DNA of 64,000 bases from Rikenellaceae bacterium (GTDB taxonomy: Bacteria > Bacteroidota > Bacteroidia > Bacteroidales > Rikenellaceae), in contig CABIXK010000007.1 of assembly GCA_902362705.1 (NCBI GenBank), forward strand, positions 37,753-101,752, read 5' to 3'. Every line of letters begins with the position of its first letter. The stretch's first letter is position 1. Below, in pieces: positions 1-64,000 of the stretch. The notes beneath the pieces are model-generated. The model saw only the letters and a program-made list of their open reading frames with translations, was not told the DNA's origin and did no database searches. A program made the translations under genes and the position numbers.

Positions 1-43
1 GGGGCCGCGGAGGCCCGCCGGGCGACCGTAGGATTTTAAATAG

Positions 44-80
44 GTAAAGCTAAAAGAGCCCGAAGCTCCTTTAGCTTTAC
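44..80 (-). terminator. Hairpin terminator after HU and mS38-like gene
   Basis: Arms 44-59 and 65-80 pair over 16 bases with one mismatch and a 5-base loop. The hairpin begins 25 bases after the stop of the small basic protein gene. The T-tract that follows on the minus strand is weak. Confidence 0.55.
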
Positions 81-104
81 AATCATTGCACGAGGTGCAC
101 TACC

Positions 105-194
105 CTACTTTTTCTTGTGGCGGTTCTTGCGAAGACGCTTTTTACGCTTGTGGGTAGCCATCTTGTGACGCTTATGCTTCTTTCCGTTGGGCAT
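105..194 (-). CDS. 29-aa basic ribosomal protein, mS38/bS22-like (AURKAIP1/COX24 domain)
   Basis: A 29-codon ORF starting MPNGKKHKRHKM and ending RKNRHKKK, almost entirely Lys, Arg and His. Very similar 29-residue proteins occur across Bacteroidetes and are annotated as AURKAIP1/COX24 (DUF1713) domain proteins. That domain matches the C-terminus of mitochondrial mS38 and mycobacterial bS22, which sit in the small ribosomal subunit. The gene lies 43 bases after HU on the same strand, with a hairpin terminator beyond it, so the two are probably co-transcribed. Family assignment is from remembered sequence similarity; the ribosomal role is inferred from homologues. Confidence 0.8.
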   Translation of the reverse strand: MPNGKKHKRHKMATHKRKKRLRKNRHKKK

Positions 195-237
195 GGTCGT
201 AAGATTTTAAGGGTTCTTTATTCTGTTGTCTGGGAAA

Positions 238-510
238 TTATTTCACCTTGGCCGCGAAGCTCTTGGCGGGCTTGAACGCGGGGATGTTGTGCTCGGGGAT
301 GGTGATGGTGGTATTCTTCGAGATGTTGCGGGCAACCTTCTGGGCGCGCTTCTTCACGACGAAGCTGCCGAAACCACGCAGGTAAACGTTGTTGTTGTGG
401 GTCAGCGACGTCTTGATGCTCTCCATGAAAGCCTCGACGATAGCCTGCACCTGCACCTTTTCGACTCCGGTGCTCTTAGCGATTTCGCTTACGATATCAG
501 CCTTGGTCAT
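238..510 (-). CDS. hup: HU/IHF-family DNA-binding protein
   Basis: A 90-aa protein of the usual HU length. It has the N-terminal helical dimer region (MTKADIVSEIAKSTG), the GFGSF turn around residues 46-50, and the basic beta-arm with the Pro that intercalates in DNA (ITIPEHNIPAFKP near the end). HU bends and compacts the chromosome as a dimer. It is the first gene of a likely two-gene transcript with the 29-aa ribosomal protein, and a good Bacteroidetes promoter sits upstream. Confidence 0.95.
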   Translation of the reverse strand: MTKADIVSEIAKSTGVEKVQVQAIVEAFMESIKTSLTHNNNVYLRGFGSFVVKKRAQKVARNISKNTTITIPEHNIPAFKPAKSFAAKVK

Positions 511-556
511 AGTTTATATTGTATTAAAAATTAAGTTCATGCGAACAATCGGGATG

Positions 557-591
557 CAAATATACAGTTAATTCGCATATCCGCCAACAAA
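557..591 (-). promoter_or_regulatory. Promoter of the HU gene
   Basis: On the minus strand a perfect -7 box TATATTTG (557-564) is preceded by TTTG (588-591). The 23-base spacer is slightly longer than the usual 19-21. The expected transcript start leaves a leader of about 40 bases before HU. Confidence 0.6.
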
Positions 592-815
592 CCGCACTTT
601 TTTTTCACGTTTTTTCGGCGGTCCCCGATCCCGCACGCTGACAGTCGAATAACAAATATCGGGCAAAACGCTCCGCGCGGCGCAAAAAAGTGAAAGACAG
701 ACCCGCCGGCGGTCCGCGCCCCCGCCCCGCGACGCCGCCCGAGGGGCCCTGCGCGGCGCTCCGAAGAGCCGCCGCACGGCACGCCGCGGCCCTTCGCCGT
801 AATAATCGGCGGCTT

Positions 816-846
816 TTTGCGTTTAACGAAAAAACGGCTAATTTTG
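816..846 (+). promoter_or_regulatory. Promoter of porX
   Basis: TTTG (816-819), 19 bases, then TAATTTTG (839-846): a perfect match to the Bacteroidetes promoter. The start codon at 870 follows by 23 bases, which supports that start over longer upstream reading frames. The rest of the 511-869 gap between HU and porX shows no gene. Confidence 0.75.
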
Positions 847-869
847 TAAACCAATTACGACGAACGCTT

Positions 870-2420
870 ATGGTCAAGATACTCTGGGTCGACGACGAAG
901 TGGAGCTGCTCAAGCCCCACGTGCTCTTTCTCGAAGGCAAAGGCTACGAGGTGGACACCTGCAACAACGGCTACGACGCCATCGACATGGCCTCCGAGGG
1001 CTCCTACGACCTGATCATCCTCGACGAGATGATGCCCGGCATGACGGGGCTCGAGACGCTGCCCCGCATCAAGGAGGCGCGCCCGACGACGCCCGTCATC
1101 ATGGTCACCAAGAGCGAGGAGGAGAACATCATGGACAAGGCCGTGGGGTCGAAGATCGCCGACTACCTCATCAAGCCGGTCAACCCCAACCAGGTGCTGC
1201 TGTCGATCAAGAAGAACGTACACCAGCAGCAGTTGGTCACGGAGCAGACCACGGCCGACTACCGCTCGGAGTTCGGGCGGCTGGCCTCGTCGTTGCAGAT
1301 GGCCGAGACCTTCGCCGACTGGTGCACGCTCTACCGCCGGCTGACGGGGTGGGAGATCGAGCTCGAGACCTCGAGCGACACGAGCATCCGCGAGGTGCTC
1401 GCCTACCAGAAGAGCGAGGCCAACCAGGCCTTCTCGAAGTTCGTGCGCCGCAACTACTACCACTGGATCAACCGCCGCTCGGCCGAGACCCCCGTGATGT
1501 CGCACACGCTTATGCGCAACCGCATCTTCCCCGTGGCGGAGGAGAACGAGAAGACCACCCTGCTGCTGATCGACAACTTCCGCTACGACCAGTGGCGGGC
1601 CATCTCGTCGCTGCTGCGCGGCTACTACGACGTGGCGCAGGACGACTTCTACTGCGCGATCCTGCCCACGGCGACGCAGTATGCGCGCAACGCCATATTC
1701 GCCGGACTCATGCCGCTGGCCATCGACAAGCTCATGCCCCAGAAGTGGCTCAACGACAACGAGGACGGCGGCAAGAACCAGTACGAGGAGGAGTTCCTGC
1801 GCCGCCTGATGGCGCAGAACGGCAAGACGTGGAAGTGCACCTTCGACAAGCTCGTGCGGCCCGAACAGGGGCGGCGCCTGGTCGACAACATCCGCAAGGT
1901 CTACGACGCCGACTTCTCGGTGATCGTCTATAACTTCCTCGACATCCTCTCCCACGCCCGCACCGAGACCGACATCATCCGCGAGCTCACGGAGGACGAG
2001 GCGGCCTTCCGCTCGCTCACGCGCTCGTGGTTCGAGCACTCGGACCTCTACACCATCCTCAAACTCCTCTCGGAGCGGGGCCACACGGTGGTCATCACCT
2101 CCGACCACGGCACCATCCGCGTGGACAACCCCGTGAAGGTGACGGGCGACCGCGAGACGTCGGCCAACCTGCGCTACAAGACGGGCCGAAACCTGGCCTA
2201 CAACTCGCGCGAGGTCTACGAGGTGCAGCGCCCGGAGGACATACAGCTGCCGTCGGGCAACCTCTCGTCGAGCTACATCTTCGCCTACAACACCGACTTT
2301 CTGGTCTACAACAACGACGCCAACCGCCACATCCGCTACTACCGCAACACGTTCCAGCACGGCGGCATCTCGATGGAGGAGATGATCGTGCCCTATATCG
2401 TACTCAAACCCAAACAATAG
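870..2420 (+). CDS. porX: PorX-like response regulator with PglZ domain (type IX secretion control)
   Basis: 516 aa, close to the length of Porphyromonas gingivalis PorX. Residues 1-120 are a CheY-like receiver with acidic D8/D9, phosphoacceptor D52 (LIILDEMMPG), T80 and K102. The rest is a PglZ/alkaline-phosphatase-like domain with LLLIDNFRYD (D235, D240), PTATQYARN (T267/T269) and SDHG. PorX controls type IX secretion genes, and its PglZ domain is reported to be a zinc-dependent phosphodiesterase acting on oligonucleotides. The start is chosen from the receiver's first strand and the promoter 23 bases upstream. tsaE follows one base after the stop. The usual partner kinase PorY is not in the window. 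Confidence 0.93.
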   Translation: MVKILWVDDEVELLKPHVLFLEGKGYEVDTCNNGYDAIDMASEGSYDLIILDEMMPGMTGLETLPRIKEARPTTPVIMVTKSEEENIMDKAVGSKIADYLIKPVNPNQVLLSIKKNVHQQQLVTEQTTADYRSEFGRLASSLQMAETFADWCTLYRRLTGWEIELETSSDTSIREVLAYQKSEANQAFSKFVRRNYYHWINRRSAETPVMSHTLMRNRIFPVAEENEKTTLLLIDNFRYDQWRAISSLLRGYYDVAQDDFYCAILPTATQYARNAIFAGLMPLAIDKLMPQKWLNDNEDGGKNQYEEEFLRRLMAQNGKTWKCTFDKLVRPEQGRRLVDNIRKVYDADFSVIVYNFLDILSHARTETDIIRELTEDEAAFRSLTRSWFEHSDLYTILKLLSERGHTVVITSDHGTIRVDNPVKVTGDRETSANLRYKTGRNLAYNSREVYEVQRPEDIQLPSGNLSSSYIFAYNTDFLVYNNDANRHIRYYRNTFQHGGISMEEMIVPYIVLKPKQ

Positions 2421-2421
2421 T

Positions 2422-2838
2422 ATGAAAACCATACATATAGAATCGCAGGAGCAGCTGCGCGAGGTCGCGCGCGCCGTGGTCGGGGCGCTCGACGGCCGCA
2501 CGGTGGTGGCCCTCGACGGCGGCATGGGAGCCGGCAAGACGACCCTCGTGCGCGAGATCGCCGCCGAGCTGGGCTGCCGCGACGCGGTGACCAGCCCCAC
2601 CTTCGCCATCGTCAACCAGTACGAGGGGGGCGACGGGCAGCGCATCTTCCACTTCGACTTCTACCGCATCGACGATCAGAGAGAGGCTTTCGACCTGGGC
2701 TACGAGGAGTACTTCTATTCGGGAGCGCTCTGCCTGGTGGAGTGGCCCGAGAAGATCGAGGGGCTGCTGCCCGACGAGACGATGCACGTGCGCATACGGG
2801 TCGACGGAGACTCGGCCCGCACGTTCGAAATCGACTGA
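2422..2838 (+). CDS. tsaE: tRNA t6A biosynthesis ATPase TsaE
   Basis: 138 aa, normal for TsaE, the P-loop ATPase that works with TsaB and TsaD to put threonylcarbamoyl on A37 of ANN-decoding tRNAs. Walker A is GGMGAGKTT (residues 33-41), followed by TSPTFAIVNQY and the FDFYRI and EWPEKI motifs typical of the family. It begins one base after the porX stop, so the two are translationally close. A 77-base gap separates it from the next gene. Confidence 0.95.
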   Translation: MKTIHIESQEQLREVARAVVGALDGRTVVALDGGMGAGKTTLVREIAAELGCRDAVTSPTFAIVNQYEGGDGQRIFHFDFYRIDDQREAFDLGYEEYFYSGALCLVEWPEKIEGLLPDETMHVRIRVDGDSARTFEID

Positions 2839-2915
2839 TTTTTCGCGATCCGCACGCCCGGACGCAGGCTCCCGCCCGAAGCCGCCGGATCGCAACAACC
2901 GAACAACATACCGAC

Positions 2916-3335
2916 ATGAAGGAATACATCTCCAAACAGCACCAGGTGCTCCGCCCCGCGGAGCAGATCTACGCGGCGATCAGCCGCTTCGACCACCTCA
3001 CGCCCGCGCTGGCCGACAAGGTCGAGGAGTGGCAGGCTACCGAAGAGCGCTGCTCGTTCAAGGCCAAGGGGTTCACCGTGAAGCTCCGCATGGAGGAGCG
3101 CGTGGAGCCCAGGCACGTGAAGATCACGGGCGACGAAGGCGGCGTGCCGATCGACTTCGCGCTCTGGATCCAGCTCCACAAGGTCGACGAGGCGGACACG
3201 CGGCTGCGCGTGGTGCTCCACGTCGAGCTCAACATGATGATGAAGATGATGATCGGCTCGAAGCTGCAGGAGGCCGTGGACCGCATCGCCGAGGGGATCG
3301 CCGGGGCGATGAACGGCGCGATGCCGAATTTTTAA
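2916..3335 (+). CDS. SRPBCC-fold (polyketide-cyclase-like) protein
   Basis: 139 aa starting MKEYISKQHQVL. The pattern of strands and one long C-terminal helix resembles the START/SRPBCC proteins conserved in Bacteroidetes, which bind hydrophobic ligands. No catalytic residues can be assigned. A Met-rich stretch (MMMKMMIG) precedes the final helix. It lies 77 bases after tsaE on the same strand. Substrate unknown. Confidence 0.7.
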   Translation: MKEYISKQHQVLRPAEQIYAAISRFDHLTPALADKVEEWQATEERCSFKAKGFTVKLRMEERVEPRHVKITGDEGGVPIDFALWIQLHKVDEADTRLRVVLHVELNMMMKMMIGSKLQEAVDRIAEGIAGAMNGAMPNF

Positions 3336-3400
3336 GCTGAGAATGTAAAATTGGAAGCGAAAGGTGGCTGCCGGACCATTATTCGTGGCAGCGCAGCCCC

Positions 3401-3432
3401 ACTTCTCACTTATTACTTATTACTTTCGACTT
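3401..3432. repeat. 7-bp-period ACTTNNN array
   Basis: ACTT recurs at 3401, 3408, 3415, 3422 and 3429, an exact 7-base period over five units with AT-rich filler. Confidence 0.8.
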
Positions 3433-3450
3433 GCCCGGCCCGCAGAGCCG

Positions 3451-3521
3451 GCAGCCCGTAGCCGCCCCCAGGCGAAGGGCTGCTTGTTTCACACGCCGCC
3501 GCTTCGCCGGCTACGGGCTGA
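3451..3521 (+). repeat. Palindromic dispersed element, copy 1
   Basis: Outer arms CAGCCCGTAGCC (3452-3463) and GGCTACGGGCTG (3509-3520) are perfectly complementary. An inner GGGCTGC makes a second hairpin with the left arm possible. The same arms recur at five or more other intergenic sites in the window. Confidence 0.8.
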
Positions 3522-3575
3522 GACACCCCGCATTTTTACTTTCCACCGGCCCCTGCGGACCGCAGGGCCGGGCGA

Positions 3576-3642
3576 GCCGCAGCCTGCGGAGGGGCGAACG
3601 AGCGAGAGCGAAGTGCGGGCCTCCGCCGCCGGAGGCTGCGGC
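3576..3642 (+). repeat. Palindromic dispersed element, diverged copy
   Basis: Arms GCCGCAGCCT (3576-3585) and AGGCTGCGGC (3633-3642) are perfectly complementary, with similar spacing to copy 1 but a diverged interior. Confidence 0.6.
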
Positions 3643-3707
3643 CCGCGCAGCTGACGCTGCGTCGGACAACGACAGAAGAACGCGGCGAGACCTCGGCCGA
3701 AGGCCGG

Positions 3708-3774
3708 CAGCCCGCAGCCACCCGGCGCGGAGGGCTGCTCTCTTCGCTCGCAGGCCTCTCCGCTGGCTGCGGAC
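3708..3774 (+). repeat. Palindromic dispersed element, copy 2
   Basis: Arms CAGCCCGCAGCCA (3708-3720) and TGGCTGCGGAC (3764-3774) flank an interior with the family motif GCGGAGGGCTGC. Confidence 0.75.
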
Positions 3775-3848
3775 CGAAAATGCAGCATGACGGTCGAAGA
3801 CCTGCAGGCGCCGGCTGCCGCCCGAGCGCCCTCACCCCTCAACCCCTC

Positions 3849-3869
3849 ACTTTTTACTTTATCACTTAA
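3849..3869. repeat. Short ACTT array overlapping the Nudix stop codon
   Basis: ACTT at 3849, 3856 and 3864 (steps of 7 and 8). Read on the minus strand, the array supplies the last Lys codon (AAG) and the TGA stop of the Nudix gene. Confidence 0.65.
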
Positions 3870-4464
3870 CCTCCTCCATCGCCTCCGCCACGCAACGGAT
3901 GGTGGGGAAGGCGTCGCGCAGGCGGTCGCCGAGCCCGGAGGGGGCGCACCAGACGACCTCGGTGATCCCCTCCTCGGTCTGAGGCGCCGTGGGGGCCGCC
4001 GCGCCGCAGCTCAGGCGGAACCAGTGCGTGCGCTTGAGCTCCCAGCGTTGCGTGGGCGGAAACCAGTAGGCGTGCAGCGTCTCGCACAGCGGACGCTCGA
4101 CGCGCGCGACGACGCCCGTCTCCTCGCATATCTCACGCGCGGCGCACTCGGCGAGCGTCTCGCCCGGCTCCAGATGCCCCTTCGGGAGGTCCCAGCGGCC
4201 GCCCCGGCGCATCATGAGCCAATAGCCGCGGTCGTCGACCACCACCCCACCGGCCGCCGTGACGCGCGCGAAGCCGGCGGCGAAGGCCTCGAACGCCGCG
4301 TCGGGATCGGCCGCGACGACGCAGACCGTGTTGGCGGTTTCGAGAATTTTGGTTATTTTTGCTCGGGATACCTCCTCGCAGCCGGCCCGGAGAAGGAGGT
4401 CGGCGGGGAGCGGCTCCGCGGCGAAAGTCACGGAGCGGGTGGCGAAATAGACGGTACGATTCAT
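3862..4464 (-). CDS. Nudix hydrolase
   Basis: 200 aa. A Nudix box spans residues 96-118, from GHLEPGET to REICEETG (R110, E111, E114, E115), matching G-x5-E-x7-REUXEEXGU. These residues bind the divalent metal that cleaves nucleoside-diphosphate-X substrates. About 70 N-terminal residues precede the Nudix fold, a layout seen in Bacteroidetes homologues. Substrate cannot be read from sequence. It is transcribed away from the S9 peptidase gene. The last codon and stop lie in a 7-bp repeat array. Confidence 0.88.
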   Translation of the reverse strand: MNRTVYFATRSVTFAAEPLPADLLLRAGCEEVSRAKITKILETANTVCVVAADPDAAFEAFAAGFARVTAAGGVVVDDRGYWLMMRRGGRWDLPKGHLEPGETLAECAAREICEETGVVARVERPLCETLHAYWFPPTQRWELKRTHWFRLSCGAAAPTAPQTEEGITEVVWCAPSGLGDRLRDAFPTIRCVAEAMEEVK

Positions 4465-4523
4465 CGGCGGACATTGTTTTGAATCGTCGAAATTACGAAT
4501 AATTCAAGGAAACCTCAACGAAT

Positions 4524-6689
4524 ATGAAAAAAATCATCCTGTTTATGGCTATCGCAGCTGTGGGGATCGCGGCGTGCGACAGGCAGCCGGCGCCCCGCGA
4601 AATCGACAATGCGCTCACGGCCGAAGAGATCGCCGCCGGGCGGCTTACGCCCGAGGTGATGTGGAAGATGAGCCGCGCGGGCTCGTCGTCGCTCTCGCCC
4701 GACGGGCGCACGCTCGTCTACCAGCAGACCGACTACGACATGGCGGAGAACCGCGGCGCGACGACCCTCTGGGTGCAGGACCTCGAGACGAAGGCCGCAC
4801 GGCGCCTGACCGACCAGACGTCGAACAGCAGCGCCCCGCGCTGGAGCGCCGACGGCGCGTCGATCTGGTTCCTCTCGAACCGCAGCGGCTCGTCGCAGGT
4901 ATGGCGCATGGATGCCGACGGCGCGAACGCGCGGCAGATCACCGGGGCCAGCGACGGCGAGGGTACGGGCGAGGTCGAAGGCTTCGGCGTGAGCCCCGAC
5001 GGAGGGCGCATCTGGTGGGTGCAGAAGGTCCACGCCGCCGACCGCCGCTCGCGCGACGTGCATCCCGACCTTCCCAAGTCGAAGGCGCGCATCTACGACG
5101 ACCTGATGGCCCGCCACTGGGACTACTGGGACGAGGGCGACTACCGCCACATCTTCGTCGCCGAGCTGGGCGACGGCCTGGTGACGGGCGGCACGGACAT
5201 CCTGGAGGGCGCCCCCTACGACGCGCCCCTGGCCCCCTATTTCGACATGGCCGAGATCGCCTGGAACCACGCCGGCACGATGCTGGCCTACACCTGCAAG
5301 CCGCTCACGGGCGCGGCCTACGCCGTGTCGACCGACTCGGACATCTTCGTCTACGACGTCGCCTCGGGCCGCACGCAGAACATCTGCAAGCCGCTCACGG
5401 GCCGGCAGGCGCAGAAGGGCGAAGCCGCGGTGGATCTGGCCGAGATGGTCGGCTACGACAAGTACCCCGTCTGGTCGCCCGACGACAGCCATATCGCCTT
5501 CCTCTCGCAGCGCCGCCCGGGCAACGAGGCCGACAAGTCGCGGCTGTTCGTCTACGACTGCCGCACGGCCGAGATGCGCGATCTGACGGAGGATTTCGAC
5601 TACAACGCCCACAACGTCGTCTGGGAGGGCAACGAGCGGCTGTGGTTCGTGGCGCCGATCGAGGCCACGCACCAGATCTGCCGCGTGGCGCTTCACGACG
5701 GCGAGGTGGAGGTCGTCACCGAGGGCGACCACGACATCAACGCCTTCACGATGGCCGAGGGGCGCATCGCCGCCGAGGTGACGCGCATCTCGATGGCCAC
5801 CGAGTTCTTCACAGTCGACCCCGCCGACGGCGCGATGGAGCAGCTCTCCGCGATCAACCGGCGGGTCTACGACGCCGTCGGGCTGGGCCAGGTGCAGAAG
5901 CGCTGGGTGACGACCACCGACGGCAAGCAGATGCTCGTATGGGTCATCCTGCCCCCCGACTTCGACCCGGCGAAGAAGTACCCCACGCTGCTCTACTGCC
6001 AAGGCGGCCCGCAGAGCGTCGTCTCGCAGTCGTGGAGCTACCGCTGGAACTTCCAGCTGATGGCCGCGCAGGGCTACGTCGTCGTGGCGCCCAACCGCCG
6101 CGGCCTGCCCTCGTTCGGCCAGGAGTGGCTCGACCAGATCTCGGGCGACTACTCGGGGCAGAACATCCGCGACTACCTCTCGGCCATCGACGACGTGGCG
6201 CGCGAGCCGTGGGTCGACCGCGAGCGCATGGGCTGCGTGGGCGCCTCCTACGGCGGCTACTCGGTCTACTATCTGGCCGGCTGCCACGAGAAGCGCTTCA
6301 AGGCCTTCATCGCCCACTGCGGCATCTTCAACTTCGAGTCGATGTACGGCGAGACGGAGGAGCTCTTCTTCGTCAACAACGACTACGGAGGCTCCTACTG
6401 GGACACGAAGAACGCCGTGGCGCAGCGCTCCTACGCCCACTCGCCCCACAAGTTCGTGGCCAAGTGGGACACGCCCATCATGATCATCACGGGCGAATAC
6501 GACTTCCGCATCCCCTACACGCAGTCGCTGCAGGCCTTCACGGCCGCCCGCCTGCGGGGCCTGCCGGCGCGTCTGGTGGAGTTCGAGAACGAGGCGCACC
6601 AGGTCTTCGGGCCGCAGAACTCGCTGGTGTGGAACCGCGAATTTTTCGGCTGGCTCGACCAGTACGTCAAGCAGGGCGGCAACGAGTAG
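4524..6689 (+). CDS. S9 family peptidase (prolyl oligopeptidase/DPP-like), lipoprotein
   Basis: 721 aa. The N-terminus MKKIILFMAIAAVGIAAC ends in a lipobox with Cys18, predicting a membrane-anchored lipoprotein. Residues from about 50 to 460 form WD40-like propeller strands with repeated SPDG and DG motifs. The C-terminal third is an alpha/beta hydrolase with GASYGG, where Ser575 is the likely nucleophile, then GEYDFRIPY (Asp) and NEAHQVF (His). S9 enzymes remove dipeptides or cut short peptides after proline or similar residues; the exact specificity is not clear. It stands alone, and a bidirectional terminator follows. Confidence 0.92.
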   Translation: MKKIILFMAIAAVGIAACDRQPAPREIDNALTAEEIAAGRLTPEVMWKMSRAGSSSLSPDGRTLVYQQTDYDMAENRGATTLWVQDLETKAARRLTDQTSNSSAPRWSADGASIWFLSNRSGSSQVWRMDADGANARQITGASDGEGTGEVEGFGVSPDGGRIWWVQKVHAADRRSRDVHPDLPKSKARIYDDLMARHWDYWDEGDYRHIFVAELGDGLVTGGTDILEGAPYDAPLAPYFDMAEIAWNHAGTMLAYTCKPLTGAAYAVSTDSDIFVYDVASGRTQNICKPLTGRQAQKGEAAVDLAEMVGYDKYPVWSPDDSHIAFLSQRRPGNEADKSRLFVYDCRTAEMRDLTEDFDYNAHNVVWEGNERLWFVAPIEATHQICRVALHDGEVEVVTEGDHDINAFTMAEGRIAAEVTRISMATEFFTVDPADGAMEQLSAINRRVYDAVGLGQVQKRWVTTTDGKQMLVWVILPPDFDPAKKYPTLLYCQGGPQSVVSQSWSYRWNFQLMAAQGYVVVAPNRRGLPSFGQEWLDQISGDYSGQNIRDYLSAIDDVAREPWVDRERMGCVGASYGGYSVYYLAGCHEKRFKAFIAHCGIFNFESMYGETEELFFVNNDYGGSYWDTKNAVAQRSYAHSPHKFVAKWDTPIMIITGEYDFRIPYTQSLQAFTAARLRGLPARLVEFENEAHQVFGPQNSLVWNREFFGWLDQYVKQGGNE

Positions 6690-6708
6690 CGCCCTCTCCG
6701 ACACAACG

Positions 6709-6742
6709 AAAAGGGGCCCCGGACGATTCCGGGGCCCCTTTT
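6709..6742. terminator. Bidirectional terminator
   Basis: A perfect 14-bp stem (6709-6722 with 6729-6742, loop of 6) with four A at one end and four T at the other. It serves the convergent S9 peptidase and sialidase genes. Confidence 0.85.
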
Positions 6743-6761
6743 CATGTATACGGAGACCGCC

Positions 6762-7943
6762 TCAGCAGTCGGCGCGACAACCGCTGCGGCTCTCGGGCTC
6801 GGCCTCCAGCCAGGAGAGCTCCAGACGCGTAAACCAGATCTCGTAGCCGGGGTCCCAGTCGCCCACCTCGGTGAGCAGGCCTATCTCGCCGTTGTCGAGC
6901 ACCGTCAGGGACGAGTAGCCCGCCGGGCAGTTCCACACGGTGCGGCGCACGGGCCACGTGAGGCCCTCGTCGTAGCTTACGGCGATCGAGACGTTGCAGC
7001 GCGAGGCCGAATCGGCGGGGATGGAGTGCAGCAGGATGTCGCGCCCGCCGGACCACCGCTTCGGGTAGCGGATGATGTCGCCGTCGCAGGCCGGATCGGG
7101 CAGGTCGTGCCACGTGCCCGGCTCGCCCCACGTGGCGCCGCGGTCGGCCGAAACGGCGTAGCGGCGGCCGCCCTTGCGGGGGTTGCGCATGCTGATGAGC
7201 CACCGCCCGTCGGAGAGCTCCACGAGCTTCGACTCGTCGCCCACGGGGGGCACGGCCGTGGGCGTGGGGAGCAGGCACCAGGTGCGGCCCCCGTCGTCGG
7301 AGCGGCAGACGTAGTTGTAGAGGGGCGGCCACCGCTCGCCCGTGTGGGCTGCGGCCACGGCGAAGAGCAGCGTGCCGTCCTCGAGGGCCAGGGCGCGACC
7401 CGAGGCGGCGAACATCGCCGAGATGGGCGCCGAGGCGGGGTTGCCGCACCCGGGGCCGTAGAGCTGGGGCGTGATGTCCTCGGCGGGGCTCCACGTCAGG
7501 CCGTTGTCGGCGCTGCGCGAGACGCAAACGCGCGTGGGCGCCTCGGCCGTCGAGGCCCAGAGGCCGCAGCCGGCGGCGAAGATGCACACCACGTCGCCCG
7601 AGCGGGGGTCGACCACGAGGGCCGCATCGCCGTAGCCGCACGTCTCGGTGTGCTGCGCGATGGTGATCGGCTCGCTCCACGTCGTGCCGCGGTCGGTGCT
7701 TCGGCGCAGCACCACGTCGATCAGGTTGGGCAGGTCGCCCTGCGAGTCGCCGCGGCGGTCGGCCACGGCCAGCAGCGTGCCGTCGGCGGCCGTCACGATG
7801 GCCGGAATGCGGTAGTACTTCGAGCCGTGGTCGCCCGAGGCGAAGAGCCGCACGTGGACCGGCTCGGCGGGCGGGCGGACGGTGCAGGCCGACAGGAGGA
7901 CGCCGCAGAGCAACAGCGCCGGAAGGAGGAGGGTTCGTTTCAT
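6762..7943 (-). CDS. nanH: Exo-alpha-sialidase (GH33), lipoprotein
   Basis: 393 aa. A signal sequence ends in LLSAC, giving a lipidated Cys20. The six-bladed sialidase fold is marked by YRIP (44-47), whose Arg binds the sialate carboxylate, and by Asp boxes STDRGTTW (82-89), SADNGLTW, SDDGGRTW, SADRGATW and a degenerate YDEGLTW. The enzyme releases terminal sialic acid from glycans at the cell surface, a typical gut-mucin function. No sialate catabolic or transport genes lie nearby. The gene diverges from hpt. Confidence 0.93.
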   Translation of the reverse strand: MKRTLLLPALLLCGVLLSACTVRPPAEPVHVRLFASGDHGSKYYRIPAIVTAADGTLLAVADRRGDSQGDLPNLIDVVLRRSTDRGTTWSEPITIAQHTETCGYGDAALVVDPRSGDVVCIFAAGCGLWASTAEAPTRVCVSRSADNGLTWSPAEDITPQLYGPGCGNPASAPISAMFAASGRALALEDGTLLFAVAAAHTGERWPPLYNYVCRSDDGGRTWCLLPTPTAVPPVGDESKLVELSDGRWLISMRNPRKGGRRYAVSADRGATWGEPGTWHDLPDPACDGDIIRYPKRWSGGRDILLHSIPADSASRCNVSIAVSYDEGLTWPVRRTVWNCPAGYSSLTVLDNGEIGLLTEVGDWDPGYEIWFTRLELSWLEAEPESRSGCRADC

Positions 7944-7965
7944 CTGTTTTTTATGGGTTGATTTT

Positions 7966-7996
7966 TTTCACACGTCGGGACAAATCACTACTTTTG
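7966..7996 (+). promoter_or_regulatory. Promoter of hpt
   Basis: Perfect -7 box TACTTTTG (7989-7996), with TTTC (7966-7969) at the -33 position after a 19-base spacer. hpt starts at 8026. A minus-strand box (CAAAAATA, 7997-8004) directly abuts it and may serve the sialidase gene. Confidence 0.65.
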
Positions 7997-8025
7997 CAAA
8001 AATAACGAAATAACCGTAATATCCC

Positions 8026-8568
8026 ATGTCCGACACGATAAAACTCCACGACCGGACCTTCCGCGTGATGATTCCCGCGGAGCGTATCGACGAGGCGGTC
8101 TCGGCCGTCGCCGCACGTATCAACGCCGACTACGCCGACAAGGAGACGCCCCTGTTCGTGGGGGTGCTCAACGGCTCGTTCATGTTCATGAGCGACCTGA
8201 TCAAGAAGATCGAGTTCCAGAACGAACTCTCGTTCGTCAAGCTCGCCTCCTACGCCGGCACCGAGTCGACGGGCCAGGTGAAGAGCCTGCTGGGCCTCAA
8301 CGGCTCGATCGAGGGGCGCCACGTGATCGTGGTGGAGGACATCGTCGACACGGGCGAGTCGATCGAGCACATGATCCGCGACCTGGAGGCGCGCCGCCCG
8401 GCCTCGATCGCCGTGTGCACGCTCTTCTTCAAGCCCGCATCGTACCGCAAGCAGCATCCGATCCGCTACCGCGCGATGGAGATCGGCAACGAGTTCATCG
8501 TCGGCTACGGCCTCGACTACGACCAGCTGGGCCGCTCGCTCAAGGACATTTACGTGGTGACCGAGTAA
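8026..8568 (+). CDS. hpt: Hypoxanthine phosphoribosyltransferase
   Basis: 180 aa, usual length. The PRPP-binding motif VVVEDIVDTGES and the early GVLNGSFMFMSDL loop are diagnostic. It salvages hypoxanthine or guanine to IMP or GMP using PRPP in the cytoplasm. The TAA stop overlaps the queE ATG (TAATG), so hpt, queE and the ftsB-like gene form a tight operon. Confidence 0.95.
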   Translation: MSDTIKLHDRTFRVMIPAERIDEAVSAVAARINADYADKETPLFVGVLNGSFMFMSDLIKKIEFQNELSFVKLASYAGTESTGQVKSLLGLNGSIEGRHVIVVEDIVDTGESIEHMIRDLEARRPASIAVCTLFFKPASYRKQHPIRYRAMEIGNEFIVGYGLDYDQLGRSLKDIYVVTE

Positions 8569-9203
8569 TGGCGCAGACGACCGATACCGCGCTGCTCGAC
8601 GGCGGACGGCGGCTGCCGCTCGTCGAGGATTTCTACACCATCCAGGGCGAGGGCTACCACGCGGGCAAGCCCGCCTACTTCATCCGCCTGGGCGGGTGCG
8701 ACGTGGGGTGCCGCTGGTGCGACGCCAAGTACACGTGGAACCCGCGGCTCTACCCCCCGACCGCGATCGAGACGGTGGTCGCGCGGGCGCTCTCCTGCCC
8801 CGCGCAGGCGATCGTCATCACGGGCGGCGAGCCGCTGCTCTACCCGCTCGACGCGCTCACCGGCCGCCTGCGCGACGAAGGGCTGGAGATCTTTCTCGAG
8901 ACTTCGGGCACGCACCCCTTCAGCGGCGCGTTCGACTGGGTGTGCCTCTCGCCCAAGCGGCAGCATCCGCCCCTCGACGAGGCCTATGCGCGCGCCGACG
9001 AGCTGAAGGTGATCGTCGAGACGGAGGATGACTTCGCCTGGGCCGAGCGCAACGCCGCGCGCGTGGGCGAGGCCTGCCGCCTCTATCTCCAGCCCGAGTG
9101 GAGCCGCTCGGAGCAGATGATGCCCGCGATCGTCGAGTATGCGAAGGCCCACCCCGAGTGGAACGTCTCGATACAGACCCACAAATACATGCGCATTCCC
9201 TAA
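8568..9203 (+). CDS. queE: 7-carboxy-7-deazaguanine synthase QueE
   Basis: 211 aa radical SAM enzyme with a CX3CX2C cluster (C44, C48, C51 in GGCDVGCRWCD) and ITGGEP for SAM. QueE rearranges 6-carboxytetrahydropterin to 7-carboxy-7-deazaguanine in queuosine biosynthesis. Start at 8568 is chosen because it couples to the hpt stop and puts FYTIQGEG at the usual place near residue 22. The ftsB-like gene follows with no gap. Confidence 0.95.
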   Translation: MAQTTDTALLDGGRRLPLVEDFYTIQGEGYHAGKPAYFIRLGGCDVGCRWCDAKYTWNPRLYPPTAIETVVARALSCPAQAIVITGGEPLLYPLDALTGRLRDEGLEIFLETSGTHPFSGAFDWVCLSPKRQHPPLDEAYARADELKVIVETEDDFAWAERNAARVGEACRLYLQPEWSRSEQMMPAIVEYAKAHPEWNVSIQTHKYMRIP

Positions 9204-9482
9204 ATGACGCTCCGATTAGGCCGCAGATTCTGGATCGCCGCGACGACGGCCGTGGTCGTGGTCACGGGCTTCGTCGTGGCGCGCAACACCGTGCATGCCG
9301 TGAAGATCAAGCGGCAGATCGGGGCCCTGGAGCGCGAACGGCGGCAGTATCTGGATCGGATCCGCGACGACAGCGTCCTCATCGAGCGGCTGCGCTACGA
9401 CGACTACCTCGAGGAGTATGCCCGCGAGCGCTACCACATGCAGCGCCGCGACGAGGAGGTCTTCCTCATCGAGGAGGATTAG
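9204..9482 (+). CDS. Septum formation initiator family protein (FtsB/DivIC-like)
   Basis: 92 aa with one N-terminal membrane helix (residues 9-25) followed by a charged coiled coil (IKRQIGALERERRQYLDRI) and a short acidic end. This is the FtsB/DivIC layout, which bridges FtsL and FtsQ in the divisome. It starts on the base after the queE stop. Identity between FtsB and DivIC is not resolvable here. Confidence 0.82.
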   Translation: MTLRLGRRFWIAATTAVVVVTGFVVARNTVHAVKIKRQIGALERERRQYLDRIRDDSVLIERLRYDDYLEEYARERYHMQRRDEEVFLIEED

Positions 9483-9573
9483 CCGGGGGCCGGCAGGTCG
9501 CCCCGCCCCGCGGGACCTCTCCCGCAAAACGATCCCTGCGCAACCGCCCCTCAGCCCCGCACGACACACACGG

Positions 9574-9609
9574 AAAACCCCGCCCTCCTTTGCGGAGAGC
9601 GGGGTTTTT
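9574..9609. terminator. Bidirectional terminator between ftsB-like and rnfA
   Basis: Stem 9574-9588 with 9594-9609 (AAAACCCCGC pairing with GCGGGGTTTT at the base), T-tract on both strands, between convergent genes. Confidence 0.8.
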
Positions 9610-9627
9610 CATTGGCGGACACCGGCG

Positions 9628-10203
9628 CTACACCAGCCCCGAGAAGCCCATGAAGGCCATGGCCAGAATACCGGCCGAGACCAGCGCGATGGGCACGCCG
9701 CGGAACGCCTTCGGCACGTCCTCGAAGTCGAGGCGCTCGCGGATGCCGGCGAAGATCACCAGCGCCAGGGCGAAGCCCAGGGCCGTGGAGATCGAGTAGA
9801 CGACGCTCTGCAGCAGCGAGAACTCCTTCTGGATCATGAGGATCGCCACACCCAGCACGGCGCAGTTGGTCGTGATGAGCGGCAGGAAGATACCCAGCGC
9901 CTGGTAGAGCGAGGGCGACATCTTCTTGAGGATGATCTCGACCATCTGGACCAGCGCCGCGATGACGAGGATGAAGACGATCGTCTGCATGTATTCGATG
10001 TGCCAGGCCACGAGCAGCTGCTGGAGGGGCCACGCCACGACGGCCGTGAGGGCCATGACGAAGGTCACGGCGGCGCCCATGCCCATCGAGGTCTCGACTT
10101 TCGACGAGACGCCCAGGAAAGGACAGATGCCGAGGAACTGCGCCAGAACCACGTTGTTGACGAAGATGGCGCCGATGATGATTGCGAAATAGGTGATTTC
10201 CAT
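9628..10203 (-). CDS. rnfA: Rnf electron transport complex subunit RnfA
   Basis: 191 aa, six predicted membrane helices. The family motifs [16 protein letters not shown] and [10 protein letters not shown] carry the conserved Cys residues that, with RnfE, hold a membrane [2Fe-2S] cluster. Rnf oxidises reduced ferredoxin with NAD+ and pumps Na+ or H+. Last gene of the nadE-rseC-rnfBCDGEA operon; two bases separate it from rnfE. Confidence 0.96.
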
Positions 10204-10205
10204 AG

Positions 10206-10790
10206 CTATTTCTTGGCTAATTTGTTAAACAACACCATGAGGTAGCCGAGCGTCAGGAAGCCGCCGGGAGCCAGCACGAAGACCAGGGGCGCATAGTCGG
10301 CGATGCCGAGCGGCAGCCCGAAGATGGCGCCGCTGCCCAGCACCTCGCGCACGGCGCCGATCACCGTGAGCGACGCGGTGAAGCCCAGGCCGATGCCCAC
10401 GCCGTCGAGCACCGAGTCGAAGGCCGAGTTCTTCGAAGCGAAGGCCTCGGCGCGGCCCAGGATGATGCAGTTGACCACGATCAGCGGGATGAAGACGCCC
10501 AGCGAGGCGTACAACGCCGGCACGTAGGCCTTCATGAGCATCTCGATGATGGTCACGAACGAGGCGATGACGACGATGAAGGCCGGGATGCGCACCTTGT
10601 CGGGGATGATGTTCTTGATGAGCGAGATCACCAGGTTGGACATGATGAGCACGGCCATCGTCGCCAGGCCCATGCCCATGCCGTTCGCGGCCGAGGTGGT
10701 GGTGCCCAGCGTGGGGCACATGCCCAGGATGAGCACGAACGTGGGGTTGTTCTTGAGTATGCCGCTCAAGACGATATTCAGCTTATTCAT
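10206..10790 (-). CDS. rnfE: Rnf electron transport complex subunit RnfE
   Basis: 194 aa, polytopic homologue of RnfA with [21 protein letters not shown] and [17 protein letters not shown], the Cys-containing motifs of the subunit. The start at 10790 is preceded by GGAGGA-like purines and overlaps the end of rnfG by 8 bases, so translation is coupled. A longer upstream frame is not needed. Confidence 0.95.
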
Positions 10791-11439
10791 TTTCTCCTCC
10801 TTCCTGAGCCTGGGGCTCGTTAGCGGTTTGCTGCGTGGCGCCCGAAGCCGTGTCGGCGACGCCGGCACCCGTAGCCACGCTCTTGTAGGCCATCCACGCA
10901 CGGTTCACGGCGTCGACATAGGCGCGCGACGAGATCGTCGCAGCGGTCAGCGCATCGACGTCGCCGCCGTCCTTGGCGACGGCCAGACGGCCGTCGACGA
11001 GCTTCTTATCCTCGAGGCGCTGCCCTCGGATGCTCGCCAGCAGCGGGTTGCCCTCGTCGGCCATCTTGGTGCCGAGGCCCGGGGTCTCGGCCTGCTTGAG
11101 GACGTTGACGTTGACGACCTCGCCCTCGGGCGTGAAGCCCACCATGAGCGAGACGACGCCGCCGAAGCCCTGCTTCGACTTGGTCTCGACGGCATAGCCG
11201 ACGGTAGCGTCGCCCGAAGTGGCCGTATAGACGGTGATCGGCAGCTCGTCGATGGTCAGGGTCTCCGACGCCGTGGCCTCGAAGGCGGGCAGCACCTGCT
11301 CGAGCGCCGCATTCTTGGCGGCCAGCTCGGCCTGGGCGATGGGCTCGGCGGTGATGAGGTTGACCGCACCCACGCCGGCCGACGCCACGAGCGTGATGCC
11401 GAAGAGCACGGCCGTCATGTTCAAAAGAGTGCTTTTCAT
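10783..11439 (-). CDS. rnfG: Rnf complex FMN-binding subunit RnfG
   Basis: 218 aa. One N-terminal membrane anchor, then an FMN-binding domain facing the periplasm. FMN is normally linked to the last Thr of an (S/T)GAT(x)S motif; here it reads TAATIS (165-170) with T168 as the likely attachment site and Gly replaced by Ala. The final 30 residues are a Gln/Ala/Gly-rich tail. Thirteen bases after rnfD. Confidence 0.93.
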   Translation of the reverse strand: MKSTLLNMTAVLFGITLVASAGVGAVNLITAEPIAQAELAAKNAALEQVLPAFEATASETLTIDELPITVYTATSGDATVGYAVETKSKQGFGGVVSLMVGFTPEGEVVNVNVLKQAETPGLGTKMADEGNPLLASIRGQRLEDKKLVDGRLAVAKDGGDVDALTAATISSRAYVDAVNRAWMAYKSVATGAGVADTASGATQQTANEPQAQEGGENE

Positions 11440-11452
11440 ACTTCGCTCCTCC

Positions 11453-12418
11453 TTATTTCACGCCGAAGCGCTTGGGTTTGACATATTTGTTGATGAGCGG
11501 CACCATCGAGTTCATCAGCAGGATCGCGAACGACATGCCCTCGGGATAGGCGCCCCACAGACGGATGCACATCGTCACCAGACCGATGCCCACGGCGAAG
11601 ATGACGCCGCCGCGCACGGTCATGGGCGAGGTCGAGTAGTCGGTGGCCATGAAGATCGAGCCGAGCAGCGCACCGCCCGCCAGCAGGTGGAAGACGGGGA
11701 ACTGCCACAGCGCGGCGCCCTCGGCACCGCGGCCCAGGGCCACAAGGAAGGCGAAGAGCGCCATGGTGGCGAGGATCGTCACCGGGATGTGCCACGTGAT
11801 GACGCGGCGCCAGATGAGGTAGACGAAGCCTGCGAGCAGCGCCAGCGCGGCCACCTCGCCCAGCGATCCGGGCATGTTGCCCAGGAGCAGCTCCTGCATG
11901 CCCAGCACGTCGGCCGCGGCGCCCTGCTTGACGGCCGCCAGGGGCGTGGCGCCCGACAGCGCGTCGAAGGCCGCGCCCTCGGGCATGGGGAACGAGGTCA
12001 TCTGCACCGGGTAGGCGATCAGCAGGAAGACGCGACCCACCAGCGCGGGGTTGAAGGGGTTCTTGCCCAGACCGCCGAAGGTCATCTTCGCCACGCCGAT
12101 CGAGACGAAGGCGCCGACCAGGACGATCCACCAGGGAATCGAGGCCGGGAGGTTGAAGGCCAGCAGCACGCCCGTGACGACGGCCGACCAGTTGCACACG
12201 GTCAGCGGCCCGCGCACGACGAAGCGCTGGATGAGGTACTCGAAGCCGACGCACGCCGCGACCGACAGCGCCGTGACGGCGAGCACGCCCGCACCGAAGA
12301 CGATGGTCGAGACGACCAGCGCCGGCAGGAGGGCGATCACCACGTCGCGCATGATCGAGGCCGTCGACTGGCCCGACTGCACGTGGGGTGCGGGAGCAAC
12401 AAAGAGTTGATTTGCCAT
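11453..12418 (-). CDS. rnfD: Rnf complex membrane subunit RnfD
   Basis: 321 aa polytopic protein with the covalent flavin site LSGATPLA (T158). FGGLGKNPFNPALVGR and MATDYSTSPMT are family signatures. Start chosen at 12418 (MANQLFVAPAPH), a usual RnfD N-terminus; longer frames run back into rnfC. It passes electrons within the Rnf complex in the inner membrane. Confidence 0.95.
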   Translation of the reverse strand: MANQLFVAPAPHVQSGQSTASIMRDVVIALLPALVVSTIVFGAGVLAVTALSVAACVGFEYLIQRFVVRGPLTVCNWSAVVTGVLLAFNLPASIPWWIVLVGAFVSIGVAKMTFGGLGKNPFNPALVGRVFLLIAYPVQMTSFPMPEGAAFDALSGATPLAAVKQGAAADVLGMQELLLGNMPGSLGEVAALALLAGFVYLIWRRVITWHIPVTILATMALFAFLVALGRGAEGAALWQFPVFHLLAGGALLGSIFMATDYSTSPMTVRGGVIFAVGIGLVTMCIRLWGAYPEGMSFAILLMNSMVPLINKYVKPKRFGVK

Positions 12419-12441
12419 AGTTATCCTAAACGTTTTTTCGA

Positions 12442-13791
12442 TTACTTTTTGGGAGCGGCGGCCGCGCTGCGGGCGCGGATGATGCCCATGACGGTCTGCT
12501 TGCCCAGGCGCACCCAGTCGAGCAGCGGCAGGTAGGAGGGGCACGACGACTGGCAGCAGCCGCACTCGATGCACGAGGTGATCATCTGCGCCTCCAGCTC
12601 GTCCCAGCCCTTCTTGCGGGCCATCTTCGAGAGGTAGTAGGGCTCCAGACCCATCGGGCAGGCGGCCACGCACTTGGCGCACTTGATGCACTGCGAGGGC
12701 TCGCGGCGCACGGCGTCGCGGCCGCTCATGACGGTGATGCCCGAGCAGCCCTTCGTGACGGGCGACGCGAGGTTGATCATCGCGCGGCCCATCATCGGAC
12801 CGCCGTTGATGACCTTACCCGCATCTTCCGGAAGACCGCCCGCGGCCTCGATCAGCGCCGAGACGGGCGTGCCCATGCGCGTGAGCAGGTTCTTGGGCTC
12901 CTTCATGCCCTTGCCCGTGACGGTCACCACGCGCTCGACGAGCGGCTTGTTCTTCTGCACGGCCTCGTAGACGGCCACCGCCGTCGAGGCGTTGCAGACC
13001 ACGGCGCCCACGTCGATCGGGAGCGCGGGCGGGGGCGGCACCTGGCGGCCCGTGACGGCGGCGATCAGCTGCTTCTCGCCGCCCTGGGGGTACATCACCT
13101 TGAGGGGCACCACCTCGACGCCCGGGTAGGCGGCGGAGAGCTGCCGCAGGTGGGCGATGGCGTCGGGCTTGTTGTTCTCGATGCCGATCGAGGCGCGGTC
13201 GACGCCGATGGCCTTCATCAGGATAGAGACGCCGACCAGCAGCTCCTCGCCCCGCTCGAGCATCGTGCGGTGGTCGGACGTAAGGTAGGGCTCGCACTCC
13301 ACGCCGTTGATGATGAGCACCTCGGCCTTCTTGCCCGGAGGCACCGACAGCTTGACGTGGGTGGGGAACGTGGCGCCGCCCATGCCGACGATACCGGCGT
13401 CCTTGATCTTGGCGATGATCTCCTGCGACGAGAGCGCGCACTCGCGCACGAGCGTCTTCGAGAGGTCGATGCCCTCGGCCCACTGGTCGCCCTCGCGCTG
13501 GATCGTAATCATCATCTGACGCACGCCCTGGCCGTTGGGCTGCATGTCGACGGCCGTCACCGTGCCCGAAATCGGGGCGTGGATGTTGGCCGACATGAAG
13601 CTCGACGCCTCGGCGATGAGCTGCCCGGCGAGCACCTTGTCGCCCTTGGCGACCTTCGCCGCGGCGGGGGCGCCGATATGCTGCGCGAGCGGGATATTGA
13701 CCGTGTCGGGCAGCGCGAGCACCTCGACGGGGCGCTTGCTGCTCAACTTGTTTTCCGACGGATGGACTCCGCCCATTGGAAATGTCTTCAT
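12442..13791 (-). CDS. rnfC: Rnf complex NADH-binding Fe-S subunit RnfC
   Basis: 449 aa. The N-terminal domain has MGGVHPSENK and a biotinyl-lipoyl-like barrel. The middle carries an NADH/FMN-binding SLBB-type region (GMGGATFPTHVK). Two 4Fe-4S motifs follow, CIKCAKCVAACP and CIECGCCQSSCP. RnfC receives electrons for NAD+ reduction. 27 bases separate it from rnfB and 23 from rnfD. Confidence 0.96.
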   Translation of the reverse strand: MKTFPMGGVHPSENKLSSKRPVEVLALPDTVNIPLAQHIGAPAAAKVAKGDKVLAGQLIAEASSFMSANIHAPISGTVTAVDMQPNGQGVRQMMITIQREGDQWAEGIDLSKTLVRECALSSQEIIAKIKDAGIVGMGGATFPTHVKLSVPPGKKAEVLIINGVECEPYLTSDHRTMLERGEELLVGVSILMKAIGVDRASIGIENNKPDAIAHLRQLSAAYPGVEVVPLKVMYPQGGEKQLIAAVTGRQVPPPPALPIDVGAVVCNASTAVAVYEAVQKNKPLVERVVTVTGKGMKEPKNLLTRMGTPVSALIEAAGGLPEDAGKVINGGPMMGRAMINLASPVTKGCSGITVMSGRDAVRREPSQCIKCAKCVAACPMGLEPYYLSKMARKKGWDELEAQMITSCIECGCCQSSCPSYLPLLDWVRLGKQTVMGIIRARSAAAAPKK

Positions 13792-13818
13792 ATCTCGGAA
13801 AAGGATTTTACGGATTGG

Positions 13819-14751
13819 TTACTTCACTTCGGGCTTCGGTGCGGCCGGAGCGGCGGGAGCGGCGGGAGCGGCGGGCTTGGCAGCAGGTGCTGCGGCGGGC
13901 TTGGCGGCCGCCGGGGCCTTGGGCTCCTTGGGCAGGGGCTCCATGCCGACGAGGCGGATGGCGCCCGTGGGGCACTCGTTGACGCACTTGCGGCAGAGCT
14001 TGCACTTCTGCGGGTCGATGTAGGCCAGGTTGTTCTCCACCCGGATGGCGTCGAAGGCGCACGCCTTCGCGCACTTGCCGCAGCCGATGCAGCCCGCCTT
14101 GCAGGCCTTCATCACCGCGGCGCCCTTATCCTTCGAGACGCACGACACATAGACGGCGCGGTTCTTGGGCCACTTCTTGCGCAGCTCGATGATCGCCTTG
14201 GGACACGCCTTGACGCAGGCGCCGCAGGCGGTGCACTTGTCGGGGTCGACGACCGGCAGACCCGTCTCGGAGTCGATCGTGAGGGCGCCGAACGAGCACA
14301 CGTCTACGCAGTCGCCGAAGCCCAGGCAGCCGAACGAGCAGGCGGTCTGGCCGGCGTAGAGCGACGAGGCGACGGCGCACGACTTGGCTCCGTCGAAGGT
14401 GTTGATGCGGGGACGCTTGGCGCACGTGCCGCCGCAGCGGACCGTCGCCGTCTGGGGCTCCTTCTCCGCGGCCGCCTTGCCCAGGTAGCCGGCGATGGCC
14501 TTCATGCAGTCGCCGCCGCCCACGGGGCAGAAGAGCGCCGAGATGTCGTCGCGCGCGACCAGTGCGTCGGCCATGCCGCGGCAGCCCGCGAAGCCGCAAC
14601 CGCCGCAGTTGGCGCCCGGCAGCATCTTTTCCACCTCGTCGATACGGGGATCCTCCTCGACGCGGAACTTCTGCGCCACGAAGTAGAGGATCACCGCCGC
14701 GAGTACACCCAACGCACACAGCGTCAGGATCGTGTAGAGTAATACTTCCAT
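13819..14751 (-). CDS. rnfB: Rnf complex ferredoxin-type subunit RnfB
   Basis: 310 aa. One N-terminal membrane helix, then an Fe-S motif of the RnfB type (GANCGGCGFAGC) and multiple ferredoxin motifs (CTACGACVKACP, CIGCGKCAKACA, CKLCRKCVNECP). It is the entry point for electrons from ferredoxin. The last 40 residues are an Ala/Pro/Lys repeat tail. ATG shares one base with the TGA of rseC (TGATG), so the two are coupled. Confidence 0.96.
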   Translation of the reverse strand: MEVLLYTILTLCALGVLAAVILYFVAQKFRVEEDPRIDEVEKMLPGANCGGCGFAGCRGMADALVARDDISALFCPVGGGDCMKAIAGYLGKAAAEKEPQTATVRCGGTCAKRPRINTFDGAKSCAVASSLYAGQTACSFGCLGFGDCVDVCSFGALTIDSETGLPVVDPDKCTACGACVKACPKAIIELRKKWPKNRAVYVSCVSKDKGAAVMKACKAGCIGCGKCAKACAFDAIRVENNLAYIDPQKCKLCRKCVNECPTGAIRLVGMEPLPKEPKAPAAAKPAAAPAAKPAAPAAPAAPAAPKPEVK

Positions 14752-15173
14752 CAGATTTTAGTTATTGTAAATTGAATTGTGTGTTCGATTCCGCGGCGGC
14801 AGAGCCACAGCAGGCCGTAGTAGAGCACCACGGCCGCGAGGGACGCGGCGGCCGCACGGCCTTCGCTCCATCCCAGCGCGAGCGTCGCCGTGCAGAGCGC
14901 TCCGAGGAGCACAGCCAGGGCGCCCACGTAGGCCAGTACGACGGCCACGAGGCCCGCATGCCGCCGCACGCCGACCCGCACGGCCTGGCCCGGAGCGTAC
15001 TCCGCGGCGCGGGGCGTGGCCACCTCCACGATCTTCTCCTGCGCCTCGGCCATGCCGCAGGCCTGGCGGGCGCGGCAGCCGCCGCAGGCGCTGTGCGAGG
15101 TGATGCGCACGCACACGCGCCCGGCGGCGACCGAGGCTACGACCCCTTCGTGTTCGATCAGCGGGGAGGCCAC
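14751..15173 (-). CDS. rseC: RseC/MucC-like SoxR-reducing system protein
   Basis: 140 aa. A small N-terminal domain has four cysteines (ACGGCRARQACG) of the RseC family, followed by two membrane helices (about 78-100 and 108-126). RseC proteins are commonly encoded with Rnf genes and are linked to SoxR reduction in E. coli; here it may help Rnf assembly. It begins 3 bases after nadE. Confidence 0.88.
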   Translation of the reverse strand: MASPLIEHEGVVASVAAGRVCVRITSHSACGGCRARQACGMAEAQEKIVEVATPRAAEYAPGQAVRVGVRRHAGLVAVVLAYVGALAVLLGALCTATLALGWSEGRAAAASLAAVVLYYGLLWLCRRGIEHTIQFTITKI

Positions 15174-15176
15174 GGG

Positions 15177-16757
15177 TCAGTCGCCGTATTTGTTGGTGAG
15201 GGGCATCAGCCGCTCGTGGCCGAACGAGCACGACGAGAGGCGCAGCACGGGCGGGAACTGGAAGCGCTTCTTCTCGTTGCGCATGATCATGGCGTGGATC
15301 TTCTCCACCACCTCCGAGTCGAAGCCCGCGTTGATGATCTCCTCGCGGTGCTGCCCCTCCTCGATCATGCGGTAGAGGATGGCGTCGACCACCTCGTAGG
15401 GAGGCAGCGTGTCGGTATCCTTCTGGCCGAGGTGGAGCTCCGACGAGGGCTCCTTGTCGAGGATGTTGTCGGGGATCAGGTCGCCGAAGGTGCGGTTGAT
15501 GTAGCGGGCCACGTCGTAGATCTCGCCCTTGTAGAGGTCGCCCGTGGGGCTGAAGGCCCCGGCCGTGTCGCCGTAGAGGGTGCAGAGTCCCAGGGCGTTC
15601 TCGCTCTTGTTGGAGGAGTTGACGAGGATGTGGCCCGTCTTGTTCTGCAGGGCCATGAGCAGCACCGTGCGGATGCGGGTCTGGATGTTCTCCTCCGTGG
15701 CGTCGAACTCCGTGCCGCCGATCACGGGCTTGAGCGTGTCGATGGCGCTGCGGTAGATTTCGGTGATGGGGATGACGTTGTAGGCGATGCCCAGCCGCTC
15801 GGCCAGCGCCTTGGCGTCCTCGACCGAGTGGTCCGACGAGAAGGGCGAGGGCATGAGCAGCGCCCGCACGTTCTCGCGCCCCAGCGCCGCGACGGCCAGG
15901 CAGGCCACCACGGCCGAGTCGATGCCGCCCGAGAGACCCACGGCGGCCTTCTCGTAGCCGTTCTTGCGGAAGAAGTCGCCCAGGCCGCAGCAGGCGGCCT
16001 CGTAGAGCATGCGCGTGCGGTCGTTGATCGTGGTGGGGACAACGACGGGCTCCTGTCCCCCCTCGGTGTCGAAGATCTGGAGGTCTTCGCGGAAGTTTTT
16101 CATCATCAGCACCAGCTCGCCGCGCGCGTTGAAGGCGCCCGAGGTGCCGTCGTAGACGATGTCGGTGGCGCCGCCCACCTGGTTGACCAGCACCAGGTTC
16201 TTGCCCTCGACGAAGGCCAGGCTGCGCATCAGCTCGTAGCGGTGGCTGAGCATGCCCTTGCCGTATTTGCGGGCGTTGATCGAGATGACGGTCTCGACCG
16301 AGCGGTCGAAGTCGCGCTCGTGGCTCAGGTCGTCGCCCACGATGATGGCGCACTTGTGGCCCTTGACGGTGGCGTATTCGTAGCCCTTCGAAGGAACCAG
16401 AAAGCCCATCTCGCGACGGGCCGTGATGTGGCGCTTGCCTACGTAGCGCAGCACCTTGCGATCCTGAATGAGCGCCGCGGCGCTGACCGTGCCCCGCTCG
16501 GTGAGGATCGGCAGGCCGACGATGGCGGCGATCCCGTCGCAGCAGGAGGCGATCTCGACCAGCGCGTCCTCGCACAGTTCGAGGAAGGTGGTCTTGCGCA
16601 GCAGGTCGAAAGCCGGCGTGCCGCTCAGCGCCTGCTCGGCGAAGACGACCAGATCGGCATGCAGGGCCCGGGCTTGGTTGATCGCGTCGATGATCTTCGA
16701 GGCGTTGCCTTCGACGTCGCCGACGGTGTAGTTCAACTGGGCGATGGCGATTTTCAT
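15177..16757 (-). CDS. nadE: NAD+ synthetase with degenerate nitrilase-like glutaminase domain
   Basis: 526 aa. Residues 1-230 form a nitrilase-like glutaminase domain and 245-526 the NAD synthetase proper, with the ATP pyrophosphatase loop SGGIDSA (276-282). The glutaminase triad is normally Glu-Lys-Cys. E41 and K108 fit, but the Cys of the usual ICED motif aligns with G141 (VGDDLS), so glutamine use is doubtful and free ammonia may be the nitrogen source. The gene opens the Rnf operon, which ties NAD+ supply to the NAD+-reducing complex. Function as NAD+ synthetase is secure; loss of glutaminase activity is inferred from one sequence. Confidence 0.92.
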   Translation of the reverse strand: MKIAIAQLNYTVGDVEGNASKIIDAINQARALHADLVVFAEQALSGTPAFDLLRKTTFLELCEDALVEIASCCDGIAAIVGLPILTERGTVSAAALIQDRKVLRYVGKRHITARREMGFLVPSKGYEYATVKGHKCAIIVGDDLSHERDFDRSVETVISINARKYGKGMLSHRYELMRSLAFVEGKNLVLVNQVGGATDIVYDGTSGAFNARGELVLMMKNFREDLQIFDTEGGQEPVVVPTTINDRTRMLYEAACCGLGDFFRKNGYEKAAVGLSGGIDSAVVACLAVAALGRENVRALLMPSPFSSDHSVEDAKALAERLGIAYNVIPITEIYRSAIDTLKPVIGGTEFDATEENIQTRIRTVLLMALQNKTGHILVNSSNKSENALGLCTLYGDTAGAFSPTGDLYKGEIYDVARYINRTFGDLIPDNILDKEPSSELHLGQKDTDTLPPYEVVDAILYRMIEEGQHREEIINAGFDSEVVEKIHAMIMRNEKKRFQFPPVLRLSSCSFGHERLMPLTNKYGD

Positions 16758-16835
16758 TCGGTGCAGTTTTAGTCAGACTTAGGTTGGCGAAGCGCCCCGT
16801 GCGACGTGCGATCGCATCGCTGCGCTCCAACTGCG

Positions 16836-16867
16836 CAAAGGTAGGGATTATTTGCCGAAGTCGGAAA
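16836..16867 (-). promoter_or_regulatory. Promoter of nadE-rnf operon
   Basis: Minus-strand -7 box TACCTTTG (16836-16843), perfect, with TTTC (16864-16867) at -33 after 20 bases. It leaves a leader of about 70 bases before nadE. Confidence 0.65.
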
Positions 16868-16933
16868 TCTTTCGGGGGTTAATATGGACTGCGCGCGCGG
16901 TTTAGGGGCCGCCCCGCCGCCCCTGCCGGACAC

Positions 16934-16969
16934 AAAAAAGCGGCGGCCTCCCTCTCGGGAAGCCGCCGC
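16934..16969 (-). terminator. Terminator after the zinc-ribbon gene
   Basis: 13-base stem 16940-16952 with 16957-16969, four-base loop, followed on the minus strand by six T. Confidence 0.85.
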
Positions 16970-16989
16970 ATGGATGCGGACGCCGCAGA

Positions 16990-17751
16990 CTACTCCTCCG
17001 CGACCTCGGGATCGGCCACGAGGATACGGCCGCAGTACTCGCAGACGATGATCTTCTTGCCCTGACGGATGTCGACCTGACGCTGGGGCGGGATGCGGTT
17101 GAAGCAGCCCCCGCAGGCGTCGCGGCGCACGGTGACCACGGCCAGTCCATTGCGCACGTTGCGGCGGATGCGCTCGTAGGCGGCCAGCAGGCGCTCGTCG
17201 ATACGCTCCTTGGCCATCTCGGCCTGGGCGGTGTACTCGGCGACGCGGGGAGCCGTCTCGGCCTCGATGCCCTCCAGCTCGGCGCGCTTGGCCTCCAGGT
17301 CGGAGCCGCGCTCGGCGGCGGCCGCCTCGGCCTCCTCGAGCTGCGCCTTCTTGCCGCGGATGCCGGCGGCGTACTCCTTCAGACGCTTCTCGGCCAGCTC
17401 GATCTCCAGCTCCTGGTACTCGATCTCCTTGGTGATGGCATCATACTCGCGGTTGTTGCGCACGTTGTTCTGCTGCTCCTTGTAGTTGCCGATCTGGATA
17501 CGGGCCTGGTCGATCTCGCGCTTGCGCTGCTTGGTGAGCGCGTTGAGCTCCTCGACCTCGGCGTTGACGTTCTCGATACGGGTCTTCAGGCCGGCCATCT
17601 CGTCCTCGAGATCCTGCACCTCGAGCGGGAGCTCGCCCTTCACCTTGTTGATCCCGTCGATCTTGCTGTCGATCTTCTGAAGCTCGTAAAGGGCCAAGAT
17701 CTTCTCCTGCATCGAGTAGTCGGCCTCGGCAGTCTTCTTCTGTGTCGCCAT
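16990..17751 (-). CDS. Coiled-coil C4 zinc-ribbon protein (CdsZ-like)
   Basis: 253 aa. A long antiparallel coiled coil fills residues 15-190, rich in Glu, Lys and Arg. The C-terminus has a zinc ribbon with CGGC and CEYC pairs. Proteins of this family are called C4-type zinc ribbon or CdsZ; their job in Bacteroidetes is not established. The start at MATQKK is used because the 11 upstream residues look like untranslated leader. It follows the Nif3-like gene by 23 bases, a pairing common in the phylum. Confidence 0.85.
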   Translation of the reverse strand: MATQKKTAEADYSMQEKILALYELQKIDSKIDGINKVKGELPLEVQDLEDEMAGLKTRIENVNAEVEELNALTKQRKREIDQARIQIGNYKEQQNNVRNNREYDAITKEIEYQELEIELAEKRLKEYAAGIRGKKAQLEEAEAAAAERGSDLEAKRAELEGIEAETAPRVAEYTAQAEMAKERIDERLLAAYERIRRNVRNGLAVVTVRRDACGGCFNRIPPQRQVDIRQGKKIIVCEYCGRILVADPEVAEE

Positions 17752-17774
17752 ATAGTGTGTCGTATAATTTAGAC

Positions 17775-18560
17775 TTAAACCCAATAATTCACCGGGTTAC
17801 GCGATGATTCACTCCTGCGGACCGCAAAGGTACATAAATTTTTCGACAAAATGTCAAATAAAATCCGAATTGCGCAATATTCGCTCTCGAAATGGCCTAT
17901 GTCAGCCACCGTGAGCGCCTTATCGGGGGTCATGAAGTCGTTGTACTTGAGGTCCGAGGTGACATAGAAATCGGCCCCCGCGCGGCGCGCGGCGCCGATG
18001 AGCGAGGCCCCCGCGCCGGTGCAGACGGCCACGCGCCGCACCTGCCCGCAGGCGATGTCGCTGTGGCGGATGACCCTGACTCCCAGCCGCTCGCGGATGC
18101 GCTCCATGAAGACCCCCACCGCCAGCGGCTCCGCCAGCTCGCCCACCGTGCCGAAGCCCACCTCGGAGCCCTCGGCCGCCGGTTCGAGCACCCGCAGGCG
18201 CTCCACGCCCAGCTCCGCGGCCAGGTGCCAGCTCATGCCCCCGGGGGCGCTGTCGAGGTTGGTGTGGCAGGCGTAGAGGGCGATGCCGCGGCGGATGGCC
18301 CGCTCGACGCAGCGCTGGACCGCATCGGCCGAATTGAAGCGCTTGAGCGGGTGGAAGAGGATCGGATGGTGGGCGATGACCATGTCGCACCCCTCGCGCT
18401 CGGCCTCGTCGAGCACCTCCTCCGTGACGTCGACGGCCACCAGAGCGGCGTGCACCTGGTCGTCGGGGCGCCCCACGATGAGGCCTGCATTGTCGTAACC
18501 CTCCTGCCACTCGAGCCGTGCGAAGCGCTCGATAACGTCGGTTATTTCTTTGATTTTCAT
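17775..18560 (-). CDS. Nif3-like dinuclear metal center protein
   Basis: 261 aa. Motifs GYDNAGLIVG, MVIAHHPILFHPLKR and YACHTNLD supply the His and Asp residues of the dinuclear metal site; GHFESEY near the end completes it. The family forms hexameric rings; a role as GTP cyclohydrolase-like or metal hydrolase has been suggested but is not settled. Start MKIKEI follows the family N-terminus. Confidence 0.9.
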   Translation of the reverse strand: MKIKEITDVIERFARLEWQEGYDNAGLIVGRPDDQVHAALVAVDVTEEVLDEAEREGCDMVIAHHPILFHPLKRFNSADAVQRCVERAIRRGIALYACHTNLDSAPGGMSWHLAAELGVERLRVLEPAAEGSEVGFGTVGELAEPLAVGVFMERIRERLGVRVIRHSDIACGQVRRVAVCTGAGASLIGAARRAGADFYVTSDLKYNDFMTPDKALTVADIGHFESEYCAIRILFDILSKNLCTFAVRRSESSRNPVNYWV

Positions 18561-18605
18561 AATAAAATCATTTATGTATTCAGACCCGAATGCGCCGCAG
18601 GCGCG

Positions 18606-18680
18606 CAGCCCGTAGCCACGGCGGGCGAAGGGCTGCTTCATCGGCTCCGCCGCCTCGCAGCTTTCGCTGGCTACGGCCTG
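18606..18680 (+). repeat. Palindromic dispersed element, copy 3
   Basis: Arms CAGCCCGTAGCCA (18606-18618) and TGGCTACGGCCTG (18668-18680), one mismatch, with interior GCGAAGGGCTGC. It sits in the 130-base gap between merR and the nif3-like gene. Confidence 0.8.
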
Positions 18681-18690
18681 CAAAACATAC

Positions 18691-19425
18691 TCAGAACAGC
18701 GACTGCTCGTAGAAGGCGAAGAGCTCCTTGTCGCCCCCGTCGTCCTTGCGGCGGCGTCCGCGGCGCGAAGCGGGCTTGGCGGTGCGCGGCCTCTCCGCGC
18801 CGTCGGCCCCGGCAGCCCCCTCGGCGCCCTCCTCGGCGATGCGCACCACGGCCTTGCGGCCCCGGCGCTTCGGGGCGGGAGCGTCGGCTTCATCGGAGGC
18901 GTCGGCTTCATCGAAGGCGTCGGACTCGGCAGCAGCAGAAGCGGCTTCGGCAAGCGCCCCAGCAGAAGTTCCGGCAGCGAGGGCCTCTCCGGCAGCATCG
19001 GCAGCGACCTGCGCCCCGGCGAAGGCCTCTCCGGCAGCATCGGCAGCCTCGGCATTCCCCCGGCCAGCCCCCCGGGCCGGCACCGCCGCAGGCTCCTCCT
19101 TGAGCTCCTCGCGCACCTCGACCAGCAGCGCGCGGATGCGTTGCAGACGCTCCATCAGCTCGGTGTCGCGGTCCACGGCGGCCGCGGCGGCGGGGGTGCG
19201 TCCCAGCGCCCGGCGGGCCCCGTCGAGGGTCATGCCCCGCTCCTTGACCAGGTGGTAGATGCGCTTGAGCGTCTCCACGTCGCGGGGCGAGAAGAGGCGG
19301 TTGCCCTTCTTGTTGCGCTTGGGCCGCAGCACGTCGAACTGCGCCTCCCAGTGGCGGAGGAGCGACGGAGCGACGTCGAACATCTCGGCCACCTCGCCCA
19401 TCGAATAAAAGAGTTTTTCGGCCAT
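18691..19425 (-). CDS. MerR-family regulator with low-complexity tail
   Basis: 244 aa. Residues 5-75 are a MerR winged helix (YSMGEVAEMFDVAPSLLRHWE, with RLFSPRDVETLKRI). A short coiled coil follows. Residues from about 110 to 225 are an Ala/Glu/Gly/Arg-rich low-complexity region with no visible effector domain, closing with a conserved-looking end KELFAFYEQSLF. Such MerR proteins are common single copies in Bacteroidetes; the regulon is unknown. Last gene of the GH3-kinase-methyltransferase-merR operon. Confidence 0.85.
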   Translation of the reverse strand: MAEKLFYSMGEVAEMFDVAPSLLRHWEAQFDVLRPKRNKKGNRLFSPRDVETLKRIYHLVKERGMTLDGARRALGRTPAAAAAVDRDTELMERLQRIRALLVEVREELKEEPAAVPARGAGRGNAEAADAAGEAFAGAQVAADAAGEALAAGTSAGALAEAASAAAESDAFDEADASDEADAPAPKRRGRKAVVRIAEEGAEGAAGADGAERPRTAKPASRRGRRRKDDGGDKELFAFYEQSLF

Positions 19426-19435
19426 ATCGGTAGTC

Positions 19436-20806
19436 TTAGCTTTTCAGAATGCGCCAGGCGTTGGGATAGAGGTTGTTGACGCGCCCCCCGATGCGCTTGG
19501 CGAAGCCCAGCGGGCGGTCGTCGCAGCAGACGAGGTTCATCCCCTCGGCCAGCGGCGCCGCGGCGATCTCCTGCCGCCGCAGGTAGCGCAGCGCCTCCTC
19601 CTCCGTCAGGTCGGCCGAGGGCAGCGCCCCGCGCTCCAGCCCGACGAAGAGGGCCAGCGCACCGTCGGGCCGCAGGCGCCCCTTGAAGAGCTGCCCCATC
19701 GCCACGCCCGAATAGACCACCGGGAGCGCCGAGGCGAGGGCCGCGACGGCGTCGGCCTGCGCGGCGTACCAGCCGTAGCAGCACTCCCCCGCCGCGCCGA
19801 AACGCATGCGGTCGGGCGCCGCGACCCAGCGCCGCAGTTCGGTCGCGGCGGCACGGTCGACCGCCGCCGTGGGCTGCCGCCGCCCGCGCGGCATGCGGCT
19901 GCGGGCGGCCGCGTCGTCGGCCTTGCGGGCCACGGCGGCGAAGAACCCCTCGCCGCGGGCCCTGTGGGGGTAGAAGCGGAAGGTGCGGAAGGGCCCCACC
20001 TCCCCCTCGACGATGCCCCACGCCGGGTCGACGGCCACCGGCTCGGCCTCCGCGACCTCGTCGCCGGTCCATGCGACGAGGCGCTCCAGGGCGCCCTCGT
20101 CCTCATCGCGGTTGAAGGTGCAGGTGCTGTAGAGGAGCCGCCCGCCCGGCCGTAGCGCCCGCCACGCCTCGCGCAGGATCTCGTCCTGCCGCGCGGCGCA
20201 CAGCCGCACGTTGCCCTCGCTCCACTCCGCGCGCGCCGCATCGTCCTTGCGGAACATTCCCTCGCCCGAGCAGGGGGCGTCGACCGCCACCACGTCGAAC
20301 CACGCCTCCAGATCGCACACCGTGCGCGGCTCGGCGCAGGTCACCACGACATTGCCCGTGCCCCAGCGGCGCACGTTGTCGGCGAGCACCTGCACCCGCC
20401 GGCGGTCGATCTCGTTGGCCACGACCAGACCGTCCGGCCCCACCGCCGAGGCGTAGAGGGTGGTCTTGCCGCCCGGCGCGGCGCAGAGGTCGAGCACGCG
20501 GCAGCCTGCGAGGTCGCCCGCCAGACGCCCCACGAACTGCGACGAGGCCTCCTGCACGTAGTAGGCCCCGGCGTGGAACGCGGGGTCGAGCGTGAACGAG
20601 GGCCGCACGTCGAGATAGCGCCCCTCGGCGCACCACGGCACCGGCGCGGCCCCCTCGGCCACGCGGGGCAGACGGCCGGACGAGCGCCGCGGGTGGAGCC
20701 GCAGGGAGACGGCGGGCGGCGTGTCGAGCGCCGCACAGAGGGCTCCGCCCTCGGCGGCTCCCAGGTCGCGCATGACGCGCGCGACGAACGATTCGGGCAG
20801 CGTCAT
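19436..20806 (-). CDS. rRNA m5C methyltransferase, NOL1/NOP2/Sun (RsmF-like)
   Basis: 456 aa. SAM motif LDLCAAPGGKTT, acid motif VAVDAPCSGEGMFRKD, and the second catalytic Cys in LLYSTCTF. Two cysteines are the m5C signature. The C-terminal 120 residues form the RsmF-type PUA-like extension ending in NLYPNAWRILKS. It likely methylates 16S rRNA. Three bases after the nucleoside kinase gene. Confidence 0.93.
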   Translation of the reverse strand: MTLPESFVARVMRDLGAAEGGALCAALDTPPAVSLRLHPRRSSGRLPRVAEGAAPVPWCAEGRYLDVRPSFTLDPAFHAGAYYVQEASSQFVGRLAGDLAGCRVLDLCAAPGGKTTLYASAVGPDGLVVANEIDRRRVQVLADNVRRWGTGNVVVTCAEPRTVCDLEAWFDVVAVDAPCSGEGMFRKDDAARAEWSEGNVRLCAARQDEILREAWRALRPGGRLLYSTCTFNRDEDEGALERLVAWTGDEVAEAEPVAVDPAWGIVEGEVGPFRTFRFYPHRARGEGFFAAVARKADDAAARSRMPRGRRQPTAAVDRAAATELRRWVAAPDRMRFGAAGECCYGWYAAQADAVAALASALPVVYSGVAMGQLFKGRLRPDGALALFVGLERGALPSADLTEEEALRYLRRQEIAAAPLAEGMNLVCCDDRPLGFAKRIGGRVNNLYPNAWRILKS

Positions 20807-20809
20807 GGG

Positions 20810-21424
20810 CTATCGGACCGTTTTGAGCGCGTCGAGCCGGGCGCAGATGCGCTCCAGCACGGCGGGGTCCGACACGAAGTCCTCGCGGTCCTTGTCGACG
20901 ACCAGCAGCGGCCCGTCGTAGAGCGTGCCGATCCAGCGGTCGTACTTGTCGTTGAGACACTTGAGGTAGCACTCGTCGATATGCTGCTCGTATTCGCGGC
21001 CCCGCTTGCGGATCTGGGCCGTGAGCGTGGGCACGCTCGCCTTGAGGTAGATCAGCAGGTCGGGACGCGGGATGAGCTCCGTCACCAGATCGAAGATCTT
21101 CATGTAGGTCTCGATGTCGCGCGTGGCCATGAGCCCCATCTCGTGGAGGTTGGCGGCGAAGATGTGGGCATCCTCGTAGATCGTGCGGTCCTGGAAGATC
21201 ATCGCCGCGTCCTTCTGCGAGAGCATGTCCATCGTCTGGCGGATGCGGCTGCCCAGAAAGCGGATCTGGAGGTTGAACGACCAGCGGTTCATATCCTCGT
21301 AGAAGTCGCCGATGTAGGGGTTGTCGACCTCCTCGAGGTAGGCTTTGGCGCTGTAGCGCTCGGTCAGCATGCGGGTGAGCGTCGTCTTGCCGCTGCCGAT
21401 ATTTCCTGCGATTGCGATATACAT
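20810..21424 (-). CDS. Deoxynucleoside kinase
   Basis: 204 aa. P-loop GNIGSGKTT (7-15), followed by LEEVDNPYIGDFYED and the FQDRTIYEDAHIF (DR[ST]-like) motif, then the arginine-rich lid RKRGREYE. Phosphorylates deoxynucleosides for dNTP salvage. Which base it prefers (dA/dG or dC) is not readable. 15 bases after the GH3-fold gene. Confidence 0.92.
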   Translation of the reverse strand: MYIAIAGNIGSGKTTLTRMLTERYSAKAYLEEVDNPYIGDFYEDMNRWSFNLQIRFLGSRIRQTMDMLSQKDAAMIFQDRTIYEDAHIFAANLHEMGLMATRDIETYMKIFDLVTELIPRPDLLIYLKASVPTLTAQIRKRGREYEQHIDECYLKCLNDKYDRWIGTLYDGPLLVVDKDREDFVSDPAVLERICARLDALKTVR

Positions 21425-21439
21425 AGGCGTTCCGTGGTT

Positions 21440-22921
21440 TCAGTTTGCTGCTTCGGTCGTTGCGCCGACGGCGAGCACGTCGTCGGCTATGCGGCGGTCG
21501 TTGACCAGCCGCGGCACCTTGTTTTTGCCCCGCGCGCGCATCCAGCCGAGGAAGCGGCCCGGCTCGACGGCCACGATGCGCTGGCGGTCGAGCGTGGTGA
21601 GGCGCTTGGCGTCGTAATCGGAGTTGGCGGCGCGCAGCGCCCGGTCGAGCTCCTCGGCGAAGCGCTCGCGGTCGTCGGGCTCGCGCGAGAACTCCACGAT
21701 CCACTCGTGGGCGCCCCGCTCGCTGAGCGACATATAGCACGGCGCCACGGTGTACTCGCTCACCGCGGCCCCCGTCGCGCGGCACGCCTCGACCAGCGCC
21801 CGGTCGGCGTTGTCGACGATCAGCTCCTCGCCGAAGGCGTTGATATACTGCCGCGTCCGTCCGGCGAAGCGGATGCGGTAGGGGTCCGTGGAGGTGAACT
21901 CCACGCGATCGCCGATCTCGTAGCGCCACAGCCCGTTGGAGGAGGTGACCAGCAGCGCGTAGGTGCGGCCGCACTCCACCCCCTCGAGCGGAACGATGCG
22001 CTCGCCGTCGCGGAACTCGTACCAGGTGCCGTAGTCGAGCATCAGCAGCATGTCGTCGCGCGCAGGGTCGTCGGCCAGCGCGAAGAAGCCCTCCGAGGCG
22101 TTGTAGGTGTTCATGTAGTGCATGTCCCCGGAGGGTATCAGCTCCTCGAACGAGCGACGGTAGGGGGCGAACTCCACGCCGCCGTGGGCGAAGAGCTCGA
22201 GGCGGGGCCACACCTCCAGCAGGTTGCTCTTGCCCGTCAGCTCCAGCACGCGGCGCATGAGCGCCAGGTTCCACGAGGGTACGCCGGCGAAGGAGGTGAT
22301 GCGCTGCCCGGCGCACTCGCGGCAGATGGCGTCGGCCTTCTGCCAGAAGTCGGGGAGGATGGCCGTCGCCGTGCGCGGCGCACGGAACCAGCCCCCCAGA
22401 AACCCCGTGCGGCAGAGCAGCAGCGCCGAGAGATCGCCCACCAGGTTGCGCCCCTCGCGCGCGCACGAGCCGCCGAGCGTGAGCGTCCGCCCCTCGAAGA
22501 CGCGGCTGCGTGGGTAGGCGGCGGCGTAGAGCGTCGCCACGTCGCGCATGCCCAGCGTGTGGTTGCCCCACACCGACTCGCCCGTCAGGGGGATATACTT
22601 CGAGCGGTCGGAGGTGGTGCCCGACGAGCGGGCGTAGAGCGTGACGCGCCCCGGGGCCGCCACGTCGCGCTCGCCCGCGAGCATGCGACCGACGTAGGGC
22701 TTGAAGCGCTCGTAGTCGAACACGGGCACGGCGGCGGCGAAGGCCTCGGGCGTATGCACGCGGTCGAGGCCGAAGGCGCGGCCGAAAGCCGTCCGCCGCC
22801 CGCGCTCGAGTCTGAGGCGCAGCATGCGCTCCTGCACCTCGGCGGGGTGGCGTCGCAGGCGGTCGATGGCCCGCATGCGCTGCGAGAACCAGGCCCGGAA
22901 TAGGGTATTGCGAAGTGACAA
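21440..22921 (-). CDS. GH3 auxin-responsive promoter family protein (acyl-adenylating fold)
   Basis: 493 aa. ATP-binding motif YARSSGTTSDRSKYIPLT, then YNASEGFFAL and YEIGDRVEFT typical of GH3-fold ANL enzymes. Plant GH3 proteins join acyl acids to amino acids; bacterial substrates are unknown. Conserved single-copy gene in Bacteroidetes. First gene of a four-gene operon. Confidence 0.9.
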   Translation of the reverse strand: MSLRNTLFRAWFSQRMRAIDRLRRHPAEVQERMLRLRLERGRRTAFGRAFGLDRVHTPEAFAAAVPVFDYERFKPYVGRMLAGERDVAAPGRVTLYARSSGTTSDRSKYIPLTGESVWGNHTLGMRDVATLYAAAYPRSRVFEGRTLTLGGSCAREGRNLVGDLSALLLCRTGFLGGWFRAPRTATAILPDFWQKADAICRECAGQRITSFAGVPSWNLALMRRVLELTGKSNLLEVWPRLELFAHGGVEFAPYRRSFEELIPSGDMHYMNTYNASEGFFALADDPARDDMLLMLDYGTWYEFRDGERIVPLEGVECGRTYALLVTSSNGLWRYEIGDRVEFTSTDPYRIRFAGRTRQYINAFGEELIVDNADRALVEACRATGAAVSEYTVAPCYMSLSERGAHEWIVEFSREPDDRERFAEELDRALRAANSDYDAKRLTTLDRQRIVAVEPGRFLGWMRARGKNKVPRLVNDRRIADDVLAVGATTEAAN

Positions 22922-23083
22922 TTTCGTAAAATTATCGGTTATCCAAATGTTGCGCCCCGCGCGGCGAACCCTCGTCGCCGGAGCGGCTTCTTACGTCTTC
23001 CGTTCAAAAAGCCGGCCACAAAACGCGCCGGCAGCTCCCGCGGTCGGCCGCGCCGCCGGCAGCGGGGAGCGCGCGTCGCGGGC

Positions 23084-24430
23084 TCAGTTGAAGAAGTAGC
23101 CGATCTTCGCCACCGACGCGGGCATGGAGAAGACCACCACGCGGTCGTAGGGGGCGATCTCCATGTTGTCGACGGCGATGAAGACCTTGTCGCCGCGGAC
23201 GATGCCTCCGATAACGGCGTCGTCGGGCAGCCCCAGGTCGCGGATACGCGCCTTGGTGGCGGGCGAGTTGGGCTTGACGATGAACTCCAGCACCTCGGCG
23301 TCGCTGCCCGTGAGGCACTTGATCGCCTGCACATCAGTCGACATGGTGAAGCGGAAGATGTTCGACGCCGTGACGAGCTTCTTGTTGACGATCGTGTCGA
23401 TGCCCATCGACTCGGCCAGGTTGATGTAGTTGAGGTTCTCGACCTCGGCGATCACCTTCTTCACGCCCAGCCGCTTGGCGAGCATCGCCGCCAGGATGTT
23501 GGTCTCGCTGCGGCCCGTGACCGCCACGAAAGCGTCCATGTTCGAGAGGCCCTCCTCCATCATCGCCTCGGTATTGCGGCCGTCCTCGTTGATGATGAGC
23601 GTGCGGTCGAGCGTCTCGGCCAGGCGGTAGGCCTTCTCGGCGTTGTAGTCGACCAGCTTGATGTTGACCTCGTCCTGCAGCTCGGTGGCGATGCGGATGC
23701 CGATGCGCGAACCGCCGAGGATCATCATGTTGTTGATCTCGATGTTGCTCTTGCCCGAGAACTCCATCACCTCCCGCACGGCATCCTGCCGCGCGATGAC
23801 GTAGACCACGTCGCCCTCCGAGAGGCGCTCGCCGCTGCGGGGGATGATCGTCTGCCCGCCGCGCGTGAGCGCCACGACGCGATAGGCCGGCTGCGCGGGC
23901 TCCTCGTCGCCGTCGGCACCCGTGGGGGTGCGCCCCACCAGCGGCGAGGAGGCCTCGAGGCGGAAGACCGCCAGCGAGAGCTTGCCGCCCGAGAAGTCGA
24001 CGTACTCGGTGGTCGAGGTGTGGCCCAAAAGGTTGATGACCTCGCGCGCCGCGACCTTCTCGGGGTAGAAGAGGTAGTCGATGCCCATGTCGATGAAGGC
24101 CTCCTTGTTGTTGGGCTCGAGGTATTCGTTGTTGTCGATGCGGGCGATCGACTTGCGCGCGCCGAGCTTCTTGGCCAGCATGGCCGCGATGATGTTGACG
24201 TTCTCCTCGTGGTTGACGGCGATGAAGAGGTCGCACTTGCGCATCGACGCCTTGCGCAGCGTGGCGAAGGTGGTCGAGTCGCCCTCGACGGTGATGACGT
24301 CGGCCAGGCTTCCCACCTCCGAGAGCAGTTTCTGATCGGCGTCGACGATGGTGATGTCGTGGCCGTTGCCGCTCAACATCTTCGCCAGATGGCTGCCCAT
24401 CTCGCCCGCGCCCGCGATGACGATTCTCAT
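23084..24430 (-). CDS. trkA: Trk potassium uptake regulator TrkA
   Basis: 448 aa. Two tandem RCK units: Rossmann motif GAGEMGSH (7-14) with VDADQ, a TrkA-C domain, then a second Rossmann GGSRIGIRIA with VDYNAEKA and another TrkA-C. Binds nucleotides and gates a Trk-type K+ channel. The trkH partner is not adjacent. The start at MRIVIAG is fixed by the Rossmann strand and by a promoter 85-115 bases upstream. Confidence 0.94.
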   Translation of the reverse strand: MRIVIAGAGEMGSHLAKMLSGNGHDITIVDADQKLLSEVGSLADVITVEGDSTTFATLRKASMRKCDLFIAVNHEENVNIIAAMLAKKLGARKSIARIDNNEYLEPNNKEAFIDMGIDYLFYPEKVAAREVINLLGHTSTTEYVDFSGGKLSLAVFRLEASSPLVGRTPTGADGDEEPAQPAYRVVALTRGGQTIIPRSGERLSEGDVVYVIARQDAVREVMEFSGKSNIEINNMMILGGSRIGIRIATELQDEVNIKLVDYNAEKAYRLAETLDRTLIINEDGRNTEAMMEEGLSNMDAFVAVTGRSETNILAAMLAKRLGVKKVIAEVENLNYINLAESMGIDTIVNKKLVTASNIFRFTMSTDVQAIKCLTGSDAEVLEFIVKPNSPATKARIRDLGLPDDAVIGGIVRGDKVFIAVDNMEIAPYDRVVVFSMPASVAKIGYFFN

Positions 24431-24498
24431 ACGATGATCTCTTTGTGGGCAAGCGCCGGCCGCAGTCCCGGCGCCCGGCGGCGCGGAGAGGGCATACG

Positions 24499-24530
24499 CT
24501 TGCAATTTATCTTACAAATGTATACATTTG
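24499..24530 (+). promoter_or_regulatory. Promoter of the Cys-rich membrane protein gene
   Basis: CTTG (24499-24502), 20 bases, perfect TACATTTG (24523-24530). The transcript would start near 24537, so the earlier ATG at 24518 is excluded and 24569 is preferred. It shares a 16-bp palindrome with the trkA promoter. Confidence 0.65.
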
Positions 24531-24546
24531 CGCAGGAAAACCCAAA
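24515..24546 (-). promoter_or_regulatory. Promoter of trkA
   Basis: Minus-strand TTTG (24543-24546), 20 bases, TACATTTG (24515-24522): a full consensus match. It overlaps the plus-strand promoter through the palindrome CAAATGTATACATTTG (24515-24530). Confidence 0.75.
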
Positions 24547-24568
24547 TCCGCAACCCAAAATCGCACTC

Positions 24569-24829
24569 ATGGCACCCTGGCTCATCGTACTGATCGGCGC
24601 GGCATGCGCCGTGGCGCTGCTCGTGGTCGGATTGTCGCTCACGCTGATGATCAAAGGCCACCACATCGACTCGGAGATCTCCACCAACAAGGACATGCAG
24701 CGGCTGGGCATCAAGTGCGCCGTGCAGGAGACGCGCGAGGCCGACGGCACGGCCGACTGCTCCGCGAGCGGCAGCGCACTGCCCGGATGCTCGGGCAACT
24801 GCGGTGCCTGCGACATCGACCACAAATAA
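24569..24829 (+). CDS. Small Cys-rich single-span membrane protein
   Basis: 86 aa. One hydrophobic helix (about 4-28), then a soluble tail with five cysteines: C50, C64, and C74-x3-C78-x2-C81 (CSGNCGAC), ending DIDHK. The cysteine spacing suggests metal or Fe-S binding. I do not recognise a named family; similar short proteins of unknown function seem to exist in Bacteroidetes. The layout resembles NqrM, the one-helix Cys-rich maturation factor of Na+-NQR, which would be interesting given the Rnf genes in the window, but that is only an analogy. Confidence 0.75.
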   Translation: MAPWLIVLIGAACAVALLVVGLSLTLMIKGHHIDSEISTNKDMQRLGIKCAVQETREADGTADCSASGSALPGCSGNCGACDIDHK

Positions 24830-25091
24830 TAGGCGCACACGCGGGCGCAGGCGCGCGGGCGACGCGCTGACCGGACCGCCCGGACGCTGCGCACACCGGC
24901 TGCACGCCGGCAGCACGGGCCCCCGGACCCGCCGGCCGCACGGGCAACCTCAACACCGGACCGGCCACCGGACCCGCCGGCCGCAAAGCCGGCCGCCTCA
25001 ACCCCCACCGGCCCGCCGCCCGCCAAACCCACCCGCCGCAAAATCCGGCAGGCCTCAACGCCCGCCGACCGCAAACCCCGCCGCCCCGATA
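24830..25091. other. C-rich noncoding tract
   Basis: About 260 bases of C-rich, low-complexity sequence with a direct repeat of CCGGACCCGCCGGCCGCA. No gene or promoter recognised. It ends at a strong terminator. Confidence 0.5.
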
Positions 25092-25125
25092 CGAAAAGCC
25101 CCGACCTTCCGGTCGGGGCTTTTCG
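25092..25125. terminator. Bidirectional terminator
   Basis: Perfect 15-bp stem (25092-25106 with 25111-25125), loop TTCC, AAAA/TTTT ends, between convergent genes. Confidence 0.88.
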
Positions 25126-25141
25126 CGTCGGCACGAGCCCG

Positions 25142-25564
25142 TTACTCGGCCTTCGGTTCGTCGGTCGCCTGGAAGACGGCCACGACCTCTCCGTCGTCCG
25201 AGAGCACCAGCTTCGAGCCCTCGATGCTGTAGCCGTCGACGGCGTCGAGCATCTCCACGAAGAGCTGCTCGTACTCCATGTCGGGGCAGGCCATGCGGGT
25301 CATACCCATGTCGCTGAACTCCAGCGAGCCGCCCTTGACGGCATAGCCGCCGAAGAAGCCGTTGCAGTTGGTGCGTCCGTTGACCATCGCCTCCGAGGCG
25401 TCGAAACGGAGCGTGAAGGCGTCGTCCGAGACGGCGATCGCCTCCGAGGGGATGCCGGCCATCGACGAGAGCTTCCAGTAGGTCCCCTCCAGCGGGAGGT
25501 CGTTGCGGTTGCCGCAGGCAACGGCCGCGGCGAGCAGCGCAGCGGCTGCGAAATACTTTTTCAT
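25142..25564 (-). CDS. META-domain lipoprotein
   Basis: 140 aa. Signal MKKYFAAAALLAAAVAC gives a lipidated Cys17. The rest is one META (DUF306/HslJ) domain: GTYWKLSS at the start, NCNGFFGGY, MTRMACPDMEYEQLF and a final FQ strand. E. coli HslJ is a heat-inducible outer-membrane protein linked to novobiocin resistance; the role here is unknown. Single-gene unit between terminators. Confidence 0.88.
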   Translation of the reverse strand: MKKYFAAAALLAAAVACGNRNDLPLEGTYWKLSSMAGIPSEAIAVSDDAFTLRFDASEAMVNGRTNCNGFFGGYAVKGGSLEFSDMGMTRMACPDMEYEQLFVEMLDAVDGYSIEGSKLVLSDDGEVVAVFQATDEPKAE

Positions 25565-25623
25565 GCGATTCGGTTTGTTATCGGTTCTGCGGAGCCTCCC
25601 TGCAAAACGCGGGCCAGGGCTCC

Positions 25624-25655
25624 ATAAAAAGGCCGCAGCCCGGTCGGCTGCGGCC
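25624..25655 (-). terminator. Terminator of nifJ
   Basis: 10-bp perfect stem GGCCGCAGCC/GGCTGCGGCC (25631-25640, 25646-25655), followed on the minus strand by TTTTTAT. Confidence 0.85.
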
Positions 25656-25674
25656 CGTTATCGGGATTCGGCGG

Positions 25675-28600
25675 CTAATACTCCTGCTTCGACAGGCGCA
25701 CGTAGCCGTTGTAGCGCCACTTGGCATTCTCCTCGGCGGCCTCGAAGAGCTCGGCGGCCTCGGCCGGGAATGCCTTCTGGAGCGAGGTGTAGCGCACCTC
25801 CTTCATCAGGAAGTCGCGGAACTTCGACCAGTCGGGCTCCTTCGAGTCGAGCACGAAGGGGTTCTTGCCCTCGGCCTCGAGCTGTGGGTTGTAGTGCCAC
25901 AGGTGCCAGTAACCGCACTCCACGGCCTGCTTGCCCACGGTCTGCGTGCGGGTCATGCCGCCCTTGATGCCGTGGTTGATGCAGGGTGCGTAGGCGATCA
26001 CGAGCGACGGTCCGGGATAGGCCTCGGCCTCCTTCAGCACGTTGAAGAGCTGCATCTGCGAGGCACCGATCGACACCTGAGCCACGTAGACATAGCCGTA
26101 GGTCATGGCGATGGCGCCCAGATCCTTCTTGCGGATGCGCTTGCCGCTCGACGCGAACTTGGCGACGGCACCCACGGGGGTCGACTTCGACGACTGGCCG
26201 CCCGTGTTGGAGTAGACCTCCGTGTCGACTACCAGGATATTCACGTCCTCGCCCGAAGCCAGCACGTGGTCGACGCCGCCGAAGCCGATGTCGTAGCCCC
26301 AGCCGTCGCCGCCGATGATCCACTGCGACTTCTTCACCAGCCAGTCCTTCATCTCCAGGATCTTCTTGCAGTAGTCGCAGCCGCAAGCCTCCAGCATCGG
26401 CACCAGACGCGCCGTCACCTCGGCCGAGCGCGACGACGAACCGCGCGCCTCGATCCACTCCTTCATCACGCCCTTCAGCTCGTCGGAGCACTTCTCGCAC
26501 GAAGCGATCGCGGCCTCCATCGTCTCTTGGATGCGGTTGCGGAGCTTCTCCACGCCCACGTGCATACCCAGACCGAACTCGGCGTTATCCTCGAACAGGG
26601 AGTTGGCCCATGCCGGCCCCTGCCCCTTGTCGTTGGTGCAGTAGGGGGTCGACGGAGCCGAACCCGAGTAGATCGAGGTGCAGCCCGTGGCGTTGGCCAC
26701 CATCATCTTGTCGCCGAAGAGCTGCGAGATGGCCTTGATGTAGGGGGTCTCGCCGCAGCCGGCGCAGGCGCCCGAGAACTCGAAGAGCGGCTGTGCGAAC
26801 TGGAGGTTCTTCACCGACTTGGTCTTGTCGACGACCTGCTTGTAGCCGATCTTCTCGGTCACGTAGGTCCAGTTGGCGGCCTGCGGCATCTGCGACTCGA
26901 GCGGCTTCATCACCAGCGCCTTCTCCTTGGCGGGGCAGACGTCGACGCAGTTGTTGCAGCCCACGCAGTCGAGCGGCGACACCTGGATGCGGAACTTCCA
27001 GGCCTTCGTCTCGCCCAGGCCCTGCTTCCACTCGAGGCCCGACGCTGCGGCCTCCTCCTCCGTAGCGAGGAAGGGACGGATGGCGGCGTGGGGGCAGACA
27101 TAGGCGCACTGGTTGCACTGGATACAGTTCTCGACCTTCCACTCGGGGACGTTGACGGCGATGCCGCGCTTCTCCCAGGCGGCCGTGCCGTTGTCCCAGG
27201 TGCCGTCCTCGCGGCCGTTGAAGGCCGAGACGGGCAGGTCGTCGCCCTTCAGACCGTTGATCGGATCGACGATCGAGCGCACGAACTCGGGGCGCGAAGC
27301 GTCCGAGGTCTGCACGAAGCCCTTATCCTCGATCGAAGCCCACTCGGCCGGCACCTCGATCTTCTCGACGGCGTCGCCGCCGGCGTCGACGGCCGCATAG
27401 TTCATGTTGACGATCTCCTCGCCCTTCTTGCCGTAGGACTTGAGGATGGCGTGCTTCATCTCCTCGACGGCCTTCTCGAACGGGATTACGCCGGCGATCT
27501 TGAAGAAGGCCGACTGCATGATGGTGTTGGTGCGCGATCCCAGACCCAGCTCGGCGGCGATCTTCGTGGCGTTGATGATGTAGAAGTTGATCTTGTTCTT
27601 CGCCAGGTAGGCCTTCATGTGGTCGGGCAGCGTGCGGCAGGTGGTCTCGGCGTCGTGCACCGAGTTGAGCAGGAACGAGCCGCCGGCCTTCAGACCCTTC
27701 AGCACGTCGTACTTGTCGACGTACGAGGGCACGTGGCAGGCCACGAAGTCGGGCGTGGTCACCAGGTAGGGCGACGTGATGGGCTGGTCGCCGAAGCGCA
27801 GGTGCGACGAGGTGTAGCCGCCCGACTTCTTCGAGTCGTAGGAGAAGTAGGCCTGGCAGTACTTGTCGGTCGAGCCGCCGATGATCTTGATCGAGTTCTT
27901 GTTGGCACCCACCGTACCGTCGGCGCCCAGGCCGAAGAAGAGGGCCTCGAAGGTGCCGGGCTTGGCCAGCGAGATCTCCTCGCCCACGGGCAGCGAGCGG
28001 AAGGTCACGTCGTCGGTGATGCCCACGGTGAACTGGTTCTTGGGCTCGTTCATCTTCAGGTTCTCGAAGACGGCGAGCATCTGCGCCGGCGTGGTGTCCT
28101 TCGACGAGAGGCCGTAGCGGCCGCCCACGATCAGCGGCCTCTCGCCGCAGGGGAGCGTGCGGGCCGTGGCGAAAGCCTCCACCACGTCGAGATAGAGCGG
28201 GTCGCCGTTGGCGCCGGGCTCCTTCGTGCGGTCGAGCACGCAGACGCGCTTGACCGTCGAGGGCAGCACCTCCAGGAGGTACTTCACGGCGAAGGGGCGG
28301 TAGAGGTGGACGGTGATGACGCCGACCTTCTCGCCGCGGGCCGTGAGGTGGTCGACCGTCTCCTTGAGGGTCTCGGTCACCGAACCCATAGCCACGACCA
28401 CGCGCTCGGCATCGGCTGCGCCGTAGTAGGTGAAGGGCTTGTAGGTGCGGCCGGTCATGGCGGAGATCTTCTCCATCGCCTCGGCCACCATGTCGGGCAC
28501 GGCGTCGTAGAACTTGTTGGCCGCCTCGCGCGTCTGGAAGTAGATGTCGGGGTTCTGGGCCGTACCGCGCGTGACGGGGTGCTCGGGGTTGAGCGCACGC

Positions 28601-29217
28601 TCGCGGAAGGACTTCAGCGCCTCGCGGTCGAACATGGCCGTCAGCGCGGCCTCGTCGATGAGCTCGATCTTCTGGATCTCGTGCGAGGTGCGGAAGCCGT
28701 CGAAGAAGTGGAGGAACGGAACGCGCGAGCGCAGCGAGACGATGTGGGCGATGCCCGCCAGGTCCATGACCTCCTGCACCGACGAGGTGGCCAGCATGGC
28801 GAAGCCGGTCTGGCGCGCGGCCATCACGTCCTGGTGGTCGCCGAAGATCGACAGCGACTGCGCGGCCAGCGCACGTGCCGATACGTGGAAGACGCCCGGG
28901 AGCAGCTCGCCGGCGATCTTGTACATATTGGGGATCATCAGCAGCAGACCCTGCGACGCGGTGAAAGTCGAGGTGAGGGCGCCGCTCTGCAGCGAGCCGT
29001 GCACGGCGCCGGCGGCACCGGCCTCCGACTGCATCTCGACCACCTTGACGGTCTCGCCGAAGATGTTCTTGCGACCCTGAGCCGCCCACTCGTCCACCAG
29101 CTCGGCCATCGTCGACGACGGCGTGATGGGATAGATGGCCGCAACCTCCGAGAACATGTAAGCCACATGTGCCGCAGCGTAGTTGCCATCGCAAGTGATG
29201 AATTTCTTTTCTGCCAT
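25675..29217 (-). CDS. nifJ: Pyruvate:ferredoxin (flavodoxin) oxidoreductase, single chain
   Basis: 1180 aa, full length for the one-chain enzyme. Domains in order: TPP pyrimidine-binding domain from residue 1 (YPITPSSTMAE), transketolase-C-like domain, gamma domain (GLGADGTVGANKNS), two ferredoxin motifs around residues 690-770 (CIQCNQCAYVCP, CVGCNNCVDVCP), and the TPP domain with CAGCGETPY, GDGWGYDIG and NTGGQSSKSTP. Oxidises pyruvate with CoA to acetyl-CoA and CO2, reducing ferredoxin. This feeds the Rnf complex encoded 9 kb away. Monocistronic. Confidence 0.97.
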   Translation of the reverse strand: MAEKKFITCDGNYAAAHVAYMFSEVAAIYPITPSSTMAELVDEWAAQGRKNIFGETVKVVEMQSEAGAAGAVHGSLQSGALTSTFTASQGLLLMIPNMYKIAGELLPGVFHVSARALAAQSLSIFGDHQDVMAARQTGFAMLATSSVQEVMDLAGIAHIVSLRSRVPFLHFFDGFRTSHEIQKIELIDEAALTAMFDREALKSFRERALNPEHPVTRGTAQNPDIYFQTREAANKFYDAVPDMVAEAMEKISAMTGRTYKPFTYYGAADAERVVVAMGSVTETLKETVDHLTARGEKVGVITVHLYRPFAVKYLLEVLPSTVKRVCVLDRTKEPGANGDPLYLDVVEAFATARTLPCGERPLIVGGRYGLSSKDTTPAQMLAVFENLKMNEPKNQFTVGITDDVTFRSLPVGEEISLAKPGTFEALFFGLGADGTVGANKNSIKIIGGSTDKYCQAYFSYDSKKSGGYTSSHLRFGDQPITSPYLVTTPDFVACHVPSYVDKYDVLKGLKAGGSFLLNSVHDAETTCRTLPDHMKAYLAKNKINFYIINATKIAAELGLGSRTNTIMQSAFFKIAGVIPFEKAVEEMKHAILKSYGKKGEEIVNMNYAAVDAGGDAVEKIEVPAEWASIEDKGFVQTSDASRPEFVRSIVDPINGLKGDDLPVSAFNGREDGTWDNGTAAWEKRGIAVNVPEWKVENCIQCNQCAYVCPHAAIRPFLATEEEAAASGLEWKQGLGETKAWKFRIQVSPLDCVGCNNCVDVCPAKEKALVMKPLESQMPQAANWTYVTEKIGYKQVVDKTKSVKNLQFAQPLFEFSGACAGCGETPYIKAISQLFGDKMMVANATGCTSIYSGSAPSTPYCTNDKGQGPAWANSLFEDNAEFGLGMHVGVEKLRNRIQETMEAAIASCEKCSDELKGVMKEWIEARGSSSRSAEVTARLVPMLEACGCDYCKKILEMKDWLVKKSQWIIGGDGWGYDIGFGGVDHVLASGEDVNILVVDTEVYSNTGGQSSKSTPVGAVAKFASSGKRIRKKDLGAIAMTYGYVYVAQVSIGASQMQLFNVLKEAEAYPGPSLVIAYAPCINHGIKGGMTRTQTVGKQAVECGYWHLWHYNPQLEAEGKNPFVLDSKEPDWSKFRDFLMKEVRYTSLQKAFPAEAAELFEAAEENAKWRYNGYVRLSKQEY

Positions 29218-29264
29218 TGTGTTGTAATTTAGTATGATTTGTGTGTTTACGGCATATTACGCCG

Positions 29265-29272
29265 CAAAGTTA
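29265..29272 (-). promoter_or_regulatory. -7 box of nifJ
   Basis: Perfect minus-strand TAACTTTG, about 48 bases upstream of the nifJ start. No clear TTTG at -33. Confidence 0.5.
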
Positions 29273-29341
29273 ACAAATCCGGCGTAAAAATCCGTCCGAT
29301 TTTTGCAGAATTAACCGGGAAATTTTCCCGATCTTCGCCCC

Positions 29342-30580
29342 ATGATTCCCTATCGCAAGAAAACACTGGACAACGGCCTCGAGGTGGTCGTCAACCGCGA
29401 CCGTCAGTCGAAGATGGCCGCCGTGAACCTGCTCTACCGCGTCGGCGCGCGCAACGAATCGCCCGAGCGCACGGGCTTCGCCCACCTGTTCGAGCACCTG
29501 ATGTTCCGCGGCACGCACCGCCACCCCGACTTCGACCGACCCGTGCAGATGGCGTCGGGCGACAACAACGCCTTCACCAACAACGACTACACCGACTTCT
29601 ACATCACCCTCCCGCGCGACCGCGTCGCCACGGCCCTGGAGCTCGAAAGCGACCGCATGACCGATCTGGCGATCACCCCCGGGAAGCTCGCCGCCGAGAA
29701 GCGCGTGGTGGTCGAGGAGTTCCGCCAGCGCTACCTCAACCAGCCCTACGGCGACCAGACGATGCTCCTGCGGGCGCTCGCCTACCGCAAGCACCCCTAC
29801 CGCTGGGCGACGATCGGCCTTACGCCCGACCACATCGAGGCGGCGACGCTCCCCGAGGTCGAGGCCTTCTACCGCCGCCACTACCGCCCCTCGAACGCCG
29901 TACTCTCGATCTCGGCCGACCTGGACGAGGAGCGCATGCTGGCCATGGCCGAGGAGTGGTTCGCCCCAGTGCCCGACCGTCCCGCGGCCGCGGAGCCCAT
30001 CCCCGCCGAGCCGCCCCAGACCGAGGCGCGGCGACAGGAGGTCGAGCGCGACGTGCCGGCCACGACCGTCACCGTCGCCTTCCGCATGGGGCGCCGCACC
30101 GACCCCTCGTTCCAGGCGGCCGACCTGGTGTCGGACCTGCTCGCGGGCGGCGACTCGGGACGGCTCCACCGCCGTCTGGTCAAGCAGCGGCGGCTCTTCG
30201 CCTCGGTCAACGCCTACGTGACGGGCGACCTCGACCCGGGGCTCTTCGTCGCCACGGGGCAGCTGCTGCCCACGACCACGGTCGACGAGGCCGAGGAGGC
30301 GCTGTGGGGCGAGCTGCTGTCGCTCGCCGACGGGCAGGCGAGCGACTACGAGCTGGAGAAGGTGAAGAACAAGTTCGAGGCGAACACCCTCTTCGGCGAG
30401 CTGAACGTGATGAACAAGGCCATGAACCTGGGCTTCTACTGCATGGCGGGCGATCTGGAGCTCGTCAACCGCGAGACGGCGCTCTACCGCGCCGTCGACC
30501 ACGACGCGATCGCGCGCTTCTGCCGCGAGACCTTCCGCCCCGAACAGAGTTCCACCCTCATATACCGAGCCGCACGATGA
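29342..30580 (+). CDS. M16 zinc peptidase, catalytic member
   Basis: 412 aa. The inverted zinc motif HLFEH (H48, E51, H52) and the downstream Glu in EKRVVVEEF form the active site of pitrilysin-family peptidases. It has no signal peptide. It overlaps the next gene by ATGA, and the partner lacks the zinc motif, so together they look like a heterodimeric peptidase of the kind seen in bacterial M16B pairs. Substrate unknown. Confidence 0.92.
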   Translation: MIPYRKKTLDNGLEVVVNRDRQSKMAAVNLLYRVGARNESPERTGFAHLFEHLMFRGTHRHPDFDRPVQMASGDNNAFTNNDYTDFYITLPRDRVATALELESDRMTDLAITPGKLAAEKRVVVEEFRQRYLNQPYGDQTMLLRALAYRKHPYRWATIGLTPDHIEAATLPEVEAFYRRHYRPSNAVLSISADLDEERMLAMAEEWFAPVPDRPAAAEPIPAEPPQTEARRQEVERDVPATTVTVAFRMGRRTDPSFQAADLVSDLLAGGDSGRLHRRLVKQRRLFASVNAYVTGDLDPGLFVATGQLLPTTTVDEAEEALWGELLSLADGQASDYELEKVKNKFEANTLFGELNVMNKAMNLGFYCMAGDLELVNRETALYRAVDHDAIARFCRETFRPEQSSTLIYRAAR

Positions 30581-31953
30581 AAACGACCGATTCCAACCCC
30601 TCCCCCACCACGACACTCGATGTGACGGCGGCCGAGCGCCGTCGGCTCCCCAACGGCGTCGCGCTCTACCTGCTGCATGCCGACGAGTTCGAAGTGCTGC
30701 GCGTGAGCTTCGTCTTCCGCGCCGGGTCGGTGCACCAGCAGGTGCCCTTCTCGGCCTCGGCCACGGCCAACCTCCTCGCCGAAGGGACGCGCGACCTGAC
30801 GGCCGCCGAGGTGGCCGAGCGGCTCGACTACTACGGTTCGTGGTACGACGTCTCGATCGACCGCGACTACGTCTACATCAGCTTCGCCATGCTCTCCAGG
30901 TTCGCGGCCGAGACGCTCGCCGTGGCCGAACAGGTGCTGCTCCGCCCCCTCTTCCCCGAGGAGGAGGTGGCCGCCTACTGCGCCGAGCGGCGCCAGCGGC
31001 TGGCCATCGAGCGGCGGAAGGTCGACGTCGAGGCGCGCGAGGCCTTCGCCCGGGCCCTCTTCGGCCCCGAGCACCCCTACGGCATCGCCGCCGACGAGGC
31101 GGCCTACGAGCGTCTGACGCGCGACGACGTGGCCGCATTCTACGAGCGGCACTACACGGCCCCCAACTGCTTCGTGGTGTGCAGCGGGCGCATCGACCCG
31201 GCGGCCGAGGAGGCCGTGGCGGCAATCGCCGCGCAGCTGCCCGGGGGGCCGTGCACGGAGGAGATCTCAAGACCCGACGTCGCGGAGCCGCAGGTTGCGG
31301 CCGGGGCCTTCGCCGGGGCCGACACGGCGACAGCTGCGGAGGGCAGCCCCTTCGCCGGGGCAGACACGCGGCCCTTCCCGGCGCCCGCGACGCAGCACGA
31401 GGCGCGCGTCGCCCACCCGGGGGCCGTGCAGTCGTCGATCCGCATCGGGCGGCTGCTCTTCCCGCGGCGCCACCCCGACTTCGCGGGGATGCAGGTCGTG
31501 GCGGCGGCGCTGGGCGGCTACTTCGGCTCACGCCTGATGCAGAACCTGCGCGAGCGCAACGGCTACACCTACGGCGTGGTGGCGGCGATGGTCAACTTCG
31601 AGCGGGCGGGCTACCTGGCCGTCGCCGCGCAGGTGGGCACCGAGGTGACCGGGGCGGCGCTTGCGGAGATCTACGCCGAGATCGAGCGCCTGCGCACGGA
31701 GCTGCTGCCCGACGAGGAGCTGGCGCTGGTCAAGCGGATCATGGAGGGCGAGATGATGCGCATCCTCGACGGGCCGTTCGGCATCGCCGACGTGACGATC
31801 GAAAACCTGCTCTGCGGCACCGACAACGGCGCCATCGACCGCAACCTCGCGCTCATCCGCGCCACGACCCCCGAGGATGTCCGGCGCCTGGCCCGCAAAT
31901 ACCTCGCGCGCGAAGATCTGGTGACGGTCGTGGCGGGCGACAGCCTGTCATAG
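30577..31953 (+). CDS. M16 peptidase-like protein, non-catalytic partner
   Basis: 458 aa. The position of HXXEH is occupied by ATANLLAEG, so zinc binding is lost. The C-terminal half keeps the R/Y substrate-binding region (LRERNGYTYGV). Between the two halves (about residues 228-262) lies a low-complexity insert with FAGADT occurring twice. ATG overlaps the TGA of the catalytic gene. A long terminator follows. Confidence 0.9.
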   Translation: MKTTDSNPSPTTTLDVTAAERRRLPNGVALYLLHADEFEVLRVSFVFRAGSVHQQVPFSASATANLLAEGTRDLTAAEVAERLDYYGSWYDVSIDRDYVYISFAMLSRFAAETLAVAEQVLLRPLFPEEEVAAYCAERRQRLAIERRKVDVEAREAFARALFGPEHPYGIAADEAAYERLTRDDVAAFYERHYTAPNCFVVCSGRIDPAAEEAVAAIAAQLPGGPCTEEISRPDVAEPQVAAGAFAGADTATAAEGSPFAGADTRPFPAPATQHEARVAHPGAVQSSIRIGRLLFPRRHPDFAGMQVVAAALGGYFGSRLMQNLRERNGYTYGVVAAMVNFERAGYLAVAAQVGTEVTGAALAEIYAEIERLRTELLPDEELALVKRIMEGEMMRILDGPFGIADVTIENLLCGTDNGAIDRNLALIRATTPEDVRRLARKYLAREDLVTVVAGDSLS

Positions 31954-31958
31954 GCACC

Positions 31959-32011
31959 ATTCATAAAATCAACGGGCGGAGTTTGCAGCTCCGCCCGTTG
32001 ATTTTATGAAT
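31959..32011. terminator. 23-bp perfect terminator overlapping the rsmA end
   Basis: Arms 31959-31981 and 31989-32011 pair perfectly over 23 bases with a 7-base loop. It ends both the M16 pair (plus) and rsmA (minus). The rsmA stop codon (32004-32006) lies inside the right arm. Confidence 0.9.
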
Positions 32012-32927
32012 GATCTGCTACCCACTGCGTCAACTCGACGAAATCGGCCACCGACAACTGCTCGGCGCGGCGCGTGAAGAAGGGGTGCTCGGCGCCCCCG
32101 AAGTCGCCGAAGGCCGAGCGGAGCGAGTTGCGGATCATCTTGCGTCGCTGGCCGAACGACGCCTTCACGACGCGCACGAAGAGCCTCTCGTCGCAGTCGA
32201 GCCGCTCCACGCCGTTGCGGCGCAGGCGGATGACGGCGCTCTTGACCTTGGGAGGCGGGTTGAAGACCGTCTCGCCCACCGTGAAAAGATACTCGATGTC
32301 GTACCACGCCTGCAGGAGCACCGACAGGATGCCGTACTCCTTCGACCCGGGCCCCTCGGCCAGACGCACGGCCACCTCGCGCTGGATCATGCCCACGCAC
32401 TCGGGCACCAGATCGCGGTTCTCCAGCACCTTGAAGAAGATCTGCGACGAGATGTTGTAGGGGAAGTTGCCGATGATCTTCAGCCCGCGCGGGAAGAGCG
32501 CGGCGAGGTCCATGCGCAGGAAATCGCCCTCCATCAGGCGGGGCGCGAAGTCGGGATAGTGGGCGTGGAGGTAGGCGACGCTCTCCGAATCGATCTCGGC
32601 GCCCCACGTGCGGATGTCGTCGCGCCGCAGCAGGAACTGCGTCAGCACCCCCATGCCGCACCCCACCTCCAGCACGTCGCAGGGGGCGGGGGTATGCGGG
32701 TCGACAGCCGGCGGGCAGGTCGCGTGCAGGCTGTCGGACTGCGAGCCGCCTGCGGGGTCGCCCGGATGCGATCCGTCGGATTGCGGGCAGATTGCCTGCT
32801 GCTCGGCGCCGGCCGCGGCCGCGAGGGGCGGCTCGCCGCCCGAGAGCGCGTCGCAGATCTTGCGCGCGATATTGAGGTCGACCAGAAAATGCTGGCCCAA
32901 CGCTTTCTTTGCTCTTACTTCGGTCAT
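32004..32927 (-). CDS. rsmA: 16S rRNA dimethyladenosine transferase RsmA/KsgA
   Basis: 307 aa. N-terminus KKALGQHFLVD, SAM motif EVGCGMGVLT (87-96) and catalytic NFPYNISS are diagnostic. It dimethylates A1518 and A1519 of 16S rRNA. An extra segment of about 50 residues (30-82), rich in Gly, Pro, Ser and Ala, sits between the first helix and the SAM motif, where other RsmA proteins have only a few residues. The gene's end overlaps the terminator. Confidence 0.94.
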   Translation of the reverse strand: MTEVRAKKALGQHFLVDLNIARKICDALSGGEPPLAAAAGAEQQAICPQSDGSHPGDPAGGSQSDSLHATCPPAVDPHTPAPCDVLEVGCGMGVLTQFLLRRDDIRTWGAEIDSESVAYLHAHYPDFAPRLMEGDFLRMDLAALFPRGLKIIGNFPYNISSQIFFKVLENRDLVPECVGMIQREVAVRLAEGPGSKEYGILSVLLQAWYDIEYLFTVGETVFNPPPKVKSAVIRLRRNGVERLDCDERLFVRVVKASFGQRRKMIRNSLRSAFGDFGGAEHPFFTRRAEQLSVADFVELTQWVADHS

Positions 32928-33212
32928 AATCGGGTGCGAAGTTACGGAAAACGGAGCACAGAGGCAAGCCGGAGCCTGCGCAATTTAAATCGGACGATCC
33001 GATTGCAGCTCGATTCATTATCGGGCAGCGCAATTTTGGCTTGCCCGGGGTCATGCTGCCGTCCGCACCCGGATTGCCGCCGGATCTTTATTCTCGGACG
33101 CTGCCAGCGGAGGGCGGCAAACTCTGCCAAGAGTTGCGGGCTTTCGCCGCCGGTGGCTGCGGCCCGCCGGCTGGCGCTGCAATGAATAGTGGCCTTGTTG
33201 CCGATTTGCACT

Positions 33213-33279
33213 CAGACCGTAGCCTGCGAGGGGCGGCGATTGAAGAGAGCAGCCCTTCGCCGGGGGTGGCTACGGGCTG
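33213..33279 (-). repeat. Palindromic dispersed element, copy 4
   Basis: Arms CAGACCGTAGCC (33213-33224) and GGCTACGGGCTG (33268-33279), one mismatch; interior GCAGCCCTTCGCC is the reverse of the other copies. It lies in a 591-base gap (32928-33518) that otherwise shows only repeat fragments. Confidence 0.78.
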
Positions 33280-33323
33280 CAAAAACCTTTGATTTTGATT
33301 CATCAGCGTTTAGCGCCGACGAT

Positions 33324-33382
33324 CGAAGCCTCGGGCTTCGTCCCTTTGGCACGACCGCCCCAGCCGGCAAAGGGAAATTGTG
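33324..33382. repeat. Second dispersed repeat type, copy 1
   Basis: Starts with the hairpin GAAGCCTCGGGCTTC, continues with CGTCCCTTTG and CGACCGCCCC, and ends GCCGGCAAAG. It matches 38669-38743, apart from a 16-base gap. Confidence 0.7.
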
Positions 33383-33484
33383 TGCGAAAGGGCGGCCAAA
33401 GACCGGCGGGCCGCAGGCTGCCGCCCGAGAACAAATGGAAAATCGCAGCGAGCGGCATGGCCTTCGCCCCTCACTCTCTTCCCA

Positions 33485-33527
33485 ACTTTCTACTTTTTAC
33501 TTTTCACTTAATTACTTATTACTTCTC
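33485..33527. repeat. 7-bp-period ACTTNNN array at a stop codon
   Basis: Six ACTT units at 33485, 33492, 33499, 33506, 33514 and 33521. On the minus strand the array contains the AAG codon and TAA stop of the 79-aa membrane protein gene. Confidence 0.8.
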
Positions 33528-33758
33528 CCGCTTGCGGCGGCGCCCCTTCTCGCGGCGCTCGTCGGCACGGCGCTGGAGCCGCTCGCGCCGCTGCACGAGG
33601 CGGAACGTATAGAGCAGGCCCGCGAAGCCGAAGCCCAGCAGCCCCACCCAGAACCAGACGGCGATACCTCGCTCGAGGTATTCGAGCGCATAGATGATGC
33701 CGGCGATGGCCAGCACCATCGCGACCAGACGGACGATTTGCATGAAGTCGAATCTCAT
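33519..33758 (-). CDS. Small two-span membrane protein with basic tail
   Basis: 79 aa. Hydrophobic helices at about 7-27 and 33-51, then a strongly basic tail (RRADERREKGRRRKREK). No family recognised. The start at 33758 gives an N-terminus (MRFDFMQIVRL) typical of an inner membrane protein; longer frames are not plausible. It follows another small membrane protein by 5 bases, so the two are likely co-expressed. Confidence 0.65.
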   Translation of the reverse strand: MRFDFMQIVRLVAMVLAIAGIIYALEYLERGIAVWFWVGLLGFGFAGLLYTFRLVQRRERLQRRADERREKGRRRKREK

Positions 33759-33763
33759 AGGAA

Positions 33764-33988
33764 TCAGGGTATATGGTGTTTGTCGACGTCGGAGAGATGG
33801 CGCCGCCGCTTCTTGCGGAACTCGTGGCAGACCATGCCGCACGCCGCAGCGACGAACAGCACGGCCACCAGCAGATCGAACAGCGTCACACAATGGCTCC
33901 GCAGCAGATAACCCCACAAATTATGCCCCAGCCACACGAGGGTGACGACGAGAAACGCCAGGGCGAGCGCAAACGTCTTCTTATTCAT
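33764..33988 (-). CDS. Small membrane protein
   Basis: 74 aa. Two hydrophobic stretches (about 6-26 and 33-53), followed by a basic HEFRKKRRRH tail. Paired with the 79-aa membrane protein downstream. No family recognised and no clear promoter. The 257 bases upstream (33989-34245) are C-rich and hold no gene. Confidence 0.6.
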   Translation of the reverse strand: MNKKTFALALAFLVVTLVWLGHNLWGYLLRSHCVTLFDLLVAVLFVAAACGMVCHEFRKKRRRHLSDVDKHHIP

Positions 33989-34245
33989 GGTATGATGGTT
34001 TAAGCACCCCTAATTTACGAAAAATTTCCGATTTCGCACCGCACCGGCCCCCTGCAGGAGGATCCTCGCGGAGCTTCCGAACCGCTTCGGCGAAAGATCG
34101 ATCACCGCCCGGCCCGCCGCCGGCACCAATCGGCCAAAAACCGGCCGCAGCACCGCAACCGGCACCATTGCGGCAGCACACCGCCACGACAGCCAAGCCA
34201 CCGAGAACGCAGCCCAACCACCGAAATCCGCCCCGACAACCAGCG

Positions 34246-36438
<2,193 letters not shown>

Positions 36439-36505
36439 GTCGTCGTGACTAACGCATTAAGCACAAAATTCGACATAAAGATAAAAAAGTTTTCGGAAAA
36501 AACCA

Positions 36506-36513
36506 TAACTTTG
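36506..36513 (+). promoter_or_regulatory. -7 box of lptB-aroA
   Basis: Perfect TAACTTTG 22 bases before the lptB start. No TTTG at the usual -33 distance. Confidence 0.5.
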
Positions 36514-36535
36514 TCGAAATTTATTACCGATCCCC

Positions 36536-37324
36536 ATGCGTCTCTACACCAGCCAGCTCGTCAAGAAATACAAGGCCCGCACGGTCGTCAACCACGTCTC
36601 GATCGACGTGAGCCAGGGTGAGATCGTGGGCCTGCTGGGCCCCAACGGCGCCGGCAAGACCACCACTTTCTACATGATCGTGGGTCTGATCAAGCCCAAC
36701 GAGGGGCAGATCTTCCTCGAAAACGACCAGGGCGGCGTGGCCGAGCTGACCGACCTGCCGGTCTACCGCCGCGCCCAGCTGGGCGTGGGCTACCTGGCGC
36801 AGGAGGCCTCGGTCTTCCGCCGTCTGTCGGTCGAGGACAACATCCGCTCGGTGCTGGAGATGACCGACTTCTCGAAGGAGTACCAGCGCGAGCGCCTGGA
36901 GTCGCTCATCGAGGAGTTCCGCCTGCAGAAGGTGCGCAAGAGCTTGGGCATCCAGCTCTCGGGCGGCGAGCGCCGCCGCACCGAGATCGCCCGCGCGGTG
37001 GCCATCAACCCGGCCTTCATCCTTCTGGACGAGCCTTTCGCGGGCGTCGACCCGATCGCCGTGGAGGACATCCAGTCGATCGTCGCCACGCTCAAGCACA
37101 AGAACATCGGCGTGATCATCACCGACCACAACGTCGACGAGACGCTGGCCATCACCGACCGCACCTACCTGCTCTACGAGGGCAAGATCCTCAAGACGGG
37201 CACGGCCGAGGAGCTGGCCGCCGACCCGATGGTGCGCAAAGTCTACCTGGGCCAGAACTTCGAGCTCAAGCGCAGCCACCACCTCACGCAGGAGATGATC
37301 CACCGCAAACCCGTCGAGGAGTAA
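36536..37324 (+). CDS. lptB: Lipopolysaccharide export ATPase LptB
   Basis: 262 aa. Walker [10 protein letters not shown] (35-43), Q-loop [10 protein letters not shown], signature [13 protein letters not shown], Walker [14 protein letters not shown] and H-loop TDHNV. The [10 protein letters not shown] and GERRR sequences are characteristic of LptB, which powers LPS transport with LptFG. Stop overlaps the aroA start (TAATG). Confidence 0.95.
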
Positions 37325-38613
37325 TGGAACGCACCGTCCGCCCCGCGCTGCTGCGGGGCGCACCCACACCACCCTGTTCGAAGAGCTACGCCCAGCGGGC
37401 GCTGGCCCTGGCCCTCCTGGCCGAGGGGCGCACGACGCTGCGCAACCTCGACCTGTGCGACGACACGCGCCGCGCGCTCGACGCCATCCGCACGCTCGGG
37501 GCGCGCATCGAGCGGCTCGACGCCTCGACCGTCGCCGTCGAAGGGGGTCTCCGCTACGGCCGCCTGTCCGGCGAGCGCTGCGTGCTCCGCCCCGCCGCCG
37601 ACCGCCTCCACGCGGGCGAGTCGGGGCTCGCGGCGCGGCTCTTCGCCCCCCTGGCGGCGCTCGCCGACCGGCCGCTGCTCATCGAGGGCGAGGGGACGCT
37701 GCTCCACCGCCCGATGCAGACCGTTGCCGACGCGCTCCGGCAGCTCGGGGCGCGGGCCGAGGCGACCGGCGGGCGGCTGCCGCTGACCGTCTGCGGGCCG
37801 CTGCGGGGCGGCGAGGCCCGGATCGACGGCTCCGTCTCGTCGCAGTTCGCCACGGGACTGCTGCTGGCGCTGCCCTGCTGCGCGGAGGAGACCGTGCTGC
37901 GCCTCTCCGACGCCGTGTCGACACCTTATCTAGATATGACGATCGCCGCGGCCGAGCGCTTCGGCGCCGCGATCTTCCAACGCGACTACGCCGAGTTCTA
38001 CGTCCCCGGCGGGCAGCGCTACCGCGCCGTCGACTACACGATCGAGGGCGACTGGAGCGCCGCGGCCATGCTGCTGGCGGCGGGCGCCGTGGCCGGCGAG
38101 GTCACCGTGGGCGGCATCTCGCGCCTCTCGCGCCAGGCCGACACGCGCTTCTGCGAGGCGCTGGCGCGCGCCGGCGCCGTGGTGGTCGACGAGGCCCACG
38201 CCGTGACGGTCGTCCGGCGGCCGCTGCGGGCCTTCGAGTTCGACGCCACCGACTGCCCCGACCTCTTCCCGGCGCTCGCCGTGCTGGGGGCCGCGGCCGA
38301 GGGGACCACCGTCCTGCGCGGCGCCTCGCGCCTCCGACACAAGGAGTGCGACCGGGGCGCGGCGCTGCGCGAGGAGTACGGGCGGCTGGGGATCGAGATC
38401 GAGATGCCCGAGGCCGACGTGATGACGGTCCGCGGCGGCGCGCCCCGCGGCGGGAGGGTCTCGGCCCACGGCGACCACCGCATCGCCATGTCGCTCGCCG
38501 CCACGGCGCTGCGGGCCGACGCCCCCGTCACCATCGAGGGGGCCGAATGCGTCGCCAAGAGCTTCCCCGAGTTCTTCGAGCAGCTGGAGCGGTGCACCGC
38601 AGGAGCGAAGTAA
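37324..38613 (+). CDS. aroA: 3-phosphoshikimate 1-carboxyvinyltransferase (EPSP synthase)
   Basis: 429 aa. CSKSYAQRALAL near the N-terminus binds shikimate-3-phosphate, SGLAARLF and SSQFATGLLLALP follow, and the C-terminal HGDHRIAMS is the second signature. Joins PEP with shikimate-3-phosphate on the way to chorismate. Start shares one base with the lptB stop. Its last Lys codon and TAA form the first unit of a 7-bp-period array. aroC lies 326 bases further on, beyond repeat elements. Confidence 0.94.
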   Translation: MERTVRPALLRGAPTPPCSKSYAQRALALALLAEGRTTLRNLDLCDDTRRALDAIRTLGARIERLDASTVAVEGGLRYGRLSGERCVLRPAADRLHAGESGLAARLFAPLAALADRPLLIEGEGTLLHRPMQTVADALRQLGARAEATGGRLPLTVCGPLRGGEARIDGSVSSQFATGLLLALPCCAEETVLRLSDAVSTPYLDMTIAAAERFGAAIFQRDYAEFYVPGGQRYRAVDYTIEGDWSAAAMLLAAGAVAGEVTVGGISRLSRQADTRFCEALARAGAVVVDEAHAVTVVRRPLRAFEFDATDCPDLFPALAVLGAAAEGTTVLRGASRLRHKECDRGAALREEYGRLGIEIEMPEADVMTVRGGAPRGGRVSAHGDHRIAMSLAATALRADAPVTIEGAECVAKSFPEFFEQLERCTAGAK

Positions 38614-38662
38614 GAAGTAAAAAGTAATAAGTAAAAACTAAAAAGTATAAACTAAGAAGTGA
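38608..38662. repeat. 7-bp-period AAGTNNN array at the aroA stop
   Basis: AAGT or AACT begins at 38608, 38615, 38622, 38629, 38636, 38643, 38650 and 38657: eight units at an exact 7-base period. The first unit encodes the last codon and stop of aroA. Confidence 0.85.
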
Positions 38663-38668
38663 GATGCG

Positions 38669-38743
38669 CGAAGCCTCCGGCTTCGTCCCTTTGCCGGCTC
38701 GCGCCGAAGGCGCGACCGCCCCGGCCGGCAAAGAGAAGTCGTG
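38669..38743. repeat. Second dispersed repeat type, copy 2
   Basis: Hairpin GAAGCCTCCGGCTTC, then CGTCCCTTTGCCGG whose complement GGCCGGCAAAG closes a second, larger hairpin. Matches 33324-33382, including the following GGCNGCC region. Confidence 0.7.
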
Positions 38744-38801
38744 CGCGACGCGGCAGCCGAAGAACGGCTGTCCGTCCATATCTATTGCAGCGCCAGCTGC
38801 G

Positions 38802-38878
38802 CAGCCCGTAGCCACCCCCGGCGGAGGGCTGCCCGTCTCGCCCGAAGGTTCGCCGACGCCTCCGCTGGCTACGGACTG
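38802..38878 (+). repeat. Palindromic dispersed element, copy 5
   Basis: Arms CAGCCCGTAGCCA (38802-38814) and TGGCTACGGACTG (38866-38878), one mismatch; interior GCGGAGGGCTGC. It lies between aroA and aroC. Confidence 0.8.
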
Positions 38879-38939
38879 CGACAAGAAGACAAAAGGAGCC
38901 CGCCCCCGGAAACCGAACATTTATATATATAGAGTACCA

Positions 38940-39920
38940 GTGAACCGTTTCGGACACAAATTCCGCCTCACGCTCTGGGGCGAGTCGCACGGGCCGGAGA
39001 TCGGCCTTACGATCGACGGCCTGCCGGCAGGCCTGCCGCTCGCCGAGGCCGACTTCGAGGCCGACCTCTCCCGCCGCCGCGCAGGCGCCGGCGGCACCAC
39101 TGCGCGCCGCGAGGAGGACCGCCCCGAGATCGTGGCGGGGCTCTACCGCGGCCATACGACCGGGGCGCCGCTCGCGATCCGCTTCGCCAACGCCGACACG
39201 CGCCCCGCCGACTACGCGCCCACGGCCGCCGAGTGCCACGACCGCCCGTCGCACGCCGACCGGGCCGCCGCCGAGCGCTTCGCGGGGTGGAACGACCCGC
39301 GCGGCGGGGGCCACTTCTCGGGCCGCGTCACGGTGGCGCTGGTGGCCGCGGGCGTGGTCGCCAAGCGGCTGCTGCCCGCGGAGGTGCGCTTCGCCACGCG
39401 CATCGCCGAGCTGGGCGGCTGCTCCGACCCCGCGCGTTTCGACGCGCTGCTGCGCGAAGCCGCGGCCGCGGGCGATTCGCTCGGCGCCGTCGTCGAGTGC
39501 CGCGTCGCGGGGCTTCCCGCGGGCCTGGGCGAACCCTTCTTCGACTCCACGGAGAGCCTCGTGGCCCACCTGCTCTTCGCCATCCCCGGCATCAAGGGAG
39601 TGGAGTTCGGCAGCGGATTCGCCGCCGCCCGCATGCGCGGCTCGGAGCACAACGACCCCATCGCCGACGCCGCGGGCCGCACGGCGACCAACCATGCCGG
39701 CGGCATCGCCGGCGGGCTGACCAACGGCAACGAGCTGGCGGTGCGCGTCGCCTTCAAGCCCACGGCGAGCATCGCCCGCGAACAACTCACCTGGAACCGC
39801 GCGACGGGCCGCATGGAGCCGCTCGCCGTCGGCGGCCGCCACGACACGTCGATCGCCCTGCGCGGCGCCGTGGTCGCCGAGGCGGCCGTCGCCATCGCAC
39901 TGGCCGAACTCTCGCTATGA
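38940..39920 (+). CDS. aroC: Chorismate synthase
   Basis: 326 aa from a GTG start (VNRFGHKFRLT). GESHGPEIG, the RRR-type phosphate loop SRRRAGAGG and RGSEHND, GRHD near the end are signatures of the FMN-dependent enzyme that makes chorismate from EPSP. The GTG is chosen because it matches the family N-terminus and upstream sequence is repeat-derived; the protein is somewhat shorter than many homologues. It overlaps prmC by ATGA. Confidence 0.93.
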   Translation: MNRFGHKFRLTLWGESHGPEIGLTIDGLPAGLPLAEADFEADLSRRRAGAGGTTARREEDRPEIVAGLYRGHTTGAPLAIRFANADTRPADYAPTAAECHDRPSHADRAAAERFAGWNDPRGGGHFSGRVTVALVAAGVVAKRLLPAEVRFATRIAELGGCSDPARFDALLREAAAAGDSLGAVVECRVAGLPAGLGEPFFDSTESLVAHLLFAIPGIKGVEFGSGFAAARMRGSEHNDPIADAAGRTATNHAGGIAGGLTNGNELAVRVAFKPTASIAREQLTWNRATGRMEPLAVGGRHDTSIALRGAVVAEAAVAIALAELSL

Positions 39921-40774
39921 ACCAGCCGCAGATCCTGACCCGCCGCGAGGCCGTGGAGCGCATCCGCGCGGCCGTCGCCCCGCTCTACGACGAGCGCGAG
40001 GCGCAGGCGGTCGCCCGCCGGGCCGTCGCCGACCTGGGCGGCCTCTCCGACTCGGCGCTCATGGCCGACCCCGCGGCGGCGGTCGCCATCGAGGGCTTCG
40101 ACGACGCCGTGCGAAGGCTCGCCGAGGGGTGCCCCGTGCAGTACGTCACCGGCCGGGCCGACTTCTGCGGCCGCCGCTTCGCCGCGGGCGAGGGGGTGCT
40201 GATCCCCCGCCCCGAGACCGAGGAGCTGGCGGCCCTGGTCATCGGCCACGAGCGCCGCGCCCGCGCGCTGCTCGACGTGGGCACGGGCAGCGGCTGCATC
40301 GCCGCCACGCTCGCCCTCGAGCTCCCCGATGCCGAGGTCTCGGCCGCCGACATCTCCCCCGCGGCGCTCGCGCTGGCCGAGGCCAACTGCCGGGCGCTGG
40401 GTGCGCGCGTGGCGATCCGCCGCGCCGATGCGCTGGGCGACCTTGCGGAGGTCTTCCCCGGGCCATTCGACGCGATCGTCTCCAACCCGCCCTACGTCCC
40501 GGCCTCGGACCGCGCGACGATGCACCCCAACGTGCGCGACCACGAGCCCGCGGAGGCGCTCTTCGTGCCCGACGACGACCCGCTGCGCTTCTACCGCGCC
40601 ATCGCCCGCGCCGGGCGCGGCATGCTCCGCCCCGGCGGCTCGCTCTACTTCGAGATCTACCACCGCACGGCCGACGCCATGCGCCGCATGCTCGCCGAGG
40701 AGGGCTACGCCGAGATCCGCATCCTCGACGACATGAACGGAAAACCCCGCATCGCATGGAGCCGTCTTCGGTAA
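39917..40774 (+). CDS. prmC: Release factor glutamine methyltransferase PrmC
   Basis: 285 aa. N-terminal helical domain with PVQYVTGRADFCG, then IPRPETEELA, SAM motif LDVGTGSGCIAA and catalytic SNPPYV. Methylates the Gln of the GGQ loop in release factors 1 and 2. Overlaps aroC by 4 bases and recX by 19. Confidence 0.95.
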   Translation: MNQPQILTRREAVERIRAAVAPLYDEREAQAVARRAVADLGGLSDSALMADPAAAVAIEGFDDAVRRLAEGCPVQYVTGRADFCGRRFAAGEGVLIPRPETEELAALVIGHERRARALLDVGTGSGCIAATLALELPDAEVSAADISPAALALAEANCRALGARVAIRRADALGDLAEVFPGPFDAIVSNPPYVPASDRATMHPNVRDHEPAEALFVPDDDPLRFYRAIARAGRGMLRPGGSLYFEIYHRTADAMRRMLAEEGYAEIRILDDMNGKPRIAWSRLR

Positions 40775-41286
40775 AACCCAGGCGGGCCAAGACGCCCGAC
40801 GAGGCCCTCGCGGCCCTCATGCGGCTCTGCGCCCGGGCCGAGAAGTGCGCCGGCGACGCGCGGCGGCTCATGCGCGGCTGGGGCCTCGGCGCCTCCGACG
40901 CCGAGCGGGTGCTCGCGCGCCTCGTGGCCGACCGCTTCATCGACGACGGCCGCTACGCCGCGGCTTTCGTGCGCGAGAAGCTGCGCCTGAGCGGCTGGGG
41001 CGCCTACAAGATCCGCACGGCGCTCCGACGCAAGGAGATCGCCCGCGAGACGATCGAGGCGGCGCTCTCCGAGGCGCTCGGCGCCTCCGATCCCGCGCAG
41101 CTGGCCGGGCGGCTCGACGCCCAGCTGCGGCGCAAGGCCCGCACGACGAAGGCTGCGACGCCGCGCGAGCTGAAAACCAAGCTGATCCGCTACGGCCTCT
41201 CGCTGGGCCACGACTACGAGGCGGTCCTCGCGGCCGCCGGGCGGATCGTAACCCAGGACGAACCATGCGACGAATATCTCTTCTGA
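40756..41286 (+). CDS. recX: RecX-family regulatory protein
   Basis: 176 aa of three-helix repeats. Motifs RFIDDGRYAAAFVREKLRLSGWG and KIRTALRRKEI are typical of RecX, which limits RecA filament growth. It overlaps prmC by 19 bases and the M23 peptidase gene by 22, a compact cluster. Confidence 0.9.
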   Translation: MEPSSVKPRRAKTPDEALAALMRLCARAEKCAGDARRLMRGWGLGASDAERVLARLVADRFIDDGRYAAAFVREKLRLSGWGAYKIRTALRRKEIARETIEAALSEALGASDPAQLAGRLDAQLRRKARTTKAATPRELKTKLIRYGLSLGHDYEAVLAAAGRIVTQDEPCDEYLF

Positions 41287-43010
41287 TCCTCCTCGCCGCC
41301 GCGGCCTGCGGGGCCCGTGCCGCCGCACCGCGCGACTACGCTTTCCCCGTGCGCGACGCAGCGCGTCTCTATGCGGCCAACTTCGGCGAGATGCGCCCGG
41401 GCCACTTCCACGCGGGCATCGACATCAAGACCGACGGCGCGGAGGGCAAGCCCCTGGTGGCCGCCGACGACGGCTACGTCTCGCGCGTCACCGTGGCACC
41501 CGGCGGCTACGGGCGGGCCCTCTATCTCACCCTCGCCGACGGCACGACGGCCGTCTACGGCCACCTGCAGCGCTTCCGCGACGACATCGAGCGGCATGTC
41601 GAGGCCGAACGGCGGCGGAGACGCGCCAACGGCGTCGACCTGCACTTCGGGCCCGAGGCGTGGCCCGTGCGGCGGGGCGACCGCGTGGGGCTCTCGGGCA
41701 ACAGCGGCTCGTCGATGGGCCCCCACCTCCACTACGAACTGCGCGAGACGGCCTCGGGCCGCCGCCTCAACATCGTACGCGAGGGCATAGTCCGCCCCCA
41801 CGACGACCTGCCGCCCCGCATCCTGCGCCTCCACTACGCGGAGATAGACTCGCTCGACGGAGTATGCGTGCGCGCCCCCATGCAGAGCTACCCCATCCTC
41901 CGCACCGCCGACGGCAGCTACCGCCCCTCGCGGCGCGAGGCGGTGGAGGTGGGGCGCCGGGGCTACTTCGTCGCCGAGGTCACCGACCGCCGCAACGGCG
42001 TGCACAACACCTTCGGCATCTGGCGCTTGACGGCCTGGATCGACGGCGAGCGCTACTTCGAGTACCGCATGGATGGCTTCACGCCCGACCTGGCGCGCTG
42101 CTGCGACGCCGTGAGCTGCTACCCCCTGCAGCTCGACAGCCGCTGCGAGGCGATCCGCCTGGCGCAGCTCGACCGCGCACCCGCCTGCTTCTACCCCTGC
42201 ATGGTCGGGCGAGGCGTGGTGCGCACCGAGCCCGGAGAGCGGCGCCGCCTGCGCATCGAGGTCGAGGACGACTGCGGCAACCGTTCGTCGGTCGAGATCG
42301 ACCTGGTGGGCCGCACGGGCAGCTTCCGCGCCCGACGCAGCGCCCCCGACGCCGACAGCACGGCACGCCCGGAGCACCTGCTGCACCCCGACCGTCAGGC
42401 GACGCTCGGCATCGGCCGCGAGGCCACCTGCCGCATCCCCGCCGGAGCGCTCTACGAGCCCCTCTTCTGCCGCCCGGCCCGGCGCCCGGCACCCTGCGCG
42501 CCCGAAGGGGTCGTCGTCCTCTCGCCCGCCTACCGATTCCTCGAAGCCACCACCCCGCTGCGGCAGGCTGCGCAGATCGCCGTGGCGGCCTCCGTGCCCC
42601 GCTCCCTGCGGCTGCGTGCCGCCCTGGCCCGCACCACCCGCCGCGGCGGGCTCGCCTTCGTCGGGGGACACTACACCGAGGGGCGCATCGCCGCCTCGTG
42701 CCGCACGGCGGGCGACTTCGCGGTGGTGGCCGACACGATGCCGCCCCGCATCCGCCCGCTCTTCGAAGAGGGTGCCGACCTCTCGTCGGCCGAGATGCTG
42801 CGCTTCCGCGTCGGCGACAACTTCTCGGGCGTGGCCTCCTGTACGCTGCGCATCGACGGCGAGTGGGTCCCCTGCGACCGCTACCCCGTGCAGTCGCTCC
42901 TCTTCCACCGCTTCGACGGACAGGGCGGGCGGCGGCGCCACGAGGCGGAGCTCACCGTCACCGACGCCTCGGGCAACACGGCGCGGTGGAGGGGCGTATT
43001 TTTCCGATGA
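41265..43010 (+). CDS. M23 (LytM-like) peptidase, exported
   Basis: 581 aa. Signal region MRRISLLILLAAAAC could be a lipoprotein signal (Cys15) or a standard one. The LytM domain follows immediately: HFHAGID (H49, D53) and HLHYEL supply zinc ligands for peptidoglycan endopeptidase activity. The following 400 residues have no family I recognise, but the full-length architecture occurs in other Bacteroidetes M23 proteins. Starts inside recX. Confidence 0.88.
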   Translation: MRRISLLILLAAAACGARAAAPRDYAFPVRDAARLYAANFGEMRPGHFHAGIDIKTDGAEGKPLVAADDGYVSRVTVAPGGYGRALYLTLADGTTAVYGHLQRFRDDIERHVEAERRRRRANGVDLHFGPEAWPVRRGDRVGLSGNSGSSMGPHLHYELRETASGRRLNIVREGIVRPHDDLPPRILRLHYAEIDSLDGVCVRAPMQSYPILRTADGSYRPSRREAVEVGRRGYFVAEVTDRRNGVHNTFGIWRLTAWIDGERYFEYRMDGFTPDLARCCDAVSCYPLQLDSRCEAIRLAQLDRAPACFYPCMVGRGVVRTEPGERRRLRIEVEDDCGNRSSVEIDLVGRTGSFRARRSAPDADSTARPEHLLHPDRQATLGIGREATCRIPAGALYEPLFCRPARRPAPCAPEGVVVLSPAYRFLEATTPLRQAAQIAVAASVPRSLRLRAALARTTRRGGLAFVGGHYTEGRIAASCRTAGDFAVVADTMPPRIRPLFEEGADLSSAEMLRFRVGDNFSGVASCTLRIDGEWVPCDRYPVQSLLFHRFDGQGGRRRHEAELTVTDASGNTARWRGVFFR

Positions 43011-43037
43011 AAATGCGTGCGATCCGTGAAAAATGAT

Positions 43038-43045
43038 TACCTTTG
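43038..43045 (+). promoter_or_regulatory. -7 box of the response regulator gene
   Basis: Perfect TACCTTTG. The transcript would start near 43052, which rules out the in-frame ATG at 43017 and supports 43071. No clear -33 box. Confidence 0.55.
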
Positions 43046-43070
43046 CCCGACAAAGAATCCGTCGAACGTC

Positions 43071-43469
43071 ATGACCGAACCCGTACAACAGCCCCGTCGC
43101 GCACTGATCCTCATCGCCGACGACGTGGAAAGCAACTACAAGTTGCTGGAAATCATCCTGCGCAAGCAGTATGATCTGCTCTGGGCCAAGAACGGACGCG
43201 AAGCCGTCGACCTCGCGCTCGAACACCGCCCCGACGCCGTACTGATGGATATCAAGATGCCCGTGATGGACGGCATCGAAGCCCTGAAGGAGATCCGGCG
43301 CCACTCGAGCGAGATCCCCGTCATCATGCAGACCGCCTACGCTTTCGACTCGGACCGCCGCATCGCCGAGGAGGCCGGCTGCAACGGATTCCTCACCAAG
43401 CCGGTGCGCCCGCGCGAGCTGCAGGCCTGCCTCGACCGCAGCCTCCATCCGCAAACCTCCGAGGCATAA
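43071..43469 (+). CDS. Single-domain response regulator
   Basis: 132 aa consisting only of a receiver: acidic pair D17/D18, phosphoacceptor D60 (VLMDIKMPVMDG), T in MQTAY and Lys in FLTKP. There is no output domain, so it works by protein contact or in a phosphorelay. No kinase gene is nearby. A 222-base gap to the tRNA starts with nine G in a row. Confidence 0.92.
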   Translation: MTEPVQQPRRALILIADDVESNYKLLEIILRKQYDLLWAKNGREAVDLALEHRPDAVLMDIKMPVMDGIEALKEIRRHSSEIPVIMQTAYAFDSDRRIAEEAGCNGFLTKPVRPRELQACLDRSLHPQTSEA

Positions 43470-43691
43470 CGCTTGGGGGGGGGCGTCGAGGGGCCGGAGA
43501 AAGACGAACGGAGAGCATCGCCGAGAACATCTCGGGGAGCGACTGGGGAGGCGTCGCCGGCATCTCCGAAAGGCGCCGGGAAGCGCCGCCGAAGCACAGA
43601 GCGGCCCCGACACGATGCGGGAAGCGCCGCCCGGGCGGATCGCCGCCGAACAAGCCGCCGCGCAGAGGCCGCCGCCCTCTGCCCTACATAC

Positions 43692-43765
43692 GGTCTCGTA
43701 GCTCAGTTGGATAGAGCAACAGCCTTCTAAGCTGTCGGTCGTGGGTTCGAATCCCGCCGGGATCA
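43692..43765 (+). tRNA. tRNA-Arg (anticodon TCT)
   Basis: 74 bases forming a complete cloverleaf. Acceptor GGTCTCG pairs with CGGGATC with two G-U pairs, D-loop AGTTGGATA, anticodon stem ACAGC/GCTGT around CTTCTAA, T-loop GTGGGTTCGAATCCCGC. CCA is not encoded. Decodes AGA. A terminator follows 6 bases later. Confidence 0.95.
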
Positions 43766-43771
43766 CTCGAA

Positions 43772-43814
43772 ACGCAAGCCGATTCTTAAAATAGAATCAG
43801 CTTGCGTAATTTTT
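43772..43814 (+). terminator. Terminator of tRNA-Arg
   Basis: ACGCAAG and GATTC pair with GAATC and CTTGCGT across a short internal bulge (43772-43785 with 43794-43807), followed by AATTTTT. Confidence 0.75.
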
Positions 43815-43831
43815 ACAAGACCTAATTGATA

Positions 43832-45385
43832 ATGAAACACCTTGCTTTATTGATTGCGATTATGAGTGCCGGCTCTTTAGCCGGATGTCATAAAAATGAA
43901 CCTGCATCTCCGATTACTCCGGATACTCCAATTCTTACAATTCCCACATACTCATATAATATTTCGCCGATTCCGAACAATCAAACACAACTTTGTTTTA
44001 CCGTAAATACTGATTGGGAAATATCGATTGAATACGAAGAAAATAATTCTGGCTGGCTATCGGCAACGCCTATGAAAGGTCAAGCAGGAGATATTGAAGT
44101 ATCGATTATAGGAGCAGCATATTTCCGTGACGTCGATCGTAAAGCTTTTATCGAAATTCAATACGGGGATCAAAAACAACGCTTAAGCATTACACAAAAC
44201 GGGCTCAATGAAACCACAGAAATCACCAGTGCCTTTGACCCATATTTTGCAGCAGAACTGCAAAGGCGCAAATACATCTCCGACGCAAAGCACATACAAG
44301 CAAAAGATGTCAAAAATATTACAAAGTTATATATTTCTGATGCAGCCACAAAACTGACATCATTGAAAGGGATAGAATATTTCCATGAATTACAAACGCT
44401 ACTTTGCGCCAATAACCAGATAGAGACACTGGATATTAGCAAAAATTTCCGATTAGCAATCCTTGAATGCGGCAGCAATCAATTAACAGAAATTGACACC
44501 AGCCAAAATACAGAATTGACTGCTCTCTATTGCGAAAACAACAAACTCTCCTCTTTAGATATCAGCAACAATATAGAATTAGCAGATTTATCGTGTTCTT
44601 TCAATCCGCTAAAATGTTTAGATATCAGCAACAATATAAAATTAACTGGATTAGTATGTGCAGATAACGGACTAGTATCATTGGATATTAGCCACAATCC
44701 CGATTTATCGTTTTTAGGTTGTCCTTTAAACCAACTGACATCGTTAAATGTAAGTAACAATTTGGCATTAAGCAGCTTATTATGTTATAACAATAAACTT
44801 CCCTCATTAGATCTCACACACAATTCTCAGCTAATCACCCTGAATTGTTCTGACAATCTATTAACTTCAATAAACATTAGCAACTCTTTACAAGTAGTCA
44901 GTTGCCATAACAATCTTTTGACTTCCTTAAACATCGGTCATTGCACTGAGCTACAGACCATAAATTGTGAAAATAATCAATTATCGACTTTAGACATAAC
45001 ACAAAACCAATATCTTACAGGACTTTATTGCTCTCATAATCAATTACACGACATAGACACATCTCAAAACAGCTATTTACATATACTGTTTTGCGACAAT
45101 AATTATTTAGAAAAATTAGACACCACTAAAAATTACGGATTGAACGAACTGGATTGTTCTCATAATCATCTAACCGAATCCGATTTAACGTGGAATGGAA
45201 AGTTGGAACATTTCAGTTGCCACAACAATCCTGGCAACGACGGCGTTTTCCAAGTAAAAGCATGGTTCAACAACGACAACATACCAATCGAGAATGAGAA
45301 TGGCCCATGTTTTTTCACCTCGGGATATTGGGAATATAATGGAGAAACGATACGCATTCAGTATAAAGATGTTTGGTATAACTAA
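43832..45385 (+). CDS. BACON/leucine-rich-repeat lipoprotein on an AT-rich island
   Basis: 517 aa. Lipoprotein signal ending SLAGC (Cys19), a BACON-like domain at about 33-123, then about 14 leucine-rich repeats of 21 residues from residue 180 to 480. Each repeat reads roughly L-x-x-L-x-C-x-x-N-x-L-x-x-L-D-I-S-x-N, with a Cys ladder; the ninth repeat is two residues short. BACON and LRR domains bind proteins or glycans at the surface. The gene is visibly AT-rich in a GC-rich neighbourhood, uses AAA, AAT and TTA codons, and starts 66 bases after tRNA-Arg, all signs of recent transfer. No integrase is present. Confidence 0.88.
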   Translation: MKHLALLIAIMSAGSLAGCHKNEPASPITPDTPILTIPTYSYNISPIPNNQTQLCFTVNTDWEISIEYEENNSGWLSATPMKGQAGDIEVSIIGAAYFRDVDRKAFIEIQYGDQKQRLSITQNGLNETTEITSAFDPYFAAELQRRKYISDAKHIQAKDVKNITKLYISDAATKLTSLKGIEYFHELQTLLCANNQIETLDISKNFRLAILECGSNQLTEIDTSQNTELTALYCENNKLSSLDISNNIELADLSCSFNPLKCLDISNNIKLTGLVCADNGLVSLDISHNPDLSFLGCPLNQLTSLNVSNNLALSSLLCYNNKLPSLDLTHNSQLITLNCSDNLLTSINISNSLQVVSCHNNLLTSLNIGHCTELQTINCENNQLSTLDITQNQYLTGLYCSHNQLHDIDTSQNSYLHILFCDNNYLEKLDTTKNYGLNELDCSHNHLTESDLTWNGKLEHFSCHNNPGNDGVFQVKAWFNNDNIPIENENGPCFFTSGYWEYNGETIRIQYKDVWYN

Positions 45386-45407
45386 TCCGTTATTTTCCCC
45401 TGAAAAT

Positions 45408-45439
45408 TTTGGCCGGGCGGAATATTTTGCCTACATTTG
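45408..45439 (+). promoter_or_regulatory. Promoter of rpsP
   Basis: TTTG (45408-45411), 20 bases, TACATTTG (45432-45439): full consensus. Leader of about 55 bases. Confidence 0.8.
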
Positions 45440-45500
45440 CAGGCTTTATGGCCCGAAAGGGTTGAGCGTTACTAATCATTCATCAAAATTTTAAAGCGAA

Positions 45501-46046
45501 ATGGCTGTTAAAATTCGTCTGGCACGCCACGGTAAGAAGGGCTACGCCTTCTATCATGTCGTTGCCGCAGATAGCAGAGCGCCGCGTGACGGTAAATTCA
45601 TCGAGAAGCTGGGTACCTACAACCCCAACACGAATCCTGCTACGATCGATCTGGACTTCGAGAAAGCCCTGAATTGGTTACTCAAAGGCGCACAACCCAC
45701 CGACACCTGCCGTGCCATCCTCTCCTACAAGGGCGTGATGATGAAGAAGCACCTGCTGGGCGGCGTCGCCAAGGGCGCCTTCACCGAGGCCGAGGCCGAG
45801 GCCCGCTTCAACAAGTGGCTCGAGGGCAAGAGCGGCCGCATCGAGGCCAAGACCAACAAGCTCGCTTCGGACGCCAAGTCGGCCGAGAAGGCTCGTCTGG
45901 CCGCCGAGGCCAAGGTGAACGAGGAGCGTGCGAAGGCCATCGCCGAGAAGAAGGCCGCAGCCGAGGCTGCCGCCCGAGAGGCCGCCGAGGCTGCTGCTGC
46001 TGCCGAGGCTCCCGCCGAGGAGGCTTCGGAGGCCGCTGCTGAATAG
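45501..46046 (+). CDS. rpsP: 30S ribosomal protein S16
   Basis: 181 aa. Residues 1-85 are the S16 core ([43 protein letters not shown]). The remaining 95 residues are a Glu/Ala/Lys-rich tail, a known feature of Bacteroidetes S16. Followed by a terminator, an unusual promoter-like array and rimM. Confidence 0.97.
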
Positions 46047-46065
46047 CACGATCCCCCGTCGGAAT

Positions 46066-46100
46066 AAAACGGCAGACGCACGATGCGCCTGCCGTTTTTT
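46066..46100 (+). terminator. Terminator of rpsP
   Basis: AAAACGGCAG pairs with CTGCCGTTTT around an inner CGCA/TGCG stem, followed by six T. Confidence 0.88.
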
Positions 46101-46189
46101 CGTCCCGGGGCCGGCCGCAGCGCCGACCCCGAGGGAAGGGGCTGCGGGTCGTCCGAGCGGCTCCGCCCCGGCAGCGACGAACCTCGCGG

Positions 46190-46605
46190 GCGCTCGACTT
46201 TCCGTATCTTTGGATTCGCCCAAGATACATCGCCTCGGCAAAATGCGAGCGAACCCGGCTTATCCGTATCTTTGGCTGCGCCGAAGATACTCCATCTCGG
46301 CAGAAACAAACCTTGCTGACGCTCGACTTTCCGTATCTTTGGCTGCGCCCAAGATACGTCGCCTCGGCAAAATGCGAGCGAACCCGGCTTATTCGTATCT
46401 TTGGCTGCGCCGAAGATACTCCATCTCGGCAGAAACAAACCTTGCTGACGCTCGATTTTCGTATCTTTGGCTTCGCCGAAGATACGTCGCCTCGGCAAAA
46501 TGCGAGCGAACCCGGCTTATCCGTATCTTTGGCTGCGCCGAAGATACGTCGCCTCGGCAAAATGCAAATAAATTTGCTTTTGCCCTCGGCTTATCCGTAT
46601 CTTTG
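46190..46605 (+). repeat. Array of seven promoter-like hairpin repeats upstream of rimM
   Basis: TATCTTTG, a perfect Bacteroidetes -7 box, occurs at 46205, 46267, 46334, 46396, 46462, 46524 and 46598. Steps are 62, 67, 62, 66, 62 and 74 bases, so two unit types alternate in a 128-129-base higher-order repeat. In the first six units the box lies in one arm of an 11-bp hairpin (GTATCTTTGGC, loop TGC, GCCGAAGATAC). Unit linkers resemble the rimM leader. The last unit is the likely real promoter. Confidence 0.9.
46573..46605 (+). promoter_or_regulatory. Promoter of rimM
   Basis: TTTG (46573-46576), 21 bases, TATCTTTG (46598-46605). rimM starts at 46624. This final unit of the array lacks the hairpin arm and has the best -33 box. 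Confidence 0.75.
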
Positions 46606-46623
46606 CAAAAACGAACCTTCGCA

Positions 46624-47163
46624 ATGAAAACTCCCGCAGGCAGGATCAACCGCCTTTTCGGCACCGAGGGGGGCGTGATGCTCTCGCTCTACGCCCCGTT
46701 CCCCGACGACTTCGCCCCCGCGACCACCCCCCTCTTCGTCACGATCGACGGCCTGGAGGTGCCCCTCTGGTGCAGCCGCTTCGAGCGGCGCGGGCAGACG
46801 GGCGCCGTGGCGGCGTTCGACGACCTGGACACCGAGCGCCGGGCCGAGGAGTTGCTGGGGCTCGAGTTCCGCATCGAGGTGACGGAGGAGGCAGCCGACG
46901 ACGACGAGTTCTACATGGAGGACCTCATAGGCTTCGAGGCCGAGGCCGAGCTGATCGCCGAGGAGCAGGGGGCCCACCGCACCGTGCACGGACGCCTGGC
47001 GGACTACTACGACAGCGAGGCCAACCCCCTGTTCGAGCTGGAGCTGGAGGGGCGCGCGGTGCTGGTGCCCGCCGCAGAAGAGTTCATCGCCCGCATCGAC
47101 TTTGAGGGCCGGCGCATCAAGTTCGTACTGCCCGAAGGGCTCATCGACCTGCAAACGCGATGA
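46624..47163 (+). CDS. rimM: Ribosome maturation factor RimM
   Basis: 179 aa. N-terminal beta-barrel with GRINRLFGTEGGVML and a C-terminal PRC-barrel with MEDLIGFEAEAE, VLVPAAEEFI and GLIDL, the RimM pattern. Binds S19 and helps mature the 30S head. It sits near rpsP, as in many bacteria, although the array and a terminator separate them. Overlaps the GNAT gene by ATGA. Confidence 0.93.
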   Translation: MKTPAGRINRLFGTEGGVMLSLYAPFPDDFAPATTPLFVTIDGLEVPLWCSRFERRGQTGAVAAFDDLDTERRAEELLGLEFRIEVTEEAADDDEFYMEDLIGFEAEAELIAEEQGAHRTVHGRLADYYDSEANPLFELELEGRAVLVPAAEEFIARIDFEGRRIKFVLPEGLIDLQTR

Positions 47164-47600
47164 AGCTCCGCATCGAACCCTTCGACCGTCTGACAGCAGG
47201 CGAGCTGTTCGCCGTGCTGCGGCTCCGGCAGGCGGTCTTCTACCTCGAGCAGCGGGTCGACTGCGAGGAGCTCGACGCGCTCGATCCCCGTGCCGTGCAC
47301 CTGTGGTGCGCGGCCGACGACGGCCCGACGGTCGCCTGCCTGCGCATCCTGCCGCCGGGCGTGCGCTACGACGAAGCCTCGGTGGGGCGCGTGGCCGTGG
47401 CGGCCGCATGGCGCCGGCGCGGTGTGGCCCGCGGGATGATGCGCGCTGCACTGGAGTACATCGACCGCACGTGGAGCGCGCCGGTGCGTATCTCGTCGCA
47501 GGAGTACGTGGTTCCGTTCTACGAATCGCTGGGGTTCGAGGTCGTATCGGAGACCTACGCGGAGGCGGGGATTCCGCACCGCAGCATGTTACGCAGATAG
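47160..47600 (+). CDS. GNAT N-acetyltransferase (ElaA-like)
   Basis: 146 aa. GNAT core with VGRVAVAAAWRRRGVARGMM, the acetyl-CoA pyrophosphate loop, and a C-terminal YVVPFYESLGF motif. N-terminal ELFAVLRLRQAVFYLEQ is typical of the ElaA group. Substrate unknown. Coupled to rimM by a 4-base overlap and 2 bases before mnmA. Confidence 0.88.
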   Translation: MKLRIEPFDRLTAGELFAVLRLRQAVFYLEQRVDCEELDALDPRAVHLWCAADDGPTVACLRILPPGVRYDEASVGRVAVAAAWRRRGVARGMMRAALEYIDRTWSAPVRISSQEYVVPFYESLGFEVVSETYAEAGIPHRSMLRR

Positions 47601-47602
47601 CT

Positions 47603-48889
47603 ATGGCACGAGTGGTAATCGGACTTTCGGGCGGCGTCGACTCGTCGGTGGCCGCCTACCTGCTTCAGCAGCAGGGGCACGAGGTGGTGGGCCTCTTCAT
47701 GGTCAACTGGCACGACACGACGGGCACGCTCGAGGGCGACTGCCCGTGGCACGACGACCGCCTCTTCGCCGAGCTGGTGGCCCGGCGGCTCGACATCCCG
47801 CTGCACGTGGTGGACCTCTCGGAGCACTACCGCCGCCGGGTGGTGGAGTATATGTTCGCCGAGTACGAGCGCGGCCGCACGCCCAACCCCGACGTGCTGT
47901 GCAACCGCGAGATCAAGTTCGACGTCTTCCTGAAGGAGGCCCTGAAGCTGGGGGCCGACTACGTGGCTACGGGCCACTACTGCCGCAAGCGCGAGGAGCC
48001 GACGGCTGACGGTCGCACGGCGTACCGTCTTCTGGCCGGCAGCGACCCCGGCAAGGACCAGAGCTACTTCCTCTGCCAGCTCTCGCAGGAGCAGCTGCGC
48101 TACGCCCTCTTCCCCGTGGGCGAGATGCTGAAGACCGAGGTGCGGCGCATCGCCCAGGAGCAGCAGCTAGCCACGGCGCGCCGCAAGGATTCGCAGGGCA
48201 TCTGCTTCGTGGGGAAGGTCGACCTGCCGCTCTTCCTCCAGCAGCGGCTCGCGGCGCGCACGGGCAACGTCCACGAGATCAAGGCCGCGTGGCCCCGCTA
48301 CGCCCGCACGGCACCCGAAACGGCGACCGAAACCGCGTCCGCCGCGACACCCGCCGCCGCGCCCGAAACCGCGTCCGCCCCGGCACAGGCGGCAGCCCCG
48401 CCGCAACCCGGCGACCAGCCCTCCACCGAGCGTCTCGCGGCGCTGGCCGCCCCCTGGCGCTACACCGTGCGCGACGGCAAGAAGATCGGCACCCACTCGG
48501 GCGCCCACTTCTACACCGTGGGCCAGCGCAAGGGGCTGGGCATCGGCGGGAGGCGCGAGTCGCTGTTCGTCCTGGCCACCGACGTGCAGGAGAATGTCAT
48601 TTACGTCGGCGAGGGCGACGCCCACCCCGGGCTGTGGCGCCCGGCGCTGCGCATCGACCCCGCGGAGGTGCACTGGATCGACCCGTCAGAGGCTATGCGC
48701 GAGGGCGAGAGCCGCCGCTACGCCGTGCGCATCCGCTACCGCCAGCCCCTGCAGCAGGCGACGCTCTACCGGCGGCGCGAGGGGCTCTTCATCCTCTTCG
48801 ACACGCCCCAGCGCGGCATCGCCGCCGGGCAGTTCGCCGCCTGGTACGACGGCGAGGTGCTCGCCGGGTCGGGAACCATCGCCGAATAA
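47603..48889 (+). CDS. mnmA: tRNA-uridine 2-sulfurtransferase MnmA
   Basis: 428 aa. PP-loop SGGVDSS (9-15), catalytic C100 (NPDVLCN) and C201 (SQGICFVG), and the C-terminal barrel. Thiolates U34 of Lys, Glu and Gln tRNAs. About 60 extra residues (227-290), mostly Ala, Pro, Thr and Glu, interrupt the loop before GTHSGAHFYTVGQRKG. Catalytic parts are intact. Confidence 0.94.
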   Translation: MARVVIGLSGGVDSSVAAYLLQQQGHEVVGLFMVNWHDTTGTLEGDCPWHDDRLFAELVARRLDIPLHVVDLSEHYRRRVVEYMFAEYERGRTPNPDVLCNREIKFDVFLKEALKLGADYVATGHYCRKREEPTADGRTAYRLLAGSDPGKDQSYFLCQLSQEQLRYALFPVGEMLKTEVRRIAQEQQLATARRKDSQGICFVGKVDLPLFLQQRLAARTGNVHEIKAAWPRYARTAPETATETASAATPAAAPETASAPAQAAAPPQPGDQPSTERLAALAAPWRYTVRDGKKIGTHSGAHFYTVGQRKGLGIGGRRESLFVLATDVQENVIYVGEGDAHPGLWRPALRIDPAEVHWIDPSEAMREGESRRYAVRIRYRQPLQQATLYRRREGLFILFDTPQRGIAAGQFAAWYDGEVLAGSGTIAE

Positions 48890-48901
48890 AACAACCGCCC
48901 G

Positions 48902-49741
48902 GTGCCCCGCCTGCTCCTGCTCCTCGCCCTTTTGGCCGTCGCGCCGCACGCCGCCACAGGGCAGCCGCGGCGCACCGACGCCCCCACCGGCATCGCCTAC
49001 TACGATGTCGACCGCCTCTACGACACCCTCCCCTCGCCCTTCTACGACGACGACGAACGCACGCCCGCAGGGCGGCTGCGCTGGACCGCCGCGCGCTACC
49101 GCCGCAAGGTGCGCGCCGTGGCGGCCGTCATCGACTCGATGTCCATGCCCCTCACGGCGCTCTGGGGCGTGGAGAACGAAACGGTGGTGCGCGACCTGGC
49201 GGCCGCCTGCGAGGGCGACTACGTATACCTGCACCGCACGCTCGATGCGCCCGACGGCCTCGACTTCGCGCTGCTCTACCACGGCGACCGCTTCTTCCCC
49301 CACTACGACGAGGCGGGGCGCCGCTATCTCTACGTCGAGGGGACGCTGCGCCGCGGCGCGCGGCGCGACACGGTGGGGCTGCTCCTCTGCGCCGAGCAGC
49401 GCATGGCGCGGCTGCTCGTGCCGGCCCTACGCCGCGAACGGCCCGGCGTGCGGCTCGTCATCCTGGGCCGCTGCGAGGGTGCCGACGCCCCGGGCACCGG
49501 CCTCGACGACCTCATGGCCCGCGCCGCGGCCGCCGGACGGGGCAACATCCTCTCGCGCGAGGGCTGGCGCATGCGCGACCGCATCCTCGCCGACACGACG
49601 CTGCACGCCGCCTCGGGCGAGGCCTACGCCCGGCCCTTTCTCTTCGATCCGCAGACCGGGGCGCCGCGCCCCACCTACGACCGCCGCCGCTACGTCGGAG
49701 GCGCGGGATACGCCCTGCCCGTATACGCATACTTTCCGTAG
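48902..49741 (+). CDS. Exported EEP-fold protein with degenerate active site
   Basis: 279 aa from a GTG start 12 bases after mnmA. A Leu/Ala-rich signal peptide ends near GQP. The fold is that of endonuclease/exonuclease/phosphatase proteins: WGVENETVVRDL (a metal Glu), DFALLYHGDRF and a C-terminal TYDRRRYVGG. The expected GDFND and SDHLP motifs instead read GRCEGA and GYALPV, so key Asp and His residues appear lost. It may be a pseudoenzyme or a binding protein. Confidence 0.75.
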   Translation: MPRLLLLLALLAVAPHAATGQPRRTDAPTGIAYYDVDRLYDTLPSPFYDDDERTPAGRLRWTAARYRRKVRAVAAVIDSMSMPLTALWGVENETVVRDLAAACEGDYVYLHRTLDAPDGLDFALLYHGDRFFPHYDEAGRRYLYVEGTLRRGARRDTVGLLLCAEQRMARLLVPALRRERPGVRLVILGRCEGADAPGTGLDDLMARAAAAGRGNILSREGWRMRDRILADTTLHAASGEAYARPFLFDPQTGAPRPTYDRRRYVGGAGYALPVYAYFP

Positions 49742-49746
49742 AATTT

Positions 49747-49778
49747 CTTGGAGAAAAAGAAAAAATTCGCTATCTTCG
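49747..49778 (+). promoter_or_regulatory. Promoter of ppdK
   Basis: CTTG (49747-49750), 20 bases, TATCTTCG (49771-49778), one mismatch in each box. It predicts an 80-base leader. Confidence 0.5.
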
Positions 49779-49784
49779 TTGTTC

Positions 49785-49824
49785 GGAAGATCGTGCGCCG
49801 GCAATCGAAAAAACCTTCCGGCGC
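49785..49824 (+). other. Leader hairpin with alternative pairing before ppdK
   Basis: GCGCCGG (49795-49801) pairs with CCGGCGC (49818-49824). GGAAG (49785-49789) can instead pair with CTTCC (49815-49819), which shares bases with the first stem. No known riboswitch recognised. Confidence 0.4.
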
Positions 49825-49862
49825 GAAACCGAAACTTTTAATAACTCAACAATAAGATTTTT

Positions 49863-52592
<2,730 letters not shown>

Positions 52593-52625
52593 AAACGACG
52601 ATCCCGACGAATCGGGGCATTTACG

Positions 52626-52661
52626 GGAGGTCCGCGGCACGAGTGTTGCGGACCTCCTTTT
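52626..52661 (+). terminator. Terminator of ppdK
   Basis: GGAGGTCCGC (52626-52635) pairs perfectly with GCGGACCTCC (52648-52657), followed by TTTT. Confidence 0.85.
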
Positions 52662-52731
52662 CGTTCGTGGTGAAAATAGGGCAGTTCGTTGAATATCGGG
52701 GAAGAGATACGATTTATCGGATTTTATTTTC

Positions 52732-52739
52732 TATATTTG
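52732..52739 (+). promoter_or_regulatory. -7 box of the beta-barrel gene
   Basis: Perfect TATATTTG 54 bases before the start codon. -33 region not clear. Confidence 0.5.
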
Positions 52740-52793
52740 TCGGAGATGATCCCTCTGGAATCCGCGTTTTATTCACTTAAATAACGAAGAACT

Positions 52794-53261
52794 ATGAAAA
52801 AATTGCTTCTTACGGTAGTTGCGGCCCTCGCGATCGGTGCGGCCGCATCGGCGCAAACTCCCGGCAATTGGGCCGTAGGTCCGCAGCTCAACGTCTACAC
52901 CCATGCGGGCGGCGACGGCGCGATCCTCGGCATCGGCGCCATCGGACGCTACGCGTTCACCGACAACTGGCGCATCCAGCCCTCGATCACGGCGCTCTGC
53001 AAGGAGGGCTGCTCGGTCGACATCGCAGCCGACGTGCAGTATCTCTTCGGCCTCACGAAGGGATGGAAGATCTATCCGCAGGCCGGGCTGAGCGCCAACG
53101 ACATCGGCGGATGGTCGTGCGGCATCGACCTGGGCGCAGGCACGGAGTTCAACCTCTCGCGCCACTGGGACCTCAACGCCGGATTCAAGTGGATGATCCA
53201 GACGGCGAAGCACCACAAGAACCCGATCGTGATTTCGGTGGGCGCCGCCTACAAGTTCTGA
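52794..53261 (+). CDS. Small outer-membrane beta-barrel protein
   Basis: 155 aa. Signal peptide MKKLLLTVVAALAIGAAASA cleaved before QTPG. The rest is alternating polar and hydrophobic strands (about eight), ending in Phe (VGAAYKF), the usual outer-membrane barrel end. It resembles the porin/OmpX-like family of Bacteroidetes. Function unknown. Own promoter and terminator. Confidence 0.85.
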   Translation: MKKLLLTVVAALAIGAAASAQTPGNWAVGPQLNVYTHAGGDGAILGIGAIGRYAFTDNWRIQPSITALCKEGCSVDIAADVQYLFGLTKGWKIYPQAGLSANDIGGWSCGIDLGAGTEFNLSRHWDLNAGFKWMIQTAKHHKNPIVISVGAAYKF

Positions 53262-53303
53262 TCCCGCCCCGATCTGCCGGGAGAGGCTCCCGGCCTGGCC
53301 ATA

Positions 53304-53337
53304 CCCCTGCTTCTCGCATCCGAGAGGCGGGGGTTTT
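53304..53337 (+). terminator. Terminator of the beta-barrel gene
   Basis: 13-base stem 53304-53316 with 53321-53333 (G-U pairs allowed), followed by TTTT. Confidence 0.75.
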
Positions 53338-53448
53338 CGGTGTCTGCGGCGGGGCTCTTGGCCGGAGATCTGGAGGTTCGGGCCCAGCCGGAGAAGGGCG
53401 GGCCTTCGAGTTGCGGGCTTTCGCCGGCCGAGACGGCTTTTGTTGCGA

Positions 53449-53513
53449 CGCCCGCAGCCAGCGGAGAGCGCGAGAGAAACGAGCAGCCCTCCGCGCCGGG
53501 TGGCTGCGGGCTG
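53449..53513 (-). repeat. Palindromic dispersed element, copy 6
   Basis: Arms CGCCCGCAGCCA (53449-53460) and TGGCTGCGGGCTG (53501-53513), interior GCAGCCCTCCGCG in reverse orientation. The fragment GAGTTGCGGGCTTTCGCCG just before it (from 53408) also precedes copy 4 (near 33134). The rest of the 53262-53642 gap has no gene. Confidence 0.75.
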
Positions 53514-53587
53514 CCATTCTTCGAAAAACCGAAGAATGAAAGTAAACTCAATGCCGCCAACGGCGGCACCGAAGACCCGCAGACAAA

Positions 53588-53618
53588 AGAGAGGGAGGAC
53601 CGAATAACCGGCCCTCCC
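53588..53618 (-). terminator. Terminator of def
   Basis: Arms 53593-53602 and 53609-53618 pair over 10 bases with one G-U pair; a short TTTTG follows on the minus strand after CTCTC. Confidence 0.5.
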
Positions 53619-53642
53619 CCGTGCGTTACACGATCGCACCCG

Positions 53643-54188
53643 CTACTTGGTCTTGTAATGGCAGCGGTACTTGCCCTTGGCCATGCCGAGCAGCTTGCTC
53701 TTGAGCAGCTGGCGGCGCAGCGGCGAGAGACGGTCGGTGAAGACGCGGCCCTCCAGATGGTCGTACTCATGCTGGATGACGCGGGCACGCAGGCCGTCGA
53801 ACTCCTCGTCGTGCTCCCTGAACTCCTCGTCGAGGTAGCGCATGCGGATCGCCACCGGGCGGCGCACATCCTCGTGCAGTCCCGGGAGCGACAGACAGCC
53901 CTCGTTGAAGAGGTCGGTCTCCTCCGACACGGCGTAGATCTCGGGGTTGATGAAGACGCGCTTATAGTCGCGGCACACCTCCTCCTCGTCGCCCCACGGC
54001 GAGCAGTCGACGATGAAGAGGCGGATATTCTTGCCGATCTGGGGCGCGGCCAGGCCGACCCCCTCGGCCTCGGTGAGCGTGAGGAACATGTCGTCGATGA
54101 GCTTCGCGAGCTCGGGATATTCGGGCGTCAGGGGCTCGCTCGCCTTGCGCAGCGTCTCCGAACCGAAAATTACGATGGGATAGATCAC
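53643..54188 (-). CDS. def: Peptide deformylase
   Basis: 181 aa from a GTG start (MIYPIVIFGSETLRK). Motifs GVGLAAPQIG, EGCLSLPG and QHEYDHLEG carry the metal Cys and two His and the catalytic Glu. Removes the formyl group from nascent proteins. The GTG gives the family N-terminus; a longer frame would read through the tandem repeats upstream and is rejected. Confidence 0.94.
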   Translation of the reverse strand: MIYPIVIFGSETLRKASEPLTPEYPELAKLIDDMFLTLTEAEGVGLAAPQIGKNIRLFIVDCSPWGDEEEVCRDYKRVFINPEIYAVSEETDLFNEGCLSLPGLHEDVRRPVAIRMRYLDEEFREHDEEFDGLRARVIQHEYDHLEGRVFTDRLSPLRRQLLKSKLLGMAKGKYRCHYKTK

Positions 54189-54198
54189 AGCAGAGAAA

Positions 54199-54226
54199 TT
54201 GAAAGTTGAAAATTGAAGGTTGAAAA
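54199..54226. repeat. 7-bp-period TTGAANN array
   Basis: Four units TTGAAAG, TTGAAAA, TTGAAGG, TTGAAAA, immediately upstream of def. Same 7-base period as the ACTT arrays but a different core. Confidence 0.75.
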
Positions 54227-54266
54227 TCGGCACCCTGCGCCGGAGCTGCGCCACGCACTCTCGCCG

Positions 54267-54340
54267 CACACCCGGCACACACCCGGCACACACCCGGCAC
54301 ACACCCGGCACACACCCGACACACACCCGACACACACCGG
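54267..54340. repeat. 11-bp tandem repeat
   Basis: Four copies of CACACCCGGCA then two of CACACCCGACA and a partial copy, in exact tandem, between ruvX and def. Confidence 0.92.
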
Positions 54341-54374
54341 GCCGCCCGCCACTCCGGCACGACTCGCCCCGCCC

Positions 54375-54797
54375 CTACCCCCGCGCGGCGCACCACTCCA
54401 TATATCCCTGGAGGATGATCGTCGCCGAGATGCGGTCGACCAGCGCCTTGTCGCGGCGCGCCATGCGGCCGATGCCGCTCTGGAGCATCGCCCGGTGGGC
54501 CAGCACCGAGGTGAATCGCTCGTCGTAGAGCACCACCTCCTTGTCGGGCCAGGCCCTGCGCAGGCGCGCCACCAGCGGCTCGACGAAGCGCCACGTCTCC
54601 GAGGGCGCCCCGTTCATCCGTACGGGCTTGCCCACCACGACGGTCGAGACCTCCTCGCGGGCGAAGTAGGCCGCGAGCCACCGCTCAAGCCCCTTCGTCT
54701 CGACGGTCTCCAGCGCCCCGGCGATGATGCGCAGGGGATCGCTCACGGCGATCCCCGTGCGCTTCGTGCCGTAGTCTATGGCCAGGATGCGTCCCAC
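54375..54797 (-). CDS. ruvX: RuvX/YqgF-family RNase H-fold nuclease
   Basis: 140 aa. First strand LAIDYGTKRTGIAVSD, then VVVGKPVRMNG, YDERFTSVLA and a late Asp region (KALVDRISATIIL). The family acts in 16S rRNA 5' end processing and has been called a Holliday junction resolvase. It follows the 44-aa membrane peptide gene by 6 bases. Confidence 0.92.
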   Translation of the reverse strand: MGRILAIDYGTKRTGIAVSDPLRIIAGALETVETKGLERWLAAYFAREEVSTVVVGKPVRMNGAPSETWRFVEPLVARLRRAWPDKEVVLYDERFTSVLAHRAMLQSGIGRMARRDKALVDRISATIILQGYMEWCAARG

Positions 54798-54803
54798 GAC
54801 CGG

Positions 54804-54938
54804 TCAGCCTGCGAAGCGATCGAGCCAGTAATCGGCGGCCAGCCACCCGACCAGCAGCCCCGCCGCGAAGCATACGGCGACGACGAACCGTCGCGCCCGC
54901 CGCGGCTCGGCGAAGATCCGGCTCCACGCACCCTTCAT
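54804..54938 (-). CDS. 44-aa single-span membrane peptide
   Basis: ATG-started ORF MKGAWSRIFAEPRRAR, then one hydrophobic helix (about 18-34, VVAVCFAAGLLVGWLAA) and DYWLDRFAG. Positive N-terminus suggests the N-in orientation. It fits exactly between glyS (3 bases) and ruvX (6 bases), so it is very likely translated. No family recognised. Confidence 0.6.
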   Translation of the reverse strand: MKGAWSRIFAEPRRARRFVVAVCFAAGLLVGWLAADYWLDRFAG

Positions 54939-54941
54939 GGC

Positions 54942-56486
54942 CTACAGATCGAGTTTGCGGAAGAGTTTGCGGTAGGAGCACTCCTCGTCGACCATCGCGC
55001 GCAGGGCGTCGATGGCCACGCGCTCCTGCCGCATCGTGTCGCGGTGGCGCACCGTCACGGTGCCGTCCTCGAGCGTCTGGCCGTCGACCGTGACGCAGAA
55101 CGGCGTACCGATGGCGTCCTGACGGCGGTAGCGCTTGCCCACCGAGTCCTTCTCGTCGTAGACCACGTTGTAGTCGTACTTCAGCTCGTCGACGATGCGT
55201 TGCGCCACCTCGGGCATGCCGTCCTTCTTCACCAGCGGCAGCACGGCCACCTTGATCGGCGCCAGCGCGGCGGGGAACTTGAGCACCACGCGCGAGTCGC
55301 CGCCCTCGAGCTTCTCCTCGGTGTAGGCGGCCGACATCACCTGCAGGAACATGCGGTCGACGCCGATCGAGGTCTCCACGACGTAGGGCACGTAGCTCTC
55401 GCCCGTCTCGGGGTCGAAGTACTGGATCTTCTTGCCCGAAAATTTCTGGTGGTTGCCCAGGTCGAAGTCGGTGCGCGAGTGGATGCCCTCCACCTCCTTG
55501 AACCCGAAGGGGAAGTTATACTCGACGTCCGTAGCGGCATTGGCGTAGTGGGCCAGCTTCTCGTGGTCGTGGAAGCGGTAGTTGTCGTCGCCGAAACCCA
55601 GGGCGCGGTGCCATGCCATGCGGGTGTTCTTCCATTCGTTCCACCACTCCATCTCGGTGCCGGGGCGCACGAAGAACTGCATCTCCATCTGCTCGAACTC
55701 GCGCATGCGGAAGATGAACTGACGGGCCACGATCTCGTTGCGGAAGGCCTTGCCGATCTGCGCGATACCGAACGGCAGCTTCATGCGGCCGGTCTTCTGC
55801 ACGTTGAGGAAGTTGACGAAGATGCCCTGCGCCGTCTCGGGACGCAGGTAGATCGTCGAGGCGCCGTCGGCCGTCGAGCCCATCTGCGTGGAGAACATGA
55901 GGTTGAACTGGCGCACCTCGGTCCAGTTGCGCGTGCCCGAGATGGGGCACGCGATCTCGCAGTCGAGGATGATCTGGCGCAGTTCGGCCAGGTCGTTGGC
56001 GTTGAGCGCCTCGGCGAAGCGGGCGTGGATCTCGTTGCGGCGGGCGAGCGTCTCGGCGACGCGGGGCGACGTCTCACGGTACTTGGCCTCGTCGAACTGC
56101 TCGCCGAAGCGCTTGCGGGCCTTCTCGACCTCCTTCTCGATCTTCTCGTCCTGCTTGGCGATCCACTCCTCGACGAGCACGTCGGCGCGGTAGCGCTTCT
56201 TCGAGTCCTTGTTGTCGATCAGCGGGTCGTTGAAGGCGCCCACGTGGCCCGAAGCCTCCCACGTTTTGGGGTGCATGAAGATCGCGGCGTCGATGCCCAC
56301 GATGTTCTCGTGGAGCTTGACCATCGAGTCCCACCAGTAGCGCTTGATGTTGTTCTTGAGCTCCACGCCGTTCTGGCCGTAGTCGTAGACGGCGCCCAGG
56401 CCGTCGTAGATCTCGCTCGAGGGGAATACGAAGCCGTACTCCTTGCAATGGGCCACGAGCTTCTTGAAAAGTTCTTCCTGCGTCAT
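54942..56486 (-). CDS. glyS: Glycyl-tRNA synthetase, dimeric class II type
   Basis: 514 aa of the alpha2 (eukaryote-like) type. Motifs: GLGAVYDYGQNGVELKNNIK near the start, RPETAQGIFVNF (motif 1/2 region), FRNEIVARQFIFRMREF and GVDRMFLQV (motif 3), then an anticodon-binding domain. Start MTQEELFKK is chosen from the family and from the promoter upstream. First gene of glyS-44aa-ruvX, perhaps including def. Confidence 0.95.
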   Translation of the reverse strand: MTQEELFKKLVAHCKEYGFVFPSSEIYDGLGAVYDYGQNGVELKNNIKRYWWDSMVKLHENIVGIDAAIFMHPKTWEASGHVGAFNDPLIDNKDSKKRYRADVLVEEWIAKQDEKIEKEVEKARKRFGEQFDEAKYRETSPRVAETLARRNEIHARFAEALNANDLAELRQIILDCEIACPISGTRNWTEVRQFNLMFSTQMGSTADGASTIYLRPETAQGIFVNFLNVQKTGRMKLPFGIAQIGKAFRNEIVARQFIFRMREFEQMEMQFFVRPGTEMEWWNEWKNTRMAWHRALGFGDDNYRFHDHEKLAHYANAATDVEYNFPFGFKEVEGIHSRTDFDLGNHQKFSGKKIQYFDPETGESYVPYVVETSIGVDRMFLQVMSAAYTEEKLEGGDSRVVLKFPAALAPIKVAVLPLVKKDGMPEVAQRIVDELKYDYNVVYDEKDSVGKRYRRQDAIGTPFCVTVDGQTLEDGTVTVRHRDTMRQERVAIDALRAMVDEECSYRKLFRKLDL

Positions 56487-56532
56487 CGTCGTATTTTGTT
56501 TTATCGTTTCGTTATCGTCGGATTGCAAGGTA

Positions 56533-56564
56533 CAAATGTACAAAATAATTCAGAGATTCGGAAA
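56533..56564 (-). promoter_or_regulatory. Promoter of glyS
   Basis: Minus-strand TACATTTG (56533-56540), perfect, with TTTC (56561-56564) after 20 bases. About 40 bases of leader. Confidence 0.65.
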
Positions 56565-56575
56565 GCGGCGCGCCC

Positions 56576-57211
56576 CTACTCCAGCAGCCCCGCGCGACGG
56601 AACGAGAAGTCGCCCTCGCGCGCGAGGATCAGGTGGTCGAGCAGCCGGATGTCGAACAGCGCCGCGGCGCGGGCTACCCGCTCGGTGAGCGCACGGTCCT
56701 GGGGGCTCGCCTCGGCGGCGCCCGACGGGTGGTTGTGGACCAGGATGAGCTGCGTGGCGAGCAGCTCGAGCGCCCGCTTGACGACGAGCCGGTGGTCGAC
56801 CACCGTGCCCTGCACGCCGCCCTGGCTCACCCGCTGCCGCTCGATGATGCGGTTCGACGAGGTGAGGTACAGGGCCCAGCACTCCTCGTAGGCCAGGTGC
56901 TCGATGCGGGGGCGGAAGAGCCGTACCACGTCGTCGCTCGTCGCGACCACGTCGGCCTCCTCGGCCCGGGCCAGCGCCAGGCGGCGCCCCAGCTCGGTGC
57001 AGGCGGCCAGCAGGCGGGCACGCTGCAACCCCAGACCGCCGATCATGCGCAGCCGCGCCTCGGGCTGCGAGGCCAGGCGCGCGAGCGACCCCGACTGCGA
57101 TGCGAGCAGCGCGTCGGCCAGAGCGCGGTCGCCCACGAGCAGCGCCAGCAGCTCGGCATCGGTCAGCGCCGCGGCGCCGCGGGCCGCCAGCTTCTCGGCG
57201 ATCTGTTTCAC
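56576..57211 (-). CDS. radC: RadC/JAB-domain DNA repair-type protein
   Basis: 211 aa. A helix-hairpin-helix region (TDAELLALLVG, GGLGLQRARLL) precedes a JAMM metalloprotease-like domain with H159, H161, S169 and D172 (HNHPSG...SPQD). A GTG start 4 bases after the rnc stop is used; it gives a shorter N-terminus than many RadC proteins. Cellular role is unclear despite the name. Last gene of acpP-fabF-rnc-radC. Confidence 0.9.
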   Translation of the reverse strand: MKQIAEKLAARGAAALTDAELLALLVGDRALADALLASQSGSLARLASQPEARLRMIGGLGLQRARLLAACTELGRRLALARAEEADVVATSDDVVRLFRPRIEHLAYEECWALYLTSSNRIIERQRVSQGGVQGTVVDHRLVVKRALELLATQLILVHNHPSGAAEASPQDRALTERVARAAALFDIRLLDHLILAREGDFSFRRAGLLE

Positions 57212-57215
57212 GCGA

Positions 57216-58793
57216 TCAGTGCTTTTCGGAGTGGGAATCGGCCCCCGCGGCCGCCGGACGCGACGAGGCGGGCTCGGGTGCGGGTGTGCACTCGGGTGCG
57301 GGTGTGCGCTCGGGCTCGGATGCCGCCTCTGCGGTCTCTGTCGCCTCTGCGGCGCGCGGCGCAGCCGGCTCGGGTTGCGGCTCTTCAGACTGTGGCTCCT
57401 CTGACTGCGGCTCCTCTGACTGCATGTCGATCTGCGATGCCGGCTCGGCAGTTTGCTCGGGTCGCGACTCGATCGTTTCAGTGGTCTCGATGGCCTCGGC
57501 CGCCGGCACCGTATCCTCCTCGATGGCAGACGTAACTGCCCCGGCGACTTCGGCAGCAACGGCTGTGGCCGGCTCCTCGGCCGGCTCGGCAGCCTCTGCG
57601 GAAACGGCAATATCCTCGGCATCGGGCGCGACCGCCGCAGATGCAACGGGCACGACCGCCTCGGCGACAGATCCACCCTCTTCAGCGGCAGGAGCACCCT
57701 CCCCCGCCGATGCACCCCGGCGCCGGCGTCGGCGCGACTTCGGCGCACTCCCCGCGTTCGGCGCCTCCTCCGGCTGCACGGCAGCCTTCGGCGCATTCGC
57801 CGACCGAGAATCCGCCTCGGAGTCCACAGCATCCGTCCCGGACTTGGCATCGCTCCCGGCCCCGGATTCGGCACCCTTTTGGGAATCCGCTCCGGCCTTG
57901 GAACCCGCCCGGGACTTGCCCCGGGCCGCAGCCCGGTCCGTCGCGGCCTCAGCCGTTGCGACCGCGCCCGTCGCAGTCCCTCCCGTCGCGGACCCGCCCC
58001 GGGCCGTGCGCCCTGCGGCGCCCTGCTCCAGGCGGTCGAACTTGTCGAGCAGCGTGGCGCACCGCTCGTCCGTGAGGCTCTCGGCCACCGACAGCGCCGC
58101 GCGCTGCTCGGCCTCCTTCTTCGACTCGCCCGAGCCGTGGCCCACCTCCATGTCGTCGATCAGCACCGTAGCGTAGAACAACGGCCGGTTGGAGGCCGCG
58201 CCGCGCTCCTGCCCGGTGCGGAAAAGCACCTTGTGGCGGTGCTTCTGGCACCACTCGATCAGGCGGCTCTTGAAGTCGGTCTCCTCCTCGGTGAGCGTGT
58301 CGATATTCAGATAGCGGAAATATATCTTATTGATGAGCAGACGGTTGACGAAATCATAACCCTGATCGAGGTAGATCGCCCCCATCATCGCCTCGAAGGC
58401 GTCGCCGTAGATGTGCTTCTGCACCACCGCCACGCCGCCGCTCGAGATCACCTGCCGGTCGAGCCCCAGCTCCACGGCCAGCGCGTTGAGCGACTGGCGC
58501 GAGACGATCTTCGAACGCAGCTGCGTGAGGAAGCCCTCGTCGCGGTCGGGGAACTCGATGTAGAGATAGTCCGACGTGACGGCCTCGATCACGGCGTCGC
58601 CCAGAAACTCGAGCCGCTCGTTGTTGATCGACCGTCCGTCGTCCAAAACCAAAGAAGCTGACTTGTGAATCAAAGCCAGCTTGTAGAGTTCGATGTTGTG
58701 CGGAATGAATCCGAACAGATCATCGATCATTCTGAAATACGTCCGGTCCGCACCGAAACGGCGCCGAACCGGACGCAATATGAAATCCAACAC
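57216..58793 (-). CDS. rnc: Ribonuclease III with a very long low-complexity tail
   Basis: 525 aa. Residues 1-165 are the RNase III domain with NNERLEFLGDAV (57-68) and GDAFEAMMGAIYLDQG holding the metal residues. Residues about 170-243 are a dsRNA-binding domain. From about 250 to the end, some 275 residues, the chain is low complexity: Ala/Gly/Ser/Thr, a patch of seven Arg after PKS, then acidic Glu/Ala and a tandem QSEEP repeat. Most RNase III proteins are 220-300 aa. Cleaves dsRNA in rRNA maturation and regulation. 4 bases after fabF. Confidence 0.94.
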   Translation of the reverse strand: MLDFILRPVRRRFGADRTYFRMIDDLFGFIPHNIELYKLALIHKSASLVLDDGRSINNERLEFLGDAVIEAVTSDYLYIEFPDRDEGFLTQLRSKIVSRQSLNALAVELGLDRQVISSGGVAVVQKHIYGDAFEAMMGAIYLDQGYDFVNRLLINKIYFRYLNIDTLTEEETDFKSRLIEWCQKHRHKVLFRTGQERGAASNRPLFYATVLIDDMEVGHGSGESKKEAEQRAALSVAESLTDERCATLLDKFDRLEQGAAGRTARGGSATGGTATGAVATAEAATDRAAARGKSRAGSKAGADSQKGAESGAGSDAKSGTDAVDSEADSRSANAPKAAVQPEEAPNAGSAPKSRRRRRRGASAGEGAPAAEEGGSVAEAVVPVASAAVAPDAEDIAVSAEAAEPAEEPATAVAAEVAGAVTSAIEEDTVPAAEAIETTETIESRPEQTAEPASQIDMQSEEPQSEEPQSEEPQPEPAAPRAAEATETAEAASEPERTPAPECTPAPEPASSRPAAAGADSHSEKH

Positions 58794-58797
58794 GGCG

Positions 58798-60045
58798 TCA
58801 GAACTTACGGAAGATCACCGTCGCGTTGTGACCGCCGAAGCCGAACGTGTTGCTCAGCGCGCACTTCACGTCGCGCTTCTGCGCGGTGTTGAGCGTGAGG
58901 TTGAGCTTCTGGTCGATCTCGGGGTCGAGGTTTTCGCAGTTGATGGTCGGGGGCACCACGCCATGCGTGATGGCGAAGACACAGGCCAGGGCCTCGACGG
59001 CTCCGGCAGCACCCAGCAGGTGGCCCGTCATCGATTTGGTCGAGGAGATGTTCGTGTCGTAGACATGGTCGCCCAACACGGCGGCCACGGCCTTGAGCTC
59101 CGGCAGGTCGCCCGCGGGGGTCGAGGTGCCGTGCACATTGACATAGTCGATCTCTTCGGGTGCGAGGTGCGCATCCTTGAGCGCATCGCGCATCGCCTTG
59201 ATGGCACCCTTGCCCTCGGGGTGGGGCGCCGTGAAGTGGTAGGCATCGGCCGAAGCCGCACCGCCCACGATCTCGCAGTAGATCTTCGCACCGCGCGCCT
59301 TGGCGTGCTCGAGCTCCTCGAGGATGAGCGCACCGGCGCCCTCGCCGATCACGAAGCCGTCGCGGTCCTTGTCGAAGGGGCGCGAAGCGTGCTGGGGATC
59401 GTCGTTGCGCGTCGAGAGCGCCTGCATCGAGTTGAAGCCGCCCACGGCGGGCTCGTTGACCGCAGCCTCCGAACCGCCGGCGACGATGACGTCCGCCTTG
59501 CCGTAGCGCACGGCGTCGAAGGCGGCGATCAGGCCGTGGTTGGACGAGGCGCAGGCCGAAACCGTACAGTAGTTCGGGCCCATGAAGCCGTACTTCATGG
59601 AGATGAACCCTGCGGCGATGTCGGCGATCATGCGGGGGATGAAGAAGGGGCTGAACCGAGGGGTCATACCCCCCTCGGCGTAGCCCAGACATTCATCGAA
59701 GAACGACTTGAGTCCTCCGATACCCGCGCTCCAGATCACGCCGACCTGCTCCTTGTCGAGCGCCTCCATGTCGAAGGCGGCATCTTCGACGGCCTGCGAG
59801 GCCGCGATGAGGGCATACTGCGTGAACGGGTCGTATTTGCGGATCTCCTTGCGATCGAAATACTGGCTCGGGTCGTAATTTTTTATCTCACAAGCGAACT
59901 TCGTCTTAAATTTTTCGGCATCGAAACGAGTAATGGGGGCGGCACCGCTGACTCCCTTCTCCAAATTCGAAAAATACTCCTCGATATTATTGCCGAGCGG
60001 GTTGATCGTACCGATGCCCGTCACTACTACTCTTCTTTCTGTCAT
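58798..60045 (-). CDS. fabF: 3-oxoacyl-ACP synthase II
   Basis: 415 aa. Catalytic C165 in TVSACASSNHG, followed by NVHGTSTPAGD and TKSMTGHLLGAAG with the two His, and NTFGFGGHN near the end. Elongates fatty acids with malonyl-ACP. Directly follows acpP, its carrier. Confidence 0.97.
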   Translation of the reverse strand: MTERRVVVTGIGTINPLGNNIEEYFSNLEKGVSGAAPITRFDAEKFKTKFACEIKNYDPSQYFDRKEIRKYDPFTQYALIAASQAVEDAAFDMEALDKEQVGVIWSAGIGGLKSFFDECLGYAEGGMTPRFSPFFIPRMIADIAAGFISMKYGFMGPNYCTVSACASSNHGLIAAFDAVRYGKADVIVAGGSEAAVNEPAVGGFNSMQALSTRNDDPQHASRPFDKDRDGFVIGEGAGALILEELEHAKARGAKIYCEIVGGAASADAYHFTAPHPEGKGAIKAMRDALKDAHLAPEEIDYVNVHGTSTPAGDLPELKAVAAVLGDHVYDTNISSTKSMTGHLLGAAGAVEALACVFAITHGVVPPTINCENLDPEIDQKLNLTLNTAQKRDVKCALSNTFGFGGHNATVIFRKF

Positions 60046-60088
60046 AAATTCGAGACTTTGAAGCCGTGCTTATTGCCTGTGGATAAAA

Positions 60089-60325
60089 TTATTTCTTGTG
60101 CTCCTCGATGTAGCTGATAGCGTCGCCTACGGTAGCGATCTTCTCGGCGTCCTCGTCGGGGATCGTGATGTCGAAAGCCTTCTCGAACTCCATGATGAGC
60201 TCAACGGTGTCGAGCGAGTCTGCGCCCAGGTGGTTGGTGAAGCTGGCCTCGGCTACGACCTCCGACTCCTTAACACCCAGCTTGTCGACGATGATCTCGA
60301 CGACCTTGGATTGAACATCTGCCAT
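60089..60325 (-). CDS. acpP: Acyl carrier protein
   Basis: 78 aa. The phosphopantetheine site is S37 in [12 protein letters not shown]. Acidic, as expected. First gene of the acpP-fabF-rnc-radC operon; a -7 box lies 68 bases upstream. Confidence 0.98.
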
Positions 60326-60392
60326 AATCTTAAAGTTTTAGTTAAACAATTATTTGAATGTGTTCAAGATCTATTTTCGGAACAAATCGCCA

Positions 60393-60400
60393 CAAAAGTA
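60393..60400 (-). promoter_or_regulatory. -7 box of acpP operon
   Basis: Perfect minus-strand TACTTTTG. It lies 13 bases from a plus-strand box of the same sequence. Confidence 0.5.
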
Positions 60401-60413
60401 ACACTTTTTTTAT

Positions 60414-60421
60414 TACTTTTG
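60414..60421 (+). promoter_or_regulatory. -7 box of pepE
   Basis: Perfect TACTTTTG, giving a leader of about 76 bases. No TTTG at -33. Confidence 0.45.
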
Positions 60422-60503
60422 GCATAAGAAACCGATTTTTTACTCACAATTTTTTCGCCATTTAGCACATTTTGCAAAACAACAACCTATAAATCACCGC
60501 TTT

Positions 60504-61214
60504 ATGAAACTGCTGCTGATCTCTAATTCGACCAACGCCGGCGAACAATACCTGGCCTACCCGCTCGACGCCATCGACCGCTTCCTGGGGGCCGTGCGCG
60601 ACGTGGCGTTCGTGCCCTACGCCGCCGTCACCTTCTCCTACGACGCCTACGAAAGCAAGGTGCAGCAGCGCCTGGGCGAGCGCGGCATCCGCGTCCGCTC
60701 GGTGCACCGCGAGGCCGATCCGGCCGAGGCGATCCGCCGCGCCGACGCCGTGTGCGTGGGCGGCGGCAACACCTTCGCCCTGGTGCGTAAGATGCAGGAG
60801 CAGGGGCTCGTGGAGGCCATCCGCGAGAAGATCGAGGCGGGCACCCCCTACCTGGGCTGGTCGGCCGGCAGCAACGTGGCCTGCCCCACCATCTGCACCA
60901 CCAACGACATGCCCATCCTCGAGCCCCGCTCGTTCGGGGCCATCGGCGCCGTGCCCTTCCAGATCAACCCCCACTACCTCGACGCCAACCCCGAGGGCCA
61001 CGCGGGCGAGACGCGCGAGCAGCGCATCCTCGAATATATCGAGGCCAACCCCGACCGCTGGGTGGTCGGCCTGCGCGAGGGGTGCATGCTCCGCTACGAA
61101 GAGGGGCGCCTCGAGCTCGCGGGCAAGCGTCCGGCGCGCATCTTCCGCAAGGGCGAACCCGTGCGCGAGGTGGAGCCGGGCGGCGACATGCAGTTCCTCA
61201 TGCAATATAAATAG
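60504..61214 (+). CDS. pepE: Dipeptidase E (aspartyl dipeptidase, S51)
   Basis: 236 aa. Nucleophile S120 in GWSAGSN, preceded by VGGGNTFALV and followed by NPHY with a candidate His. Cleaves N-terminal Asp dipeptides in the cytoplasm. yraN follows. Confidence 0.95.
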   Translation: MKLLLISNSTNAGEQYLAYPLDAIDRFLGAVRDVAFVPYAAVTFSYDAYESKVQQRLGERGIRVRSVHREADPAEAIRRADAVCVGGGNTFALVRKMQEQGLVEAIREKIEAGTPYLGWSAGSNVACPTICTTNDMPILEPRSFGAIGAVPFQINPHYLDANPEGHAGETREQRILEYIEANPDRWVVGLREGCMLRYEEGRLELAGKRPARIFRKGEPVREVEPGGDMQFLMQYK

Positions 61215-61241
61215 GTGCGGGCCGACACCCTCGCCCATGTC

Positions 61242-61604
61242 ATGACGACGGCCCTGACGGGACAGGCGGGCGAACGCGCCGCCGCCTCGTGGCTCCGCGA
61301 GCGGGGCTACGAGCTCTGCGCGCTCAACTGGCGCTCGGGCCGCTACGAGCTCGACATCGTGGCGCGCCGCGGGGAGGTGCTCCACTTCGTGGAGGTGAAG
61401 ACGCGCCGCGCCGGGAGCCTCGCTCCGCCCGAGGCGGCCGCCACGCCGGCCAAGTTCCGCGCCCTCCTGCGGGCCGCGCAGCGCTACCTCGCGCGGGAGG
61501 GGTGGCAGGGCGAGGTGCAGTTCGACCTGGCGGCCGTGGAGCTGCACCCCGACGGGCGGATGGAGGTGCGCTTCATCGAGCGGGCCATGGAGTGCCACTG
61601 GTAG
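61242..61604 (+). CDS. YraN/UPF0102 endonuclease-like protein
   Basis: 120 aa. PD-(D/E)XK-type core: GERAAASWLRERGYE, then YELDIVARR, and HFVEVKTRR. Start at 61242 matches the family; a GTG at 61215 would add nine residues. Function not established. Ends a two-gene unit with pepE. Confidence 0.88.
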   Translation: MTTALTGQAGERAAASWLRERGYELCALNWRSGRYELDIVARRGEVLHFVEVKTRRAGSLAPPEAAATPAKFRALLRAAQRYLAREGWQGEVQFDLAAVELHPDGRMEVRFIERAMECHW

Positions 61605-61751
61605 GCGGCCGGCAAGCGGCGCGGAGCCGGCGGCGGACGCACCGGGACTCCGGCAAACGGGCGGCAGTCGGGCTCTCGCAACGGGCCTCCGGCAAACGAG
61701 CACGGAGGGCTGCCGGCGGGCGCTCCCGACCGAAACATATTCCCCGAAAGC

Positions 61752-61785
61752 AAGGGTCGGCAGCCTCGCCGGCCCTTTGTTTTTG
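61752..61785 (+). terminator. Terminator downstream of yraN
   Basis: AAGGGTCGGC (61752-61761) pairs with GCCGGCCCTT (61768-61777), one G-U pair, then TGTTTTT. It lies about 150 bases after the yraN stop. Confidence 0.6.
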
Positions 61786-62195
61786 CCGACGCACCGCCCC
61801 GAAACCTCCGACACCCCGCCGCACCTTCCCGCCCCTCGGCCGATCACCCGACGCCCGCCCAACGCCCGCCCGACGCCGACGCCGATGCCGCTCCACCGCT
61901 CGCCCGTCCGCTCGTCAACGCGGCAAACAGCCATCCTCCCGCCTCTCTCGCCCGCCGGTCGCCCGCGCCACCCGGCAGCCGCGCCTGCTCCCCACTCGCC
62001 GTCCGCCTGCCAGCCCGTGCCCCGTCCGATCCCGCCGACACAGCCGCCGCCCGCGCCACCCGGCAGACACTCCGCTCGTCGGTCTCGTCATCGGCCCATC
62101 CGCTCCGCGCTCCGCAGCTGCCCTGCCGCCGCCCCGCCTACCCCGTCCCCGATTGGGCGAAAGGGCGTCGGAAGCTCCCCCGATATTCCTACTTT
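61786..62195. other. C-rich noncoding tract
   Basis: About 400 bases, strongly C-rich on the plus strand, with degenerate tandem CGCCCGACGCC-like repeats. No gene seen. Confidence 0.5.
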
Positions 62196-62226
62196 TTTGG
62201 ATTTTCGCCGAATTATGCTATCTTTG
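62196..62226 (+). promoter_or_regulatory. Promoter of waaA
   Basis: TTTG (62196-62199), 19 bases, TATCTTTG (62219-62226): full consensus. Leader of about 90 bases. Confidence 0.78.
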
Positions 62227-62324
62227 TGGCCTGAAAATGAACGGGCTGAACGCGAGCCGGGGTTTTCCGACCGCGCAACGGACGCCGGAGGCCCCAAACG
62301 TTAATCGCACCAACCCGCATCATC

Positions 62325-63551
62325 ATGTGGCTCTACAATATCGGCATGGACCTCTACGGCTGGATCATCCGCCTCGCGGCATCGCGCCACACAAAGGCCC
62401 GGCAGTGGATCGACGGCCGCAGGGAGCTCTTCCGCCGCATGGCCGAGCGCATCGACCCCGAGGCGCGCATCGTCTGGGTGCATGTCGCCTCGCTGGGCGA
62501 GTTCGAGCAGGGGCGCCCCATCATCGAACGCATCCGCAAGCAGTACCCCGACCGCAAGATCCTCGTCACCTTCTTCTCACCCTCGGGCTATAAGATCCGC
62601 AAGGAGTACAAGGGTGCCGACTACATCTTCTACCTGCCCCTCGACACGCCGCGCAACGCCCGCCGCTTCCTCGACATCGCACGTCCCGAGGTGGCGATCT
62701 TTGTCAAGTACGAGTTCTGGCTCAACCTGCTCGCCGAGTTGCGCCGCCGCAAGGTGCGCACCTACATCGTCTCGGCCATCTTCCGCCGCAACTCGGTCTT
62801 CTTCCGCTGCTACGGCGGCATGTGGCGCCAGGCGCTGGAGGCCTTCGACGTCCTCTTCGTGCAGAACGAGGAGTCGAAACGGCTGCTCGCCGAGCTGGGC
62901 TTCGACAACGCGATCGTCGCGGGCGACACGCGCTTCGACCGCGTGGCCGAGATCGCGCGCGCGGCCCGGCAGATCGACGTCGTGGAGCGCTTCCGCGGCG
63001 ACTCGCGCCTCTTCGTCGCCGGGTCGACGTGGGGGCCCGACGAAGAGCTGCTCGTGCGCCTGATGAACGACAACCCCGACGTGAAGTTCGTCGTGGCGCC
63101 CCACGAGATGAACCCGGAGCGCATAGCCCGGCTCATCGAGCGCACGCACGGCGGCGCGGTGCGCTACACCGAGTGCACGCCCCGTACGACCTACGGCGCG
63201 AAGCAGTTGCTCGTGCTCGACACCGTGGGGCTCCTCTCGTCGGTCTACGGCTATGCCACGTGGAGCTACATCGGCGGCGGTTTCGGCGTGGGCATCCACA
63301 ACACGCTGGAGGCCGCGACGTTCGGCCTGCCCGTCGCCTTCGGCCCCAACTACCATAAGTTCAAGGAGGCGCGCGACCTGGTGACGCTCGGCGCCGCCCG
63401 CCCGGTGGAGGACTACGACCAGCTGCGCAGATGGTTCGCCCCGCTGCGCGACAACGAGGAGTTCCTCCAGAAGACGAGCCGCATCGCCAAAGACTACACC
63501 ACGCGCCACCAGGGCGCGACCGACATCATCGTGCGCACCGTCTTCCATTAG
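62325..63551 (+). CDS. waaA: 3-deoxy-D-manno-octulosonic acid transferase
   Basis: 408 aa GT-B glycosyltransferase. Short N-terminal membrane anchor, then VHVASLGEFEQGRPI with the catalytic Glu, KYEFWLNLL, GDTRFDRV and the sugar-nucleotide region GGGFGVGIHNTLEAATFGLPVAFG. It adds Kdo from CMP-Kdo to lipid A. No other LPS genes adjoin it, but lptB is in the window. Confidence 0.95.
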   Translation: MWLYNIGMDLYGWIIRLAASRHTKARQWIDGRRELFRRMAERIDPEARIVWVHVASLGEFEQGRPIIERIRKQYPDRKILVTFFSPSGYKIRKEYKGADYIFYLPLDTPRNARRFLDIARPEVAIFVKYEFWLNLLAELRRRKVRTYIVSAIFRRNSVFFRCYGGMWRQALEAFDVLFVQNEESKRLLAELGFDNAIVAGDTRFDRVAEIARAARQIDVVERFRGDSRLFVAGSTWGPDEELLVRLMNDNPDVKFVVAPHEMNPERIARLIERTHGGAVRYTECTPRTTYGAKQLLVLDTVGLLSSVYGYATWSYIGGGFGVGIHNTLEAATFGLPVAFGPNYHKFKEARDLVTLGAARPVEDYDQLRRWFAPLRDNEEFLQKTSRIAKDYTTRHQGATDIIVRTVFH

Positions 63552-63577
63552 GCGCGGCAGTCCGCCGAATATCGAAG

Positions 63578-63611
63578 GGAGCGTGTCGAAACATGGATTT
63601 CGATACGCTCC
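63578..63611 (+). terminator. Hairpin downstream of waaA
   Basis: 14-bp stem 63578-63591 with 63598-63611 (one G-U pair), six-base loop. No T-tract follows, so efficiency is uncertain. Confidence 0.5.
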
Positions 63612-64000
63612 ATTCAAAGCATCCGGCGTATAACGATCGGCCCCTCCCCCTGCATATCCTGCCGACAGCCCGCATAAGCTCCGGCTGCACCCGGCTGCGC
63701 AACCCGGATCGGCCGACACGAACGATCGCAAAGCCTCCAACCGCCGAGACGACACACCGGCGCCCCCGCTTCGCCCCGCCTCACCTCGCCCCGCCGCCTC
63801 CAGACCATTTTTCAGCCCCGAATGCCGCACGGCAGGATTCCGATGACCACCGGCCACTTCCCGACCCGCACAAGCGATTGCAGGGCCACACAACGGCCGA
63901 AACACGGACCAGCCACGGCGCAGACGATCCGACGCCGGCACCTCGGCTCCACCCCAGCTCCCGGCGCCGGCTGCCCGACCTCGGTCCGCCCCCCCCCCCC
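63612..64000. other. C-rich noncoding end of the window
   Basis: No credible gene; C-rich on the plus strand and ending in ten C. A homopolymer of this kind at the window edge may reflect a contig end. Confidence 0.5.

What the first reader, a model, noticed from the sequence alone, without database searches (positions are those of the whole stretch)
46190..46605. Seven promoter boxes in an alternating hairpin array upstream of rimM
The sequence shows TATCTTTG seven times, spaced 62, 67, 62, 66, 62 and 74 bases. TATCTTTG matches the Bacteroidetes -7 consensus. Six copies lie in one arm of an 11-bp hairpin. Two linker types alternate, so units have expanded as 128-129-base pairs. The last unit has a good -33 TTTG and looks like the functional promoter; the linkers resemble the rimM leader. 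The array could have grown by copying the promoter. It could act as a sigma-factor decoy, a set of alternative starts, or a phase-variable expression control for rimM-GNAT-mnmA.
Basis: partly seen in the sequence, partly recalled or inferred. Interest (0 to 1): 0.72.

Follow-up and report, generated by a model that had tools for sequence, protein, structure and literature searches.

The report
Promoter-box-targeted mobile element array
The repeated promoter boxes in front of rimM are one site of a small, apparently mobile DNA element that occurs many times in some Alistipes gut bacteria, inserts at a gene's promoter box and seems to bring its own promoter, so it may change how ordinary genes are switched on without breaking them.

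Summary
In detail: seven TATCTTTG boxes at 46205-46605, spaced 62/67/62/66/62/74; 0.42 expected in the whole window. The unit is not private to rimM: it belongs to a dispersed family of elements (inner length 58-78 bp, median 66), found by one query in 61 of 180 genus genomes, with up to 88 core-pattern hits in one genome. Orthologous promoters in three sibling species show filled and empty sites: the empty site holds one 8-bp -7 box, the filled site box-unit-box between conserved flanks. At two sites exactly 8 bp separate the flanks when empty. A (T/C)TTG lies 17-24 nt before the right-hand box in 63 of 67 units, and two hairpins covary. I read this as promoter-targeted mobile promoters. The moving enzyme is unknown: no Y1 (REP/RAYT-type) transposase in 26 genomes. 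In the window only the last unit is intact; upstream units are decayed and were multiplied as 128-129-bp dimers. I found no evidence for phase variation or a sigma decoy; neither could be tested directly.

The parts
46161..46204 (+). degenerate 5' end of the array (tail of a B-type unit)
   Evidence: 129-bp repeat copy starts at 46161; BLAST self match
46205..46212 (+). -7-type box 1 (TATCTTTG)
46213..46266 (+). unit 1, type A, decayed: no intact hairpin 2
   Evidence: sequence; weak fold of 46226-46266, z -1.52
46267..46274 (+). box 2
46275..46333 (+). unit 2, type B, decayed hairpin 2
   Evidence: weak fold of 46288-46333, z -0.55
46334..46341 (+). box 3
46342..46395 (+). unit 3, type A, decayed
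46396..46403 (+). box 4
46404..46461 (+). unit 4, type B, decayed
46462..46469 (+). box 5
46470..46523 (+). unit 5, type A, decayed
46524..46531 (+). box 6
46522..46548 (+). hairpin 1 of the last unit (12 bp, includes box 6)
   Evidence: -9.8 kcal/mol, z -3.47, 0 of 200 shuffles as good
46532..46597 (+). unit 6, full-length element; the only intact one in the array
   Evidence: query 46524-46605 matches 61 of 180 genus genomes
46556..46584 (+). hairpin 2 of the last unit: 7 bp, bulged T, 5 bp, 4-nt loop
   Evidence: z -3.68, 0 of 200 shuffles as good; same form is common in the family
46573..46576 (+). TTTG, putative -33 element, 21 nt before the last box
   Evidence: sequence; family-wide position
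46598..46605 (+). box 7, putative functional -7 element of rimM
   Evidence: 18 nt before the rimM ATG; start near 46610 inferred from the box position -12 to -5 given in PMC9723704 (passage)
46606..46623 (+). rimM leader, 18 nt
   Evidence: same length behind a TACCTTTG box in L001 (counted by eye)
46624..47163 (+). rimM
   Evidence: PF24986 PRC_RimM, E 2.5e-10; 77% identity to L001
46066..46104 (+). terminator-like hairpin plus T run behind rpsP
   Evidence: inverted repeat I1 46066-46098 and sequence

Best explanation
The array is one site of a dispersed family of short non-coding elements in Alistipes that insert at the -7 promoter box (TAnnTTTG, apparently preferring CG-TATCTTTG) of genes. 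Insertion leaves a box on each side of a unit of about 66 bp (shown by filled/empty pairs). The unit's 3' hairpin places a (T/C)TTG about 20 nt before the right-hand box, so each insertion should rebuild a complete Bacteroidetes-type promoter next to the old leader (anatomy shown, activity inferred). Because every insertion leaves boxes that could be targets again, and because repeats recombine, units can stack (inferred). In the window, older units lost an intact hairpin 2 and were multiplied as A+B dimers; the last, intact unit is the likely rimM promoter (inferred). How units move is not known. Covarying hairpins with an unpaired base suggest that a recombinase or transposase acting in trans reads a folded single strand (inferred).
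For: Dispersed, many copies: 10 of 12 genomes, 61 of 180, 27 of 268 Rikenellaceae genomes with 10 or more hits of AGATACNNNNNCTCGGNA, backwards control 0-2 per strand (my count). Filled/empty orthologues: G174C4:113957 against G173C5:173119 (exactly 8 bp between flanks; downstream gene ileS-like by its N-terminus) and G174C2:132697 against G173C1:81607 (8 bp); L124 against G173C1 near 257700 (73-bp difference); G173C2:291276 and G173C3:33990 against G174; rimM filled in L107/L108, empty in L111; G173C1:95304 and G174C2:123021, with further indels. (T/C)TTG 17-24 nt before the right box in 63 of 67 units, mononucleotide-shuffle mean 5.3. Hairpin 1 apical pair: 62 of 67 Watson-Crick against 54% in shuffles, 0 of 5000. 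Hairpin 2: mean 10.1 bp against 3.6 in mononucleotide shuffles, 45 of 66 with 10 bp or more. Same-strand ATG ORF within 250 nt of the right box in 52 of 56 array pieces, median 29 nt. Five copies in G175 are 94-96% identical to the window's last unit, although its RimM is about 61% identical.
Against: No mobilising enzyme identified (uninformative). No experiment on promoter activity. The 67 units were collected by a box-to-box pattern that also asks for part of the hairpin-1 arm, so conservation of those letters is not independent evidence; units are related, so covariation counts are not counts of independent events. ORFs on the other side and strand are also common (34 of 56), and crude gene calls put the next ORF on the same strand in only 30 of 37 arrays. 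Some sites carry half units or remnants (G173C1:69030; G173C3 near 63966), and 21 of 66 units have a hairpin 2 of under 10 bp by my script. Where a single-unit piece has a box other than TATCTTTG, the two boxes agree in 2 of 10 and differ in 8, so an 8-bp target duplication is not proven. The window's own empty site in the same species was not seen; L001 lacks the array but is only 86% identical.
Confidence: 0.8

Rival explanations
1. A purely local tandem array: the rimM promoter was copied in place by slippage or unequal exchange, with no mobile family.
For: The 128-129-bp dimers are 74-90% alike to the reference copy, which is local amplification; BLAST found no second array in the window.
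Against: The same unit is present in many copies in other species at other genes, with filled/empty sites.
Confidence: 0.05
2. REP/REPIN-like elements moved by a Y1 HUH transposase (RAYT), which acts on folded single-stranded hairpins.
For: Hairpin 2 in many units (lower stem 6-9 bp in 42 of 66, one unpaired base, upper stem 4-5 bp in 58 of 66, 4-nt loop in 60 of 66) resembles the long-hairpin geometry given for REPs in PMC6006769 (passages); insertion next to a fixed short motif recalls IS200/IS605.
Against: PF01797 found in 0 of 12 and 0 of 14 other genomes, while 5 of 14 control genomes ring; GTAG/GTGG occurs in 0 of 67 units on the + strand and 4 of 67 on the - strand.
Confidence: 0.12
3. 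Cassette-like site-specific recombination: a tyrosine recombinase uses the -7 box as a short core and a folded hairpin as partner site, so units integrate and stack as in an integron array.
For: Box-unit-box arrays, hairpins with an unpaired base, different hairpin 2 at the same orthologous site (L145/L147; G173C4:25965 against G174C1:397306). Matches to the integron-integrase model below its cut-off occur in 16 of 16 genomes examined. CTnDOT's integrase is recalled (from memory; one search found no paper with the motif) to prefer GTAnnTTTGC targets.
Against: 0 of 16 genomes pass the integron-integrase cut-off, and weaker matches are as common in five genomes without core-pattern hits (G009, G014, G015, G018, G019). 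A free double-stranded circle of about 74 bp is hard to form (recalled).
Confidence: 0.2
4. Sigma-factor decoy or phase-variable control of rimM by unit number.
For: Six extra -7 boxes stand upstream; tandem repeats can change number.
Against: Upstream units lack an intact hairpin 2 and, by eye, a TTTG at the -33 position; several related genomes have no array or one to two units at rimM. No strain comparison was possible.
Confidence: 0.06

Closest known systems
Mobile promoters / promoter propagation (concept recalled; the original paper was not seen, only papers that use the terms were listed)
   Same: Intergenic repeats that carry a promoter and occur upstream of unrelated genes.
   Different: Here the insertion point is the -7 box itself, a box lies on both sides of the unit, and the family has two defined hairpins.
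REP/REPIN elements with RAYT transposases (PMC6006769 and PMC8049555; passages)
   Same: Short intergenic palindromes, tens of copies per genome, single or clustered, hairpins that can have a bulge.
   Different: No Y1 transposase found, no GTAG/GTGG on the + strand of 67 units, and each unit carries a promoter-like -33/-7 layout.
Integron attC sites (PMC2727003; abstract and passages)
   Same: Folded hairpins with extrahelical bases, little sequence conservation, serial arrays.
   Different: No gene cargo seen in the units printed, no integron integrase over cut-off, many dispersed sites rather than one platform.
MITEs (mentioned for Porphyromonas gingivalis in PMC5771137; passages)
   Same: Short non-coding repeats that look mobile.
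   Different: No terminal inverted repeats: inverted identity of the 12-nt ends is below the shuffled value, no terminal run of 5 or more in 67 units; the target is a promoter box.

Membership tests
Bacteroidetes primary-sigma promoter | -7 TAnnTTTG and -33 TTTG (passage of PMC7366714) | tested here: met
   Last unit: TTTG 46573-46576, 21 nt, TATCTTTG 46598-46605; family: TTTG 38 of 67, (T/C)TTG 63 of 67. The -7 box is built into the selection of units
Bacteroidetes primary-sigma promoter | transcription start just downstream of the box | not testable with these tools
   no transcript data for this organism
Mobile element | presence/absence at orthologous sites with conserved flanks | tested here: met
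Mobile element | duplication of the target site | tested here: inconclusive
   Single-unit pieces with a box other than TATCTTTG: boxes equal in 2 of 10 (G173C1 site 5 TATTTTTG; L068 TACCTTTG), different in 8. L108, outside that set, has TAACTTTG on both sides
REP/REPIN | associated Y1 (RAYT) transposase gene | tested here: not met
   PF01797: 0 of 12, 0 of 14; draft genomes, so a gap in the assembly is possible
REP/REPIN | GTAG/GTGG tetranucleotide at the hairpin foot | tested here: not met
   0 of 67 units on the + strand, 4 of 67 on the - strand
MITE | terminal inverted repeats | tested here: not met
   mean inverted identity of 12-nt ends 1.8 against 2.9 shuffled; 0 of 67 with a terminal run of 5 or more; same with boxes included
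Integron cassette array | integron integrase | tested here: not met
   TIGR02249 over cut-off in 0 of 16 genomes; 16 of 16 have weaker matches
Phase-variable promoter | unit number or orientation differs among strains | not testable with these tools
   no genome is held for the window and the collection holds one genome per species
Known structured RNA | Rfam match | tested here: not met
   46000-46800: only RF02241 at 18.6 bits (gathering score 45), - strand, over the rpsP terminator

The most novel reading that the evidence does not exclude
A new class of minimal mobile element: a folded single-strand cassette of about 74 nt, without terminal inverted repeats or a Y1 transposase, that a trans-acting recombinase inserts at promoter boxes (perhaps where the open transcription bubble exposes single-stranded DNA), replacing the promoters of housekeeping genes across a bacterial genus while keeping them expressed.
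Probability: 0.35. Interest if true: 0.87.

Novelty: new variant of a known kind. Interest (0 to 1): 0.68.

Why it matters
If right, a number of housekeeping promoters in Alistipes are not simply inherited with their genes but are replaced by a mobile promoter that targets the -7 box. That gives a natural experiment in promoter replacement, a marker for strain comparison and, if the enzyme is found, possibly a precise promoter-insertion tool. It also warns that repeats of this kind are easily taken for gene-specific regulation.

Tried and rejected
RAYT/REP origin: PF01797 searched in 12 and 14 different genomes, none found. IS91-type Y2 transposase (PF04986): none in 16, but no control genome rang either, so this shows nothing. 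Integron integrase: only matches under the cut-off, as frequent in five genomes without core-pattern hits. MITE: no terminal inverted repeats. Phage or plasmid carriage: plasmids no match; four records of the phage collection match, of which the three I opened encode chromosomal-type proteins by eye (a symporter, ThiL-like, pyruvate-kinase-like) and are probably mislabelled Alistipes DNA, though one of them (L229) also has an ORF that looks like a tyrosine recombinase; the fourth was not opened. Known RNA: none. First comparison of G173:C1 with G174:C1: not syntenic. Crude ORF-based gene calls gave many 'inside' calls because repeats form ORFs; supplemented. A paper on a conjugative transposon with its att site in ppdK (passages) did not bear on this. 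Literature: I found no paper on such elements in Alistipes in the listings (open-access library only; bioRxiv and most subscription papers not held; 10 to 20 rows of longer lists were shown).

Full report
Observation. The window holds seven exact TATCTTTG boxes upstream of rimM, at the stated spacings, far above chance. The array starts near 46161 with a degenerate tail and ends at 46605, 18 nt before the rimM ATG at 46624. Types A and B alternate and repeat as 128-129-bp dimers. The last unit (46532-46597) is different: it is full length, folds into two strong hairpins as single-stranded DNA (z -3.47 and -3.68) and has a TTTG 21 nt before the last box.

Where it is. RimM is up to 77% identical to relatives, and the 60 loci found are all Alistipes or Rikenellaceae by record title. 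L001, the closest of the 12 relatives compared (86% DNA over about 8 kb aligned), has no array at rimM but has a TACCTTTG box the same 18 nt before its ATG (counted by eye). No genome is held for the window itself.

Coordinates. In my scripts G173C1 starts at base 150001 of contig C1 of genome G173 (add 150000); the other G173 and G174 pieces start at base 1 of their contigs.

It is a dispersed family. The array matched 10 of 12 Alistipes genomes, up to 45 matches each (at most 40 candidates per genome were scored; G006 and G009 had none). The last unit matched 61 of 180 genomes of the genus (at most 5 candidates scored per genome, so copy numbers there are lower bounds). A core pattern gave 88 hits in G175, 55 in G200, 50 in G172, 43 in G173 and 37 in G174, with 27 of 268 Rikenellaceae genomes at 10 or more (my count), while the backwards control gave 0 to 2 per strand (121 of 268 have at least one hit, a part of which will be chance). 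A stricter, different pattern gave 2 of 393 genomes drawn evenly from the order, one of them G001 itself. Five copies in G175 are 94-96% identical to the window's last unit although G175's RimM is about 61% identical, which fits movement or strong constraint.

It inserts at promoter boxes. I compared G173, G174 and G176 (87.6-91.8% identical around rimM). At G174C4:113957, in front of an ileS-like gene, G174 has box-unit-box and G173C5:173119 has a single box; 8 bp lie between the matching flanks of the empty site. A two-unit site (G174C2:132697) is likewise empty in G173, with 8 bp. Further filled/empty pairs: L124 against G173 (73-bp difference), G173C2:291276 and G173C3:33990 against G174, rimM filled in L107 and L108 and empty in L111, and G173C1:95304 and G174C2:123021 with additional indels. 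Not all sites are simple. Some are filled in both species with the same element (L119/L144). Some carry a different element at the same site (L145/L147; G173C4:25965 against G174C1:397306). One looks like a remnant after deletion (G173C3 near 63966), and G173C1:69030 is a half unit. RimM has an element in at least three lineages: the window, G172 (L102) and G173/G176.

Target preference. In the 1.6 Mb of G173 and G174 then in hand, 312 other TAnnTTTG boxes precede an ORF by my criteria; 67 have TC at nn and 57 have CG before the box. Of 34 leftmost boxes of array pieces (from all species fetched) not preceded by an element tail, 24 have TC and 22 have CG. Either the element prefers CG-TATCTTTG or the left box is partly element-derived. 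Left boxes other than TATCTTTG still stand next to the arm GAAGATAC (TACCTTTG with GAAGATAC six times), which suggests that the left box belongs to the target. Of 10 single-unit pieces with a box other than TATCTTTG, the two boxes agree in 2 and differ in 8. Whether the box is a true target duplication is open.

What a unit contains. The 67 distinct units have an inner length of 58-78 bp, median 66; the window's own A units (54 bp) fall outside the pattern. The set was collected by a box-to-box pattern that also asks for part of the hairpin-1 arm, so those letters are built in. Of the 67, 63 have (T/C)TTG 17-24 nt before the right box, mostly at 20-21, against 5.3 in mononucleotide shuffles; 38 have TTTG against 2.7. 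This matches the -33/-7 layout in PMC7366714 (passage), which also says that no -33 motif was found in Flavobacterium johnsoniae. Hairpin 1 is made of the left box plus the start of the unit; its apical pair is G-C or A-T in 62 of 67 against 54% when shuffled (units are related, so these are not independent events). Hairpin 2 varies widely in sequence (47 forms by my script) but tends to keep its form: one unpaired base (T in 49 of 66), upper stem of 4-5 bp in 58 of 66, 4-nt loop in 60 of 66, lower stem of 6-9 bp in 42 of 66. One unit gave no stem, and 21 of 66 have under 10 bp in all.

Position. A same-strand ATG ORF of 60 aa or more starts within 250 nt of the right box in 52 of 56 array pieces (the window's array counts three times), median 29 nt; an ORF on the other side and strand is present in 34 of 56, so chance ORFs are common in these genomes. 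Pfam names domains of downstream genes in nine relatives tested: DnaG zinc finger, RuvB, DAP epimerase, class I tRNA synthetase, GIY-YIG, a GTPase, a tRNA-binding domain, an FAD-binding domain and an anticodon-binding OB fold. Gene names such as aspS, uvrC and ileS are my reading.

How the window's array arose (inferred). Units A and B lack an intact hairpin 2 and, by eye, a TTTG at -33; they were multiplied as dimers, presumably by recombination. Only the last unit keeps all features, so it is the likely rimM promoter. Transcripts should start near 46610, from the box position -12 to -5 given in PMC9723704 (passage).

How it may move (inferred). The covarying hairpins with an unpaired base point to recognition of a folded single strand, as for REP/IS200 ends (PMC6006769, passages) or attC sites (PMC2727003, passages). 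But PF01797 was absent from 12 genomes and 14 others, 26 in all, while it rang in 5 of 14 controls; no integron integrase passed its cut-off (0 of 16); there are no terminal inverted repeats and no GTAG/GTGG on the + strand. Membership in those families is therefore not claimed.

Verdict. Phase variation and decoy functions have no support here and were not directly testable.

Noticed in passing
L086; G174:C6 near 35169-35380; G173C1 272694-272989: A second dispersed repeat, roughly AGCGAAGATGACNNNCGAAAGCAAGATAACGGTCTACCGCGCTAATAAAAATTTCG, also ends at a TATCTTTG box in places and is often joined to the first family.
   Followed up: partly
G173:C1 near 245304 (site 2): Hairpin 1 is present in inverted form at this site, as if the small palindrome had flipped.
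   Followed up: no
L229, L230, L231 (MT838894, MT838590, MT836480): Records labelled Bacteriophage sp. from human faeces carry these units in front of chromosomal-type genes; probably bacterial DNA.
   Followed up: partly
window 54267-54342: An 11-bp tandem repeat (CACACCCGGCA), 6.9 copies, 95% matches.
   Followed up: no
window 45928-47163: A mechanical ORF reads from within rpsP through the whole array into RimM in frame (411 aa); it could be miscalled as a long RimM.
   Followed up: no
L001 upstream of rimM: The closest relative has a different GC-rich repeat (GCACGGCAAGGTCCGG...) between rpsP and rimM.
   Followed up: no
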